Assembly (NCBI GenBank): GCA_003693705.1
Contig: RBZT01000635.1
Span: forward strand, 1 to 64,000
DNA from: Polymyxa betae
Lineage: Eukaryota; Endomyxa; Phytomyxea; Plasmodiophorida; Plasmodiophoridae
Reading direction: 5' to 3'
Length of the DNA stretch: 64,000 bases
This document shows positions 1 through 64,000 of the stretch, piece after piece. Position 1 is the first letter of the stretch, and each line of letters begins with the position of its first letter. A program made the position numbers and the translations under genes. The notes under the pieces were generated by a model that saw nothing but the letters and a program-made list of their open reading frames with translations, was not told the origin of the DNA and did no database searches.

Positions 1-732
1 TGTAGCCTGTTCAACCAGTAAGGACGTGAGGGAGACGATGGATTGCTTATGAAATTCGAACTTATACTTTGCCGTACATTGTAGCTTCTGATGAATTCCC
101 GCTGGTATAATGGACGTTTAGGTTGATAGCCGCCGTTTCGATCCAATCCTCATGGTTAGGTTCATACCAGACCGAGTATGCCGTATCTCATTCCGAATTG
201 CGAAGCCAAGCGGTCTTGGGCCGGCTTAGTACTGGCGTGGGGGACCAGCTGGGAACCGCATGGTGATCTAACCTTTTTGTTTATGCAATTTGTTTTCAAT
301 GCAAAGCAACTTATAGTGTACACAACAAGTTGACCCATCTTTTTATTAGAATAGTGATATTTGGACTCAATGGTACATCGGACAGTGTGCGCGTTATTAC
401 AGAAACCTGACCAATACCTGCTCTGATCCTATTAGATTTCGAAAAACAGGAAAGATTTGAACTGATCCGATTGGGTAGAGCATCATGAGTAGATCGCATA
501 CGTCATGTATGAAGAAACCGCTTCAGATAAGACTCCGTCAGGTTTGCAATGAGATCTTCGCCACCAGGCTTCGAAGGAAATGTCAACTGCGTGCAGACAT
601 AAGCTCATTAGCATCCTGGAGATCTTGCCCAGAATGTCGCCTCGAATAGACCAATGTTGGCAAGATTTGGTCCAGCAAAAGATATTTTTTGTACACTTTG
701 GTTCCTTACAGTTCGTAAGCCTCTGTGGTCCG
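1..732. other. Intergenic, no gene recognised
   Basis: I see no exon with convincing protein character or splice signals here. Short open frames on both strands look random. The right part is the 5' flank of the dehydrogenase-like gene that starts at 733. Confidence 0.5.
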
Positions 733-2701
733 ATGAGGAAGAGCATTTTGTGCTGTCTGCTATTACTTGATGTCATTTCCGGTACTGTCCTCGACTCCAA
801 CCTCTACACAGAAAACACACTCTGGACTGGAACTCAACGATGTGTTAAATTCGCAGTTGCCAAGAACGGCCAAGTAATAGTCCCGCTGTCTGCTGTCATT
901 GTGTTTAACATCAATCACAGGTCTTATGTGGCGATAAGGATGGCTATATCCGAATGTTTCCTTCATTATCAGCGAGGGTAGACCAGCAGAAGATCCTCTG
1001 GAGTAATGACAAAGGGTTAACAGCGACCTGGAGCGATCATGGCCTATTAGGGATGGCTGTGGATCCCAACTACCCGGATACACCTTACATTTGGGTTTTG
1101 GTATCAGTGAACCGTCTGGAAGATCTGAACGATGATACGGTTCGGCCGAATTCCTGTGCAGCCGGTGATGCCGGCGGGATTGACGGCTCGTGTGACGCTG
1201 CTGCACGTCTGTTGCGGATTCAGGTCCAGAACGGTGTCGGCAAGACCGACCAGATCCTGATGTCGGGTTGGTGTTCGAATGGCGAATCGCATCATATTGG
1301 AGATCTTCGATGGGCATCAGATGGAGGCCTCTATGTATCTGGAGGTGATGGAGCTTCTTATACTGTCGAGGTACGCCTTAATACAACCATTTCAATGTGG
1401 GTTGAAAGCTGTCTATAGGATCGGGGGACCCATGGAGCGCCTTGCTATCGATCTGCTGATTCCCGTCCGCAAGGTGCTTGGCGCTCGCAATGGGACGAGT
1501 ATACCCATGGCAAGGTATTGAGAGCCTGGCAACCAAGTTTAATGCTCTGAAGCGGCTTACAGATCCTGTACGTGTCGCGTCCGGCCTTGCTTGGCAACAG
1601 CGTGGTGACAATTGGGAATGGAGCGAGAGTAGTCGCACGAGGTTGACGATGCAGCTGTCAGTATTTTTTTGCTGATTGAAACGCTGTAGGATTGAGAAAT
1701 CCATTTCGCTTTATCGTCCACCCGGTCACAAACGACTTATACATTGGAGATGTCGGGTCGGAATACATCGAGGAAATCAACTATTTGCCGAATCCTTTGG
1801 CCACGAACAATGTCGTTAACTTCGGATGGCCATGCTTCGAAGGCGCTATTGAGCAACCCATGTATGGATCTGACGCTGGCTGTTCGAATGTAGCCAACGT
1901 CCATACGAAACCGTGGCTGTCTTATGGTCGATCGAAAGCGTTCCAGGTTCCTGGAGCTCAAGATCACTGCATGCGCGGCTCTGTAGTCTTTCGGAGCCTG
2001 CGATCGATGATTGAGAACTTATATCTGACAGGTCTCGCCTACAGCGTTTGCATTCCGTTCGGGGACTGAATGGGGATCGAACTACCAGAATCGCCTGTTT
2101 TGGGCTGATGGCTCTATGCAGTGCTTGTTCGCATTTGGAAATAACGACCAAGGGTAATGCTTCAATCAGAATCTTTCCATACGAAATGATTGTTCGTCAT
2201 TAGATCCCCGGATCCAACCAAATTGTCATTGGTCGCTTTCAACGATAATTCGTCATCGGGTGTCAATGTCCCGCAGAGCCAATGGGTGGATCTCTTCTTC
2301 TATGGCGTTGGGAATCAATCTGTGAGTGACCTGGATCTGTCAATGCTGGAGCGGTTCTGATGTCCAACCAGTATTTATACGGGGCGAACTACCACGACTC
2401 AGTATTAAGTTCTTTCAATTATTTAGGCTCCAGAGCAATTGTGACGAAGAATGGCTCGTCCAGCTCTGCCACGACGAAAACCACGCTGACGATCGTGTTC
2501 GCCAGCATTGGTGGCGCTCTTGTAATCGCCGCCGTTGCGTTCTTCATCATGAGACGGCGGCGATCGCGGACACCGCTCCTAGGCCCGTCGCTGAGCGCTC
2601 GCCGTCGCTCGATCAACCTGGACCCTGTCAGCCCAACTCCAATGACGGATACCATGAGGAACCGGCCGTTATCGGCACGGAACCAACGCTCAATGGTTTG
2701 A
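733..2701 (+). CDS. Secreted glucose/sorbosone dehydrogenase-like protein with C-terminal TM (paralogue A)
   Basis: Eight exons can be joined in frame: 733-873, 921-1370, 1419-1514, 1563-1641, 1690-1982, 2032-2153, 2204-2321 and 2372-2701, giving about 542 residues. All introns are GT-AG and 45-50 nt. The start gives a signal peptide (MRKSILCCLLLL). The body is a GSDH/HHIP-like beta-propeller, with HGLLGMAVDPNYP, a GGDGASYT block, GLRNPFRF, GDVGSEYIEEI, NFGWPCFEG and AQDHCMRGS. The last exon has a serine-rich spacer, one TM helix and an RRRRSR stop-transfer sequence with a basic cytosolic tail. Related proteins are PQQ-type sugar dehydrogenases or HHIP-like ectodomains; the substrate cannot be told. 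A paralogue lies at 6338-8059 on the other strand. Confidence 0.85.
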
Positions 2702-2794
2702 CCAAACATTGACTACTCAGATTGCTAATGTAGAACTGTTAACATTGTTGCAGAACATCTGATCGAGATCGATTCGAACGGTTTCGCCTCTAGG

Positions 2795-3996
2795 TTATTC
2801 GTTTAGTCTGTTTATTTCGCCTTTCTTGACCAGAGGCCTGCCTCGCGCATGGCATCCTGCATATCGCGCGTATTGATCGCCCCTGTTCAGTGCCGTCTCT
2901 CTCCGTTCGATATTGATTCGTTCACCAAACAGTTTAGTCTTCCAGGGTGTGTCGGTAATAAACCCCCTGCTGATATAATTCTTGGCGTCTTGACCGATCA
3001 TGAGATTGATCATGGATGCTGCGTTCTCATGTGATACAATCCGGCTCTTGCCGTGATTCAAATGATACGCTTTCAGCGTTTCGGTGGCATCAACGACCTG
3101 GATATCGTTCCTGCTGACGACCAATCCTGAAAACCAGTTGTCTAACAACCGATCATTAGCACAACATTCCATGATGGTCACGCTTTAGCTTACCGAAATA
3201 GACGCCCCCGAGCAGGAACGGCGGTACGCAATCCCAGACGATATTGATGCCACGATTGAATACGAAATAATCCTATCTCAGAAATGTGAGGAATAATGAG
3301 ACGATTATCGTGGAGTCCAACCTGTGCGTCTGTTTGAAACAGAGTTCCTTGATCGAAACGCTTTTGTAATTGGAAATTGTGCTTGCCATTGAGAATATAC
3401 GATGGAACATCGATATTCGTTCTCCTGCCCTCAATGACGAAATTATCCCATCCGTTGCTGGCAGCGTATTGTTGCACGGCTTGGGCCGTCTCGACCAAGC
3501 TGTCGTCGTACATGATATCGCCATTGCTAAAGCCAACGATATCGGTCTTGATTGGCAATGTCCGGTCCACCAAACGAAGCAGAGAGCGATACGTGAGATT
3601 TTCAACATCGTTGCTGCTAGGCGGCTCCATACAGAGCAATTTGAATTCTTTTGCAAGCTGAAGGATCTCATGATCATTCGAGACGATTATGAAATCGACT
3701 TGATCGAGATTCGCCCACGATCTGAAGACGAACTTCATTTGCCTCCTGCTGTTCCCATTCTGGCTGGGAACGCCCAACGATTTCGGTGCGACGATCATGG
3801 TGATCACCGAATCAGGCTTCAGAGCGCCTTCGAGTCCGCCCATATTCAGCTGGGGAGACGTCAGGCGAGTTTCCGAAGCGATGCTGGAGAAAATGAGAAG
3901 CGATCCCGAGACGAAGACGATGCTGAGAATCGTGACGACGTGAAGACGTGGAAGACTTCGGAGTCGTGATCGGGCTCCATTCCAGATGTTAAACAT
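2795..3996 (-). CDS. Type II membrane glycosyltransferase-like protein
   Basis: The start at 3996 gives a short basic N-terminus and one TM helix at residues about 20-42 (signal anchor), typical of Golgi transferases. The lumenal part has an alpha/beta pattern with 'VDFIIVSND' and 'VGFSNGDIMYDD', which resembles the DxD-like metal site of nucleotide-sugar transferases. Splicing the short intron after 'GTLFQTDAQ' restores 'DYFVFNRGI', then 'PPFLLGGVYF'. A second intron near 3130-3190 leads to the last exon ending at 2795. I recognise the fold style but no named family, so the donor and acceptor are unknown. The 3' end converges on the end of the dehydrogenase-like gene at 2701. Confidence 0.6.
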
Positions 3997-4382
3997 GGGC
4001 TATCAAATGATCAGAATAAGACAGTCACCGCCTTAAGTGATACAATCTCTATGACGGAAATCGAAATCCGCCAAAGCAATAATATCATAAAGGATGTACG
4101 TATTCACAACGTTGGAAATGGCCAGGCTGGACAGGCTGCCAAGCTAGATGAGAAAGGTGTCACAATATTTTTTGGAGATCGCTTCGACGATCGAGTTTCG
4201 AACATTCTGTGGGATGCGAGGCCCAGGAGGACCTCTGACCTGAAACAATCGCTCGATAATGTACAAGAAAGAGAATATTTGTTAATGAGACTTCGACAGA
4301 AGCAGACAGGTTCTGTTTGGTGTGATGTGATCCGACTCCCCGATTGGGACGCCATAATTGTTTGTCTATCGCAGTCGTGATC

Positions 4383-5142
4383 ATGACTGGCGTGACGACA
4401 CCGACGTCGCGAACCCAGACCCGATTCGGGTGTGTGACCCGGGTCCCGATCATGGCCGCCCTGCCGACGGCCGAGCCAGAGGGCCAGGCGAAGCCCAGGG
4501 CTGGCAGTAGTAAGCAGCGTCGACTGAGCGAAAAGCCTGTGAAGACAAAGAGGTTCGGTCGAACGAGTTTTTGCTTGCAATTCGCTCTTGACGATTTTTC
4601 TAGCGACAAAGTCTCGATCGTTGATAAACACAAACAGCTACAAGAAAAAATCGAAGAACTCACTGCAAAGTTGGAGGAGTATCAAAATGAATCTCACGAT
4701 AACAAGCGTAAAAAATGGAATAATCAAGAGAGCTCGGAAGCCGAGTTTTTATTCGAAGAGCAACGAATTAGTATGATATCAAGTGGTCATCGAACTTGGG
4801 CTAAGAAATCGGTTGTTCTTAGATGAGCGAGAATCATTCGAAAAACAGATCGCTGTTATGCAGGAACGAATGGACCTTGCAGAAGGCCGACTGGAAGCCT
4901 GTCGATCCGCTTTGGAATCTGCAGGCATCAATGCAGTCAGTTTCGAGCGAATCGAGGCGTTGAAAAGCAGCGATCTCGACGACCTCGAATCGAAGACGAA
5001 GGCCATTGGAGAAGAGATTCTCAAAGGTCACGAGAACGCCAGGTCGCTTATCTCCGAGATTGAAGACATGTTCAACGACGACGACCTCGATTCGTTATTC
5101 GAAACTGTCAACCACATCGGCAACGAGGTCGCTGTCAGCTAA
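4383..5142 (+). CDS. Coiled-coil protein, unrecognised
   Basis: Exon 1 carries a basic, proline-rich N-terminus and a heptad-like stretch (KHKQLQEKIEELTAKLEEY). An intron from about 4771 (gtatgat) to about 4824 (ttcttag) joins 'FEEQRI' to 'NERESFEKQIAVMQ', and the second exon is helical and acidic to the stop at 5142. The ATG at 4453 (MAALPTAEPEG) has a better start context than 4383 and may be the true start. An open frame at 4051-4380 just upstream could be leader sequence or an extra exon; I could not join it. Function is unknown. Confidence 0.55.
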
Positions 5143-5225
5143 TTTCTCAAGATTCGAATGCACCAGCCAGGTTCTGTCGATAACTAATAACAGTCATTAA
5201 TATTTTTGTATTGTTTCAGCTGGTT

Positions 5226-5844
5226 CTAAGACCGCCGAGCTAAGAACGGTCTGATCAGTTTCGAATGAACCAAGACGAACAATGCAAACGACACCGCCAC
5301 CCCTAACAACATGGTGGTCTTTCCCTCTACGAATTGAGCCTGTTAGCAAACACGCCTCAACGATGAACCTCTGTGATTACCCTTCGACGCTGTTGCCTCG
5401 AGAATCTCTTGCAGTTGCTGGGCTTTTTCGTTGGCAGGATGCAGCTGCAGGACGCGGGCCAGGTATTCCGACGATTCAGCCCGTAAACCGAGCTTGAATT
5501 TGCAAACAGCCTGAGCATAGCAGGACTCATCGATCAGCAATCCTTCTTCGATCATATCTGCAAACAATGTTCCATCAAAACCGAAATCGTTTGTCCACGA
5601 GCCCGTTTACCATCCAGGATATCTTGCGCTTCCAGCAAATGAGCTTTGTCCGACGAGCAGATCAGCGCCTTGGCGAACTCCAAATAGACCTGAGGATTTG
5701 GGAATTGCAGATCCCGCTCCTTCGTCCAGGTTCTCCGACAAGACTATCGCATGAATCAGCCCGCCACCGGGGCCAGAGACGGAAACTCGGGCCCACCTCG
5801 ATATGCTCAGCCACATCGACATCATCGTGATCCTGAACCGTCAT
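5226..5844 (-). CDS. FIS1: Fis1-like tail-anchored TPR protein
   Basis: Four exons are proposed. The N-terminal exon begins at 5844 (MTVQDHDDVDVAEH). The next carries a Fis1-like helix pair (NPQVYLEFAKALICSSD). An intron between about 5569 and 5618 is removed, and the third exon holds a TPR (CYAQAVCKFKLG, then RVLQLHPANEKAQQLQ). Using the acceptor near 5320 ('cgtag' on the minus strand) gives a last exon with one hydrophobic helix (LLGVAVSFALFVLVHS) and a short basic end, the layout of a tail-anchored outer mitochondrial membrane protein. About 140 residues, close to the usual Fis1 length. Fis1 recruits division or quality-control factors to mitochondria and peroxisomes. The first exon is the least certain. 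Confidence 0.6.
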
Positions 5845-5999
5845 GCTCGCCGTGGCTGCAATCGTGCCTGACGAATTCCACGTCGGCGCTGTCTCAGGCT
5901 GGAACAAGAGCTGGTAGATAGGAGAATACAGCAGGCAGGTTGCCCCTAATAATCCCTTCACGCACCCTCTTGGCGCAGCACATTGGGTCACACTATGTA

Positions 6000-6021
6000 T
6001 TAGGGTTAGGGTTTAGGGTTT
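6000..6021 (+). repeat. Interstitial telomere-like repeats
   Basis: TTAGGG at 6000-6005, TTAGGG at 6006-6011, TTTAGGG at 6012-6018 and a partial unit follow without a gap. The array lies about 155 bp upstream of the Fis1-like start. On that gene's coding strand it reads AAACCCTAA, like a telobox promoter element. It may be such an element, or a relic of a repaired break. Confidence 0.8.
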
Positions 6022-6337
6022 GCTCGCTTCGCTTGGCTTGAACGCTCATCAGGGCAGGCTTCGGCGGCTGGAGTTGAGTCCGACTTTTTAACCAGATTTA
6101 ATGTACTTTGTACGTGGATGAATTCCTTGGGCACGTTCCTCTTGAATCAGAGTTTAACCGGGCTGATTTTGTTTATATAACATTTTCCATTCCGATCGGA
6201 CAAAGCAGTATTTTGATATCCAGATTAAATGCTTAAACGTTGACTAATTCTCCGCTTGTATGCATTTTGTATAAAGTATGATCAACGAAGGGTTTCTAAG
6301 CGAAGTTTCTGTAATGAAAAAAAGCTGAAGAGTTTAT
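6022..6337. other. Intergenic between two minus-strand genes
   Basis: AT-rich sequence with no exon seen. It contains the 3' flank of the dehydrogenase-like gene ending at 6338 and part of the 5' flank of the Fis1-like gene. Confidence 0.5.
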
Positions 6338-8059
6338 TTACAGAGCAGAGTAGAAAGCCAACACGAAGCAACCAGCGATGACAGCAGAGAGTGTTGCAGT
6401 CAATGCAGAGCTCTTCGATGTGGATTTCGAGCCGGACCCGGTGCCTGTCGTTCCAGGTGTTGCAACGACCACGCTCGGATCGATGGATTTGTCACCGCTG
6501 TAGGTGACCTTGATGACCTGCGACGAATAGAAATCGAGGGCGTACAGAGCCGTATTGGCACCGGTTCCAGCAAACATCAAGCCGACGATCTGTCCATCTG
6601 TGGCTGTTGGACCATTGTAAGCTAACAGCTGCATCTTCGTCGTGTCTGCACTCGGCAATCTGTTGTAGCTGGTTAGAAGAGCATTTTTTGCTAATTAAGT
6701 TCTCACCCTTTGTCGTCGTTCGCCAAGACGAAGATGCACTGCATAGAAGAATCCGCCCAGAACAGACGGTTCTGGTATTTGGAGCCCCAATCCGACGAGT
6801 TCATGAACATGAAGGCGGCAGCAGAAACCGTGCCTCGCATGCAGTGATCTTGGGCGCCCTCGACACTGAATCCTCTCGTACGGGAATAGGCGATGAATGG
6901 CCTCGTGTGAACTTTGGCAACATCGGCACATCCAGCGTCGGCACCGAAGGACGGCTGCGCGACGTTCCCTTCGAAGCACGGCCAGCCGAAGTTCGGAACG
7001 TTCGTGTTGGTGAGCGGGTCGGGAATGATATCGATCTCTTCGAAGAAATCCGAGCCGACGTCGCCGACGTACAGATCGTGAGTGATGGGATGGATCGCGA
7101 ATCGGAAAGGGTTTCTGAGACCTGAACGCAGGCTTAGTGTCGATCATCTTGCAATCGTTCGAAATTGCCACCTTTCGCCACGATTCGTGCTCCGTTTCCG
7201 ATTGTAACCAAGGCGTTGCCATACAAAGCCTCCCTCGACAAGTAGAACACTTTGCCATGCGTGTAATCGTCCCATTGGGATCGCCAGGCGCCCTGGAATC
7301 GGGTGTCGCCATCTCGATGGCATGGTTGGCCAGGTGTTCCTCGATCCTGAACAGTCCCATCAGATCTTCACAGCTCTCTGATTGCAGCGATACTGTACCG
7401 GATTGGTGTAAGAAGCGCCATCACCACCCGACACATACAAACCGCCATCACGAGCCCAATCCAGATTGCCGATGTGGTGTGAAAGCCCGTTCGAGCACCA
7501 TCCATACATCAGGAGCTGATCTATAGCGGCCGTGTTGCCGGTCACCCTCAGGCGGTATAATCGAGCCGCTTGATCGCAGGCGGCGCCGGCGTTCATGGAG
7601 CCGCCGTCGCCAGCATCACACGAGTTCGGCAGGACGTTGGCATCGGTCGTTGGGCTCTCCAGACGCCGCACCGACATCAGAACCCAGAGGTATGGGCTCG
7701 TCGGGTAATTCGGGTCGATGGCCAAGCCGAGCATACCCCGATCGCCCCAGGTCGATGTCAGATCGCCTTGTGCTTGCCAGACGAGAACCGCATCGTTCTC
7801 GCTGGACGTGATCGACGGGAACTTGCGAATGGAGCCGTCTTTGGCGCCACAGAAGATCTGAAACGATTTTTAGAACGAATGAGAGCTGTTTTGAATGGCA
7901 GTTTCGAACCTCGCCATTAGGAGCGGTCAGAATTTTCGCACAAGCGCCGATTCCACCGCCCCAATAGTGTGCTGCATTCCAGTTGGCTGCATCCTGAACG
8001 ATAATCGAGCAGACACTCGAGATGCCAAGCAACAACGCCAACACCGAAGCCCTCTGCAT
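6338..8059 (-). CDS. Secreted glucose/sorbosone dehydrogenase-like protein, GPI-like tail (paralogue B)
   Basis: The start at 8059 gives a signal peptide (MQRASVLALLLG). It aligns with paralogue A exon by exon: 'IDPNYPTSPYLWVL', 'GGDGASYTNP', 'GAWRSQWDDYTHGKV', 'GLRNPFRFAIHP', 'NFGWPCFEGNV', 'AQDHCMRGTV' and 'NRLFWADSSMQC'. Some introns are shared (after 'PNGE', after 'SYTNP', before 'LRNPF', after 'ANDDKG'). The introns that in A follow 'HGK' and 'HCMRGS' are absent here. The C-terminus is a Ser/Gly/Thr spacer followed by a hydrophobic end with no basic tail, as expected for a GPI-anchor signal. The two paralogues therefore probably sit on the cell surface with different anchors. Confidence 0.83.
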
Positions 8060-8207
8060 GTTTGCTGGCAGATTTACGAATGGGAGGCGGCTATTGTCGA
8101 GGAACTCGTGCCTGGCGATTGTCGCGTGCCGTCGTTATTCCAACTGATACACAGCAGGCCCTCGAGATTCTTAGAAGACAATGTGGCTGTCTGATCTTTA
8201 TTCGATA

Positions 8208-8776
8208 TCAATCCTTATTTATACCAAGAATACGAACTCGGTGCATGACTGGACTTTTAGCAATTAAAACGATAGCCAGAGCGATACTGTTTGCAACTGC
8301 CAGCTCGACGTTCCAATCGCTTTCATGAGAAGCCAGCAGAAATCTACACCCGAATATTAAAATCAAACGAATGCATAGATAAATAAATCTCACATGATGA
8401 CAGGAACAATAGCCAAAAATTTACGATTTGTGGTATATTGGGTTCCTCTATCGATTTGTTCCCAGAATGTCTCCTCATCGTAGATGCCTTGGTCTTCAGC
8501 GACCGGAGAACCTTTCTTCCAATGAAAGAGAAAGAACGTCACCTGGGCGAGCGTAAAGATTCGAAACAGCGTTAAAACCTGAGAGATCCTTACTGCTGAA
8601 TGGACCTGATGAACGACCGTCCATGCACAATGATGCCAATGCAAGACTGGGACGGCGAACAGCAGGTATCGGAAAATCAAGACCACCCCAATGTAAAACG
8701 CCCAAAACCCTTTCTCGTCCAAAAACGAGACATTCCGATTATCAAAACAATCGGCCTCGTCCCCTGTGTTTTCCAT
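8208..8776 (-). CDS. ORMDL: ORMDL family ER membrane protein
   Basis: Three exons. Exon 1 has 'NVSFLDEKGFWAFYIG' and TM1-2. After a 54-nt intron the protein continues 'VTFFLFHWKKGSP', then 'FWEQIDRGTQYTTNRKFL', the ORMDL signature (human HWEQLDYGVQFTSSRKFF). The last exon, after an intron at about 8343-8391, ends 'MHRVRILGINKD', matching the usual GVRIFGINKY end. Family members are ER proteins with four TM segments that bind serine palmitoyltransferase and restrain sphingoid base synthesis. Length is about 150 residues, normal for the family. The N-terminal phosphoregulated extension of budding-yeast Orm1/2 is not obvious. Confidence 0.92.
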
Positions 8777-8998
8777 TGCTCGGATTCGAAACTGACTTAG
8801 TCTCCTGTGAGAAACAGTTTCATTGAGGAGTTCGCAACAACAAAATTTGCGCGACTGGAAAACTGAAACTCTGCGCGCATTTTCTTGCTGTCTTAAGTGG
8901 CCTGGTTCAAAAGAACAACGTTACGCAAGGCTCATGATGACAGAGAGAGAAGCCTCATTGGTCATTTTATATTATGACAGATTGTCGTATCTAAGTAG

Positions 8999-10451
8999 AT
9001 GACAGTCGAAGCTGAAGGACTTCTTAGCGATGCCTTCCTTGAAGGCTTGGCGCAAGGAAATCAGCATTCCGTTGCGCAGCTTCGAACCGTTTTTGATTCG
9101 ATGAAGAATCAGATCACTAGGCTTGAGGTACAACCTGGAGCCAGCCCAGTTTTATCAATTTCATTCATCTGAAGGGTACGCTGGAAATCTTAGGCAAATA
9201 ACGATAAATTACGTTCCAGAGTAAAGATCCTGCTGCATAATCATGCAGAGCTGGAAAACATTGTTGTTGACTTGAAGGCTCAACAATCTTCAGAACTAGA
9301 AGATTGCAAGAGAGAAATATATCAACTGCAAAATGAGGTCTGTACACCAGGCTCTTTGCATTACTGGTGCTAATGAAGTGCACGACGTAGTATAGCTGGA
9401 AAAGTTGAGACGAGAATCAATCGCCTTCAGCAAACAGAATGAAGCTATCAAAAAAGGTCTGGAGAGTACCCTCGCTGATAAAACCAGAATTCTAATCGAA
9501 ATGAAGGCCGAGAACCTAATATTGAAGGTTTAGCTGAATTGTCACTGTTAATGATATCTTAACGTTTGAAATCAGGATCAGCTGGAGGAGCAAGGACTGC
9601 AATTCGCTCAATACCAATCTCGCTCTGAAATCACCAAAGATTTCATCCACGAAATTCGGGGTGCGATTGCTTCTGTACAGAAGGTTCAGATCTCTAATCA
9701 GGCCATGCTGGGAAAGTTCTCCAAACAAGGTTCGTTGAACCTATTGCGATGCACCTGAAATTATGATCATTTCGTTACAGTTTGCATCGCAAAGCAAGAG
9801 TATTTAGAACTAAAAACAGCTCATGAAGAGTTAGAATGTCAGTCGCAATATGTTTCGCCAGATATTCCTTTAATTTGTTTTCTAGTGGATATAGCAGGGA
9901 AAAATAGCATCATAGAATCATACGAACGAAAGATGAAAGAACTTGAAGAATTGAAAGCCGATGAGCAGTGGACGTCAAAAGAAAAAGAAATTACTCGAGA
10001 ATTCATTGCAAACTCAACTAACGATTTCCGTCAGCACCAAATCGATATGAAACTACGCAGCAAGAAGCATATCGACTGTTTATACGAGTTAGCGTCGTTT
10101 GCTAATTCCGAATTAAAGAAACTATCCCATCAGACCGTTGAGCAAGAGACTACGCCTGCGTCTGGTCCTGTCCAAACCGACACTCAAACAAACATCGAGT
10201 GTTTAAATCCTGGACAACCGTTAAGTCAGCAGGCTGCTACTTCTACAAATTCATCTAAAGTGGACAAATTGCTTACCATTCAAGAAAACGAAATCAACAG
10301 ATCGTCTGATCTAGCAAGAGATAATTCGGAGTTCCAAAACGATTCTGAATCTAGAATAAGTGGAGATATAGCTGTAGCGGATAAAGAGAATCCAAACGAT
10401 GTAGTTTTAAATGTATCAGGACTGTTCCCAACATTCGATGCAAGAATGTAA
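8999..10451 (+). CDS. Multi-exon coiled-coil protein, unrecognised
   Basis: I join at least six exons: 8999-9127, about 9224-9336, about 9397-9528, about 9574-9728, one near 9781-9860, and 9888-10451. They encode nearly continuous alpha helix rich in Glu, Lys and Leu ('AELENIVVDLKAQQSSELED', 'LEKLRRESIAFSKQNEA', 'IIESYERKMKELEELKADE'). A low-complexity Ser/Thr/Asn tail follows, ending 'LFPTFDARM'. Introns fall between heptad blocks. The pattern suggests a cytoskeletal, spindle or tethering coiled coil, but I recognise no family. The exon near 9.8 kb and the 3' end are least certain, because an open frame continues past the stop towards 10560. Confidence 0.6.
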
Positions 10452-10576
10452 TAAATATCTAGCATCTGACAATCCTTCCGAGGCCAGCAGTAGCTTAGAC
10501 ACATTCAGACGAATACCTAACGAAATAATGAGCGAAATTCAGAAATTTCTCACCGACTGATTTCCGGAATCCGTAG

Positions 10577-13101
10577 TTGCGGGGTGCGTGCTTGATGACC
10601 CGACCTGGTTCTTTTGTGAAATTTTTCAGAACAACTTCGTCATGTTCTGGTTTGACGAGCTCGCCCAGATTGAGAAACGGGCATTTGACAAAACCGGAAA
10701 GTTCGCACCCGGGAAGGATACACACGAAACATGCCAAGCTCGGGCTTTGGAACTTTATGACAAAGCTTGCACTGCCTTCAAGACGAAGCAGAGTTCCAAG
10801 CGAGACGCAAATATCAATGTTCTTCAAGGGCTATTGAAGAAGGGAACAACCGAAGATCAGATCTCGGCTCTCGCTGTATCCGTTCAGGAGTCTCCTGTCC
10901 ATCTCGGCGAGTTCTGTATCTCGAAACTGATAGCGGTCGCTGGTAAAAAAAGCCGCGATCACGCTTGGGCTGCTCTGGGAGCTCTTCGCGATATCTATAC
11001 GGGTTGTTTATTACCCGATGGAAGGAAGCTACGCCATTTAGATGCAGAATCATGGAATGAGATCAAACCTCGGTTGTCACCTGAAGAATGCAATCAATGG
11101 ATGGTGTATCGTTATTTCGAGTCTCGAATCAAATCATTGTACAGTGATTTCATCACTGTCTTAGAATCGGCATCCACAGATCCAGTCGAATGGTTCCGAA
11201 TGAAGACTCTTGCTTTGCCCCAGGAGTTACTCTCCCTGAAACCCGAAGCTGAAGTTCGCCTACTTGTACTGCTTGTGAATAAAGTCGGTGATCCAGCTCG
11301 TAAGGTAACAATATTGCACAATTATCTATATTCCATTGTTTCTTACCTCAAATGCAGGTCTCGGCTCAGGCTTTAAGACTCATTCGACATCTACTCGAAG
11401 CCCATGCTAACATGAAAGGTGTGATTGTCGACGAAATCCAGCGCTTCCTCATGCGTGCCAATATCACCCCTCGGGCTCAGTACCAAGCTGTCATCCTATT
11501 GACCCAAATCGTATTCGCTCCGCATGACGGCCCGCTCGCCCGACGCCTCGTCGACATCTACCTCTCTCTCTTCTCACGAAAGGACCTCGAATCCGAATCC
11601 GACTCGCGCCTGCTATCCGCCCTGCTGACGGGCCTGAATCGCGCCTTCCCATTTGCTGCCTCTTTAATGAATGACGAGCAATACGACGCCCAGACGACGC
11701 GTCTGCTGCGTCTGGCACGCTCGAAGAACTTCAACGCGGCGGTCCAGTCGTTAATGTTACTGCAGCAAGTAATGTCTGCTAGACAGTCGCTCTGTACGCG
11801 CTACTACACTGCTCTCTACGACTCTCTCTCATTGCCTTCATTGGTGAATTCATCTAAGCATTCGCTGTATCTAAATCTGCTTTATCGAACCATCAAGAAT
11901 GATGTGTCGGTTCCGCGGATCGCCGCCTTTGTCAAGCGCCTCCTGCAGGTCTGCCTGCAATCCCGGCCTGGGTTCGTCTGTGGCTCGTTGATCCTGCTCG
12001 CCGAACTTTGCAAGCATCACCCAGCCATCCGCTGCATGATCGATCAGGCTGTCAATAAGGAGGACGACGTCAAATACGATCCGGCCAAACGTGATCCTCT
12101 GTTTGCTAATGCAAATGCGACATGTCTATGGGAGCTACACATTCTTGAACAACATTATCACCCATCGGTGTCGAAATTCTCATCACAGATTTTGAATAAC
12201 GTTCCGATCGTGTATAACGGGAACCCAATTGCCGATTTCACCTTGCGCCACTTTTTGGATCGGTTTGTTTACCGAAATCCTAAAAAAACCGAAGCGACTC
12301 GTTCCGCTCTTGCTCCACAACCATCTGCGATCGATAAGATGGCTCCAGTTAACACGGAAGTAAGTATGAAGTTTTCTGAATTTCTATTCGTCCAAGAGCA
12401 AAATTGCTTTCTTTTGGCTGCATAGTGATTTCGCCTTTTAGGAGTTCTGGAAATTGGATGAAAGCCAGGTCCGAGAAGATGAGAAATTCATGCACAAGTA
12501 CTTCCGAAATCGTTTGGAAAGAGGTGAAATTTCCGAAAAACCGGTCAACGATGACGAAAACAGTGACGAAGAGAAAGACGCATTCGCTGATCAACTCTTT
12601 GAAAATGAGCTCCGCAAAACGGATGGTGCTATCGACATTGATGATGATGACGACGATCTTCTCAACGGGGAGCACATATCAGATGATGAATTGAATGAGG
12701 CCTTCGGTGATGAAGATGACGACGATTGTATTGAAGGGGATGAAATGGATTCTGAGAACGAGGATATTGATGATGAACATATTGCCGATGATGATGATGT
12801 GATTTTCCACGAACAGGATGATGACGCCTTCGATGACGATGGCTTTGGTGATGATTTGATAGAGGAAGACACTAGTAAGTCCAAGAAGAACAAGAAGAAA
12901 ACGAGTCAGTCTGCATTTGCTGATGCTGATGATTACGCTGAACTTCTAGAATTGACGAATGGTGCCGCCAAAGCTAATAACAAAACTGAATCGTGGCAAG
13001 CCGGCTCGAAGAAGCGGCAGTTCCAGTCGCCTCGGAACAAGCCTAATGGCAAACAATCCAAAAAACAGAAGGGGAAACCTACTGCGAAATCTAGGAAATA
13101 G
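10577..13101 (+). CDS. MAK21: Ribosome biogenesis factor Noc1/Mak21 (CEBPZ family)
   Basis: Exons 10577-11305, about 11355-12360 and about 12443-13101 join in phase. The product has the CBF/Mak21 domain: 'DQISALAVSVQESPVHLGEF' and 'WAALGALRDIYTGCLLPDG' near the start, HEAT-like helices, then 'YDPAKRDPLFANANATCLWEL' and 'HPSVSKFSSQIL', which are hallmark CEBPZ/Mak21 motifs. The C-terminal exon is very acidic (runs of Asp/Glu) and ends in a lysine-rich tail, as in nucleolar assembly factors. The family works with Noc2 in early pre-60S particles. The 5' end is unresolved: the frame has no good ATG before 10642, and the ATG at 10528 is separated from the body by an in-frame TGA at 10558. An acceptor at 10576 suggests a missing first exon. 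Confidence 0.9.
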
Positions 13102-13138
13102 GCGTATAATGGATAAATAATTTATAAATCTAATCCAG

Positions 13139-13915
13139 TCAAGTCTTGATACCACAGCGACATCCGCCTTCTTTCCTTAATGTCGATGGCCATTCTACAT
13201 CTAGACGTTTGCAGTCGAATGGAACTTGATCCAGTCGTTGTCTGACAACATTATGCGCATTACAGAGCCACAACCGGAATGCATCAGCAGAGGAGATATC
13301 TGGAGGAGTACGTCTCAAAAGTTGCTGTTCGTATTAGGTCAGGAAAAAGATCTCAAAGGAGAACGTTATTACCCGAAAATGACTAGCACATTCTTCGCAT
13401 GGGAACTGACGTGAAATAATATGCAGTAGCTGAACATAGTCGTCTTGTTGATCGGATGTGAAATTTTGTGGAATCTTGGCCGCCATCGTATGCAACAAAG
13501 ACCATGTCATATGTCCAATCTCATCCCTTGACATCGGTCCTAAACATATCATGCTTTAATGCCAAGCCGCACAAGCTCATCGCAAAACTTTCATCAAAAC
13601 AGATCTCATCGGTACGACGAATGCTGCGAGAGTCTTCGGCTCCGATAAAACCAAATTTCTATCGAACACAGCAGCTTAACAGAGCTTCTCACCTCGGATA
13701 TTCTCTATTCTATTTTGTGATGGAAGCCATATCCAAAGGGCGCCTCCTACAAGAAGACCCAAACAGACCCAGGTCCAAACCTGCGGCTGTAACAAGTGCT
13801 TGTGATAGAAATCGTCGAGACGACGCCGGGCCTGCCATACTCGCGACCGAATCCGCCATGGACGCTGTTTCTCATCGTCATCGCTATCGATCGAGCCATA
13901 GATCGCTGACGACAT
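13139..13915 (-). CDS. Erv1/Erv2-type FAD-linked sulfhydryl oxidase
   Basis: The first exon encodes an N-terminal anchor: an acidic and then basic segment followed by one TM helix (VWTWVCLGLLVGGALWIW). A small exon (SRSIRR) leads to the core 'IGHMTWSLLHTMAAKIP', 'FPCEECASHF' with the redox CxxC, then 'FRLWLCNAHNVVRQRL', and a C-terminal CRCG pair. The single N-terminal TM and the C-x-C-type tail resemble Erv2 (secretory pathway) more than mitochondrial Erv1. The enzyme transfers electrons from client dithiols to oxygen to form disulfides. The stop at 13139 converges with the Mak21 gene, leaving 37 bp between them. The splice joining the anchor to the core is inferred. Confidence 0.85.
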
Positions 13916-14087
13916 TGTATCGTAATGAACGATGTCATTCGTCGCAACCTGTGACTCGATTCTGAGGTTCTCGAATTGATTACCTGAAAGCTATTCTGGG
14001 GCGATCGATTCGTTGGATCAAATTGCATCACTACAAAGGCGCTCCAGTTTCGCTTCACAAGGCATGTACAGGGATGTAATGAATAAA

Positions 14088-14675
14088 CTAATGCTGTTCC
14101 GATCGTTTCTTTTGAAGGAATTTATCCACCATTTCCTCGGTCGACGATGATGTCGCCTTTAGTCGCCGCCAAAGGACGTTATTCGTCTGTGGAGCGACCA
14201 TCGATCTCGCGTTCGAGGTTGTAAACCTTTTATGTGAGCGCCCATGCGATGCATCAGCTTGCGCTCGCTGCTCAACGGTTTCTGCATTAATATCAACCTG
14301 AGATCCAAGAGCATGACGAACGAATCTTTCTGCAGCGTCCTGGTCGATTCTCATGGTCGGCCCTTGCTCAGCTGGCTCCGGTTCCTTAGAAGAGAACTTC
14401 TTGATTTTGTCGAAATATTGTTTAACGCGACCAATCTCCTTATTGATTGGATGGTTTTGGGGGATTTGCCCAGAACATCTTATATAGATGAAGTAGAGCG
14501 AATTCAGGGCAAACGCGATCGTGGCATGGAAGCGGGCTCGTGCTTCAGGATCGGTTAAGGCTTGCTGTGCTTCCTCATACAGAGATGGATTCAAAGCCGA
14601 GATAATCTCGCTAGTTTTCGCTAACGAAGATGAGAGCGACGCTAATGTGCCCTTGATTTCATCATCCAATTCCAT
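14088..14675 (-). CDS. C1D: Nuclear exosome cofactor C1D/Rrp47 (Lrp1)
   Basis: Single exon of about 195 residues. The Sas10/C1D domain covers the first 110 residues ('FALNSLYFIYIRCSGQIP', 'NHPINKEIGRVKQYFDKIK'), which matches the Rrp47/C1D consensus closely. The C-terminal half is basic and low in complexity, as expected for the RNA-binding tail. In the family this protein binds Rrp6 and Mtr4 and helps the exosome trim 5.8S rRNA, snoRNAs and snRNAs. The ATG at 14675 (MELDDEIKG) is the first good start; the frame stays open a little further upstream. Confidence 0.9.
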   Translation of the reverse strand: MELDDEIKGTLASLSSSLAKTSEIISALNPSLYEEAQQALTDPEARARFHATIAFALNSLYFIYIRCSGQIPQNHPINKEIGRVKQYFDKIKKFSSKEPEPAEQGPTMRIDQDAAERFVRHALGSQVDINAETVEQRAQADASHGRSHKRFTTSNARSMVAPQTNNVLWRRLKATSSSTEEMVDKFLQKKRSEQH

Positions 14676-14860
14676 GCTATAATTTCTCAGCAAATCGGTC
14701 TGCGGCAGAAATTCAGCGCAGAATTTTATGGAAGATGTTAGATGATTTTCTATAAATTTCGAAATCTTTTCGTTTGCCAGACGTCCTTTATAGCTGTGTT
14801 GTATGCTTTATTCGGATTTGTTTATGATGACTCCCAGATATGAGAATTTCAAATTCGGTT

Positions 14861-17140
14861 TTATGCTTGTGATATGATATATCTGAACTTTTTCAACCTG
14901 GCCTCCAGCAGGAACTCAGGTGAAACCAACTGCTGCAATGCATCAAAATTACCCGGGATTTCTTCCAGCAAAGGATTGGCATCTATAGCCATTTGTTCCA
15001 TTACTTCGAAATCGATGGTCGGCGCCGTCACCCAAGGCTGCTTATACGCTGATTCTCCGTTTTTCCTCAGATTGCGAAACGATGTGTTCTGGTCCAGAGA
15101 AATTCGGCGCGATTTTCGACGAAGATCTCCATCGAGTCTGGACAGGTCCTCCAAAACCAGCCGCTTCGCTCGCTTCCCGCATTCTTTCCTCATGGTTATG
15201 TAGAAACGAACTGTTATCGGTATCAACAGACCAACAAGCAGCGCCATGAAGTTGCATTTCTTATTGAGGAGCAATCCGACGAGCGCAAACTGAGAGAATC
15301 CCAACGAAAACACGATTCGGGAAAAAGCCGGGGGGAACATGGCGCCACCCGCCTCGGACTGTCGGGACCAGACAAACATGAATTGATATCGATAAAAAAC
15401 CGAAGCGAACAGGCAGAGCAGGGCGGTGAATGGTACAATCAGCGGTGCGATGGGAAGATAAAGGACGCCAAGAGAGAACAGCAGCAAATAAGTAGGATAA
15501 TTCTCATCAAAATAGAACACTCCCGGGTCGGCGCATGCCCGAACCGAAGACGCCGACGAAGCGCTCCTCATGCCCAGCCAGCCCATTATTAAGGGCGCCG
15601 GTCTCACCAATTCAAGAGAGAGGGCAGTAAACGTTTTTGTCATAATCATCAATATATACAACACGTTCGCTGACGGTAATGAATCCGCAAGCAGCTGGAA
15701 GACGAATTGCAGATCCGTATTCATTAAGTTCGAGCTTTTCTTAGCGAAAGCCGACACTAAAGTTGCAGAGAAAATACAATGAACCATTTGGAAATAGTAG
15801 TATAAGACAAAGGTCGATCGTTCGATCTCCGATTGAGCTGCGAAACCTCGCATTGAAGACAGCAGCCGCAGCATCGGAGGGACGATCGCCATCATGATGA
15901 TCAATCCGAGACCAGGTAGGAACCCTTCGAGAGCCGTCTTCACTATCGGGTGGGCGCTCAAGAGTGGCTTTAGAAAGGGCAGCAGCTTGGTCAGCTTTTC
16001 TAAATCGGTCATCATTGTAATCAGGGCGACGGGTAGCTCGAACGATAACAGCAGCAGGAAGAATGACGCATATACGAAGATTTGGCGTAAGGAGCGCTCC
16101 GATTTGGTCATGATGACGCCATCCCAATCAACATCTTTTGGTTCCGGGGCGACCTTGGCCGTCATTCTCGGCGCCGAGATCGTGATTGGAATTTGGGCAG
16201 CCATCGCCGCCCCTTGGAATGATGTGAACGTCACGAAACCCGTCTGAGTCGATTCGCCGTCTTCTTTCTGCAATTCTTTGATGGCGACGTTAAGATCGGC
16301 AAGTTGTTCCTTCATTTTGTTGATTTCGACCCTGTTGCTGGCGTCGCGCTGCTGAATGGCCAACGCAGATTCAAGTTTGGAGACGACCACGGCACGCTGA
16401 TCATAGCGTTCGCGAAGCCGATTGTGACATTTCAAAAGATAACAATTGGCAATCGGGTCATCGTCAAACATTGATGCAACATAGGAGTGCAGGTCGTTGT
16501 CGGTTTGAATGTGTTTTGGTAAATCTCGCAACAGAACTGACAGCTGGTCGACACGGAGATCGGCGTCGCGATTCGAGAGATGATATCGATGCCGCAGATC
16601 GACATAGACGACGTACTCGTGTTTCAGCAGATGCATGAGATAGAAGGTGGCGAAGAACATGGCGCCGGCATGGAACCAGAGCAGATTGCTGCCTTCCTGG
16701 ACTCCCTTGATTGTCAGCGTTAACATCGTCGAGGGTGAATCCGACATCGATGCGTTCCAGTTTGCAGGTATCAGGATGCCGCAAGCGATGATGGTGAGGA
16801 CCAAGAAGTACTTGGCGCCCAAGGCCAGGACTCGAAGGAACATGGTCGCATCGAGGCCGACGATCTCGACCAGCTCGTGCTGGTCCATGCGCATCATCTG
16901 CCAGATGTGGGACGGCGATGTGATGGTAAAATTTGGCGGTCGACGCCTCGTATCATCTGGCTGCGGGCAGACTAATCTCGGCACATAGATATAGGCCAGT
17001 TTTCGGAACAGCACAAAGAAGGTGACGAGTAATACGGCCATAATCGTGACGTTCGTATTGACATTTTGAAGAAGACTACCAAATGACGTCGCGTTTGCGA
17101 TGTCTTCCGTCGGCGGGGCGTTTTCGTCGGGCGACGACAT
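14861..17140 (-). CDS. CSC1/OSCA/TMEM63 family mechanosensitive cation channel
   Basis: One uninterrupted exon of 759 residues, which is rare in this intron-rich window. Three TM helices lie in the first 190 residues ('FVLFRKLAYIYVPR', then 'YFLVLTIIACGILIPANWN'). A cytosolic RNP-like loop follows with 'VLLRDLPKHIQ' and 'GFVTFTSFQGAAMAAQ', then 'DVDWDGVIM' and the DUF221/RSN1_7TM channel domain ('LPGLGLIIMMAIVPPML', 'YPTYLLLFSLGVLYLPIAPLIVPF'). Family members are osmo- and stretch-gated, Ca2+-permeable channels. Length fits OSCA and TMEM63. No missing segments are seen. Confidence 0.93.
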   Translation of the reverse strand: MSSPDENAPPTEDIANATSFGSLLQNVNTNVTIMAVLLVTFFVLFRKLAYIYVPRLVCPQPDDTRRRPPNFTITSPSHIWQMMRMDQHELVEIVGLDATMFLRVLALGAKYFLVLTIIACGILIPANWNASMSDSPSTMLTLTIKGVQEGSNLLWFHAGAMFFATFYLMHLLKHEYVVYVDLRHRYHLSNRDADLRVDQLSVLLRDLPKHIQTDNDLHSYVASMFDDDPIANCYLLKCHNRLRERYDQRAVVVSKLESALAIQQRDASNRVEINKMKEQLADLNVAIKELQKEDGESTQTGFVTFTSFQGAAMAAQIPITISAPRMTAKVAPEPKDVDWDGVIMTKSERSLRQIFVYASFFLLLLSFELPVALITMMTDLEKLTKLLPFLKPLLSAHPIVKTALEGFLPGLGLIIMMAIVPPMLRLLSSMRGFAAQSEIERSTFVLYYYFQMVHCIFSATLVSAFAKKSSNLMNTDLQFVFQLLADSLPSANVLYILMIMTKTFTALSLELVRPAPLIMGWLGMRSASSASSVRACADPGVFYFDENYPTYLLLFSLGVLYLPIAPLIVPFTALLCLFASVFYRYQFMFVWSRQSEAGGAMFPPAFSRIVFSLGFSQFALVGLLLNKKCNFMALLVGLLIPITVRFYITMRKECGKRAKRLVLEDLSRLDGDLRRKSRRISLDQNTSFRNLRKNGESAYKQPWVTAPTIDFEVMEQMAIDANPLLEEIPGNFDALQQLVSPEFLLEARLKKFRYIISQA

Positions 17141-17401
17141 CGGTATCGGATATCAGAGAAATTTGAGTGTAAGGTTCCATCGGCAAGCGGAACATGACTC
17201 ATGTTGACGATCTGTCGAACTTGAAGTTTTTATGCCATCGTATCGTAACCAGAACAAGAACTTTTGGTTTTGTATACTGGTAAAACGGTACGTAATCCGA
17301 TGGAAATGGGAGACAGATTCGTCATGGCGTTAAGAAAATATCCAGTCAGCCTGTGGAGCAAGATCGAGACGGTACCCAATCACAGCAAGACTTTAGCACC
17401 C

Positions 17402-19096
17402 CGATGCTGTCGCCGCCCAAGCCGGAAGAAGCTGCCCTGCTGGGCGCAGAACCGGTCGAAGCGAAGGCGCCTGCTGCATCGCTGCTACTGTCCCGATCGC
17501 AGGCCTTGGCCCTTAGCATCAAGGTCAGTTCATCAACCAACACATTGCTACAATAATGACAGACATGGATGTCTGCAACCTCCATTTTGCCTTTATAAGA
17601 GTGTCTATAAGCACCACTGTTGTTTATGTTATCATGGTTCTGCACCTTCTCTTTTACTGTTATAAGAGTGCCCTCGTATTTATCAGTGTCATTTCTGTCA
17701 TTGCTTATCAAATGTCGTTTCCCTTTTCCGCAACCTCCATTTGGCCTCTATATAAGCACCGCTGTTGTTTATGGTATCATGGTTCTGCAACCCCTTTTTA
17801 CTGTCTATAAGAGTGCCCTCTTATTTATCAGTGTCATTTCTGTCATTGCTTATCCAATGTGGTCCCCCTTTCCCACGATAATGAAAACGCCTGGTGTACG
17901 GTATCATTCTCTAATCGTGTCTAGTCGACAGTTGGGAGTGGCATCTTCGCGATCCCGTTCGGGTTCAGGCTGGCCGGCTTGATCGGCGGCGTCCTGATTT
18001 TGACTCTGACCTTCGCGTTATCCTATATCGGTGGCTTATTGCTTCTGCGATCCCGGCAGCGTTCGTTCCCTGGCGTCTCCAGAGTCACTTGTAAGCAGTA
18101 ATTCGGAAGTTTGTCATCTTCCTAAACATAGTTTACAGACAGTGATGTCGGCCATCATTGGTCTGGTTCAAAAGGGCGATTGCTGGTCGATTCAATGACT
18201 GTCGCTTTGCAAATAGGGACAATATTCGCTTATTGCATTTTCATTATTGAGACTTTATCGAATGCTTTACCATCGGTCGAACGAGCCGCTCTTGTCGTCG
18301 CCCTTCTGCTCGCCCTAATTCCCATATTGCAATTGCGACGAATTGAGTCGATCTCGTTGATCGCAGCGGCTGCCGATATCCTCGCTGTGGTCGGGTTAAT
18401 ATCCTGTATAGTCTTATTGGTGACGTCTCGTGACAGCGGGGCAGTCGTTTCGACCTCAGTAAGCTCGCAAGCATGGCTATTTGTTGGAATAGCTTTGTTT
18501 TCGGTAGAAGGTGTCTGCCTGGTCCTACCTGTTCAATCGTCGATGGCGAATCCATCCGAATATAGACAAGTCTGGTCATGGACGATGCTAAGCGTCTTCA
18601 TATTATATCTCGTCTTTGGAATTCTGGGCTATGCTGCTTTTGGAGATTCTACCGATGACATCATCTTGAATAATTTCGCAACGTCTGATATCAAACGAGC
18701 GACTCAAGTAAGAATCAATAGTCCACCGATAAGATTTCTGATAAATCCTCTTTCTAGGTTATTTATTGTCTGGCTTTGCTGCTTTCCACAGCAGTCCAAG
18801 CTGTACCAGCTTTTGAGATCGTAGAACGCAATGATACGAAAGCTTATATGTTGACCATTGCATTGCGATTGGGTCTAGCAGCCATGGCCGCCATCACAAC
18901 AATGGTAGTTCCTGGATTTGCGATCGTCGTTTCGTTGATCGGTGCTGTATTCGGATCGGTGATGGCGTTCGGTCTCCCAGCGGTAATAGTGCTGAAGTTA
19001 GAACCCGGGCTATCCAGGCTGAAGAGGTTTGGCCTTTATTTACTCGCTGCAATATCAGTCTCCAGCATTGGATTAGGAATAGCAGCCATGGTTTAA
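17402..19096 (+). CDS. AAAP family amino-acid transporter
   Basis: Exon 1 encodes a Pro/Ala-rich cytosolic N-terminus ending 'LALSIK'. A 401-nt intron (17524-17924) joins it to 'STVGSGIFAIPFGFRLAG', the AAAP TM1 motif. Further exons give 'LLRSRQRSFPGVSRVT', then 'YSDVGHHWSG', TM segments to 'ATSDIKRATQ', and a last exon with 'LLSTAVQAVPAFEIVERN' and terminal TMs. The family moves amino acids with protons at the plasma membrane or vacuole; substrate unknown. The start at 17402 is chosen because the in-frame region upstream lacks an ATG; an undetected 5' exon is possible. Introns other than the first are about 50 nt. Confidence 0.85.
17575..17873 (+). repeat. Tandem duplication inside an intron
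   Basis: Two imperfect direct copies, 17575-17729 and 17730-17873, both starting at 'gcaacctccattt'. Shared blocks include 'gttgtttatg(t/g)tatcatgg' and 'atttatcagtgtcatttctg'. They lie wholly in the first intron of the transporter and explain its length of about 400 nt. The units differ by small indels (155 and 144 bp). Confidence 0.9.
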
Positions 19097-19434
19097 AGGA
19101 AACCATAGAAGATTTATCTACGATATCAAACAAATAATAAACCTATACAAGTGTTTTAGATTTCAGTAAGTGCTCGTTGAATTTCAAACTCCCATCTCGT
19201 TTCAGTGATTAGGCGTAGCTCCCCCTGTTGCTGATTCAATCGGAAAGAGATTGGAAGTCGTTCACGGCCACATCAGGCATATGAGTCATGCTTACAAATC
19301 GTGACTCCATGTTTCCGCTCGATTACCTTCGGCTCGTCAAGAGACAGTCCATACTGAAAAGAATTTATTCTTAAGAAGACGAACCCCATCGATAATTCTT
19401 CTATTTTATTCTTCTCAAACGAGATAACTCGGAA
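19097..19434. other. Intergenic, nothing recognised
   Basis: Holds the transporter 3' flank and the 5' flank of the next gene on the same strand. No exon or RNA gene seen. Confidence 0.5.
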
Positions 19435-20025
19435 ATGAATTACGAGCTGCAGTTTAAGGAACCCGTTCGTATTGCCCAGGTTGAGAACCCGGCCGTGGCT
19501 CGCCGCCGTCGCCTTTTGCAATATGCCGAAACCTTCTGCTATATGATCGCTGTCCTTGTCTGCATGATGGCGTTAAACTGGTTTATGGGAGCTGTCGTGA
19601 CCGGCGCTACACGATCCTGGTCGGCTGTCAACACAAGGCGCCTGGCGCGAGCTTTCCGATCGTGGCGATGGAGGGCGTTCTATTTCCTGCCAGCTATCCT
19701 GCTAATCGGCAATCTCCTCCATCGGCGTTTCGTACGTCGGGCGATTCCATCGTTGACCAGCTTGACATCACGAGTAGCTTTGATCACCTGGGTTCTCTAT
19801 CAGTTCTACCAGCTTAGCCTGCTCATGTACCGGTTGCAGCGCCGGCAATCGGACCAGATCTGGTCCAGAAACGCCGTCTTCTATCTGTTCCTGGCTGCAG
19901 CTACCTTCGCCTGTATTCTGGCAATTGAAAGCGCTCATATCTTGGCCATCTTCGCTCGAGTTGTTGCTGATGTTAGAAGGGTTCGGAGCGAGGCCCTACC
20001 AACCAAGATTGGAAAACTGCTGTAA
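19435..20025 (+). CDS. Four-TM membrane protein, unrecognised
   Basis: Single exon of 196 residues. The N-terminus is polar and Arg-rich. Hydrophobic segments follow at about residues 35-58 (CYMIAVLVCMMALNWFMGAV), 82-92 (FYFLPAILLIG), 113-132 and 145-168 (VFYLFLAAATFACILAI), separated by arginine-rich loops (RRLARAFRSWRWR). The positive loops suggest a cytosolic side between TM1 and TM2. No named family comes to mind. A reasonable start context and steady coding character support it as a real gene. Confidence 0.6.
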   Translation: MNYELQFKEPVRIAQVENPAVARRRRLLQYAETFCYMIAVLVCMMALNWFMGAVVTGATRSWSAVNTRRLARAFRSWRWRAFYFLPAILLIGNLLHRRFVRRAIPSLTSLTSRVALITWVLYQFYQLSLLMYRLQRRQSDQIWSRNAVFYLFLAAATFACILAIESAHILAIFARVVADVRRVRSEALPTKIGKLL

Positions 20026-20506
20026 ATAACCAAAATACATTCGATCTATCTATTCTTCATATCTCTTAAGTCTCCACATTTTACTTTAGCGCTTTCAGAA
20101 TGACTGTCTACTCAAAAAACGAATGGGCGTCTATCATTCTTCAACACACCATCTGAGCTGTAACATTATATTGGCGCCGCCTATGCCTTAATGCTGCCCT
20201 TATGTAATGCTGCCCTTGTGTAACGAAACAAAACATATTTTTCAGCCGATCTATTTTATATAGCAAGTTTGGGTCGTGCGTGTGCTGATAGAAAATCTAT
20301 TATGTTTTCCACGTCATCAATAGCTGACGCTCAGTTTGTAAGCTGGACTTGGCGCATTCTTAATGGCGTCGTTTCAAGGCTCCCTAGAGAGCCAGTCGTC
20401 AAGATGACGATCCCAGGGAACTGATGGAAGCGATAGCGACAGATTCGATTGACTCATGTTCTGTATGACTCAATATCCCTTTCAGATGGGCAACTTAGTC
20501 TAAATT
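20026..20506. other. Intergenic with a short local repeat
   Basis: Non-coding by eye. Around 20190-20222 the phrase 'aatgctgccctt(a/g)tgtaa' occurs twice in tandem, followed by unremarkable AT-rich sequence up to the next gene. Confidence 0.45.
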
Positions 20507-21244
20507 ATGTATGTAAGGCCAGCAACGTTCCTGGCTTTGCTGATAGCATTGTCTGGAGCAGCTAATATATATCGTTCTAAACCGGTCAAGCTATGTAATC
20601 TACCCGAAGCCATCTCCGTGCCTGGATTGCAATCTACAACAGTTCGCGGTTGCTCGAGAAGCTTCTCAACGCCCTTGGTCTCCATCGAGTACGACATCAG
20701 ATGTCAGCCGTCGAATCACGACTCCTGTCATTATTCGACATATTTATCGAGCGACGATGGGTGTTTACAAGATCGACCTCCTGTTCCGAAAAGCTTTCTT
20801 TCCGAATCAGTTTGTGAGACGTCTGCCGATCCAGTTCAGACCGATTGTTCTTTTCGGCTGCAGGTTCCAGCAGCTAGCGCGAACATTAGCCAGGTCTGCG
20901 TCGTCGTCTCGTGCCTGAGCGCTGGCGGCTGCCCAGTGAACGCTACTATCCGACTTGAAGGGGAACCTATTGTTAAAGAAGCCGCCGAAATCCAGGAGCA
21001 AATCGGGCAGGAGTACCCGAAAGAAACGGCTTATGTTCAATGGGTGCTTATCGGGTTCGCAGCCGTTGTCCTCTTGATCATTGTCGCTGCTATCATCTGG
21101 TTCATTCAGAAACGGCGCCAGTCGAAATCGCTAAGTGAGATCCAGCCCGGGACCAGCACGACTGGCATCTGGGTCCTGGCTACCGGTGAAGATTATGATA
21201 ACCGGGGCAATTCCACTCGCGACCCGACGATTAATGACATGTGA
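20507..21244 (+). CDS. Cysteine-rich type I membrane protein, unrecognised
   Basis: Single exon of 245 residues. The start gives a signal peptide (FLALLIALSGAANI). The ectodomain, about 160 residues, has many spaced cysteines (RGCS, IRCQPSNHDSCHYS, DGCLQ, ESVCE, TDCSF, VCVVVSCLSAGGCP), consistent with a disulfide-bonded extracellular domain. One TM helix follows (VLIGFAAVVLLIIVAAIIWFI), then QKRRQSK and a cytosolic tail of about 50 residues. The layout is receptor-like or adhesin-like, but no family is recognised. Confidence 0.6.
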   Translation: MYVRPATFLALLIALSGAANIYRSKPVKLCNLPEAISVPGLQSTTVRGCSRSFSTPLVSIEYDIRCQPSNHDSCHYSTYLSSDDGCLQDRPPVPKSFLSESVCETSADPVQTDCSFRLQVPAASANISQVCVVVSCLSAGGCPVNATIRLEGEPIVKEAAEIQEQIGQEYPKETAYVQWVLIGFAAVVLLIIVAAIIWFIQKRRQSKSLSEIQPGTSTTGIWVLATGEDYDNRGNSTRDPTINDM

Positions 21245-21524
21245 TTTCTGAAATAGCTTGTTTAATACATATCCAGCGCTAATTTATACATTGGTGATGG
21301 CCGGGTTCCAGACCTCAGCAAAGGACGGTCTGAATGGGGTTTCTTGCTTGAACAGGACGAGAGTTGCGTTCAGAAGAGAAGTGACATCGAATCTGGGGAT
21401 AAAATGCAATGTTAACGAGATCGATCAAGTTAGGGAGGTCTGGGACCTGAAGCGTCGATGCAGCATGGGTGGAGGATGGGTCGATTCGTTGTTCGAGTTT
21501 CATCAGTGACGGGCCAGCACCATC

Positions 21525-22538
21525 ATGTCCCTCAGTCCCTCTAAAGTGCAGTTATACACCTTTAGGTGCATCGCTGACAATCTGGTCATGGTCATCACAC
21601 GCCGTCGCACGAGACAGATGATGGCCGCGAAAACGGAGTGCTCCGGCGGCGAGGCGTCCCAGAATCAGAACCAGCAGGTCCTCCCGACCGTTGAGGAAGA
21701 GCCGTCTCCAATCTTGCCCGTATTGAAAGAAGAGGATGTCGTCAATATCGCCACGTTCTGCCCAAATCTGTCGTTCGCAGATCGGATCGGAGCTTGTCTT
21801 TCAGATGTGCACCGTCAGCTGGAGCGAATTGCAAGCCGTAGTGAGGCAGGAAGCGGCGAGCTGCGCGCCATTGGAGCGGTCGTTGACGCCGCTAACGTCA
21901 GCATGCGCCAGTCGGTCCAGGAAGACATGAACGACATCAAGCAGCTGGTAGCGGAGGTCAGGACCAATCAGCATTCAATTCGCGAAGAGATCAGCAGAAT
22001 TCGATTGGATATGAAATCGCAGAACACTCACGTTCTTATTGAAATCCGTGCGATGATCGAGGAGAGCGAGAAACGGCGTTGCCGAGATCTGGATCGGGCC
22101 TCGGATTCGATTGCCAGAATACGCGACGAGTTCCACGAACTTCTATGTGCACTGGATTCACGTGAAAATGAAGCTTCGCCGTCAAAACTGGAACGAGCTA
22201 AGAGGCCACTACGACACGAGCTGAAGCCGATAGCTAAGAAATCGAAGCAGACGGAAAGCGGCGGCAAACCGCTGCATAACAGCGTGTTTGTAATACAACC
22301 GCCTCCACCGAATGATGAGCTGATTCCTAAGGTGATACCTGTAAATGCTGAAATGCTGGCTACATTTTGTCCTCATCCGGCGACTCCATGTAAGTCTGGA
22401 TTCGAGGGTTACATTAGCTTCCAATTAATAATCAAACAGTTCCATGAGGGTTCTTGCCGACATGCTGGCCGGTGTTCGTCGCCGTATCAAGAAAACAACG
22501 GTTATTTAATACAGATACAGAATATCTACCACGAATAA
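21525..22538 (+). CDS. Coiled-coil protein with repeated TFCP motifs, unrecognised
   Basis: The likely start is the ATG at 21588 (MVITRRRTRQ); the frame is open from 21525. The N-terminal part is basic then acidic. The motif IATFCPN occurs near residue 77 and LATFCPHPATP near the end of the main exon, flanking a central helical region ('IGACLSDVHRQLERI', 'DIKQLVAEVRTNQHSIREEI') and a basic segment with 'KPIAKKSKQT' that looks like a nuclear localisation signal. The 3' end is unclear. An intron with donor near 22391 may lead to further exons reaching about 22716-22768, of which I cannot choose the frame. Confidence 0.5.
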   Translation: MSLSPSKVQLYTFRCIADNLVMVITRRRTRQMMAAKTECSGGEASQNQNQQVLPTVEEEPSPILPVLKEEDVVNIATFCPNLSFADRIGACLSDVHRQLERIASRSEAGSGELRAIGAVVDAANVSMRQSVQEDMNDIKQLVAEVRTNQHSIREEISRIRLDMKSQNTHVLIEIRAMIEESEKRRCRDLDRASDSIARIRDEFHELLCALDSRENEASPSKLERAKRPLRHELKPIAKKSKQTESGGKPLHNSVFVIQPPPPNDELIPKVIPVNAEMLATFCPHPATPCKSGFEGYISFQLIIKQFHEGSCRHAGRCSSPYQENNGYLIQIQNIYHE

Positions 22539-22891
22539 CGAATTCGGTTATAACAAATCTGACCCCGAAAGTGCTTCTGAGAATGACATATCCAAAGACG
22601 TTGAGAATATACAACGTCGGCGACCAAAAAACTCTAACCTTGACCCGTCAAAATCACGGAGCGTTGAGAGTCTTCAGAAGCGAGGACGAAACCACCATCA
22701 GCAGCAAAAGAAATAGCAAGGGACCACATGGTCACCTAAAACTGAACAGCGACACAAGAACATCATGATAGACAAGAGATCAGAATGAGCAATGTTATGT
22801 TGAAAGGCAGCGTCTCTGTAACAGCGACAGACGCAGCCAGATGGGGTCAAGGGGCCACCATCTTTAGTCGGACTTATCTCTTTATATCACC

Positions 22892-24412
22892 ATGATCCTG
22901 CTTGGCCGTCGTCATATCAACCTCGTCTCTAAGGTAGGCCAGCGTAGTACGTTCGGACGGTCCCGAGCTAATTCCTATGGGTAGAACTACTGGCGGGCAT
23001 TTGGTGCTGATGCCCAGACCGACCTGGTGGTGATCGGCGGTGGCCCTGGAGGCTATGTAGCTGCAATCAAGGCGGCCCAGCTGGGAATGAAGGTCACCTG
23101 TGTTGAATCCAGGGGGACGCTTGGTGGAACCTGCTTGAATGTCGGATGTATCCCTTCGAAAGCGCTCTTGAATTCATCGCATAAATTCCATGACGCCCAG
23201 CACGAGTTTGCTAAGCATGGTGTGGTGTTCGATGGCGTTCGCGTCGATTTCGACAAACTAATGCAAACCAAAGAGTCGGCTGTAAAGGGTCTTACGCAGG
23301 GCATTGAGGGTTTGTTCAAGAAGAACAAGGTCACCTATGTTAAGGGTTTCGCTTCCTTATCTGGACCTGATTCTGTAGAGGTTGCTTTGAATGATGGAGG
23401 AAAGCAGAAAATTTCCACCAAAAAAATTCTTCTGGCAACTGGTTCCGAGGTGACGCCTCTGTCTGGCATTGAAATTGATGAAGAAGTGATTGTGTCGTCA
23501 ACCGGCGCTCTATCCCTGAAACAAATTCCAAAGAGTCTTACAATCATTGGCGCTGGGGTTATTGGTCTCGAGCTCGGATCCGTCTATGCTCGCCTGGGTG
23601 CAGAAGTCACCGTTGTCGAATTCCTCAATCGTATTACCCCAGGCCTCGATAACGAAATTGCCAAGAACTTTCAGAGGATTTTGGAAAAGCAATCTTTCAA
23701 ATTCCGTCTTGGTCAGAAGGTGAAGAGCGCCAAGAAGGCTGATGGTGGCGTGAAAGTAGAGATTGAAAGTGTTTCTGATGGCAAAACCGATGAAATTGTT
23801 TCCGATACAGTTCTCGTTTCCATAGGACGCCGTCCATTCACGAAGGATCTCGGTTTGGAGAAACTCGGTATTAAGACCGATAAGAGAGGCTTTATCCCCG
23901 TCAATGAACAATGGCAGACGTCGGTTCCGAGCGTCTACGCTATCGGTGATTGTGTGCCTGGGCCTATGTTGGCTCACAAAGCTGAAGACGAAGGAATAGC
24001 TGTTGCTGAGCATTTAGCCGGTAAACATGGTCATATCAACTATGATGTTATTCCAAGTGTTATCTACACTCATCCCGAAGTCGCTTTTGTCGGGAAAACC
24101 GAAGAGCAGCTAAAAGAGGCCAAAGTTGAATACAACGTCGGAAAGTTCCCGTTGATGGCGAACAGCCGAGCTCGAACCAATATGGATTCTGAAGGCTTTA
24201 TCAAGATTCTGGCTGATAAGAAGACGGATCGGGTTTTGGGTGTCCATGTGATCGGATCGAACGCAGGAGAGATGATCGCTGAAGGCTGCCTAGCAATGGA
24301 ATACGGCGCCTCGTCTGAGGATATTGCTCGGGTTTGTCACGCGCATCCAACACTTTCGGAAGCGTTCCGAGAAGCTGCCATGAGCGCTTACGATAAGCCT
24401 ATCCATTTCTGA
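22892..24412 (+). CDS. DLD: Dihydrolipoamide dehydrogenase (E3)
   Basis: Two exons, 22892-22933 and 22985-24412, give 489 residues. The short exon 1 supplies a mitochondrial-type presequence ([14 protein letters not shown]). The mature part has the FAD-binding [10 protein letters not shown], the redox disulfide in [13 protein letters not shown], the NAD-binding [20 protein letters not shown], the second FAD motif [20 protein letters not shown] and the catalytic HAHPTLSE. E3 reoxidises lipoyl groups of pyruvate, 2-oxoglutarate and branched-chain dehydrogenases and of glycine cleavage. No key residue is missing. BCKDH E1-alpha lies 3 kb downstream on the same strand. Confidence 0.97.
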
Positions 24413-24469
24413 TCTTTCGTATATTGTTAAAATGAAATAAATACGTTCGATAGATTTATTCACACAATA

Positions 24470-26940
24470 TTACTTCCTGTTCTTGGAGAAATTTTCGAAA
24501 TATCGAACGGATTCAGGAGAGGTTCGAGGCCTTACTTCCCGGAGAGCGTCCTCGAAGTTTTGCTTAGTGATGCCGCGTAACTTACTCGTCAGTTCAAAGT
24601 CTTCCATCGCCTTCATTGCTGCTTCTTTACAAACAGCTCCAAGTTCTGCCCCAGAATAGCCATCACATTTTCTTGCAGCCTCCTCGATCTCAATAGGCTC
24701 GGCAACAGCATATTTTGCCCTGAAACGAAACTGTTAGTTACGATTGATATAATACGACAACGGCGATCGTACAAATGGATCTTCAAAATCTGAACACGAG
24801 CGTCATAATTGGGTAGCGTCACGTAGCATAGACGGTCAAGTCTCCCTGGCCGAAGAAGGGCAGGATCGAGCGAGCCAGGTCGATTCGTAGCAGCAACGAC
24901 GATCACAGATCCGTGTGATTCGATTCCGTCCAGTTCGATAAGAAGTTGACTAAGAACCCGATCGCCTACGCCAGATCCGCTACTGTCTCCGCCCATACCG
25001 GATCGAGCACATGCGATCGAATCAATTTCATCGAAAAAAACAATGGCAGGGGCGGCAGCTCTGGCCGTTGTGAAAACGTCGCGGAGGGCTTTCTCGCTGT
25101 CTCCTACCCATTTGGACAGCAATTCGGGGCCTTTGACAGCAATGAAGTTTAACGACGATTCTGTGGCAAGCGCTCTTGCCATCATCGTCTTTGAACAGCC
25201 TGGTGGACCATATAATAGTACACCTCGCGGAGGACGAATGCCAAGGCGTTCGAACGATTCCGGAAATTTCAGCGGCCACTCAACCACCTCCCTCAAGATC
25301 GACTTGGCTTCTTCTTGGCCGCCGATATCCTTCCAATAGACTTTAGGAACCTCCACGATATTCTCTCGCAGAGCCGAAGGTTTGACAACGTTAAGCGCTA
25401 ATCGGAGGTCCCTTCCCTCACAATGCGAGGAATGACGCCGAAGGGCGGCAATTGCTGCTTCTTGGACCAATGCACGAAGATCGGCACCAACGAAACCGTG
25501 TGCCACGTCTGCAACGAATCGAATATCCTCTTCAGTGATGCCATGATTTCCGAGAGAGTTTACAATAACCCGAAGGATGGACACGCGATTGGTTGGGTTT
25601 GGAGCCCCGATTAAAATTTCGCGACCAAATCTGCCGGGACGCCTCAAAGACGGATCGATGGAGCTTGGACGATTAGTGGCTCCCAAAATGAAAACCCGAG
25701 AGCTGTTGGAGAGGCTATCGAAAAATCTGGACAGGGTAGAAGCAATTCGAGCGCCCATTGCTGATTCTGCAGAGTCGGAAGACGCCATTGGGCAAAGGAT
25801 GTCAATTTCGTCCCTAAAAATTGCTCAGAGAAACAACCAGGTACATGTAAGCATACGAACAGGAATATTATCGAAGGCGCTTGAGCAACTGCCTTGCGAA
25901 AGACCTGCTGGAGATTGGCTTCTGAGACGCCAACAATGCCAGAAAGACAATCAGATCCGTCGACGGGAAAGAACGCCGCTCTCATAGCTTTCGCTAATTG
26001 TATTGCGATCAGGGTTTTGCCAGTCCCTGGAGGCCTACATCAAATCAGCAAACCAGCCCGTTCAACGAAATGAAAGGAAATATGTCACGATTCAGAAAAA
26101 AATATAAACAGTCTCATACCCATGAAGTAAGAGGCCTTTACAGGACACCGGAATCTTCATGTTTTCGAGCAGATCGGATCGATGCAAGCAGACCGTGGCG
26201 AAATCTCGAATCGATTTCAATTCGGATTCTAACCCACCAATACCCGCAAGCGCATCGTCGACATCGATCGAATCGAACAAGGGCTCCTGAGTGGAAATGA
26301 CAACCGCTGTACGAGATGTCAACCGATAGACGGCATCTGGCTTCGATGGGTCGCAAACGCGAAGTCGATACTGAAACGACTCTCCCATAGCTTCAATTCG
26401 TAGGACTTGACCATCGACGACATATAGCTCAGGAATCGTTTGATAAACGGCAGCAGATCGGACGGCCGAATCGCAATCGCCATCCAGAGGAATCAGCTGA
26501 ATAGAAAGTGCCAAGATCGGGGATGTCGGTAGCGGTTTAATCGTAGCTGTATGCAATCTCTCATCGCTGAGATAATAATCGGGGAGGTAAACATGAGGCT
26601 TCTTGACGACCGCCTGGCAGACCTGGCATGGGATATGCAGCGGTTCTAACATGCAGAGCCGCGGAAGCGAAAACTGTCTGCTTAGGACAACACATTGCGA
26701 TAACGACGACGCCATCGTTTTCCATTTTGCTGGCGCCTTTTCTAACGAGCTGATCGAATCCGCAACGATATGCTGCGCTTCTGGTTTTGCGTCCTGTTTT
26801 ATTTGCAACGACACCAAGGCCGGAATCGGGTTCAGCGGATCATCTTCTGCTGGCTGGTCATTGTTCATATCAGATACCTGGCAGGGAGCTGATAATGGGA
26901 ACGAAGCACGACTACGCCGTCTGCCTGTGTTCTTTCCCAT
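24470..26940 (-). CDS. AFG2: Double-AAA ATPase AFG2/SPATA5 (Drg1-type)
   Basis: Four or five exons. The N-terminal 230 residues form a Cdc48-like N-domain. After the intron at about 26042-26121, D1 has GPPGTGKT, then 'FLDEIDILCP' reached by an intron at about 25842. D1 ends with 'GATNRPSSIDPSLRRPGRF'. D2 has GPPGCSKT (the serine/cysteine variant typical of AFG2/SPATA5), VFFDEIDSIA and AATNRPGSLDPALLRPGRLD. The last exon runs 'KCDGYSGAELGAVCKEAAM' to the stop at 24470. The factor extracts Rlp24 and other shuttling factors from cytoplasmic pre-60S particles. Both Walker A and B sets look intact. Confidence 0.9.
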
Positions 26941-27463
26941 CTATCAGCTTCACTTCAAGGCGACAAAGCTGGAGCGCAACCTCGATGTAACGTAAGCCAG
27001 ATTCTGCGCAAACATCGAATCGATTCACCTTGAAAGTTTGGGAACTTTTCGAATCTGATTCTACGTAACTCTATTCCGTTGGTGGAAATGTTCTGTTTAA
27101 TAAAAAATGTGATAAACAACGCCAAGACAGTCTGAAAATCTCAGCTGGTTTCCGCCATCAAATAGGTATGATTCTTGTGAATCACGTAGTCTGCCTCATC
27201 CGATGCTTGCGATATTTTGTTCTGGTGCCTACAAAGTTATCTGCAATAGAACGGTAAATGCATTACCTATTTATCTCTCGAGGTCAAGCCCGTTTTGGAC
27301 TCAGTCTATCTATCCTGATTGTAACGCACTCTATGAATGAGATTGAGAGTCTTGATATTGCATACCTTGACGACTCGACCATTGCGGTAGACTATTAGAA
27401 GGTCGCGCCGTCTCCCCTTAGCTAAGTGCCGCCTCACATTGCACATTACTTAATGATCTTGCT
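26941..27463. other. Divergent intergenic region between AFG2 and BCKDHA
   Basis: Shared 5' flank of two divergently transcribed genes. AT-rich, no exon or RNA gene seen, and no clear core promoter motif. Confidence 0.5.
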
Positions 27464-29073
27464 ATGGTGTCAATGATCAGACACATCTCGGCGACAGCTG
27501 CGTTTGGCTTAAGACGAAATTGTCTTCAACGCTCAACCTGCAGGCGGCTTTCCGATTCAGCACAGTACTATCTCGGCGTGAAGAATGCCCCGTTCGCTAC
27601 GACTATGGAGTTCACAAGTACTAGCTGTACGATACCAACATACCGAGTCATCGATTCCAAAGGCAAGCTTATCGATAAGGACCATGTCGTCCAGGTTCGC
27701 GAGCAATTTGGTACATCTTATTATGTGATCTGATAATATCCAGCTGGATGACGAATTGCTCGTGGATCTATACAAAGGGATGGTGACATTACGAACAATG
27801 GACACCATTTTCTGTACGCCTGCCAAATCCGAAGCCCTAGCGTTTGCTGATTCTTCGTGCAGATGATATCCAGCGCCAAGGGAGGATCTCCTTTTATGTA
27901 CGAGTTCTACAGTTAGCTCCCAAAATCTGATGACAATTGGTAGATGACCAGCACTGGTGAAGAAGCGCTGCAGTTCGGATCAGCTTCAGCTCTGAACCCT
28001 GACGATATCGTCTATGGGCAATGTTCGTAATCCACCGGATTTATAGCTTTTTAGAAACCGCTTTTTTTTTCTAAAGTTAGCGTCTGGTCAAGTAATAATT
28101 TGTTGCTTTTTGAAAGTTGGGTTCTAAGAAACATCTCTGATGGTTTCGCTCAGATCGTGAGCCGGGTGTTATTATGTACAGAGGATACACATTGGACCAG
28201 TTCGCATCACAATGTTTCTCGGTCTTCGATGATCTCGGCAAAGGGCGTCAGATGCCGGTGCACTATGGTTCCCGAGACCTTCATTATCACACAATTTCAA
28301 GCCCGTTAACCACCCAGCTGCCCCAAGCCTCTGGCGCTGCCTATGCCATGAAGAGAGAGGACAAAGGTCGCTGTGTGATCTGTTATTTCGGCGACGGGGC
28401 GGCTTCCGAAGGCGATTTCCATCCCGCTATGAACTTCGCAGTGACCCGGGAATGCCCGGTGATCTTCTTCTGCCGTAATAACGGCTATGCAATTAGCACG
28501 CCCATCAGTGACCAATACGGGGGTGACGGGATCGCCCCGCGGGCTATCGGCTATGGAATGGAGGCGGTCCGTGTTGACGGCAATGATATCTTCGCCGTTT
28601 ATGAAGCGACCAAGGAGGCCAGGAAGCGTGCCGTTTCCGAGAATCGCCCGATTCTGATCGAGGCGATGTCGTACCGTCGTGGGCATCATTCCACGAGCGA
28701 TGATTCTACAGCGTAAGAGCTTTTGGTGATGTTGTAAGAAACGTTCATTCACCGACATCGTAGGTATCGACCGGCGGCTGAAATATCGCAATGGCAGTCA
28801 ATGGATGATCCGATAACCAGAACGCGGCAGTATCTGTTTTCTAAAGGTCTCTGGAGTGAAGAGCAGGACACCACTCATATGAAAGACGCACGTGATCGAG
28901 TTATAGCTGCAGTCAACACAGCTGAAAAGAAACCCAAACCATCGCTGTCAGAGATGTTCACCGATGTCTATGACGAGATGCCTCAACATCTTCAGGAACA
29001 ACAAGAACAGCTTCATGAACATCTCCGAAACCATTCTAACTCCTATAAGCTCGACCAATTCCATAAGGACTAA
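27464..29073 (+). CDS. BCKDHA: Branched-chain 2-oxoacid dehydrogenase E1-alpha
   Basis: Six or seven short-intron exons. The N-terminal region acts as a presequence ([14 protein letters not shown]). Joined exons read '[14 protein letters not shown]', '[13 protein letters not shown]', '[16 protein letters not shown]', '[17 protein letters not shown]', then '[24 protein letters not shown]'. The thiamine diphosphate site [17 protein letters not shown] and '[11 protein letters not shown]' follow, with the phosphorylation-loop region '[15 protein letters not shown]'. The last exon ends '[17 protein letters not shown]'. E1-alpha pairs with E1-beta to decarboxylate Val, Leu and Ile keto acids in the mitochondrial matrix. 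The serine of the kinase loop is kept. Confidence 0.95.
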
Positions 29074-29227
29074 TTCATGACGAACTGCACAGTATTCCTG
29101 TCTGAATAAAATGTATAAGCTGAATACTCACACCTACGAAAAGTTTATTTAGTTTTCTGAAAAATCTCATGTCGAATTCAATAATGCCGTCAGAGCGCCC
29201 AGCACGACCGCGACCGCACTCCGCTGA

Positions 29228-32156
29228 ATGTCAGACGATGTCAGGCTGGGCCAGATCGATCTGATCGACGACGATGACGACGACTGCGTCGTGCTGGCCG
29301 AGGACCCGTGCTCTCCTAGCAGCACGTCGCTGAGCTCTGGGGCGGCGGACGAGACCGGCGCCGTTACCGACGCCGACGCATTCGCCGAGATCGCCGCCGA
29401 GATTGCCGTCCCCGATCATGACTGTCTAACCGTTCTCTGCGACGGCATCTGCCCTGCCGACCTCATCGTCGCCTCAATCGTTGCAGCCGACACCCGCCCC
29501 AATGATCTCATCCTGATCTTCAACCTCTCATCCGCCTCCGATCTCTCCTCGAAGCTTTCCACAATGGAGCAGTACGTCCACGATCGACTCGCGCTTCTCA
29601 CACCGCCGCTCCCCATGACCAAAGTCAGCAGCGCTGTACCGGCCCTGGTCCGTCAGCGCCTTTACATCAGCGGTCACGTATTCTCGATGCCGTTGACGAC
29701 GGCGTCGCTGGATCTGATCCAGGGCGTGCTCCCGGCGCATCTCATCAAAGGCGTAATCATCCTCGAGGCGCACAAGGTCGTCCCCGGATCGCGCGAAGCC
29801 CTCGTCCTGCGTCTGATCCGGGACGGATGCCGCCGCCACCCGCATGGGGCGGTACGCCCGCCGTTCCTGAAACTGTTCACCGGCAATGCCGTCGTCCTGG
29901 ACAACGCGTACAACCGCCTGGAACGCGTTCTGATCAGTGCCGGAGTGTCGCAGGTCCATTTCTGGCCCCGATTCCGCGTCCGACTACGTCATGCCCTGGC
30001 GCGGACCCCGATCGACGACGTCACCGTCGAGCTGTCGCTGACGGACGCGCAGAAACAGATTCAGGCGGCCGTCCAGCAGGTCCTGCAGATCTGCGTTGAC
30101 GAAGCCGTCTCGTCCGCTAAGCGCTACCTGACCGATCTCGTACTGCCCCAGGACAACCTGCTGGCTGCGCAGCACGATATCCGTCTCCGATGTCTGTTAC
30201 GATCGAAATGGCATAATGTTGGACAGAAGACGCGGCAGCTGATCGCGGATATCGCTCTGTTAAGGAAGCTGTTCTCGCTGCTGGTTGCGACCGATGCCGT
30301 TTCGTTCTATCGGTTTCTGCGATCGGTTCAGGCGACGCCTCGCTCGCAGCACTCGCAATGGCTGCTGACGGCGCCCGCCGATCGTCTCTTCAAGCTCGCC
30401 AAACGTCGCGTCTACTCGGTCACGGCCGGGCCTCGTCTCGGCGTCCATCTGCAGCCGAATCCTAAATGGGCCATCGTTCGGCAGATTCTCGAAGAGATTC
30501 GTGCCGATGGCATTCCACGGCCTGGGCCAGTACTGCTGATCTGCGACGATGTGTCGTCGTGCGGTGCGTTACGTGAGCTGTTGCAGGTCGGCGCCGAGGC
30601 TTATCTCGAGAAGCGATGGTTTCAGTATCTGCATAGCTTACGCCTTGAACGGGTGGTCGATGAGGACGATGATGATGGCGGGAAGCGCAACGACGAGGTC
30701 GCCAAGGCGTTCGCTGCGAAACGTGTCGAGCAGCGCCTTCTTCGTAATGAATATCGCCGCCTCGTGGAGGTCAGGAAGGCGCGCCCTACAGAGGCGTTCG
30801 TCCAGACGACCTTATCGCAGTTCGGCGTCGTTTCTTCGACGGCGGCAAAGGCGGCGGCGCCGGCCAAGCGTGCCCGCAAGAAGGTCAAGTTCGTGAGGCC
30901 ACCGGCAGCAGCAGCAGCCCCGGCACCAACGCCGACGACCTCGTCATCGAAATCCAGCAGCGTCTCGCTGCGTGAGGCGCTGGCGGCCGTGCCGGCCGGT
31001 ACAACGCCGACTTTGTTGGAAGATGAAGATGATCTGCACGTGATGTTCTGGGCTTCTGGCAGCGATTTCATCCCGCTTAATATGATCAATGTGGGTAGCG
31101 CGTTTGTTGTTTGTCGAAGTTTTGAAAAAAGTTTTTCGTTTTATTTTATTTTGAAAAACTTTTTTCTTCATTTTGATGCTTTTGATAACGTGATTGCAGC
31201 CAATGTATGTGATCGTTTACGATAACGATGTGGGCGTCCTTCGGCAGCTGGAGATGGCGAAGTCGCGCTGCCCCTCGATTCTGCATCGCGTCTATACCGT
31301 CATGTACGAGGACTCGATCGAGGACGCCGTCCATCACGATCGCATTCGCCGCGAATGCAACGTCTTCGAATCGCTGGCGCAGCAGAAGGCCCGCATGGTC
31401 CTGCCGTCCAGCGCCGCCTCAACCGTGCTCCAGGCGCCCGCCGATCTCGGCAGCACGCGCAAGGGTGGCGGCGCCATTGCCGTCGTACCGGCCCCGCAGA
31501 TCATCGTCGATATCCGCGAATTCCGCAGCTCGTTGCCCGGGTCGTTGTACGAGGCCGGCGTCCGCATCGTGCCGGTCACGCTCGAGGTCGGCGATTACGT
31601 TCTGACGCCCGATATCTGCATTGAGAGGAAGAGCATCTCGGATCTGGTCGGGTCGCTGAACTCGGGTCGGCTGTTCTCACAGCTGACCGCCATGAAACGA
31701 TTCTATGTGCATCCGTTCCTGCTCATCGAATTCGATGCCGCCGATCCGTTCTCGTTCCAGGTCGAGCTTCACGGCTCGGTGAGCTCGGCGCAGATCTGCA
31801 CCAGACTCGCCATGATCTGTCTGGCGTTCCCCGAGATTCGAATCATCTGGAGTCGATCGTCGCAGGCGACCGCGTCGATGTTCCTGAAGCTGAAGAGCGG
31901 TCGGCCGCAGCCCGATGTGGGCAAGGCGGCCACGATCGCGAACGACGATGAAGGCGGCGATTCCGGGTCGTATGTGGCAACCGATATGCTGAGACGTCTG
32001 CCGGGCGTCTCGCCGTCGAATATTAATCAGTTGATGAAGTCGGTGACCTGCTTGGCGGATCTGGCCAAACTCGATAAAGCGACGTTGAGTCGTGCGTTGG
32101 GAGCCAGCCAAGCGACCAATCTGATGGAGTTCTTTCACAGCGATATGGCCTTATAA
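29228..32156 (+). CDS. ERCC4: XPF/ERCC4 structure-specific endonuclease (Rad1/Mei-9)
   Basis: Two exons, 29228-31090 and 31200-32156, joined at 'LNMIN/PMYVIVYD', give about 939 residues, near the human 916. The N-terminal part is the degenerate SF2 helicase-like region ('HLIKGVIILEAHKVVPGS', 'VSQVHFWPRFRV'). The nuclease domain has VDIREFRSSLP, then GDYVLTPDICIERKSISDL, which holds the ERKxxxD active site. A (HhH)2 domain closes the protein ('RRLPGVSPSNINQLM', 'ASQATNLMEFF'). With ERCC1 the enzyme cuts 5' of lesions in nucleotide excision and crosslink repair. The CDS is noticeably more GC-rich than its neighbours. Confidence 0.95.
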
Positions 32157-32552
32157 TATTCAATCGTCATATCTCCATACTCCATAATTCGTCATTACAA
32201 AATAATCATTGTAAGATTGTTTGAAAGTATTATAACGAGAAAGTTGTTGAAAAATTTCAAAATTTCACGACTTCCCAGCGCCCACTACGTGCTACAGCCG
32301 AGCGACAGCTCGAGGGCCGCGGCGATTCATGATGGCGTTGAAAGACAGCAGATGAGTCGCATGACGGCGGATGAGTCGGCGACCACCTTTTTCAATGCAT
32401 AGAGTAACCTGATTCATTTTGGAATCGGGAAAAGGAATCGGGTTTCTCTATTGTGGAACCGTATCAATACATCCTTCATTCCCCCGAAAATCCGTTGGCT
32501 CCCCGTTAGTCCCCGCGAGTCGATTGGTTATAATATTCAATAGTTTATAAGG
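32157..32552. other. Intergenic between convergent genes
   Basis: 3' flanks of ERCC4 and the TMEM220-like gene. No exon seen. A 61-codon open frame at 32217-32402 has no protein character. Confidence 0.5.
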
Positions 32553-33089
32553 TCAAGAACCGCCTGCTCGGAATCCCAGACCAACACAATGCTCAATGGT
32601 GTCTTCAGCAGACAGATAGAACTTAGGTATGGTGTATGCAGAGGCCACGATAGCAGCAGTCAATGCCACCATCGAATACGTCACCATCGATGGCAGCGAG
32701 ATCAGCAGCAGGTTCTGCAGAGCCCAGGCCAGGGCGATCGACGCCCCCGATCCCTCGCGACCCAGCTCCGTCTTCGGATCGAACTGCAGGCGACCCTCCA
32801 GCCATCGCTGCTGGGCCAGTGTGCCCCCAGCGACCAGGGCCAGCACGGTGAACAAGATCCGGGTCACGATCGGATCGGGGAGGAGGGCGGCGGTCAGGCA
32901 GGATGACGCCGCGAACCCGTACAACGACATCCAGAACCAGGAATCCGGATCGCTGCACGACGCCGGGTGTGGATCAGTACGACGGATGAGACGAACGAGG
33001 ACCAGACGCGGCTCTTACTTCATCTGGACGTAGGTGGCATAGGCGAAGAAGATCGCCATGAGCCCGTTCGACCAGCACCGAGCGCCCAT
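32553..33089 (-). CDS. TMEM220: TMEM220-like membrane protein
   Basis: Exon 1 starts at 33089 ('NGLMAIFFAYATYVQM') and is joined across an intron (gtaagag to gtgcag, about 32955-33022) to 'NDPDSWFWMSLYGFAAS'. The motif 'ATYVQxNDPD..W' followed by 'YG.AA' is the TMEM220 signature. Two or three further TM segments follow ('ILFTVLALVAGGTLA', 'MVALTAAIVASAYTI'). About 155 residues, the usual size. The biochemical function of the family is unknown. Confidence 0.75.
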
Positions 33090-33336
33090 CTTGGTCTGGA
33101 TCGACGACGACGGTTTCCCCATCGAATCCTGGGCCGGACGTAATATTGAAGTTACAGTGAATGACGAGCTGATTACGGGCTGGGCTGGGTTCGCACCAAA
33201 GCCAGAAACGGATGCGCCGGCGCTCCCAACCTGGATCTGGCGGATTTCTCGTCAGGCAATATGATGGATGAAAGTCTTATTAATTACACCGTGTATTAAA
33301 TTATAGCGATACTGGATCGGATGTTTGGGCAGATTG

Positions 33337-34284
33337 CTAATTGATAACGTGACTTTCATACGTCGGGATCATGTATTTGATGTTGATGAAGGCGTCCTCA
33401 CCGCCATTGATCTCGAACAGCTCCAATGTCTCCTCGATCAGATCGCCCAGATTATCGCGATGTCGTTGTCCATAATCGATGGCGTCGCCGTTATTCACTA
33501 TCTGCTGTCAGTTCATGGCGCAATTCCCCCCTTAACAACCTCACCGTTCTTGTTTTTGAACAAATTGAAAACCGGCAGGATCTGGCGGTAATACGGGACC
33601 AACGCCTCTCCGATCATATCGTTAGTCTGAACCAATTGCTGTAATATCTGCAACATCGGGCAGATAATCTCGGGATCCCGCGTGTTTAATGCCGCTGGAA
33701 ACTCTGTCAGTTGATTTAACGAATTGTTTCGCCATCCGACTTTTGATAGGAATGATGATCTGCGGGATTACAGGCAGAATCCGATCACCTCCGTTCGTTA
33801 GCAGCTCTTTGGTCCCAGCGAACGCCAAAAACCTATATGGCTCCGTCTTCTCTCGTAATCCATCGAAGAAGATCGGCAGATAATGATGATAATCGAGCTT
33901 TGCAATATCAGCCTGCATCATCTCAGCAAGAACGCTTCGCGTTCAGACAACAACGACCTTCCACTGAACTCGGCGTGTAGCACCAGCAAACAGGACACGA
34001 ATGGGAAGATCGCCACGATCGTAGAAGCGCCGGAACTGCGTTAGTTCGGTGGATGGGCGAATCTTCATGGCTCCGGCACGAGCTGGTCCTTTATCGTGAT
34101 CGCCCTTCTTTGGTTTCGCTAGGCTGGATGAAGCACCGCCTTTCCCCATCATATTGATATACATTTCTCGGCGGGGACTCGCCTTCGCTTCCTGAAACGG
34201 AATTTGAAAAATCGGTCGTTTTTTCGAGATTGGATTTCGCCTCACCTTAGCAGCTTGGAGATGGGAGCGGAGAACGGTCGCCAT
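33337..34284 (-). CDS. PACRG: PACRG, ciliary inner-junction protein
   Basis: Four exons. Exon 1 ends '[18 protein letters not shown]....RRVQWK'. After a 45-nt intron the protein reads '[26 protein letters not shown]', '[17 protein letters not shown]', then '[20 protein letters not shown]', '[24 protein letters not shown]' and finally '[26 protein letters not shown]' and '[20 protein letters not shown]'. Each block matches PACRG closely. PACRG and FAP20 bridge the A and B tubules at the inner junction of axonemal doublets. The N-terminus is basic and variable, as in other protists. This is direct evidence for a motile cilium. Confidence 0.97.
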
Positions 34285-34657
34285 CGTATTAAATATGAGA
34301 ATGATCAGTAGGTCAGCACGGAAAAGATATGGTTCAGCTGGTGAAGATATTGCTTGCGGCGACCGGTACCAAACATCGCTGAAGATATTTTTCAGATGAA
34401 ATCAATGCAGATTTGACAATCGAAAATGAAAAAGAATGCAGCTTTCCAGATTCGATTCATCATCTGCATCTTTCATCGCCGATTAGCCATTATTCGCTGG
34501 TCCTCGTTGCAGCAACCTTATTGCTTCGCATTATTCTCAAATTTTCACATTTATAAAACAGGAAGACAAAACCATATTGCAGAACATATCGAAAAGATAT
34601 CGCCTCCAGGTAACATTCTCGTGCTGATGAGATTGCAGATATGTAGAGATTCCAGTC

Positions 34658-35157
34658 CTATATGATCTTGTGTATTAACTGCTGTAAAGGTTGTCCAAAC
34701 AGGACATCATGTCTAATATCAAGAAACAGCTTCGTCTCCTGCAACTGAAAGCGAACCGCTAAATACAGAATGACCCCAATAAGCGAACGTGACGCACCTT
34801 GAATACTATGATAGAATCATTGACATTTTGCAGACGATAAGGGATGGATTGAATCAGCGTTCGTGTCGGGACACTAACGACGTCATTGCCGACCGTTTTA
34901 ACGGTGACGACATCTCCATTTGGCGCCGCCCTGATCTCCGCCACCATACGACGATTTAATACCCGTATGGCTAACGCCGATAGGGTCGATACGGTCATGA
35001 TGGTGGTAGCGACCGTCACCGGCGCCTGCTCCACCACTTGGCTGGCGACCAAGGCGGCTCCTGATGCCAGACCGATTTGGATTCGCGCAGCCAGACCGAA
35101 CGCCCTGTACATCTTCTGTCGATATCCTCTCATCTGATACAGAATCGTGGACGACAT
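34658..35157 (-). CDS. Small two-TM membrane protein
   Basis: The ATG at 35157 gives 'MSSTILYQMRGYRQKMYRAFGLAARIQ' (shown in part), then hydrophobic segments 'IGLASGAALVASQVV' and 'VATTIMTVSTLSALAI', and a beta-like hydrophilic part ('APNGDVVTVKTVGND'). An intron from about 34799 (donor gtgcgt), using the acceptor near 34737, joins 'NDSIIVFK' to 'LQETKLFLDIRHDVLFGQ' and a stop at 34658. The layout is like TMEM186/TMEM223-type mitochondrial proteins, but I cannot confirm a family. The frame remains open upstream to 35220 without an ATG. Confidence 0.55.
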
Positions 35158-35278
35158 GTTTGATGGATTCGAAGATAGAGAGAAGAACTCGGCAAGTGAG
35201 TGAAGATTTGGCACTGGCAATGAGCAGAAGGCGCAGCCCTACCCCTATCATGGCTTTCATGGGGGCCTCATCGGGCTA

Positions 35279-36060
35279 TTAGAGAGACTCCACACTCTGA
35301 ACGAAAGCAATTTGAAGAGAGAGCTCGCATTCAGCTGTTTCAAATATCCTTGGTGTCGGCGTTCCTATTTTGAGCATTTCCATCCCGGATGGAACGCCGA
35401 TTGCCAAGGTGGCAGGCGACTGGCGATTTAGTTGCGGCTGGACGCCAATGCTGTTGTAAGTATCAAATGATTTGAATTCTGGCGATCGCTTCAAAGAACT
35501 GTTAGTGAAGCGAGCTACAAGATTTAACTACAGTACTGTACTTCTTTACCAAGTGGAAAGCTTCATATTCGGCCATATAATTTCCGAAAGAGTGCCGTCT
35601 ACCGATTGAAGATTAGCGGAACAATCAAATCGAGTTTGATTCAATTGGCAGTTGATAGTTTCTCCAGATCTGCAACAGCCAAACTGCTAACTAGACAGGA
35701 ATATTTCCAGTGAAAAAGCACGGTTGAAGCACGAACGAATCTGTATCCTGAAAAAGTTGCCTCATAACATTAGCTTGTCTTGAATCTCTCCTGAAAACTG
35801 AAGCCACTCAGCATCATAGAATCTCGGTGTAGATCGAATGCCGTTGCTGATGCATCTCGTGTCGCTGTTCTGATGGTGGTGGTGGTAATAAATGTACAGA
35901 TTATTGACGAATTTGGAAATGGGAGGTTGTGTGCTCAATTTGCTGACCATTTGGATAACGTTTAATACTTGAGTAAAAACCCGGCAATTCGGAACAACCA
36001 CCATGCTGACCTTGATGGACGATGCAAGGAAGGGCATAGTTTGAATACAGACCGAGTTTC
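35279..36060 (-). other. Possible unrecognised gene, exons uncertain
   Basis: A minus-strand frame at 35460-35279 ('GVQPQLNRQSPATLAIGVPSG' in part, ending 'AECELSLQIAFVQSVESL') is preceded by an acceptor-like 'tacaacag' and looks coding. Another minus frame lies at 36037-35762. The plus strand over the same place also reads well (PILSISIPDGTPIAKVAGDW), so strand and gene are not settled. Confidence 0.25.
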
Positions 36061-36625
36061 ACATTGATGACGTTGCGGTTTGAATCGAACCCGTTGATTG
36101 ATGCCGAATGTTTGAAATCATTGGGGCGAGTCGACCTTCGAATGTCGGTTAAATACCGATTTTACCTACATGTAAATCAATTGACTCTTTTCGAAACAAA
36201 GATATCTATCTGTTCGTGCTGTCCTGTCGCCCTCTTCTGGAATGGATATGATATTGTAATAGCTTAAGCCTTGAGGTTCTGTCAGAGAGTCACGCTTGAA
36301 AGATACATGGCCGGGGAGCTTTTGATGTGGTTACGAAGAAAGCATTTGACTCGTTGGCCATAACTTGGCAAAACCAATTCTTAATATGGCAAAAGGAAAT
36401 ACTTAAACAATGCTCGACGTCCAATCAAACCGTTGGCAATGAGCATAGTGATCCAGCAAAATTACTATCAAAATGAATAATTTTATTGGTTGGGATTTTC
36501 GATGATCCCGCTGATTACCACTCACGATTTCTCAACATGACATCATCAGGCACTTGAGTGATGCCAACATGCCTCTCAACCTGATGAGATCGCGTTGGCG
36601 TCAACAACGTGATCAGAGACCGGCT
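36061..36625. other. Intergenic, nothing recognised
   Basis: AT-rich stretch without a credible exon; 3' flank of the coiled-coil gene that ends at 36626. Confidence 0.4.
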
Positions 36626-38277
36626 TTAGAATGCATCATCCATACTATTCCTGGGATGGTCTGGTAGCGGATCGGGTTCATGAACAGCTTCGACGATTTC
36701 AGGCAGTGGATGTTCAACGTCACGTTCATCTTCAAACGAGCTTTCATATTCCGATTTCCCTTCTGAAGATGATGCTAGGCGGGAGTCGCCCTTTGCTGCT
36801 GACGACGATGCGTCAGGATTGATGAGATGGCCTTCATTGTCAGGCTTAACAGCCGGTGTTGCTTGAAGAGTTCCTTGAGCTTCTCTTGGGCTGGTTGTAC
36901 TTGCGACATCGAGTTCTGTGTTAACGTCATCCTTGACGCCTTCAAAATTCTCTTGCTTATGATTATCATCGCCATATTGGGGATTATTCCAATGCTCATC
37001 GAGATCAGCATCTTCGTATTCTTCATCAGCATAACCATCGTCACCACCGGCAACTTCTTTCTCGGACGTAGCAGCTTTCATTTCGCTCGAATATGCATGA
37101 GATTTCGATTCCGTATCTTCTGGTCTGCGATCTTCGTTCTGGGGTTTGCTTCTCTGTAAGACATCCTGAATGGAATCAGCAAATTGCCTATCAGTTATAG
37201 TTGCTATTAGATCTTGACGAAGCCAATCCATAATACGTCCAACATCAGATCGCGTTAACATTGTCTCTTTCAACGACTCGAGATTACTGTTAAAACCGGT
37301 CTGAAGAGCTTCTCCTCGGCGACGATCCTGTTTCGAGACAGACTCGATCTGAGCTTCTAGGGTGAGTTTCAGCTGGAACAACTCGCTGTTCTGAACGTCA
37401 ATCCGAGTCTCAACTAATCGATGCTTCTCGACAGTGTTTTCCTGCAACTATAAATAAACTTAAAACCAGCTTTCGATGCAAACAGAAAAAGATTGACAAG
37501 TTTAATTGCATACATTTGAAATTGAGAATTTCAGTAAAAGAAAAAAATACGGACCGTCAGCAAGACATCTTCAATCTCTTCTTGATAACGAGCCAGAAAT
37601 GTTCGAAATCCCTTCTCGAAGGCGATATGCGCCTCTCCCTGTCGTTCAATAATCGTTCGCAGGGCGCGATGACGCTCGTTGGTAGCCTCCTGGAGCCCAA
37701 GCAGCTCCTCGGCGAAGGCGCAGCGATCCCGCTCCTGCCGGTCCCGGCAATCGTCGATCTGGGTCGTGAAAGTCGTCACCGCCTACATTCTCAATAAGAT
37801 ACATTCGCCCATAGCCAAAGCCAACAAGAACGCCATAGCTGATAGACGCAAACGGGCCAGAGCGGTAAAAAGTCGAAATGCAATGCAAACCGATGATAGC
37901 CATGATTGGATACGAGCCGATTCATCAGCGGATCGAGAACGGAAATGATCGACGGTCTTCTCCAGCGACACTTCTAGTCTGGCAACAATTCGTTCCATGG
38001 CGTCCTCAATGGAACGTACACGATTCTCGCAGCGAAGCTCGAGCGCTTCGATTCGATTGGCAAGGCGTTCGATCGAGCGATCCGTCTTGTGGCGGTGATC
38101 AGCGATTCGTTCGATTTCGCGGTGCACTTCAAGCAAGCTATTCTCAGAGATCTTTTGTGTTTGTTGCAGCTCTCGAGCGAGTTGAAAAATGGCATTGTCA
38201 GTGCGTTTTCTAGACGGAGAGCCCTCTCTAGATGGTGCCATCCACATTCGAGAGATTTCAGGTAATTTCTGATCCAT
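36626..38277 (-). CDS. Coiled-coil protein with acidic tail, unrecognised
   Basis: Three exons: 38277 to about 37886, about 37788-37540, and 37447-36626. Exon 1 starts 'MDQKLPEISRMW' and is helical ('HREIERIADHRHKTDRSIERLANRIEAL'). Exon 2 continues 'QIDDCRDRQERDRCAFAEELLGLQEATNERHR' in part. Exon 3 gives more helix and then a very acidic, low-complexity tail ('DEEYEDADLDEHWNNPQ'). The heptads around residues 40-230 suggest an extended dimeric rod, as in basal-body or cytoskeletal proteins, but no family is recognised. PACRG 2.3 kb away could be chance. Confidence 0.65.
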
Positions 38278-38637
38278 GCCTGCAGTCAGAATGAGAAAAA
38301 TGTGAAGATCAATTAGCAGGTACAACATTCACTAATGTGCAAATTAATAAGCAGATCACAATATATGACAACTCGCGACATATTTATTCCAAGACAAATG
38401 TGAAAATGTTCGCGAGAGCCAAAGAGTGGAAAATATAAGTTTGATAATTGGTAAGATTGGGATAGGCAATTGCGACCTAGACGATCAGGTAGATCATGGA
38501 CAAGAGATGATTGCAAAGAAAGACGTGAAATAAGAAGAACGAATAGAGTACATAATACTGAAAACGAAGACAGACAAAGCGAGATAATCTATGCAAGAAA
38601 TCAGCATTGAAATTATCAAGTTTCCAACAAACCTACC
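38278..38637. other. Intergenic between two minus-strand genes
   Basis: AT-rich 5' flank of the coiled-coil gene and 3' flank of the LARP4-type gene. No exon or RNA gene seen. Confidence 0.5.
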
Positions 38638-39870
38638 TTAATCAGATAAAGTTTTGCTTTCTGCAGCTCGCCTGGCAATCGATGCATATGATAGGGTCTT
38701 GTCAGCTTCGTCCGCCTCAGGCCTAGATTCTTCAACAGCCGACGAAGGCGACGTCGACGCAGGGGCAGCTTGGCCGCCAGCTGGCGAATCTGTCAGATTG
38801 AATGCGGCAAGTGGCTCTTCGAGCGCTTTGGCAGCGTAAGACTTGTCTTTGGAAGGCGAAGGAGGGCATGAAGATGCCGGTGTCTTACCAGAGGTCGGTA
38901 GAGCTGGGAAATTCTCTAAGCTTAAATCTGGCTGTGGTTGAGGCACCGGCGCCACGCCATCAATGCATCCTTCGTCACGTCTGGTGAAGAATGGAACGAC
39001 ACGAGTCTGTCGAGGTTTCCGAGGCCGTATAGAGCCATTAGGAGTTGTAGACACACCTGGCTGGAGACTGCCATCACGAGGTTTACGAACACCGGGCCTG
39101 CGTCTGTCTCCAGGGGTTTGAGGAGCAGCAGGTCTTCGGTTCATCATCACCGATGGAATAAATACGCCAGCAGAATCACCAGGGAATAGCGGAGCTTTGC
39201 GAATATTCCAGCTGGGCGGCCGAGAACCGCCAGGATAGATTCGTGGAATTATCATTGGAATGAAGGGAGCTGCAACCAGCTTCTCCTGGTGGAAAGCTCG
39301 TGTCTGATTTTCGGATTTGACCCGGAAGCGGATCGGACGTTCGTCAAATGTCGTATTGGAGAGATGTTCGGCCGTCCTCAGGCAGGATTCTTCATCTGGA
39401 AACGAGACAAACCACGTGTCGCCGATATCCGCTCGAATGGAGACGACTTCACCGCATTTCTCATTGTCGAATACAGCTCGAATCTGTTCGATGGGCGTAT
39501 CCGCGGGGATGTCTCTTAAGATAATCGTTGTTCTTTCTGTCGCCTTCATAGATGCACGCACCTTAATCGCGGTCTCATCCAGCTCTAGCAGCTTTGAACG
39601 ACGAATAGCTTCGACGATAAGGTCGACATCTGTTGTGATCTTCTTCACCAACTTAAACTCTGCAATGACGGCGACAGGAACGAACCGCTCCTCGTCCATC
39701 TGGGACCGAAGGTAGGCATCCGAGGTCAGGTTCTGTGGCGAGAAATAAAACTCGATCTGGGTCTGCAGCGATGACGTCTTCATGCGAGTTGGGGACGCAT
39801 CTGGAGACCCATTCACCGAGGTCGGTGCCGACCAGGAATGGTAAGGTCGAGGGACGGGAGCGGCCGCCAT
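38638..39870 (-). CDS. LARP4: La-related protein, LARP4 type
   Basis: Single exon of about 410 residues from the ATG at about 39870 (MAAAPVPRPYHSW). The La motif is clear: 'LQTQIEFYFSPQNLTSDAYLRSQMD', 'FVPVAVIAEFKLVKKI' and 'IVEAIRRSKLLEL' (each quoted in part). It is followed by an RRM-like domain ('RTTIILRDIPADTPIEQI', 'DTWFVSFPDEESC'). The C-terminal half is disordered and basic, with 'DLSLENFPALPTSG', an FPALP motif common in LARP4/5-like tails. LARP4 proteins bind poly(A) and PABP and stabilise mRNAs. The frame stays open upstream, but without an earlier ATG. Confidence 0.85.
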   Translation of the reverse strand: MAAAPVPRPYHSWSAPTSVNGSPDASPTRMKTSSLQTQIEFYFSPQNLTSDAYLRSQMDEERFVPVAVIAEFKLVKKITTDVDLIVEAIRRSKLLELDETAIKVRASMKATERTTIILRDIPADTPIEQIRAVFDNEKCGEVVSIRADIGDTWFVSFPDEESCLRTAEHLSNTTFDERPIRFRVKSENQTRAFHQEKLVAAPFIPMIIPRIYPGGSRPPSWNIRKAPLFPGDSAGVFIPSVMMNRRPAAPQTPGDRRRPGVRKPRDGSLQPGVSTTPNGSIRPRKPRQTRVVPFFTRRDEGCIDGVAPVPQPQPDLSLENFPALPTSGKTPASSCPPSPSKDKSYAAKALEEPLAAFNLTDSPAGGQAAPASTSPSSAVEESRPEADEADKTLSYASIARRAAESKTLSD

Positions 39871-40412
39871 GCTGATCGACCACGACGTTGAAGCAGGAAA
39901 GGAAGCGACCGAAGTGACAAGACGGACGTGGCGGAGTCCGTGGTTGCGTCTTCGCGCGGCCTCGTTCCCAGTGGGCGCGGCCTCTATGGACAGGGCCCCT
40001 ATTGTAAAACGATCGAAATTATGAATCTTGTCGTGCAATCATCGCTGTGGATTCATGAGATTGACGCCATAGTTTCCACCATAAAGCGGACGGATATGAT
40101 CTATCGAGTCCGGAAGACACGTTTAAGAGATGAGGCCCCAAATTTTATTTATAAAATTTTTTTGAGTGCAGACGAACTAAATCCTGTCGCTATCCCAAGA
40201 GAACTGCAAGCCTCACAGCTATTATCTACTTGCAAGCGTGGAATACGTAGTCTCTGCGCTCGGAGACGTCTTTATAAGGTAAAAACGGCCTATCACTAGG
40301 CTGGTATACCAACCGCGGATCGGTCAAGGTCGGTTATGTATTCCTATAACCGGAATGGGAAATCCTCAACGTTCCGTCCGAACCAGACCTCCACGGCGAT
40401 CCGGCCGGTTCC
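39871..40412. other. Intergenic, nothing recognised
   Basis: 5' flank of the LARP4-type gene and 3' flank of the ELYS-like gene. A plus-strand open frame at 39928-40299 has no protein character. Confidence 0.45.
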
Positions 40413-43400
40413 CTACTTTCCGAAGCGACTCATGCGAGGTCGCAGATTGTAGAGGCTGGGCCGTCCTTCTGGCATGGCTGGGGCCTCGTCTTTAGCTTGC
40501 TCCTCAACCTGGTTTACGGATGGCTGCTCTTCCTCGTCTTCAGCTTGCTCATCACCCTCCTTTTCGGATGACTGCTCTTCTTCGTCTTCAGCTTGCTCAT
40601 CACCCTCGTTTACGGATGGCTGCTCTTCCTCGTCTTCAGATTGGTCCTCACTCTCGCTTACGGATGGCTGCTCTTCCTCGTCTTCAGCTTGCTCATCACC
40701 TTCGTTTACGGATGGCTGCTCTTCCTCGTCTTCAGATTGCTCCCCTTCTACTTCAGACAATTCTTCGATGTCATCAATCTCCATCTCCTCTGTTAATCAC
40801 AGATTACAAGTGAGAAGCGGATGGCGAAATTGACCAAAACCGATATCAGATTGGGAGTCTTCGGCCGGGCATCTTGGACCGGAGAACATCGATACGATGC
40901 CGTCGATTAAGGAGGATCCGATAGCTGACAACAAATTACCTTTGCCAACTAATCGCTTGCTGGACGTGTCTTCCGAATGGGTCTCCTCACCAGTCTCTGG
41001 AAACCAGCAGTCAACACACATTAAAGCTCTCGGAGGAAAGAAGACGCTGTTTATATTTTCCAAAAAACTGGTAAATAGCGCAAAGTGAAAAAGTAAATGA
41101 TTGATTTCAGCAGCAAGAGAAATAAAGCAAGAATAAATTGCAGACGTCAATATACCCGAATCAGATGAGGAACTTTCAGCAGCTTCATTATCAGCAACAT
41201 CTGAATAGACTTGTGAGGAGGACAACGATAGAAAGAATTATCCAAGCCTACCTTCTGATCCTGATGACAGCATAATAACATTCACTAAACGACATCAGAA
41301 TAACAGCAATTTTCAGCAAAACAAAAGATACCTTCGCCGCTCTGAGCATCGCTGGACTCTTCTATCGATCCTAATTGCGATTAAATTTAAAAATGGAAAT
41401 TTCAAACAGAATGTGAGCTGTCAAAGCAAATTACCTTCGCCAGATTGAGACAGCGATTGAGTTCCGCTATTCGCGTGGTCTGAATAAAGGAGATGAACAA
41501 TACTAATTCGGAACAAGAACAATACGACCATGATGTGCAAGGCTAGGAGGCTGTTTAGCGGCGGCGAAGTCGTCCTCTATCAGGGAAATCAGCGAAACAA
41601 TACCGGCGGGGAGCGACCGACACACTACCTTCAAGCATCTGGGTCATCTCCATGGTCATCTCTAAAAGCGAATCAGTCTCCAGAAAGGAAGCCAGAAGTC
41701 CAATGAACAAAGTCGGCTGCGAAAACCGCAACTGGAGAAACCAAGCACAGACAGCAGCTTAAATCAATGTATCTTTACCAGTAGATTCTTCGATTGGGAC
41801 GGCGGCCTCGGTGTCTACAAATTTGCAGTCAGCCCAAGGAAACCCAGCTACAAACGTTCGTGTTCGATACCGGATAGAGGCGATCCGGGACCGCGAACGT
41901 CAATGACGACGGGTTCGGGGGAGGGTTTCAGCTGGTCTAGGACCTCGTCGTGGTCGCTCTCGAACTCGATCGACGAATAATCCTCGTCAGCGACAGCCCC
42001 GTCGGTCAAGATCGCATCGTGATCGTCCGCTTTCGTCGACGATAGTTGTTGCAATTTGATTGAGATTTGTTGAGAAGGCACAAACTGAAATGAGCCACCG
42101 ACCACGGTATCGGAGATCGGTGCTGATTCTATTAACATATTCGTGCTCTGGAACAATATGAGGACGATTTCGTGCATCTATGGGTGCTGTGACCTTGGTC
42201 TCAGTAGGCGACAGCTTCGGGTACAGCATTCCGTTGACAGCGGGTTGTTTTTCCTCCAGGCGGAGGGTCTCACCGACCGGCGCAGGCCTATTCGTGATAA
42301 GAGCGAGTTGACAATAGAGTAAACATCGCGAAATAAAGAATAAAGAAATGCAATAAATATCATCAGAAAGTGAGTGCAAGGCGAATACGACTCGTCCAGG
42401 CTATGAGGGCAGTATTACCGGAAGGACATGGCGGGAAGAGATGAATTAGGCAAGACGCTCGCGCAGCAATTGAACAGCGACCGAGCTCGGAGACCGTCGT
42501 CAACATCAAACAGCGGATCGGCACTCGCCTGACGACGGCGTTAGAAAAGCGATATGACCCATATTGCCAGCACTAAACGAACCGTGGGAGGGGGAATCGG
42601 CGAGTTCGACCCAGGCAGTACAGCTCGCTGGTACTTCCGTAATGCATCGTGAATGGCGCGCTGGCGAACGGCACTCGAACTGTAACGAGAAAGAGCCGCA
42701 TCATAACGTGACCGGTAAAGGTCGCACAGGATCAGGGCATCCGCACCCAGAACGTTGCCTGTTGAATTCATCAATCATGGGCGGCCGAGGCACAATGACA
42801 GCAATGTAGACCCAGTTGTTCGATCTGGGTCTGTTTCAGGGGAAGAGCACAGAGAACGTCGACCTGCCTCTTCTCAGCGAACCAAACAAAGAAAGCATCC
42901 AGGTAGGGAGTGCAAGGCTTCAGTGTTTCGAAATATTTTAAGCACTGGAAACAACATCAATAGAGCGAAGAAATAGTTAATAAATAATCGATATAAGAGG
43001 CGTTTGGTACAAAATAGAACAAAACCACTCAATTATGTCATGACATGGGCAGCATCGTACCTCGACAAAACGACCGTTCTCGAGCAGAGCTTGGCAATGC
43101 AGGCAGATCGATTGTCGGGTCGCGTCTTCACCCTGAGACCGGAAGATACGTGAGGCCTTCAAAGCCTTCTCCGGAGACTTCAGCGACCCCAGCAGTACTG
43201 ATACTATTGTGGATGTTAGCGATAGCTGCGACAGCAACGAGCCGGAGATGCTCAGGTATTTCTATCAGCAACGTCAGCAGCCGCGTATAGTCTATATCGA
43301 AATCACGCATACGAAAGCTTGCGAGACATTTTCGGTGTCCTCCTGGTCCGAGCGCAGAGCCTCGTCCAGATGCCAGAGCGTTCGGACCATCGCTGTACGT

Positions 43401-46074
43401 CCTGGATCTTGGGTCAAATACCCATGATCTGAACAGATACCGCAAAGCATGTACAATACGACATTTTTGGTCTCATCAAACTGAACACCTAGTCATTACA
43501 AATCAGCACGATTGACGAGTAAGATAAATGCAAACGACAAAAATAGGAAAACGAAGTCGTGACAAAAAAAAACTGGAATTTTTCGCCTCAAAAGATGGAA
43601 AGACTGACAGGCAGAGCGGAAAATATCACGAACGAAAAGGAACGGTGCCGAATTGTTCATCGCTTGTGGAATGATGCGACGGAACAAATAACGATTCCTG
43701 AAGCCGGCGTCTTGCCAGAGGATCTGTGCCTGCCCAAATATGTCCATATCCGGATCTAAGCAGCTTGTGAAAAGATGACAGAATCGGAGTCAACGGCTTA
43801 CTTTGCAGATCGAATAGTAGGCGGACGACCTCAGAATGGGAGAAGATGTTGCAGGGAACAATCCCAAGGCGTTGGCCGTCGCTGCCGATCATATCGACGA
43901 ATTTGCGAACTTGGTTGAGTTGGAAGTGGACTTCGTTCAGCTGCATGATTTGTTAAAAATAAGAGGAACGCAAACGCAAAACTGATAAAACGAGAAAAGT
44001 TTGAGAGGACAAAGTTTGTTGAAACAGAAACTGAGATGTTAAAGATTTCACACGTACATGACTAACAGAGAACTCACCGGGGACCATCAGGCGATCAAAA
44101 CGCGTTTGACAGTTTTGCAATCGTTGATTAATCCATTCGGTAATCTGTAAAATTAAATAGGAGCGACGACAAACAACATTAGAAAGCGGACCTGTCGGCG
44201 CTCAGAATCGGATTGCAATGAGGCGACGTATTCCTTGATAAGATAGGTGAGACCCAAACGAAACAAACAGTTCAGGAGCGAAGCGCGATGATCTTCAGCC
44301 ACATCTCGGTCGTGAACAATTCCGTGTTTGAACAGCGTTTGAAACGACATTTCGGGATCGCGCAGCATCTGTCAAGCAAATTAACTCCTAATGACAACGA
44401 CAACAACAACAGAGTTGAACTGAAATAATTGATAACTGATTTACTTCGATACAATTCGACATGAACTTCCTCATAATCTGTTCAGATTCGGAAATATGCT
44501 GGAACTTGGCCTGCACAACCTGGCCGTGCTCTCCAACAGCCAGACATGACATCTCCATACAGTTGATACTGGAATAAGGCGACGCCAGACCGCAAACAAT
44601 CGTCCCTTCCCAAGACTCATTCAGCCGAACGGAAACCTTGGCCGATTCCGATGATACTGAAGACAGCCTTTGATCAACCTACATAAATAATCAGAAACCC
44701 GGAAGGAAGTTCAAATCGAAATCGCAAATAGCCAGAAAAGCCAGACAAAAGACGAAAATGTGAAACACGAGAAAAGGCGAAAAATCAATTGAAAAATTCA
44801 ACGACTTTTTGAGAAAATCGACAAAGCAACCTTAACGACAGTCAGGTGGTTAGAATTAGAGCCGCCAGTAACGATAGCGAAGTCGTGAGTGTGCGAATCG
44901 GTGGGCCAATCACGTCCAGATCCAAGATACTGGCAGAGTCGGGACTCGGATCCATCCAGGCGAACCGATCGGATCGGCGATAGCGCCATCGACGCCTTCG
45001 ATAGCGCGAACACCACCGCAGTACAGCTCGGCCGGTCCGAACGAGCAACCAGCGAGTTCTTCTGCCGCTTGCTGGCCGGCGGTGTCGTACTGGGCCCGTA
45101 TACCAATAGCACCAAACCTAAAGCCATCGTTTGAGAAGCGCAGGCGAATCAGAGGTTGGTAGTACCGTGGAACAGGCCGATATCGTAGGCAATGTGAGTG
45201 ACGGTGCCGTCCGACGCCGATTGCAGCTTGCGAACCGAATCGCTGCCGATCTTCCAGGAGAACACTGAACCGTCCGAGCAGCCGATCAGCATCGTATTAA
45301 GTTCCGCGACGAACTCCAAACACGAGATGGCGCCTCTGCTTCCACATCGGGCCAACGCTCTGTGCCACACAACGCAGTATCACCGATCGAAATTCCAGCA
45401 CGACTGAAGGCAATGCAATGCGTACACAATCTCGTGCGAGGCAGTTTGATAGCCGTGAAGAAGAGCGAGGCTGTTATCTTCCAGAGCCAAACACAGGGCG
45501 GTATTGTCGCCGATGTCGTCATGGTTGATAGCCGTCATTCCAATCACCTTGATCTGAAGCCGGCCACGGCTGTCATACTGGTCGTTCGCCGGATGCACGA
45601 AAAACAGTTCACCGCTGAGCAATGACTCAATACGATTTCGCACCCAATATCAATGCAGAATGATCCCGAAATGGGTGCCGCAAATTTTGCAGAATCAGAA
45701 CGAGACCGAGGCTCTCATACGAGAAAAGAAAAATCAAACGCAGTGATATATTGAAGCCAATAAGAAGCCCCCAAAAAAAAACAAGATTGTTATCATATCG
45801 ACCTAGATAAACTGACAGCTATTCGATAGCTTTTATCGATGTAGCATTCGCAGGCACAAATAATGTCGCTGTCAAAGCGACGGCGACCCTGCGCCTGGCC
45901 TTTTTTTACAATAATCAAGGACGAGCCGTCAACAATCCAGAACAGCGGCTGAAAACGATCGGCTCCGCCGAACACATTCTTGGTCCAGGTGTTGTCTGCG
46001 CCGTCGACCAGGCTGGCCTCCAGCAAGCGAACCGTTTCTGTCGTCCTGCTGAAGGGATTGCCCTCGTCCAGCAT
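40413..46074 (-). CDS. AHCTF1: ELYS/AHCTF1-like nucleoporin
   Basis: I read this as one long many-exon gene. The 5' exons (about 46074-44800) have beta-propeller character ('QPLFWIVDGSSLIIVKKG', 'ISCLEFVAELNTMLIGCSDGSVFSW'). Helical exons follow: 'LLNCLFRLGLTYLIKEYV', 'ITEWINQRLQNCQTRFDRLMVP', 'LNEVHFQLNQVRKFVDMI', 'VVLYMLCGICSDHGYLTQD', 'KYFETLKPCTPYLDAFFVWF', 'VLCALPLKQTQIEQL' and 'GADALILCDLYRSRYDAALS'. Order and spacing match the ELYS domain, e.g. the human 'ALRYIQTMKP' and 'DLLKLPFTDTEQE' regions. A disordered acidic tail with a 48-bp repeat ends 'YNLRPRMSRFGK'. ELYS seeds pore assembly on chromatin and recruits the Nup107 complex. Several splice sites in the tail (42.3-40.8 kb) are uncertain, and the tail could be a separate gene. 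Confidence 0.65.
40513..40752 (-). repeat. Coding minisatellite, 48-bp unit
   Basis: Five copies of a 48-bp unit begin at 40513, 40561, 40609, 40657 and 40705. Each encodes 16 residues of the type EEEQPSVNEGDEQAED. The copies differ by a few bases, some silent, and the frame is kept. The array lies in the acidic C-terminal exon of the ELYS-like gene. Confidence 0.92.
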
Positions 46075-46465
46075 TTGTTAGAACGAATTCACCACGGACA
46101 TATAAATGTGATAGTGAGCCCTGCCTGGCCCCGTTCCTCTCAAAGTCTTCTAAACAGATTGTGAGATCCAACTAGAGACTCACTACCTAATACGTACAGT
46201 AAACTATTAATATGCTACTCGTGCTTTATTCTAATGACGATTTCAGAGGCTGGTGTTGGTTTTGTAGATTGAGTCTCGAAACCTTGGATTTTTATGTACT
46301 CGGGTTGTAGAGCTGAATAGCAGGGTTGAGAACAAGAATCTTAGGCAACGAAATTCACCGAGGTGCAGTTCCTTGGGTCTACTTTTAGCCAGAATTTGAG
46401 CCGTGCGAATTCTGCCAAAATCAGTTATGGTTGGCAAAGACCGATGCTGTCTTTGGTTAAGCAAG

Positions 46466-47076
46466 ATGGCAACGATCGCTTTCGTCTTTCTGCTGATCAT
46501 CGCCGACGACATCGTCATTGCAACGCCTTCAGAATCCAGCACAGGGATCGCAGATCTGCTCGAATCGACCAACCCGCTTTCAATAAATAGTAAAGATAGC
46601 AGTTCTGGTCGCCATTTAAATTTGGAATAGCGGCGCTGGCACGGTATTAAGACGGCGAGCTTGCAACTCCAAATCGAATTGTTGCTGCGAGTCGGGCGAA
46701 GCGTGTTGCACGGTGCATCGTGGAGCAACGCAGACATGAGAGCTTCTCCCTGGTGTAGTAATCTGTTCCTGTATGGTGGTTGCTGTAATCGCATCGCCAA
46801 CGATATTGTTGGATCCCTGAGCGTTTGCCCCGTTTGCAGTGCTGCCGGGAATGTCCTGCGTGTTTTACGGCAGAAGTGATCGTCGACAACTGTTTTATAA
46901 CCGGAAGAGCACCATCCATCAACTGGCACGAAGCCGATCCTGTCTTTCCCTCAAATGCCACGATTAATTTGAAAGAGCATGCTGCTGCGCCGTTGATCGA
47001 GGCCACTGGTGGCCGCGTCTCAAACCCCTCATTGTACAGATCAGACCGCTCGGAGAGTTCAATGTTCAATAATTGA
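46466..47076 (+). CDS. Possible secreted cysteine-containing protein (strand contested)
   Basis: Proposed plus-strand model. The ATG at 46466 gives a signal peptide (MATIAFVFLLIIADDIVIA). Removing about 46609-46652 joins 'NSKDSSS' to 'DGELATPNRIVAAS'. Removing about 46761-46847 joins 'RRHESFSL' to 'CCRECPACFTAEVIVDN', which reads on to a stop at 47076. No family is recognised. A competing minus-strand model, spliced across about 46909-46864, also gives a coherent protein ('QLMDGALPDIPGSTANGAN', stop at 46616). Only one is likely real; I slightly favour plus because of the signal peptide. Confidence 0.35.
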
Positions 47077-47641
47077 TTCGCATCGCGCTTGCCCTTCTGG
47101 CGTTTAAGATGGCTCAGTCGACTGGTAAATGAATTGGAAAGTCGAGATGCTGGCAGTTAAAATACCAAGAGAGGTCTCCAGCAAACACATGGCTTGCAAC
47201 GAATAGAAAGCGAATAGGATGCGACATTCGCTACAAACAAAATCGCAATGTAGTGTATCAACTTAGAAAGAGCCCGGTTGCAGCAACAGCATCGGCGTAA
47301 TATGAGAAGCTGAAAAACAAACCAGATGCAAAGCCAGTCTGGTCATTTCGCTAATTTCTACAATAATTATATCGATATAAATAAGCTTTAGTCATGATTG
47401 TGATGGTTTGAATGAATCGAATGTTGAAAATCTGATTCAACTCCTTTCAAAAATTTCTTAATGCCGAGTAACAAATCCCAAAGCACGACGGCTTGGAGAT
47501 GGGAATCCCCAAGCAAGTGAAATCGATGGCCAATCTTCATATCAAACAAACAAACCTGACAAGAAAGGAACGCGAGCATCTCCATTGCCATTGAAGAAAG
47601 ACATTTGCCGCGCTCGATAAGCATGGTGCGGTAACGTATCC
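47077..47641. other. Uncertain stretch upstream of uS9m
   Basis: Mostly non-coding by eye. A minus-strand hydrophobic frame near 47320-47110 ('LFAFYSLQAMCLLETSLG') could be an exon of the contested minus-strand locus. No RNA gene seen. Confidence 0.3.
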
Positions 47642-47680
47642 ATGAGGGTTGCGCCATTGTGGTCACATTTCGACTTGGTG

Positions 47681-49178
47681 ATGATGATAATACGGCGGCC
47701 ATCTTTGCTGTTTTTCCGACAATGGCCCAGAGCCTTGTCAATCACAACTAAACAGGGTCCTGGCAGTTGGCCTGGCTCAGAGCCCGGGTCTAATTCTAAA
47801 TTGTCGCCTCATGAACAGTTAATCCAGTCGCTGAGGTCGTCATTACAAGCGTCGGACCCTAACGCCTTCAACAGTAACCCGACCTCTTCCGAGAAACGCC
47901 CTGCTAGGTCTAGACCGCTCAATAAACAGTTTAATACATTGACATGCAATAGCTTATTTGGAGGATTTTATAACGGGAGTTTGAGCGACGATCCCGAAGA
48001 CCGCTCTGTTTTGGAGCAGCTTCGCAAACTCGAAGCACAGTACAAAAACTGGGGACAAACAGACAAAGCGATCCAGGTCAGTCTGTTGAACTTGCCTAAT
48101 TTTACCTCAAATGCTTTTTCAGATTGGGAAGGAGATTGTACAAGTTGAAGCTTCAAGCCGCCAGCGCAGAGCCCTTCGGTTTGGCTCAGGAAGGCCTCCT
48201 TCTTCCACATTCTCCAAACCGCCGTCTGGCCCATTAGGATCTGACATTCGGGTTGAATCGACAGGTTGCCTCACGATTCGCGATACATTCTGAGCTGAGA
48301 GATTCTAGGCGTCAATGAACTAATTCGTGAAGGATATTCGGAAGAAGAGGCGTTGAAGAAGGCTGTCGAGAACGCTGCAGCGAAATCGTCTTGGGTTTTC
48401 GGTGAACTCTTGCCTTCTTAGTACTGGTGTTTCATCATATTGAATTTCTTTAGGCTCGTTGGATCCGGAAAGACGTTCCCGCTGGGAAAGCATTCGACAG
48501 AAAGTGTTAAGTGGAGAGATCGATTTTGATAACGATCAAGATGAGATGGTGTCCAAATTGAAGCCATATCTACTGGAGGGTGCAGACATCAGCGATCAGG
48601 AAGTAAGTGGAACTGAAAAAGCCGGTTCCCGTAAACAAATCCAACCCCAAGAACGCCAACGAATCGTCGATGAACTGGGTCGAGCATACGGGACAGGTGC
48701 TTGTCAACGAGAATGTTAAAACTCAGGCAACTCATTAGTGCTGTTAGGCCGTCGTAAGACTTCTATTGCCCGGGTCTGGCTAACACCAAGCAAGGAGAAA
48801 AACGAAGGTATTCGAATGACAATCAATGGGCGTAACTATTTGGAATACTTCACTCGGATTGAGCATCGGTATACGCTTTTTGAGCCCCTGCTCGCTACGG
48901 GGACGTATGGGCAATTTAACATTCGCGCAACAGCAAAAGGTAGCATGATACTATAAAGAAAGTTGATACAGTTTAATAACTAACTTGAAGGTGGTGGTTT
49001 ATCCGGTCAAGCCGGAGCTATTCGCTTGGGCGTTGCTCGAGCTCTCCAAAACTTCAACCCCGATCACCGACCTGTTCTGAAAGAAGGCAAACTGCTTACA
49101 AGAGACTCGCGAATGGTTGAGCGTAAGAAGGCTGGTAAGCGCAAAGCTCGCGCTAGCTTCCCCTATGTGAAGCGATGA
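47681..49178 (+). CDS. MRPS9: Mitochondrial small-subunit ribosomal protein uS9m
   Basis: Several exons. The ATG at 47681 gives a typical matrix presequence ([19 protein letters not shown]); the ATG at 47642 is in frame upstream. A long N-terminal extension ('[18 protein letters not shown]', '[18 protein letters not shown]', '[15 protein letters not shown]') precedes the uS9 core: '[14 protein letters not shown]', '[13 protein letters not shown]', '[29 protein letters not shown]' (quoted in parts) and the basic end '[17 protein letters not shown]'. The C-terminal KR tail reaches the ribosomal P site in bacterial S9. The exon structure between 48.07 and 48.45 kb is the least clear part. Confidence 0.9.
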
Positions 49179-49453
49179 ATGATTGGCTCCGGGTTGACCG
49201 CATCTGGTTCGCTGTTCTACAATCTCATAAACGAACCCAGAAATTCACTGGAGTCAACTGGTGTGCAGTCGGAAGTGGCTTGTCTAAGGGAAGGGACCAG
49301 ACGTAATGTTCATTATTCCGCCTGTATGATTCATGGCGCCAAGTTGACTCACGTTGTGGCACCACCGGTCTTCAGGTGAATTCGTTGGTCCCCTTTCGTC
49401 ATTATACTGTTTGAATTATTGTTTGGAAGCGGTTTTTCATCTCGAACTGACAC

Positions 49454-50002
49454 ATGGAACCGATTATATTACCTTCTACTGTCAAAGTCAATTCTTATTT
49501 CCTACCGACATCATCTCCCGTGCCGACGCAGCCGATCGTTTTCGAGCAATCTGTGTTCAAGCCGGTGATTCGAAGAAGTCACCGATCCTTACCACGTGGG
49601 ATCATTTCACCAAAACCCATCCACTCGAATCGATCAAGAACGTTCACGTCTGGCCAAACAATGTTCGGCAGCACGGCTTCTAGATCAAGCAACCAGCCGC
49701 AACCGCAACAACATCCAGATCAGAAGAAGAAGATTACCTGCCCGATATGCCATAAGGTGTTCACGAGGCACTTCTCTCTGAAAATGCATTCCTATCTTCA
49801 CCAGAAAACACTCCCGTTTCAATGTCAATATTGTGAGAAGCAATTCACCACAGCTCGACACAGGGATACGCATGCACGAGTACATACTGGTGAGAGGCCG
49901 TACGTCTGCGATTATCCAGGATGCTCTTCAGCATTCACGGTGAAAAGCTCGTTAAGAAGGCATCAGCTCACTTGCATCTACAAACCTGATCATCAGTCGT
50001 GA
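49454..50002 (+). CDS. Three-finger C2H2 zinc-finger protein
   Basis: Single exon of 182 residues. The N-terminal 90 residues are Ser/Pro/Gln-rich and disordered. Three C2H2 fingers follow: 'CPICHKVFTRHFSLKMHSYLH', then 'CQYCEKQFTTARHRDTHARVH' joined by the linker 'TGERPY' to 'CDYPGCSSAFTVKSSLRRHQ'. (Fingers are cited by their Cys and His positions at about residues 95-117, 123-143 and 151-173.) The conserved TGERP linker points to sequence-specific DNA binding. It is probably a transcription factor of unknown targets. Confidence 0.85.
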   Translation: MEPIILPSTVKVNSYFLPTSSPVPTQPIVFEQSVFKPVIRRSHRSLPRGIISPKPIHSNRSRTFTSGQTMFGSTASRSSNQPQPQQHPDQKKKITCPICHKVFTRHFSLKMHSYLHQKTLPFQCQYCEKQFTTARHRDTHARVHTGERPYVCDYPGCSSAFTVKSSLRRHQLTCIYKPDHQS

Positions 50003-50131
50003 AGATTTGACATCTCATAGCCTTGACATCTCACAACCATTCACCTACAATGGACAAACAGTTTAAATATCTTGATCGTATCGCGCTTCAGGTTTCGAAA
50101 GCGTGCATTTCCCTATTATATAAACAGTTAT
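50003..50131. other. Intergenic, nothing recognised
   Basis: Short 3' flank between the zinc-finger gene and the possible minus-strand gene ending at 50132. Confidence 0.4.
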
Positions 50132-50720
50132 CTACAGATATTTCTGGATAGCCTTCAACAAACTCGTCTCTGACCAGTGCAAAGTAATGTCAGACCTTAG
50201 AATCATCATGGAAACCGTCAAACGTTTAGTTGATAACTCTGTAGCTAACCTCGATAGAGCGGCCCCAACTCTGGGGTCTTGATGGTATTGAAGTTTCGTA
50301 AACGAGGGAATCCCAAATTCGATTATCGCACATCTTAGCAATTTGCAACTCTGTGCTGAAATCCGGAAATCTCAAATCGCCCGCCGATTTTGCCAGAATA
50401 GAATTGGTAAGAATAAGCGGTGCTCTCAGCATAGTCCAAAATAATCATACGAAACATCATACAAAACTAAGAAGAATAAGTGATTCTTTCTCTAATTAAA
50501 TCTTCTGTTGACTTTTACAAGTTGTCGGGCATCGTTTCATCGGGAGCTAAAAGAAGTCACAAATTCCCTGAATCAAATCATGAGGATGATACAAGGTCCA
50601 AATGAACACACTTTGTCGTATTTACCTAAGCCCAGCCGCTTTTATTATACGTAATTGCATACAGTAATCTTGTCTTGAAAAGGAATTGAATTGTACGTTC
50701 ATCATCAATAAAGCTTGGAC
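50132..50720 (-). CDS. Possible small unrecognised gene
   Basis: A minus-strand frame ends at 50132 with convincing protein character ('GAALSRLATELSTKRLTVSM', then 'RSDITLHWSETSLLKAIQ'). Upstream minus frames near 50450-50340 ('IILDYAESTAYSYQFYSGK') and near 50710-50630 ('NVQFNSFSRQDYCMQLRI') could be its exons, with introns ending at 'gattcag' and 'cttcttag'. I could not join all of them in one frame. No family recognised. It would be divergent from the threonyl-tRNA synthetase gene. Confidence 0.3.
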
Positions 50721-50920
50721 ACAGAGAAAAAAATTATTTGCAGCAGCTGAGCGATTCGAAATGAGCTGAAAGAAAAAACATTACTTTCCGGTCATTCATG
50801 CATCCATAGAGATGGAAATGTCCACAGTCCAAACTCATGACAAAAGGCCGCGCGCAATGTGATGCATTCCGAAGGGTTCGCAACAAGCAGTCAAACCTCA
50901 ATTCCATTATCATTGTCACC

Positions 50921-53638
50921 ATGGTTGTCGACATGTTCGCTGAACCGGCCTATGCTGCCCATCGTATGAAATTATTCGATATGATTTATGAACGCCAGCA
51001 AGCTCAAGCTCGCGAACAAAATGGTATTCTTACTTGCCTTTTGCTATGTCTTTTGTTTGGCATTTTGTCGCCCAAGTGTTTTCCATCAAGCAAACTCAGG
51101 CTGTTCTCAGTTCCTATCACCATTACTCTTCCGGATGGAAAGACGATGGATGGCGTCGCTGGAGTCACCACTCCTCTTGATATTGCCGAGAAGATTGCAA
51201 CTTCTTTAGCCAAAGTAAGGTAAATGCTTCTGAATGCTGACTTGCACTTATTGCGATAAAACAGTCGGTTATCGTGGCTAAAGCCAACGATTTGCTCTGG
51301 GATCTCACCCGTCCACTTGAATCCAACTGCAAGCTTGAATTTTTCAAATTTGATAGTGCTGAGGGTAATCATGTGTGATGTCCTCATGTAGTTTAATCAG
51401 GCTTTAACCTTTTCTCAGGAAAAAAAGTGTTCTGGCATTCAAGCGCACACATTCTTGGTGAAGCGCTGGAATTCCGTTTCAAAGATGGACGTCTCTGTAT
51501 CGGGCCGCCCATTGAATCTGGTGGCTTCTATTACGATATTGCCCTTCCAGACGATCAATCTGTCGTCCCGAACGATTTCAAGTAAGGACTTATGTTTGTC
51601 TTTTGTATCAATGCCGACCATTGATTAGAGATCTGGAAACTTTCATTTCCAATAAGGTTGTAAAAGAGAAACAGCCATTCCAGCGTATCGTTCTGACCAA
51701 AGAAGAAGCTTTGGAAATGTTTAAATTTAATCCATTTAAAGTCGAAATCATCAGCGATAAGGTTCCGGATGGCGAAACGTACGTTGCCTGCAATTCTATG
51801 TCGCTTATCTTTATCAAGTTGTGTGTTTGCAGGTGCACTGCCTATCGCTGTGGTCCTCTAATCGATCTTTGCAAGGGCCCACACATTCCTCATACTGGCC
51901 TTGTGAAGGCGTTCCGTGTTCATAAGAATTCATCGGCTTACTGGAAAGGGCAACAGGATAAGGCTTCGGTGAGTTAATTACTCATAACTATTTCATTTTC
52001 GTTAGCAAAATTTTTTCTTTCTATGATTGTTGCTGTCATGGTGCTCATTTCTGCTTTAGCTGCAACGTGTGTACGGTATCTCGTTCCAAAGTGCAAAAGA
52101 GCTCAAAGAATGGGAGCATTTGCAGAAGCTTGCTGCTGATCGTGATCACCGTAAGATTGGCCGTGAACAGCGTCTATTTTTCTTCAATGAACTCTCTCCT
52201 GGTTCATGCTTCTTCCTTCCTCACGGTACTAGAATCTATAACAGGCTGATGGATTTCATCCGTCAACAATATTGGAAGAGAGGATACTCTGAGGTTAATA
52301 TCCAGTTCAGATTCACTTTTCAAAGTGTGATATTTCGCTTAGGTTATCACTCCCAATGTCTTTAATGTTGATCTATGGAAGACTTCGGGGCACTATGCTC
52401 ACTATCACGAGCATATGTTCAATTTTCAGGCCGACAACAAAGAATACGCCTTGAAGCCGATGAACTGTCCCGGGCATTGTTTGATGTTCGCTCACGAGCC
52501 ACGATCGTATAAGGATCTTCCTATTCGTTTTGCTGATTTTGGTGTCCTGCATCGTAACGAGTTCGCCGGAGCTTTATCGGGTAGCCACGATAAATAATGT
52601 AACAATCGTTTGTCTGAGTCTCGCAGGATTGACTCGTGTTCGCCGATTTCAACAAGATGATGCCCATATCTTCTGCCGCTTTGACCAAATCCAGCAGGAG
52701 GTTTGGTTGTAGCGATTCGTCGATGCACATCATACTGATGATATGTTAGGTTTCCGGTGTCTTGGATATGTTAAAGGAGTGCTATGGCATTTTCGGATTT
52801 GAATTCCGATTGGCTTTGTCTACCCGTCCTGAGAAGGCAATGGGAGAACAGAGCGTCTGGGATGAAGCTGAAAATGCTTTGAGGAACTCTTTGGTTCAGT
52901 TTGCTGGAGATGTAACATCCTCTCAATTCACATCAATTATGCAGACTCTGACTTATGGATTAGAACTGGCAATACAATCATGGCGATGGAGCTTTCTATG
53001 GACCCAAGATTGATATTGAAGTCACTGATGCATTAAAGCGACACCATCAATGTGCTACCATCCAGCTTGATTTTCAAATGCCTTTGAAGTTCAACTTGGA
53101 GTACGATACGGATGCCAATGAGAAGCCTCGTCCTGTCATTATTCATCGGGCTATTCTCGGTTCTGTCGAGCGTTTCATGGCTATTATGACTGAACACACC
53201 GGAGGATTTTGGCCATTTTGGTTATCTCCTCGCCAGTGTATCGTGATTCCGTTGGCTGAGGTGCTTCTTCTTGTGTTATAGTTGATGGTTCTGATTTATC
53301 TTTAGAAATTCGGTGAGTATGCCAGCGAAATCTGTAATCAAATCCATGATGCTGGTTTCTATTGTGATGTGGATCGTTCTCGTCTGCAATTTAAAAAGAA
53401 GATCGCATTGGCTGCCTCCTCGTCGGCTAATGAGAACGCAGAAAAGGGTGCTATGGTCACTCGTTACAATTTCATCCTGGTGGTCGGAGCTGATGAAGTT
53501 GAACATGGCACTGCTGATGTTCGTACACCCAGTAGTCCAAAGTCTAAAAAGATGGCCATCGCTGACATCATCTCTATGTTCAAACTTCTTAACGAATCGC
53601 ATGCTGGGCCAGAAGCAGAATTGCAACACTTGCTGTGA
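50921..53638 (+). CDS. TARS1: Cytosolic threonyl-tRNA synthetase
   Basis: About ten short-intron exons. A TGS domain comes first ('[20 protein letters not shown]', '[19 protein letters not shown]'). The second additional/editing domain has '[15 protein letters not shown]' with the HxxxH metal motif and '[19 protein letters not shown]'. The catalytic core has 'LQRVYGISF', 'GSCFFLPHG', '[20 protein letters not shown]' and motif 2 '[17 protein letters not shown]'. Motif 3 is '[20 protein letters not shown]', then 'WPFWLSPRQ' and the anticodon-binding domain. The start at 50921 sits in a good context (caccATGG); 50837 is an in-frame alternative. An insertion '[11 protein letters not shown]' lies just before the conserved 'RYNFILVVG'. 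Confidence 0.96.
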
Positions 53639-53764
53639 TTTGCCATTGTCTAAGTCGATTGAATTTAAACAGCCCAATTTCTCCGAAAATCTGTTAGTTT
53701 TCCATACGTAGGTAGGAAATAACTCATTTAGTCACATACGGTCACAAGCCCATGTCGTGAACCT

Positions 53765-56700
53765 ATGGAGGATTCCTGCAAAGTTGCTCAACGCGTTTCG
53801 ATTGGCTTAATCCAGGAGGATATTCAGATTCCTTCACTAAAACCCAAATCAACTAAGATCACTCCTCAGTATCCGAAAGGTTTGGGAATATCTCCCATAT
53901 CGTTGTTTCCTTTTATGTATTGGTTTCAAGTTCAAGCTTAGATGCTTCCCGAGTAGTTATTCTTATTTAGAGTCCTGCTTCTTGTCTGGCGGCAATGGCT
54001 CCATTGATGCACTACCCAGCGCTGTTCGTTTTGCTGGATATCGCATTAATGAGCGTAACGTCCAGACTATTCAAATTCGGAACCGCTCCCTGCATCAGCA
54101 GCGAGTTCACGTCCTTCTTCCGAATACTATTGAATTTGATATTCAAACAGAAAATAAGGTATGCAAGATTGTTAGAATCGCTCTGTGGTTCTGATCCTTA
54201 AAAGGGCTGGATAGCACCTGGCCTATCGCTCACAGTCCGGATTATCTTCAGGCCGACTGAATGGAGGCACCATCATGACGAAATTATCGTTCGCCACAGC
54301 GACGGCGCCTTTATCGTCCCATTGGACGCTTTTCCGATCCTAGCCGATGCCGTCTTCCCAAATCGCATTGATATGGGCTTGTGTTCTGTTGGTCTCATCT
54401 CACAGAGGAATGTGACATTGCGTTCTACGATACCCTTCCAGTTCGAATTCACACTCACTCCAGTCAAGACGTCGACCGAATTCTCTGTCACCCCACTAGC
54501 TGTATAAAGCGTCTCATTTAGATTGGGTTTTGATGTTCTTGATACTTAATTTCGTAGGGGATCGTCCCGGGTAATGGCCAGATCGACATTACCATACAGT
54601 ACCATCCGCTGCATTGCCATACGAGCGAGTTTCTGTTTCAGGTCCAGATCTCAGAGCTGTTCTTCGAGCCGTTTATATGCTATGTATCAGGATCGGCATC
54701 ATTTCCCAGTGAGGGTCAGAAATCGATTGGTGAAAAACCATCTCCATCACGAAAGCTGTTCGTCATTGCTCCAAAGAGCATTGGTCCCAGAACGCTGAAA
54801 AGTGCTCGTCAGTTTGCAGCATGTTGTTACCTCGTATTTTTGACAGTTTTTAGGCGAAGAACGTTTGCTACCCGAGACAATCAATGGCATCATCATACCT
54901 GAAAGAATTTTAGGAAGACCCAGTGCTGTCAATTTCGTTTTATCTCAAGTACGCCGAGACGTCCAAGGACAAAATCAGAATTCAGAAAACCGAAATCGCC
55001 TTGGGAATCAAAATGCTATTGTCTCTGGTGAGAAAATGGAAGATATGAAGTACTATTCTGATGGTTTGCAGAAGAAGACGGAAACAGTGACATCGTTTTA
55101 GATAATATTGATTTCTCTGGGCGTACTGCAGCAGAAAAGATTGCTTTTTTTGAATTTGAATATCAGAAAGCGGTTGATTTTCGGAAATTGATAGCCAACA
55201 AGAGATCCTGGAAAAGGATCGGTAAAGGGAATGTTGGTATTCAGATGCTTTCTTATACAGCTTTATCAGGTCAGAGGCTGCTTTCAGATGACCAGAAGCG
55301 GGTGATAGCGGAAAGATCCATGTTGTTAAAACAGGAATTTGAGCGCCAACAAATTCGGTCAACCAGTATGGCAGTTAGTTCCGTTGTTCTCAGATTGCGT
55401 TTAACTTCGTTTTGCTTTAGATGTTAATGATGCTGTTTGTGTACCAACCGGATTTCAAGTAAATGTGCAACCGTCATGGGACCTGTCGAAGTCGCAGCGA
55501 AGCATTCACATAAATCGAACTGTCGGGCAATTGTTGCTGGCTTTGAACAAAGCTCTTATTCGACACCGAGTCAGCGAACGAATCGAGAAAGTAGAGAAAC
55601 CAATTCTGCTACATCCTCGTGTTCTTAAAATCATATTCAGATGAAAGTTTCTCTTCGAGAGTTGCAAGGCGCAGAATCAGTCCTTGAAGACGATCATGCC
55701 CAAGAAGATGTTCACCCCATATTCCTTAAAGATGGCATTGCAGCGGACTCTATTACATCCTCAGAAGCAAGTGATGTCTCTGTGAAAGCAGATGACAACC
55801 ATAGATTCAGTGATTTAGACGAACAGCCATACTTTCCCACAGTCGACATTGGCAAACTAGAAAAACCGCTCCCTGATGTCCCATTATTCCAAATATCCGA
55901 CGTAATCTCAAGCCATGAAATCTTGCGGTTTCCTATAACTCTACTCTAGGTTCAGGAATGCGACCTGAAAGGATATAGGACATTCTCAATGGATCCTTTC
56001 CCTGGTAATGTTTCACTTTCAGTTCCGGGCTTTACCTCGCCTCGCGTTGGAGCACAATCTGAAGACCCGATACTGGAAACACGACCACCGTCAATAATCT
56101 CTAGGGTTGTTAACCGTCCTGAAGACCAACGTTTAGAGCCGGATCGCCCTGAGTATATTGTATCCCGCCGTTTTTGTGCACCACTTCAGTTAGATACTGT
56201 AATCCACATTGCTGTCTCTCGTTTCAACAAGCACATTATTTTGTTTTAGGTTACTGAAGCTGATCCGACATTTAACTTGAACCAGCCCATGGTTGTTGCA
56301 TTACGCGCTCCTAAAAATTGTGATGGCGCTTGCAAAGAGCAATCCTCCCGACATTTAACCGAATTGGTAAGGGTTACTGACTGAAACTGAGGTGGGTGAA
56401 TTCAATCCCGTCAGGGGCAAGAAAGCTTAGAAGCCCTTTCTGAGTTACCAACATTTGGCAAATATTGGCAAACGTCGCGCCACTGTTCTGATATCACTAT
56501 TGATCTTACGTTTGAATTGTCAAAACCTGTAAACAATGCTGATTTCCAGAATTCTGCTGCCGAAAAAAAACCAGCTTCTGTATACAATCCATGCGATCAT
56601 TGCTACAATGTCTAACTGACTTGTGACCTCTAGGTTTCCGTTCCATCTTTGGATGAAGCTAAGAGCCTCTTCAACATCCATCTACAAGTATCGCCAGCTA

Positions 56701-56849
56701 CGGGTTTTGAAACGGCGAGATCTCGGTCGTTTAGCAACATGAACGACAAGCGCAAACAAAGTCTAGATGCATTTCATTCTCGAATTCAGCATCGCCTCGA
56801 CATGCCTGATCTTCATATTAACTTCTGTTCTCGTCCATTTATAGAATAA
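53765..56849 (+). CDS. CFAP221: CFAP221 (PCDP1) central-pair ciliary protein
   Basis: About a dozen exons. Exon 1 starts 'MEDSCKVAQRVSIG'. ASH/MSP-like beta domains follow: 'VRFAGYRINERNVQTIQI', 'PGLSLTVRIIFRPTEWRHHHDEI', 'FIVPLDAFPI', 'GLCSVGLISQRNVTL', 'GIVPGNGQIDITIQYHP' and 'FEPFICYVSGSA'. This order matches human CFAP221, which reads 'LHFGGYEV', 'VPGLSYTVTIAFSPDEW', 'LVPIHAYPV' and 'SGIIPANGKVTVTIKF'. The middle has 'LSGQRLLSDDQKRVIAER' and the tail is low-complexity, ending 'LHINFCSRPFIE'. The protein belongs to the C1d projection of the central apparatus, where the Chlamydomonas homologue FAP221 binds calmodulin. Part of the 3' end is duplicated as a remnant near 61.9-62.45 kb. Confidence 0.9.
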
Positions 56850-56933
56850 TCAAGCCGTAGTGAATCTTGATTGTAATGGATTTATTCATCTTGGGCGATT
56901 AAATTAAGGACAACGAATTGTAAGGAAGTAGCG

Positions 56934-59900
56934 CTACCAAGCAATTTTCGCAATAGGCGATCTTGGATAATTTCTCACAAAATATTTCCGAATTTCATCG
57001 ACAAGGACAATGGCAGCTAAGAAGCCGAATGGAATAAACCAAAAGCTGACAGGGATGGGCGTTGTGTTGAATATCACCTGAATCCAATATCCATAAAAGA
57101 TAATGATACATATAGCAATATTGCAAGCAACCGAAAATAAGATAACTAGATTCTGACGTGGACCCCATAACGGATTTGAGTTGAATAATGAAACAGTTCT
57201 ATTTCGGACGGCGAGCAGGACCCCAATTTGACAAATGGCCATCGTCAAATAGTAAATGCACTGTCCCTTGATGACGGCGTTCGTTAAATGATCCAAGGGC
57301 ATCCCTCGCCAGTATGGGCCCCAACGATTGAAAGCAAAGATCAGATCATAGAAGCCCAAGCCCTGGGTGCTCATATACAAGAACCACATTCCCATAGAGC
57401 TAATCCAGACCAGAGGTCCAATGATCATATACAACTGTACGAAAAATCTCCAGTCTGTCAGTCGATCAGTTCGTGCATTCCTGGGCGGACGAGCCATTAA
57501 GTTTCCCTCCGATTTCTCATACATAAGGGCAAGTGCCATGATCAGATCATTTGTCATGCAGAACAACAATTGCTGAAAAGCAGACAATGGAGGTTGCATG
57601 CCAAAAAATGCAGTCGACGCTACAGCCACAAATTCAGTGTACGTACCTGTCATACATACGAATCAATACAGTCGCACGAGAATTAAGAGATATCTCATAC
57701 CAGCAGTCATCACATACAGTAACACTTTCTTCAGATTTTCAAATACCAGCCGTCCGTTCTCGATACCAACCAATAATGACGAAAATGTGTTATTAAGCAT
57801 GATCATGGTGGCCGCCTCTTTGGCAATGTCGGTCCCACTGCCCATACTGATGCCAACATCAGCAGCTTTCAAGGCCGGAGCGTCATTGGTACCATCCCCT
57901 GTTACCGCTACGAAATTGTCTCCGCGTTTCCTCAGATTATCCACGATTATGAGCTTATGCTCAGGGGTCGTACGAGAAAATACGATCTCGTTAAACTTAG
58001 TGACAATGTAATCCCAATCGTCTTGAAAGAGATGCACGATTTGAGATCCATTGATTACGATAGCATGAGGTGGTGAATCTTGTTGAGGACGGAGCTCGTA
58101 TGCAGTAAGATTGTGTGGCAGCGGGTCCCTTTCTCTTAAATTCTCCAGATCAGCAACGCGATGGATTTGATTGTCTGGGACAGTTATAATTCCAACGCTC
58201 CTTGCAATAGCGCAGGCCGTTAGCTCAAAGTCTCCCGTGACCTGTCCCAACCCAGAGTTTATAGAAGTCAATAGAAAACATTCCAATCAAACCAATACCG
58301 CAAATAAGACCAACGTTAGGTCACTAAAAGAAATCCACATTACCATGAAAACACGAATTCCAGCTTGGCGCAGTCTTTGCACAGCTTCAGGAACTTCCTG
58401 CCTTGGCGGGTCCTTCAAGACGAAGAGCCCGATCATGTCCAGGCCCTGTTGAATTTCGTTCATAACAAAAGTTTCCAAGGCGTCAACTTGACCGATAGGA
58501 ATCGAATCGTAATCCAGCAATTTCTCACAAAGAGCGATTACACGATGGCCTTGCCTGCTCGCTGCATTTTTGATATTTTCTATAGCCTGCCTCCTTTCTG
58601 TGTCCAATTCAGAAATGCTGCCATCAGATTGCATCACATTTCTCGAAGATCGGAGCAGAATATCAGGAGCGCCTTTAACTAATAATATCGCTGAGCCGCT
58701 CTCCATTTCCATGATTTTCGCCATGAATTTGTTCTGCGCATTGAATGCAAAAGAAAACAAAATTTCGTGATTGGGGATATCAGGGAATAGAGGCGTCATT
58801 CTTGCAACGAACTGGAGAATGGCCGTATCAGTAGGGTCACCAACGACTGGACGATCTTGAACAGGTAGTTGTTCTGTATTGGCCTCGAATATGGCATCGT
58901 TACACACCCTGGCAATGCATAGTAGAAGAGGTAGAGCCGCCATGTCCAGACTGGTCGGAATTCTTCCTTGGCAGATTGGGACGTTGGCATCAATGAACCA
59001 AATCGAGCAAACAGCCATTTTTCCAACAGTTAAAGTCCCGGTTTTGTCAGAACACAGCACCGAAATACAGCCGAGCGTTTCGACCATGTTCAGATTCTTC
59101 ACCAAGGCATTTTGTTTAGCCATCCGCCGGGCAATAATAGTCAGAGCCAATGCGAAGCAGATCGGCAAACCCTGCGGAACGAACGCTGAATGCATGCTAT
59201 TAGCGGAAAGGGCTCGAGGAGATTCTTTGTTGTTACCGATTAGACATCCAATGGCTTTTATGATAGCACCGGGGGCTGTTTCATAACCTGGATAAATATT
59301 CTCGATCCAACCGCCCCAGACAGCTAACGCCAGACAGAAGAAAAATAGAGCGACCGCAGATATGACAATAGTGAAGAAGGCGATATCTTTCTGGATCGGT
59401 GACAACACAGTCTTGTTAGCACCCGCGATCGACATTTTGAGAATAATTCCAATAACAGTATTATTCCCGATCTTGATCACAATTCCAAGGGCGCTCCCTC
59501 GAGAGAGAAAGGTCGACGCCAGTCCCATATTCCTCGATTCGAGCGGGTTGAGGCTTGTTGCTTCCACTGAGGCCGGTACGGGTTGGCTCTCACCGGTTAG
59601 AATCGACCGATCGAAACGAGCATCGGATGAGACTTCAACCAATCGAAGATCTGCAGGAACGCGCTGGCCCTGTTTCAAACAAACGATATCTCCCTCGACC
59701 AAAGTCTCAGCATCGATTGTTGAAACTTCGCCATCGCGTATTACCATAGCTGTATTCGCCTCCAAACTTTGTATTGATGCCATCGTACGCGATGTTTTGT
59801 AGTCAACGAGCGCATAGAAAAACGCTGAGGTGACAATGACAATGATCAGCATGATTCCAACACCCAGTTGGAATGCGGATGCCTTATCGCCAGATAACGG

Positions 59901-60374
59901 CTTCCATGAGATAAACACCATGATAGTGGCAATCCACATAAGGAAATTGAAGCCACCAAATACATACACTATGAGCTTCTTGAAATACTTTCTTCTTGGC
60001 GGGGTTAAAGCGTTGGCGCCTTTTTCAAAATGACGTTCGGTAGCAACTTCGGACGAGAGTCCTCGCGTTTTATGAGTGCTGAGACGACGGCATAATCCAT
60101 CAATGGGCTCACTGAGCTCGGGAAGAATTTCGTAACTCGGCACAAACGGTTTGCCTTGAATGGAAAGGCTGGTTTTGGCACTCAAGGTCCGGTATAGCAC
60201 AGGAATGCTGGGATGTGATTCAAAAGTGGCAAATGCAGCCATTGTTGATCTGCAAACAGCCTTAGACCAACAGAAATGGCGGTTTTGTGAAAGCACAGAC
60301 GCCCAAATATAAACGCTTGAATCAATTCGAGTTGATGGCAGATAGAAGCGTTCAGATAGCACCAGATGATTCAT
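56934..60374 (-). CDS. Type IIC (Na+/K+-ATPase-like) P-type ATPase, copy 1
   Basis: Three exons: 60374 to about 58330, about 58250-57710, and about 57653-56934. The ATG at 60242 (MAAFATFE) is an alternative start. TM1-2 follow 'ALTPPRRKYFKKLI'. Next come the actuator motif LTGESQPV, TM4 'FVPQGLPICFALALTI', the phosphorylation site SDKTGTLTVGK, the nucleotide site 'LLVKGAPDIL', hinge 'GDGTNDAPALKAADVGISMG', and TM5-10 with 'CMTNDLIMALALMYEKSEGN' and a C-terminus 'RNYPRSPIAKIAW'. In TM4 the usual PEGL glutamate is Gln, and the TM6 'DLGTD' is replaced by 'MTND'. No beta subunit is seen nearby. A second copy begins at 62551. Confidence 0.92.
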
Positions 60375-60909
60375 CTAATTACTTTGGATTGACTATTCGC
60401 TGGAGTGATATGTTCTAAGCAATGCGAGAGATGGGCTTTGGAGCGACGCTTGTGCTTCATGTTCAGATTAGCTCCCGAAATCGCTTAACTAGTGATCCTG
60501 GCTATGGTGTTTTCCTTCCTATGAAAGAAATGAGAAGAGAGAGCTGATGCCTTTGTAAAGTGTTAAACTGGAGCAGCCTGTCGCCGAAGAGGCTGCTCCA
60601 TGAAACGATTTTAGAAACAACATTTTTGGCTCGTGAAAGTTGACAGTCTCATTTCAGCAACCGATCGAAAACATTAAGCTGTCCACTCAGCTCAGCCGAA
60701 GTCGTTTAGATCATTTCGGCAGTGCTCAAAGTGAGAATTCGGCCGCGCTTCAACTACGAGACCTGTTCTAGGATATAGCCAGAAATTTGACTTTCCCCGA
60801 GCTTCGAGCCTTCAACGATATCTGACTACCTCGCATCATGATACAAAGCATTATGACCTTTAGTGTTTTATCATGGCCATGCTCTCATTGTATATAACTT
60901 GTCATTAGT
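60375..60909. other. Intergenic, nothing recognised
   Basis: 5' flank of ATPase copy 1. A hairpin-like palindrome occurs near 60570-60605 ('gagcagcctgtcgccgaagaggctgctc'). No exon seen. Confidence 0.4.
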
Positions 60910-61555
60910 TTGGCTATTCCAGATTGTTCACTTACAGGTCTCAAGCTTGGATTAATTAGCGGAACTTCTGACTGTAGTTTGAAATCGTACGACTCCTTTC
61001 GGCTCATATCATCAGTATTAGAAGGCATCAGTCATCTGCCCAATCTGTGGGAATTTGAAGGCGTCATTCCAGCTCTGGGACCAGTCTGGTTTGCATCTGT
61101 ACTATGGGAACAGTATCCGAAGCCGTAGGTTTTGCAAAAAACGGCTCTTGTTTTTAAACCATAATGTGAACAATTTTGCTGCAGGAACTTGAGGCGCTCT
61201 ACTGTACGCTGAGCTTTGACAGTGTGGTGGCGATCAAATGGAATCCATCGGGAACCGAAGTTGCTGCCGATCAAGACCCTACAAACTGTTTTCCAGCTAC
61301 TGACAGTTCCCTTGAACGGACTCCAATCTGCTGCAGTTACTGCCGGATCTTAGAAACTGTCAACGTCCTGTGTCCTCCTAATACCAATTCCTGGATATGG
61401 CTTTCAACACCTTTCAATGCTGGTCTGAAATGAACATCGTACCCCAACTACGAAACGCTACCATCAGCGCTATCGGCTGCTGAACAGGCCATGGCCATTA
61501 ATGACCGTTTGGTTCAGCATCTTCGTTTTGGGGATGTATCTGCTTTTTGACAATG
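60910..61555 (+). pseudogene. Coding-like remnant with in-frame stop
   Basis: Two plus-strand blocks look protein-like: 60910-61126 ('LPNLWEFEGVIPALGPVWF') and about 61185-61550 ('SFDSVVAIKWNPSGTEVAAD', 'LCPPNTNSWIWLSTPFNAG'). In the second, a TGA at about 61431 is followed in the same frame by 'YPNYETLPSALSAAEQAMAI'. The link between the blocks (stop TAG at 61126, poor donor) does not splice in frame. I do not recognise the parent family. It may be a decayed gene, or a gene whose introns I misread. Confidence 0.35.
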
Positions 61556-61899
61556 TATTGTGCACTTTTTACTGTTTCTTTGTACAGCCTAGATGTTCTA
61601 CCTGTTTGTTCGTCCAAGATTTGACGCCGTTTGCAAAGTGGGATATTTGACGAAAAGATTAAGAACGAATACCTAGGTGTATATAAGAAGCAAAAGCTAG
61701 AAAACCCAGAGAGAAGGTGAATAATGCAAACTAAATTCTCACTAACAAAGATATACTACAACTTTAAGAGCGATTTAATGAAATAACAAGCTTTCAAGCT
61801 TCCAAAGCAAAGACTCTAAATCAGTGACCAGACAATGGTGACTCTGTTTCTGACATTGAATTCGTTAATGATGCTGTAAATTCTGTCAAATTTATCTAG

Positions 61900-62450
61900 C
61901 AGTATTTGATTCGTTTGCTGCGTTCACACCTGTAGCCAATCCATGATTGTTGTATCACACTTCCGATCCTGATGGCAATTGCAACGAAAAATCTTCCCAG
62001 CATTGATCCGAATTGGTTTTGAGTTGCTGACTGACTTTAAGACATGATGGAGCTGGGCATAGAACATTAGAAGCTCTTGCTGAAGCGCTCTCCTTCAACA
62101 GAGACTGGAGTATGTCGCGAGACTGGTCTGATATCATTACTGATCCCAGCTTGGGACTTTCAAGGATCGATAAGCGCAGTGATTTCCAGAGTTTTGATAG
62201 CAAATTGATTTCCAGAGTTTTGATAGCAACGGAAAGCCACAGCTTGTGTGTTTTGTATTCAGTCATCCTGTGCTGAAGCAATGTCTTCTTACCTTGCAGA
62301 TCTCCTTCTCATCATTACGCCAAGCACAGTGCCAAAGCTTCTTGAAGGCAAATCTACAGCTACCGTCGTCTACAGCTTTTGAGACGGCGTGTGTTGAGTC
62401 GCAAATCAAATCTGAATCCGTTCAGTCCTGAATCCTGAATGCTCCGAAAT
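61900..62450 (+). pseudogene. Degenerate copy of the CFAP221 3' end
   Basis: Blocks align in order with the last exons of CFAP221. 'CNEKSSQH' at about 61980-62003 matches 'CKEQSSRH' (56330-56354). 'GHRTLEALAEAL' (62060-62090) matches 'GQESLEALSEL'. 'SRDWSDIITDPSL' (62115-62153) matches 'SRHCSDITIDLTF'. 'LQLPSSTAFETA' (62350-62388) matches 'LQVSPATGFETA' (56680-56715). The frame is broken: a stop replaces part of the exon after 'SSQH', a local repeat 'gatttccagagttttgatagcaa' occurs twice at 62181-62230, and the tail stops early. Its position just after the end of the second ATPase mirrors the CFAP221-ATPase order at 56.8 kb. Confidence 0.75.
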
Positions 62451-62550
62451 CCCTGATCCTCGAATGAAACAGTAGTCAGAAAGCATGCCATAGTTGTAAA
62501 AGATTTATTTATGTCTTGGAAGTCGCCAAATGCGTTATAAAGGAGCAGCG

Positions 62551-63998
62551 CTACCAAGCAATTTTTGAAATAGGCGATATTGGATAATTTCTTACAAAAT
62601 ATTTCCGAACTTCATCGACAAGGACAATGGCAGCTAAGGAGCCGAATGGAATAAACCAAAAGTTAACAGGGATGGGCGTTGTGAAGAATATCACCTGAAT
62701 CCAATATCCATAAAAGATAATAATACATATAGCAACATTGCACGCAATCGAGAATAAGATAAATAAATTCTGACGTGGACCCCATAACGGATTTGAGTCG
62801 AATAATGAAACAGTTCTATTTCGAACGGCGAGCAGGACCCCAATTTGACAAATGGCCATCGTCACATAGTAAATGCACTGTCCCGTTGAGATCATAGCTA
62901 ATAACTCATCAGGCGATTTACTTTGCCATTTTGGCCCCCAGCGACCAAAAGCAAAGATCAGATCATAGAAGGTTAAGCCCTGGGTGCTCATATACAGGAA
63001 CCACATTCCCATACAGCTAATCCAGACCAGAGGTCCAAGCAAAAGGGACAACTGGATGAAAAATCTCCAGTCTGTCAGTCGATCAGTTCGAGCATTCCGG
63101 GGTGGATGATCCATCAAATTCGCCTCCGGTTTCTCATACATAAGGGAGATGGACATGATCAGATCATTTGTCATGCAGAACATCACTTGTTGAAAAGCAG
63201 ATAATGGTACTTGCATGCCAAAATATGCATGTGAAGCGACAGCAACAAATTCAGCGTACACACCTATAGAAGCTCACGGATTAGACACAGCCATAGCAGA
63301 AACCGATATCTCATACCAGCCGTCATCAAATAGAGTAAAACCTTTTTTAGATTTGCAAAAACCAGTCGACCGTTCTCGATACCAACCAATAGGGACGAGA
63401 AGGTGTTATTAAGCAAGATGATGGCAGCCGCCTCTTTGGCAATATCGGTTCCACAACCCATACTGACGCCAACATCAGCTGCTTTCAAAGCCGGGGCATC
63501 ATTCATTCCATCACCAGTTACCGCTACGAAATTGTCCCCCCGATTCCTCAAATTATCCACGATGATGAGCTTCTGCTCAGGGGTCGTACGAGCAAACACC
63601 ATCTCGTTGAATTTAGCGGCAATATAGTCCCAGTCATCTTGAAACAGATGGTCGATTTCAGACCCGTTAATCAAAATAGCGGTTGGTGGTGAATCCTGTG
63701 GAGGGCGAAGTTCATATGACAGAAGGTTGTCTGGCAGCGGATCTCTTTCTTTTAAGGCCTGCAGGTCAGCGACACGCTTAATCCGGTCGTCAGCAACAGT
63801 GATCAATCCGACGCTGCTCGCAATCGAACAGGCCGTTAGCTCGAAATCTCCCGTTATCTGATACAATGTAAAGTTAATCAATTATGGCTATCAGAACCAA
63901 TCTGATAATATAAATGCGGACCAAAAGTCACGAAACCTCAAAAGGTGCGCCCTTTACAAAAACACATCACCATGAAAACCCTGATTCCAGCGTTACGC
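62551..63998 (-). CDS. Type IIC P-type ATPase, copy 2, 5' part outside window
   Basis: C-terminal half only; the gene continues past 64000. Exons are about 63998-63972 ('MRNAGIRVFM'), about 63857-63317 and about 63261-62551. They contain 'GDGMNDAPALKAADVGVSMG', 'RTTPEQKLIIVDNLRNRGDN', 'AFQQVMFCMTNDLIMSISL' and the same C-terminal end 'NYPISPISKIAW'. Intron positions are identical to copy 1, and the protein is closely similar throughout. It differs in the extracellular loops (e.g. 'GRWGPKWQSKSPDELLAMI' against 'NRWGPYWRGMPLDHLTNAV') and in GDGMND against GDGTND. No stop or frameshift is seen, so it is probably functional. Confidence 0.9.
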
Positions 63999-64000
63999 AT

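Follow-up and report, generated by a model that had tools for sequence, protein, structure and literature searches.

How did a tandem array of P-type ATPase genes arise in the plasmodiophorid Polymyxa betae, and can the debris between its members date it? The array begins near the end of the window, by which we mean the whole 64,000-nucleotide stretch of contig RBZT01000635.1 that was analysed. A preliminary description of this DNA proposed that one unequal exchange copied a block consisting of an ATPase gene and the 3′ end of the neighbouring gene CFAP221, and that the decayed CFAP221 piece provides a neutral clock for the event. The locus is very probably better explained by tandem duplication on at least two occasions, with decay of the truncated flanking pieces, maintenance of the ATPase copies as open genes by purifying selection, and sequence conversion among those copies since. 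It is a well-preserved example of a known process, and nothing in it lies outside that process.

Genes and contigs of the array

CFAP221 (53765–56849, plus strand), the parent of the remnants described below, consists of 12 exons that encode 831 amino acids in an open frame. Residues 46–256 match the FAP360, FAP221, and CFAP221 chains of solved structures (E = 7.4e-35, 1.3e-34, and 3.2e-33), with CFAP65 and one other chain following at 2.4e-9, and CFAP221 is thus the best match, ahead of CFAP65 and HYDIN, other flagellar proteins with Ig/ASH domains. For the C-terminal half, the source of the remnants, no clear separate match exists, and Pfam reports CFAP65/HYDIN-type Ig domains and no CFAP221 model. 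No relatives were found among the 7999 and 7994 candidates scored from a large protein collection, where the word-based prefilter may miss some, and a literature search on CFAP221 in chytrids returned no paper, which does not show that such cases are unpublished.

The first ATPase gene, A1 (56934–60242, minus strand), is convergent with CFAP221, with about 85 bases between the stop codons, and encodes 1033 amino acids in an open frame interrupted by three introns (59186–59236, 58242–58343, and 57647–57700). The second, A2, lies in the same orientation; its 3′ part occupies 62551–64000 of the window, continues to the end of the contig (64415), and is open after splicing. The two A2 introns within the window (63264–63316 and 63858–63970) fall in the same codons as their A1 counterparts, and so does the first intron, on the partner contig C461, which bears out the earlier observation of two ATPases with matching orientation and intron positions.

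The window contig (C41) ends inside A2, at a point matching A1 at about 58790, and C461 ends in complementary orientation at a point matching A1 59026, within the half of such a gene that C41 lacks. C461 then carries a third copy, A3 (3′ end at rc461 2795), and the intact divergent paralogue B, which stands head-to-head with ATPase A. The segment C461:37603–38816 is probably the 5′ half of A2, and a join of the two contigs would leave about 235 bases missing. As this gap is uncovered by sequence, the half gene on C461 could instead be a further copy, the array being longer or located in two places. Such an arrangement appears unlikely, as the two contigs break off in halves of one kind of gene that complement each other, correctly oriented and without overlap, and no other truncated A copy occurs among six DNA matches. 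A protein scan for ATPases gave at least 55 matches, with 44 of 73 candidates scored.

Decayed pieces between the ATPase genes

The first spacer, between A1 and A2, contains a decayed 3′ end of CFAP221, introns included (61928–62550, plus strand), that is colinear with 56274–56935 up to the 3′ end of A2; in the alignment of 61928–62552 with that segment, 392 of 587 aligned bases are identical, with 24 gaps. The remnant is recovered by blastn at 61928–62409 (E = 1.5e-20), and a looser local aligner places it at z = 16.3 relative to 200 dinucleotide-shuffled sequences, with the reverse-complement control remaining at shuffle level (488 versus a mean of 482); this aligner overextends and was used for z-scores only, all coordinates coming from the stricter alignment. 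When the CFAP221 protein is compared with the 24.4 Mb genome, the best match outside the gene itself is 61965–62195, with two stops, a weak match when taken alone (E = 0.0098, against 0.018 for the runner-up, on C217). The degenerate copy reported in the preliminary description is therefore real, and it extends beyond the short blocks quoted there.

The retention of introns identifies the remnant as a DNA-level copy and rules out a retrocopy origin. Its Jukes–Cantor (JC) divergence is 0.40, 0.41, and 0.46 at codon positions 1, 2, and 3 and 0.49 in noncoding sequence (K = 0.44–0.45 for the remnant), and these similar amounts show that the CFAP221 piece has decayed. With A2 open beside it, the proposal that the ATPase was kept while the partial CFAP221 copy decayed holds.

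The same spacer also contains two pieces of B, both on the plus strand. The first (60639–61391) spans 5′ flanking sequence and some of the first exon and agrees with rc461 6937–7683 at 483 of 706 aligned positions; the start codon of B is not retained in the alignment. The second (61424–61626) covers the surroundings of the first intron and agrees with rc461 8351–8568 at 138 of 199 aligned positions, and about 670 bases of B are absent between the two. With the looser aligner, the region 60400–61900 scores z = 20 against B, and 61392–61900 scores 9.1. Unlike the CFAP221 remnant, the B remnant is not flat across codon positions: the JC divergence of the first piece is higher at third positions (0.51) than at first positions (0.32), and first positions in the second piece differ at only 2 of 35 sites, which counts against an account by duplication and decay.

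Since the B and CFAP221 remnants flank it, the interval 61627–61927, to which no strand is assigned, is expected to hold the junction between the B head and the CFAP221 tail; it aligns to neither parent, and the breakpoint itself is unreadable. On both sides the first spacer is colinear with the flanks of the outer genes, the CFAP221 remnant and A2 being arranged like CFAP221 and A1, and A1 and the B remnant like A3 and B. The idea of a tandemly copied block thus survives as a DNA-level duplication, but the block was larger than the CFAP221 3′ end plus an ATPase and ended inside B.

The second spacer, between A2 and A3, does not repeat this junction. It contains another CFAP221 remnant, rc461 2378–2672, in which 182 of 276 bases match 55381–55668 (blastn E = 2e-11, although the looser test of the whole spacer gives only z = 5.1). 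No remnant of B is detectable there (z = 1.6), and the interval instead contains part of an unrelated gene, matching C187:56552–57356, two open frames of which have only Pfam matches below the curated cut-offs. No CFAP221 remnant is found in the spacer between A3 and B (z = −0.3).

Synonymous divergence and the history of the copies

The A copies have dN/dS ratios of about 0.20–0.27, in line with purifying selection that kept them open, and their synonymous divergence is patchy. Fourfold K among them is 0.57–0.74 in codons 420–740 and 0.06–0.10 over the last 88 codons, with whole-gene dS at 0.54–0.66. The observed range along the gene was reached in 15 of 5000 permutations for A1 and A2, in none of 5000 for A1 and A3, and in 1 of 5000 for A2 and A3, while the comparisons with B as outgroup control show no clear departure from chance (534/5000 with A1, 1093/5000 with A2, and 3134/5000 with A3). 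A1 and A3 further share a run of 50 same-residue codons without synonymous change (0/5000); the longest such run is not unusual between A1 and A2 (1285/5000) and only mildly unusual between A2 and A3 (293/5000). In the protein tree A1 groups with A2 (100/99), but individual windows favour different pairs, as conversion would cause, and site patterns single out no order of duplication.

This clustering of synonymous identity, present in the A pairs and absent with B, is best read as gene conversion. It resembles interlocus gene conversion between paralogues, of which human segmental duplications are reportedly an example, in its patchy divergence and tracts of near identity, and it differs in that a decayed noncoding remnant between the copies supplies a second divergence estimate. 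A literature search combining gene conversion with pseudogene fragments gave no match under narrow terms and some under wider ones, which does not show that such cases are unpublished. DNA-level constraint, for example from an overlapping convergent transcript, could also keep synonymous divergence low near the 3′ end, and the closely convergent arrangement of A1 and CFAP221 would suit it. This is quite improbable, as A1 and B are no more alike in the last 88 codons, where 18 of 23 fourfold sites differ, than elsewhere in the gene, and A3 faces no CFAP221 gene but a remnant that stops about 120 bases away.

Given the apparent exchange of sequence among the A copies, a gene-wide synonymous value is no proper yardstick against the remnant. 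Whole-gene dS falls only slightly short of the remnant's prediction, which counts against the account given here. The comparison has to be limited to the core, where conversion is least, and without outside calibration it yields relative time only. The remnant value of about 0.44 agrees with the core fourfold K under a simple model and does not fit the far less diverged 3′ end. The proposed clock is partly right, the comparison of ATPase synonymous divergence with the remnant suggested alongside it being usable for the core but not for the mosaic gene as a whole. Synonymous dating of tandem copies can make parts of a gene look several times too young, and the compact case described here allows a noncoding scrap and coding copies from the same kind of event to be compared.

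The ancestral order would have been CFAP221 (plus), ATPase A (minus), and ATPase B (plus). Tandem duplication, most likely through exchange between misaligned copies, would then have occurred at least twice, each event copying A whole together with a truncated piece of CFAP221 and, in the case of the junction within the window, with a B gene cut down to its 5′ end. The outermost CFAP221 and B would have remained whole, while the truncated inner pieces, without function, decayed. The A copies would since have swapped sequence by conversion, most clearly in the last 88 codons, less elsewhere, and least in codons 420–800. As in known tandem duplications by unequal exchange, the copies share one orientation, the flanks of the first spacer are colinear, the outer genes are whole, and the truncated inner copies are decaying; compared with such cases, the first spacer is distinctive in that two flanking-gene remnants are joined there, with the junction bracketed to about 300 bases. 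The second spacer conforms to this pattern in its CFAP221 remnant and departs from it in having no detectable B head.

The single unequal exchange originally proposed, which would have made two A genes and be dated by the remnant, accords with the window alone, which shows just two A genes and a single CFAP221 remnant. It is very improbable given that C461, which ends in the missing A half, carries a third A gene and a second CFAP221 remnant, and that A1/A2 synonymous divergence is not uniform; three copies and two remnants point to at least two duplications, a count that rests on joining the two contigs. A fragmented assembly of 541 contigs, with a contig ending within a gene, also raises the concern, voiced for the second ATPase in the preliminary description, that this gene or the remnant is allelic or was created in assembly. 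This can hardly be entertained: A1 and A2 lie on one contig, share 77% protein identity over 953 codons, and have differing introns, and DNA search finds the first-spacer pieces once (plus B itself for the B part), which rules out a haplotype or assembly copy for A2.

Family and ion-site residues of the ATPases

A1 matches Pfam E1-E2_ATPase and Cation_ATPase_C. The type IIC label given earlier is supported in part: TIGR01106 is the best NCBIfam model for A1, the only copy run, among the 23 families listed, but its score of 621.3 bits is below the curated cut-off of 946.1, and the genes are therefore termed type-IIC-like here. A1, A3, and B as translated all contain the catalytic P-type motifs DKTGT, TGES, and GDGxNDAP; in A2, DKTGT and TGES are encoded by the 5′ half and GDGxNDAP by the 3′ half. 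In animal pumps, the glutamate of VPEGL in M4 and the first aspartate of M6 are ion-site residues. VPEGL occurs in A2 only, with VPQGL in A1, A3, and B; all 22 motif-bearing proteins compared with A2 have Q, S, I, or A at this position. In A1, the first M6 aspartate is absent, a cysteine standing opposite it in the alignment to 2zxe.

A doubtful but conceivable reading of these sequences is that the three pumps share a C-terminal membrane end through recurrent exchange while the middle, near the nucleotide-binding part, is free to diverge; the cores and the choice of ion would then differ, with A2 bearing an animal-like VPEGL at the ion site, and the scraps would record the onset of divergence.

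The closest named proteins to these ATPases are chytrid. Fungal type IIC P-type ATPases are treated in PMC1479386, which cites genes of Blastocladiella emersonii; the present genes resemble that group in their best family model and in their nearest named relatives, and differ from it in the sub-threshold score of A1 and in the position of the A genes, which in a protein tree without the Blastocladiella proteins form a separate, fast-evolving branch (stem 0.71). The locus shows an enlarged, fast-evolving set of type-IIC-like ATPases.

Decayed gene copies in the first spacer

In the 24.4 Mb genome examined (541 contigs), the CFAP221 gene lies at 53765–56849 (gene model, 831 residues), and its residues 46–256 match the FAP360, FAP221, and CFAP221 chains of solved structures (E about 1e-34), with CFAP65 and HYDIN far behind. 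The C-terminal half, which is the source of the remnants, gave no clear match by itself and was assigned through the exon model; no relatives of the product were found in the protein collection by a search whose word-based first step could miss some. The preliminary description placed a decayed copy of the 3′ part of this gene beside the second ATPase gene, and this copy is confirmed. Self-BLAST of the window returned the ATPase repeat (56918–58244 and 62535–63860, 83%) and a weak piece (56321–56384 and 61970–62034). A sensitive comparison of the CFAP221 gene with the first spacer, which separates the tandem minus-strand ATPase genes A1 and A2, aligned 61928–62409 with 56274–56737 (E = 1.5e-20), and a stricter gap cost gave 61928–62552 against 56274–56935, with 392 of 587 aligned bases identical. 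Because the alignment crosses two CFAP221 introns and reaches the 3′ end of A2, the remnant is a colinear DNA copy. Its divergence is nearly flat (JC 0.40, 0.41, and 0.46 at codon positions 1, 2, and 3; 0.49 in noncoding sequence), and the CFAP221 protein scan met stops in the matching frame, as expected for a remnant that is no longer translated. The remnant is the top match outside the gene in this whole-genome scan, with an E of only 0.0098 and unrelated places close behind (0.018 and 0.031); the stronger evidence is the DNA alignment, not the protein scan. Within the remnant, 62180–62229 forms a small direct repeat, with identical 24 bases starting at 62180 and 62206.

Upstream of the CFAP221 remnant, the same spacer carries two plus-strand pieces, 60639–61391 and 61424–61626, which match 483 of 706 and 138 of 199 bases of B, a divergent ATPase paralogue on contig C461 (z of 20 and 9 for the surrounding regions). 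The pieces correspond to the 5′ flanking sequence of B, its first exon, and the region of its first intron; about 670 bases of B are absent between them. B itself is intact and is the head-to-head neighbour of A3, the third A copy; the first spacer therefore has the order A1 5′ flank, B head, CFAP221 tail, A2. This is what a tandem duplication of a CFAP221 tail–A–B head unit would leave, and the putative duplication junction is bracketed to 61627–61927.

Probable extension of the array onto C461

C41, the 64415-base contig whose first 64000 bases form the window, ends within A2 at a point equivalent to about 58790 in A1, and C461 (38816 bases) ends within the 5′ half of an A gene, equivalent to 59026, in complementary orientation. 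The check for truncation covered the six genomic DNA matches to A1, among which no other truncated A copy occurs; a separate protein scan gave at least 55 matches, including more distant ATPases, with 44 of 73 candidates scored. We take the two contigs to be adjacent, separated by a gap of about 235 bases. Past the half gene, C461 carries a spacer followed by A3 and B, with open frames of 1036 and 1040 aa; one homologue listed in the protein collection (P0002) is letter-identical to B. The spacer between A2 and A3 contains another CFAP221 remnant (182 of 276 bases against 55381–55668, E = 2e-11), whose source is further upstream in the gene than that of the first. It also holds, at 1495–2283 of the reverse-complemented C461 end (C461:30001–38816), 789 decayed bases that align with a gene at C187:56552–57356; 598 of 770 bases match, the alignment has 25 small gaps, and the piece is broken by stops and frame changes. 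No B remnant was detectable when this spacer was compared with B.

Given the inferred contig join, A3 and the contents of the second spacer raise the minimum to three A genes and two duplications, and the A2/A3 spacer has been rearranged further. The duplicated block with a decayed CFAP221 part thus stands, whereas the single exchange proposed for it probably does not, in view of A3 and the second CFAP221 remnant on C461; the original observation is confirmed, and its interpretation is partly supported and enlarged. The process behind the array is already known; what makes the locus valuable is that a bracketed junction occurs together with remnants of the two flanking genes and with mosaic copies. 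The C187-matching piece starts where the similarity of the A2 and A3 5′ flanks stops, and its JC of 0.27 is lower than those of the CFAP221 remnants.

Mosaic divergence and the remnant as a clock

The three A copies share 76–78% protein identity, with dN of 0.13–0.15 and dS of 0.54–0.66, values that suggest purifying selection on all three. Their synonymous divergence varies along the gene. Fourfold differences at codons 420–740 number 30/75 (A1/A2), 48/102 (A1/A3), and 32/73 (A2/A3), with K of 0.57, 0.74, and 0.66; in the last 88 codons they number 3/31, 2/34, and 3/32, with K of 0.10, 0.06, and 0.10, and codons 800–900 are low for A2/A3 only (4/37 fourfold sites). The range statistic was reached in 15, 0, and 1 of 5000 permutations for A1/A2, A1/A3, and A2/A3, and in 534, 3134, and 1093 of 5000 for A1/B, A3/B, and A2/B. 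Constraint at the DNA level is unlikely to explain the low values in the last 88 codons, since A1 and B differ there at 18 of 23 fourfold sites. Gene conversion among the A copies would best explain the mosaic pattern. The longest change-free run is clearly unusual for A1/A3 (50 codons, 0/5000), mildly so for A2/A3 (293/5000), and not unusual for A1/A2 (1285/5000); that only one pair stands out clearly counts against the conversion reading.

The CFAP221 remnants have JC of 0.44 and 0.45 and the 5′ flank of the B remnant 0.42, values that are biased downward by the alignment of decayed sequence. Divergence is uneven in the coding portion of the B remnant (0.51 at third and 0.32 at first positions in piece 1; 2/35 first positions differing in piece 2), as if part of the difference had arisen on the constrained B side. 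Assuming one neutral and one partly constrained lineage, the CFAP221 values give a rough neutral divergence of about 0.3–0.4 per lineage, which depends on the degree of constraint on CFAP221 and measures relative time only; this predicts 0.6–0.8 between two A copies. The core, at 0.57–0.74, agrees with this prediction, but the C-terminal end, at 0.06–0.10, does not; whole-gene dS is at or slightly below it. The remnant, earlier proposed as a neutral clock for the ATPases, is thus best compared with their unconverted core.

ATPase relationships and other repeats

A1 is called type-IIC-like: its best curated model is type IIC (TIGR01106), at 621 bits, below the cut-off of 946, and its best solved relative is the Na,K-ATPase 2zxe. 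The nearest named proteins are from the chytrids Boothiomyces, Gorgonomyces, Terramyces, and Phlyctochytrium (51–54% identical), and on this basis the genome is taken to be that of a chytrid. A survey of P-type II ATPases in fungi from 2006 (PMC1479386) reports type IIC genes for basal fungi, Blastocladiella among them. A tree was built from 24 proteins, comprising five from this genome and 19 of 120 listed homologues, the latter picked by hand to cover chytrids, environmental rows without a name, and a small number of mushrooms; P0002 was excluded because its sequence equals that of B. The three A proteins group in a single clade (100/100), whose stem is long (0.71) and which adjoins B and the dispersed C511 copy with support of 91/88, below the mark. 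This dispersed ATPase (C511:18648–22546) has more introns, and in the tree it sits nearer to B, with which it shares 71% identity, than to A1, A2, and A3. Of the 23 rows bearing the M4 motif (one row is without it), 19 have VPQGL or IPQGL; A2 alone has VPEGL (5′ half, C461:37603–38816), and the three remaining rows have S, A, or I there.

Self-BLAST of the window also returned an inverted pair of diverged segments, 1020–2155 and 6705–7758, 65–76% identical in pieces, and direct repeats of about 160 bases at 40484–40743 and 17572–17874, 91% and 84% identical.
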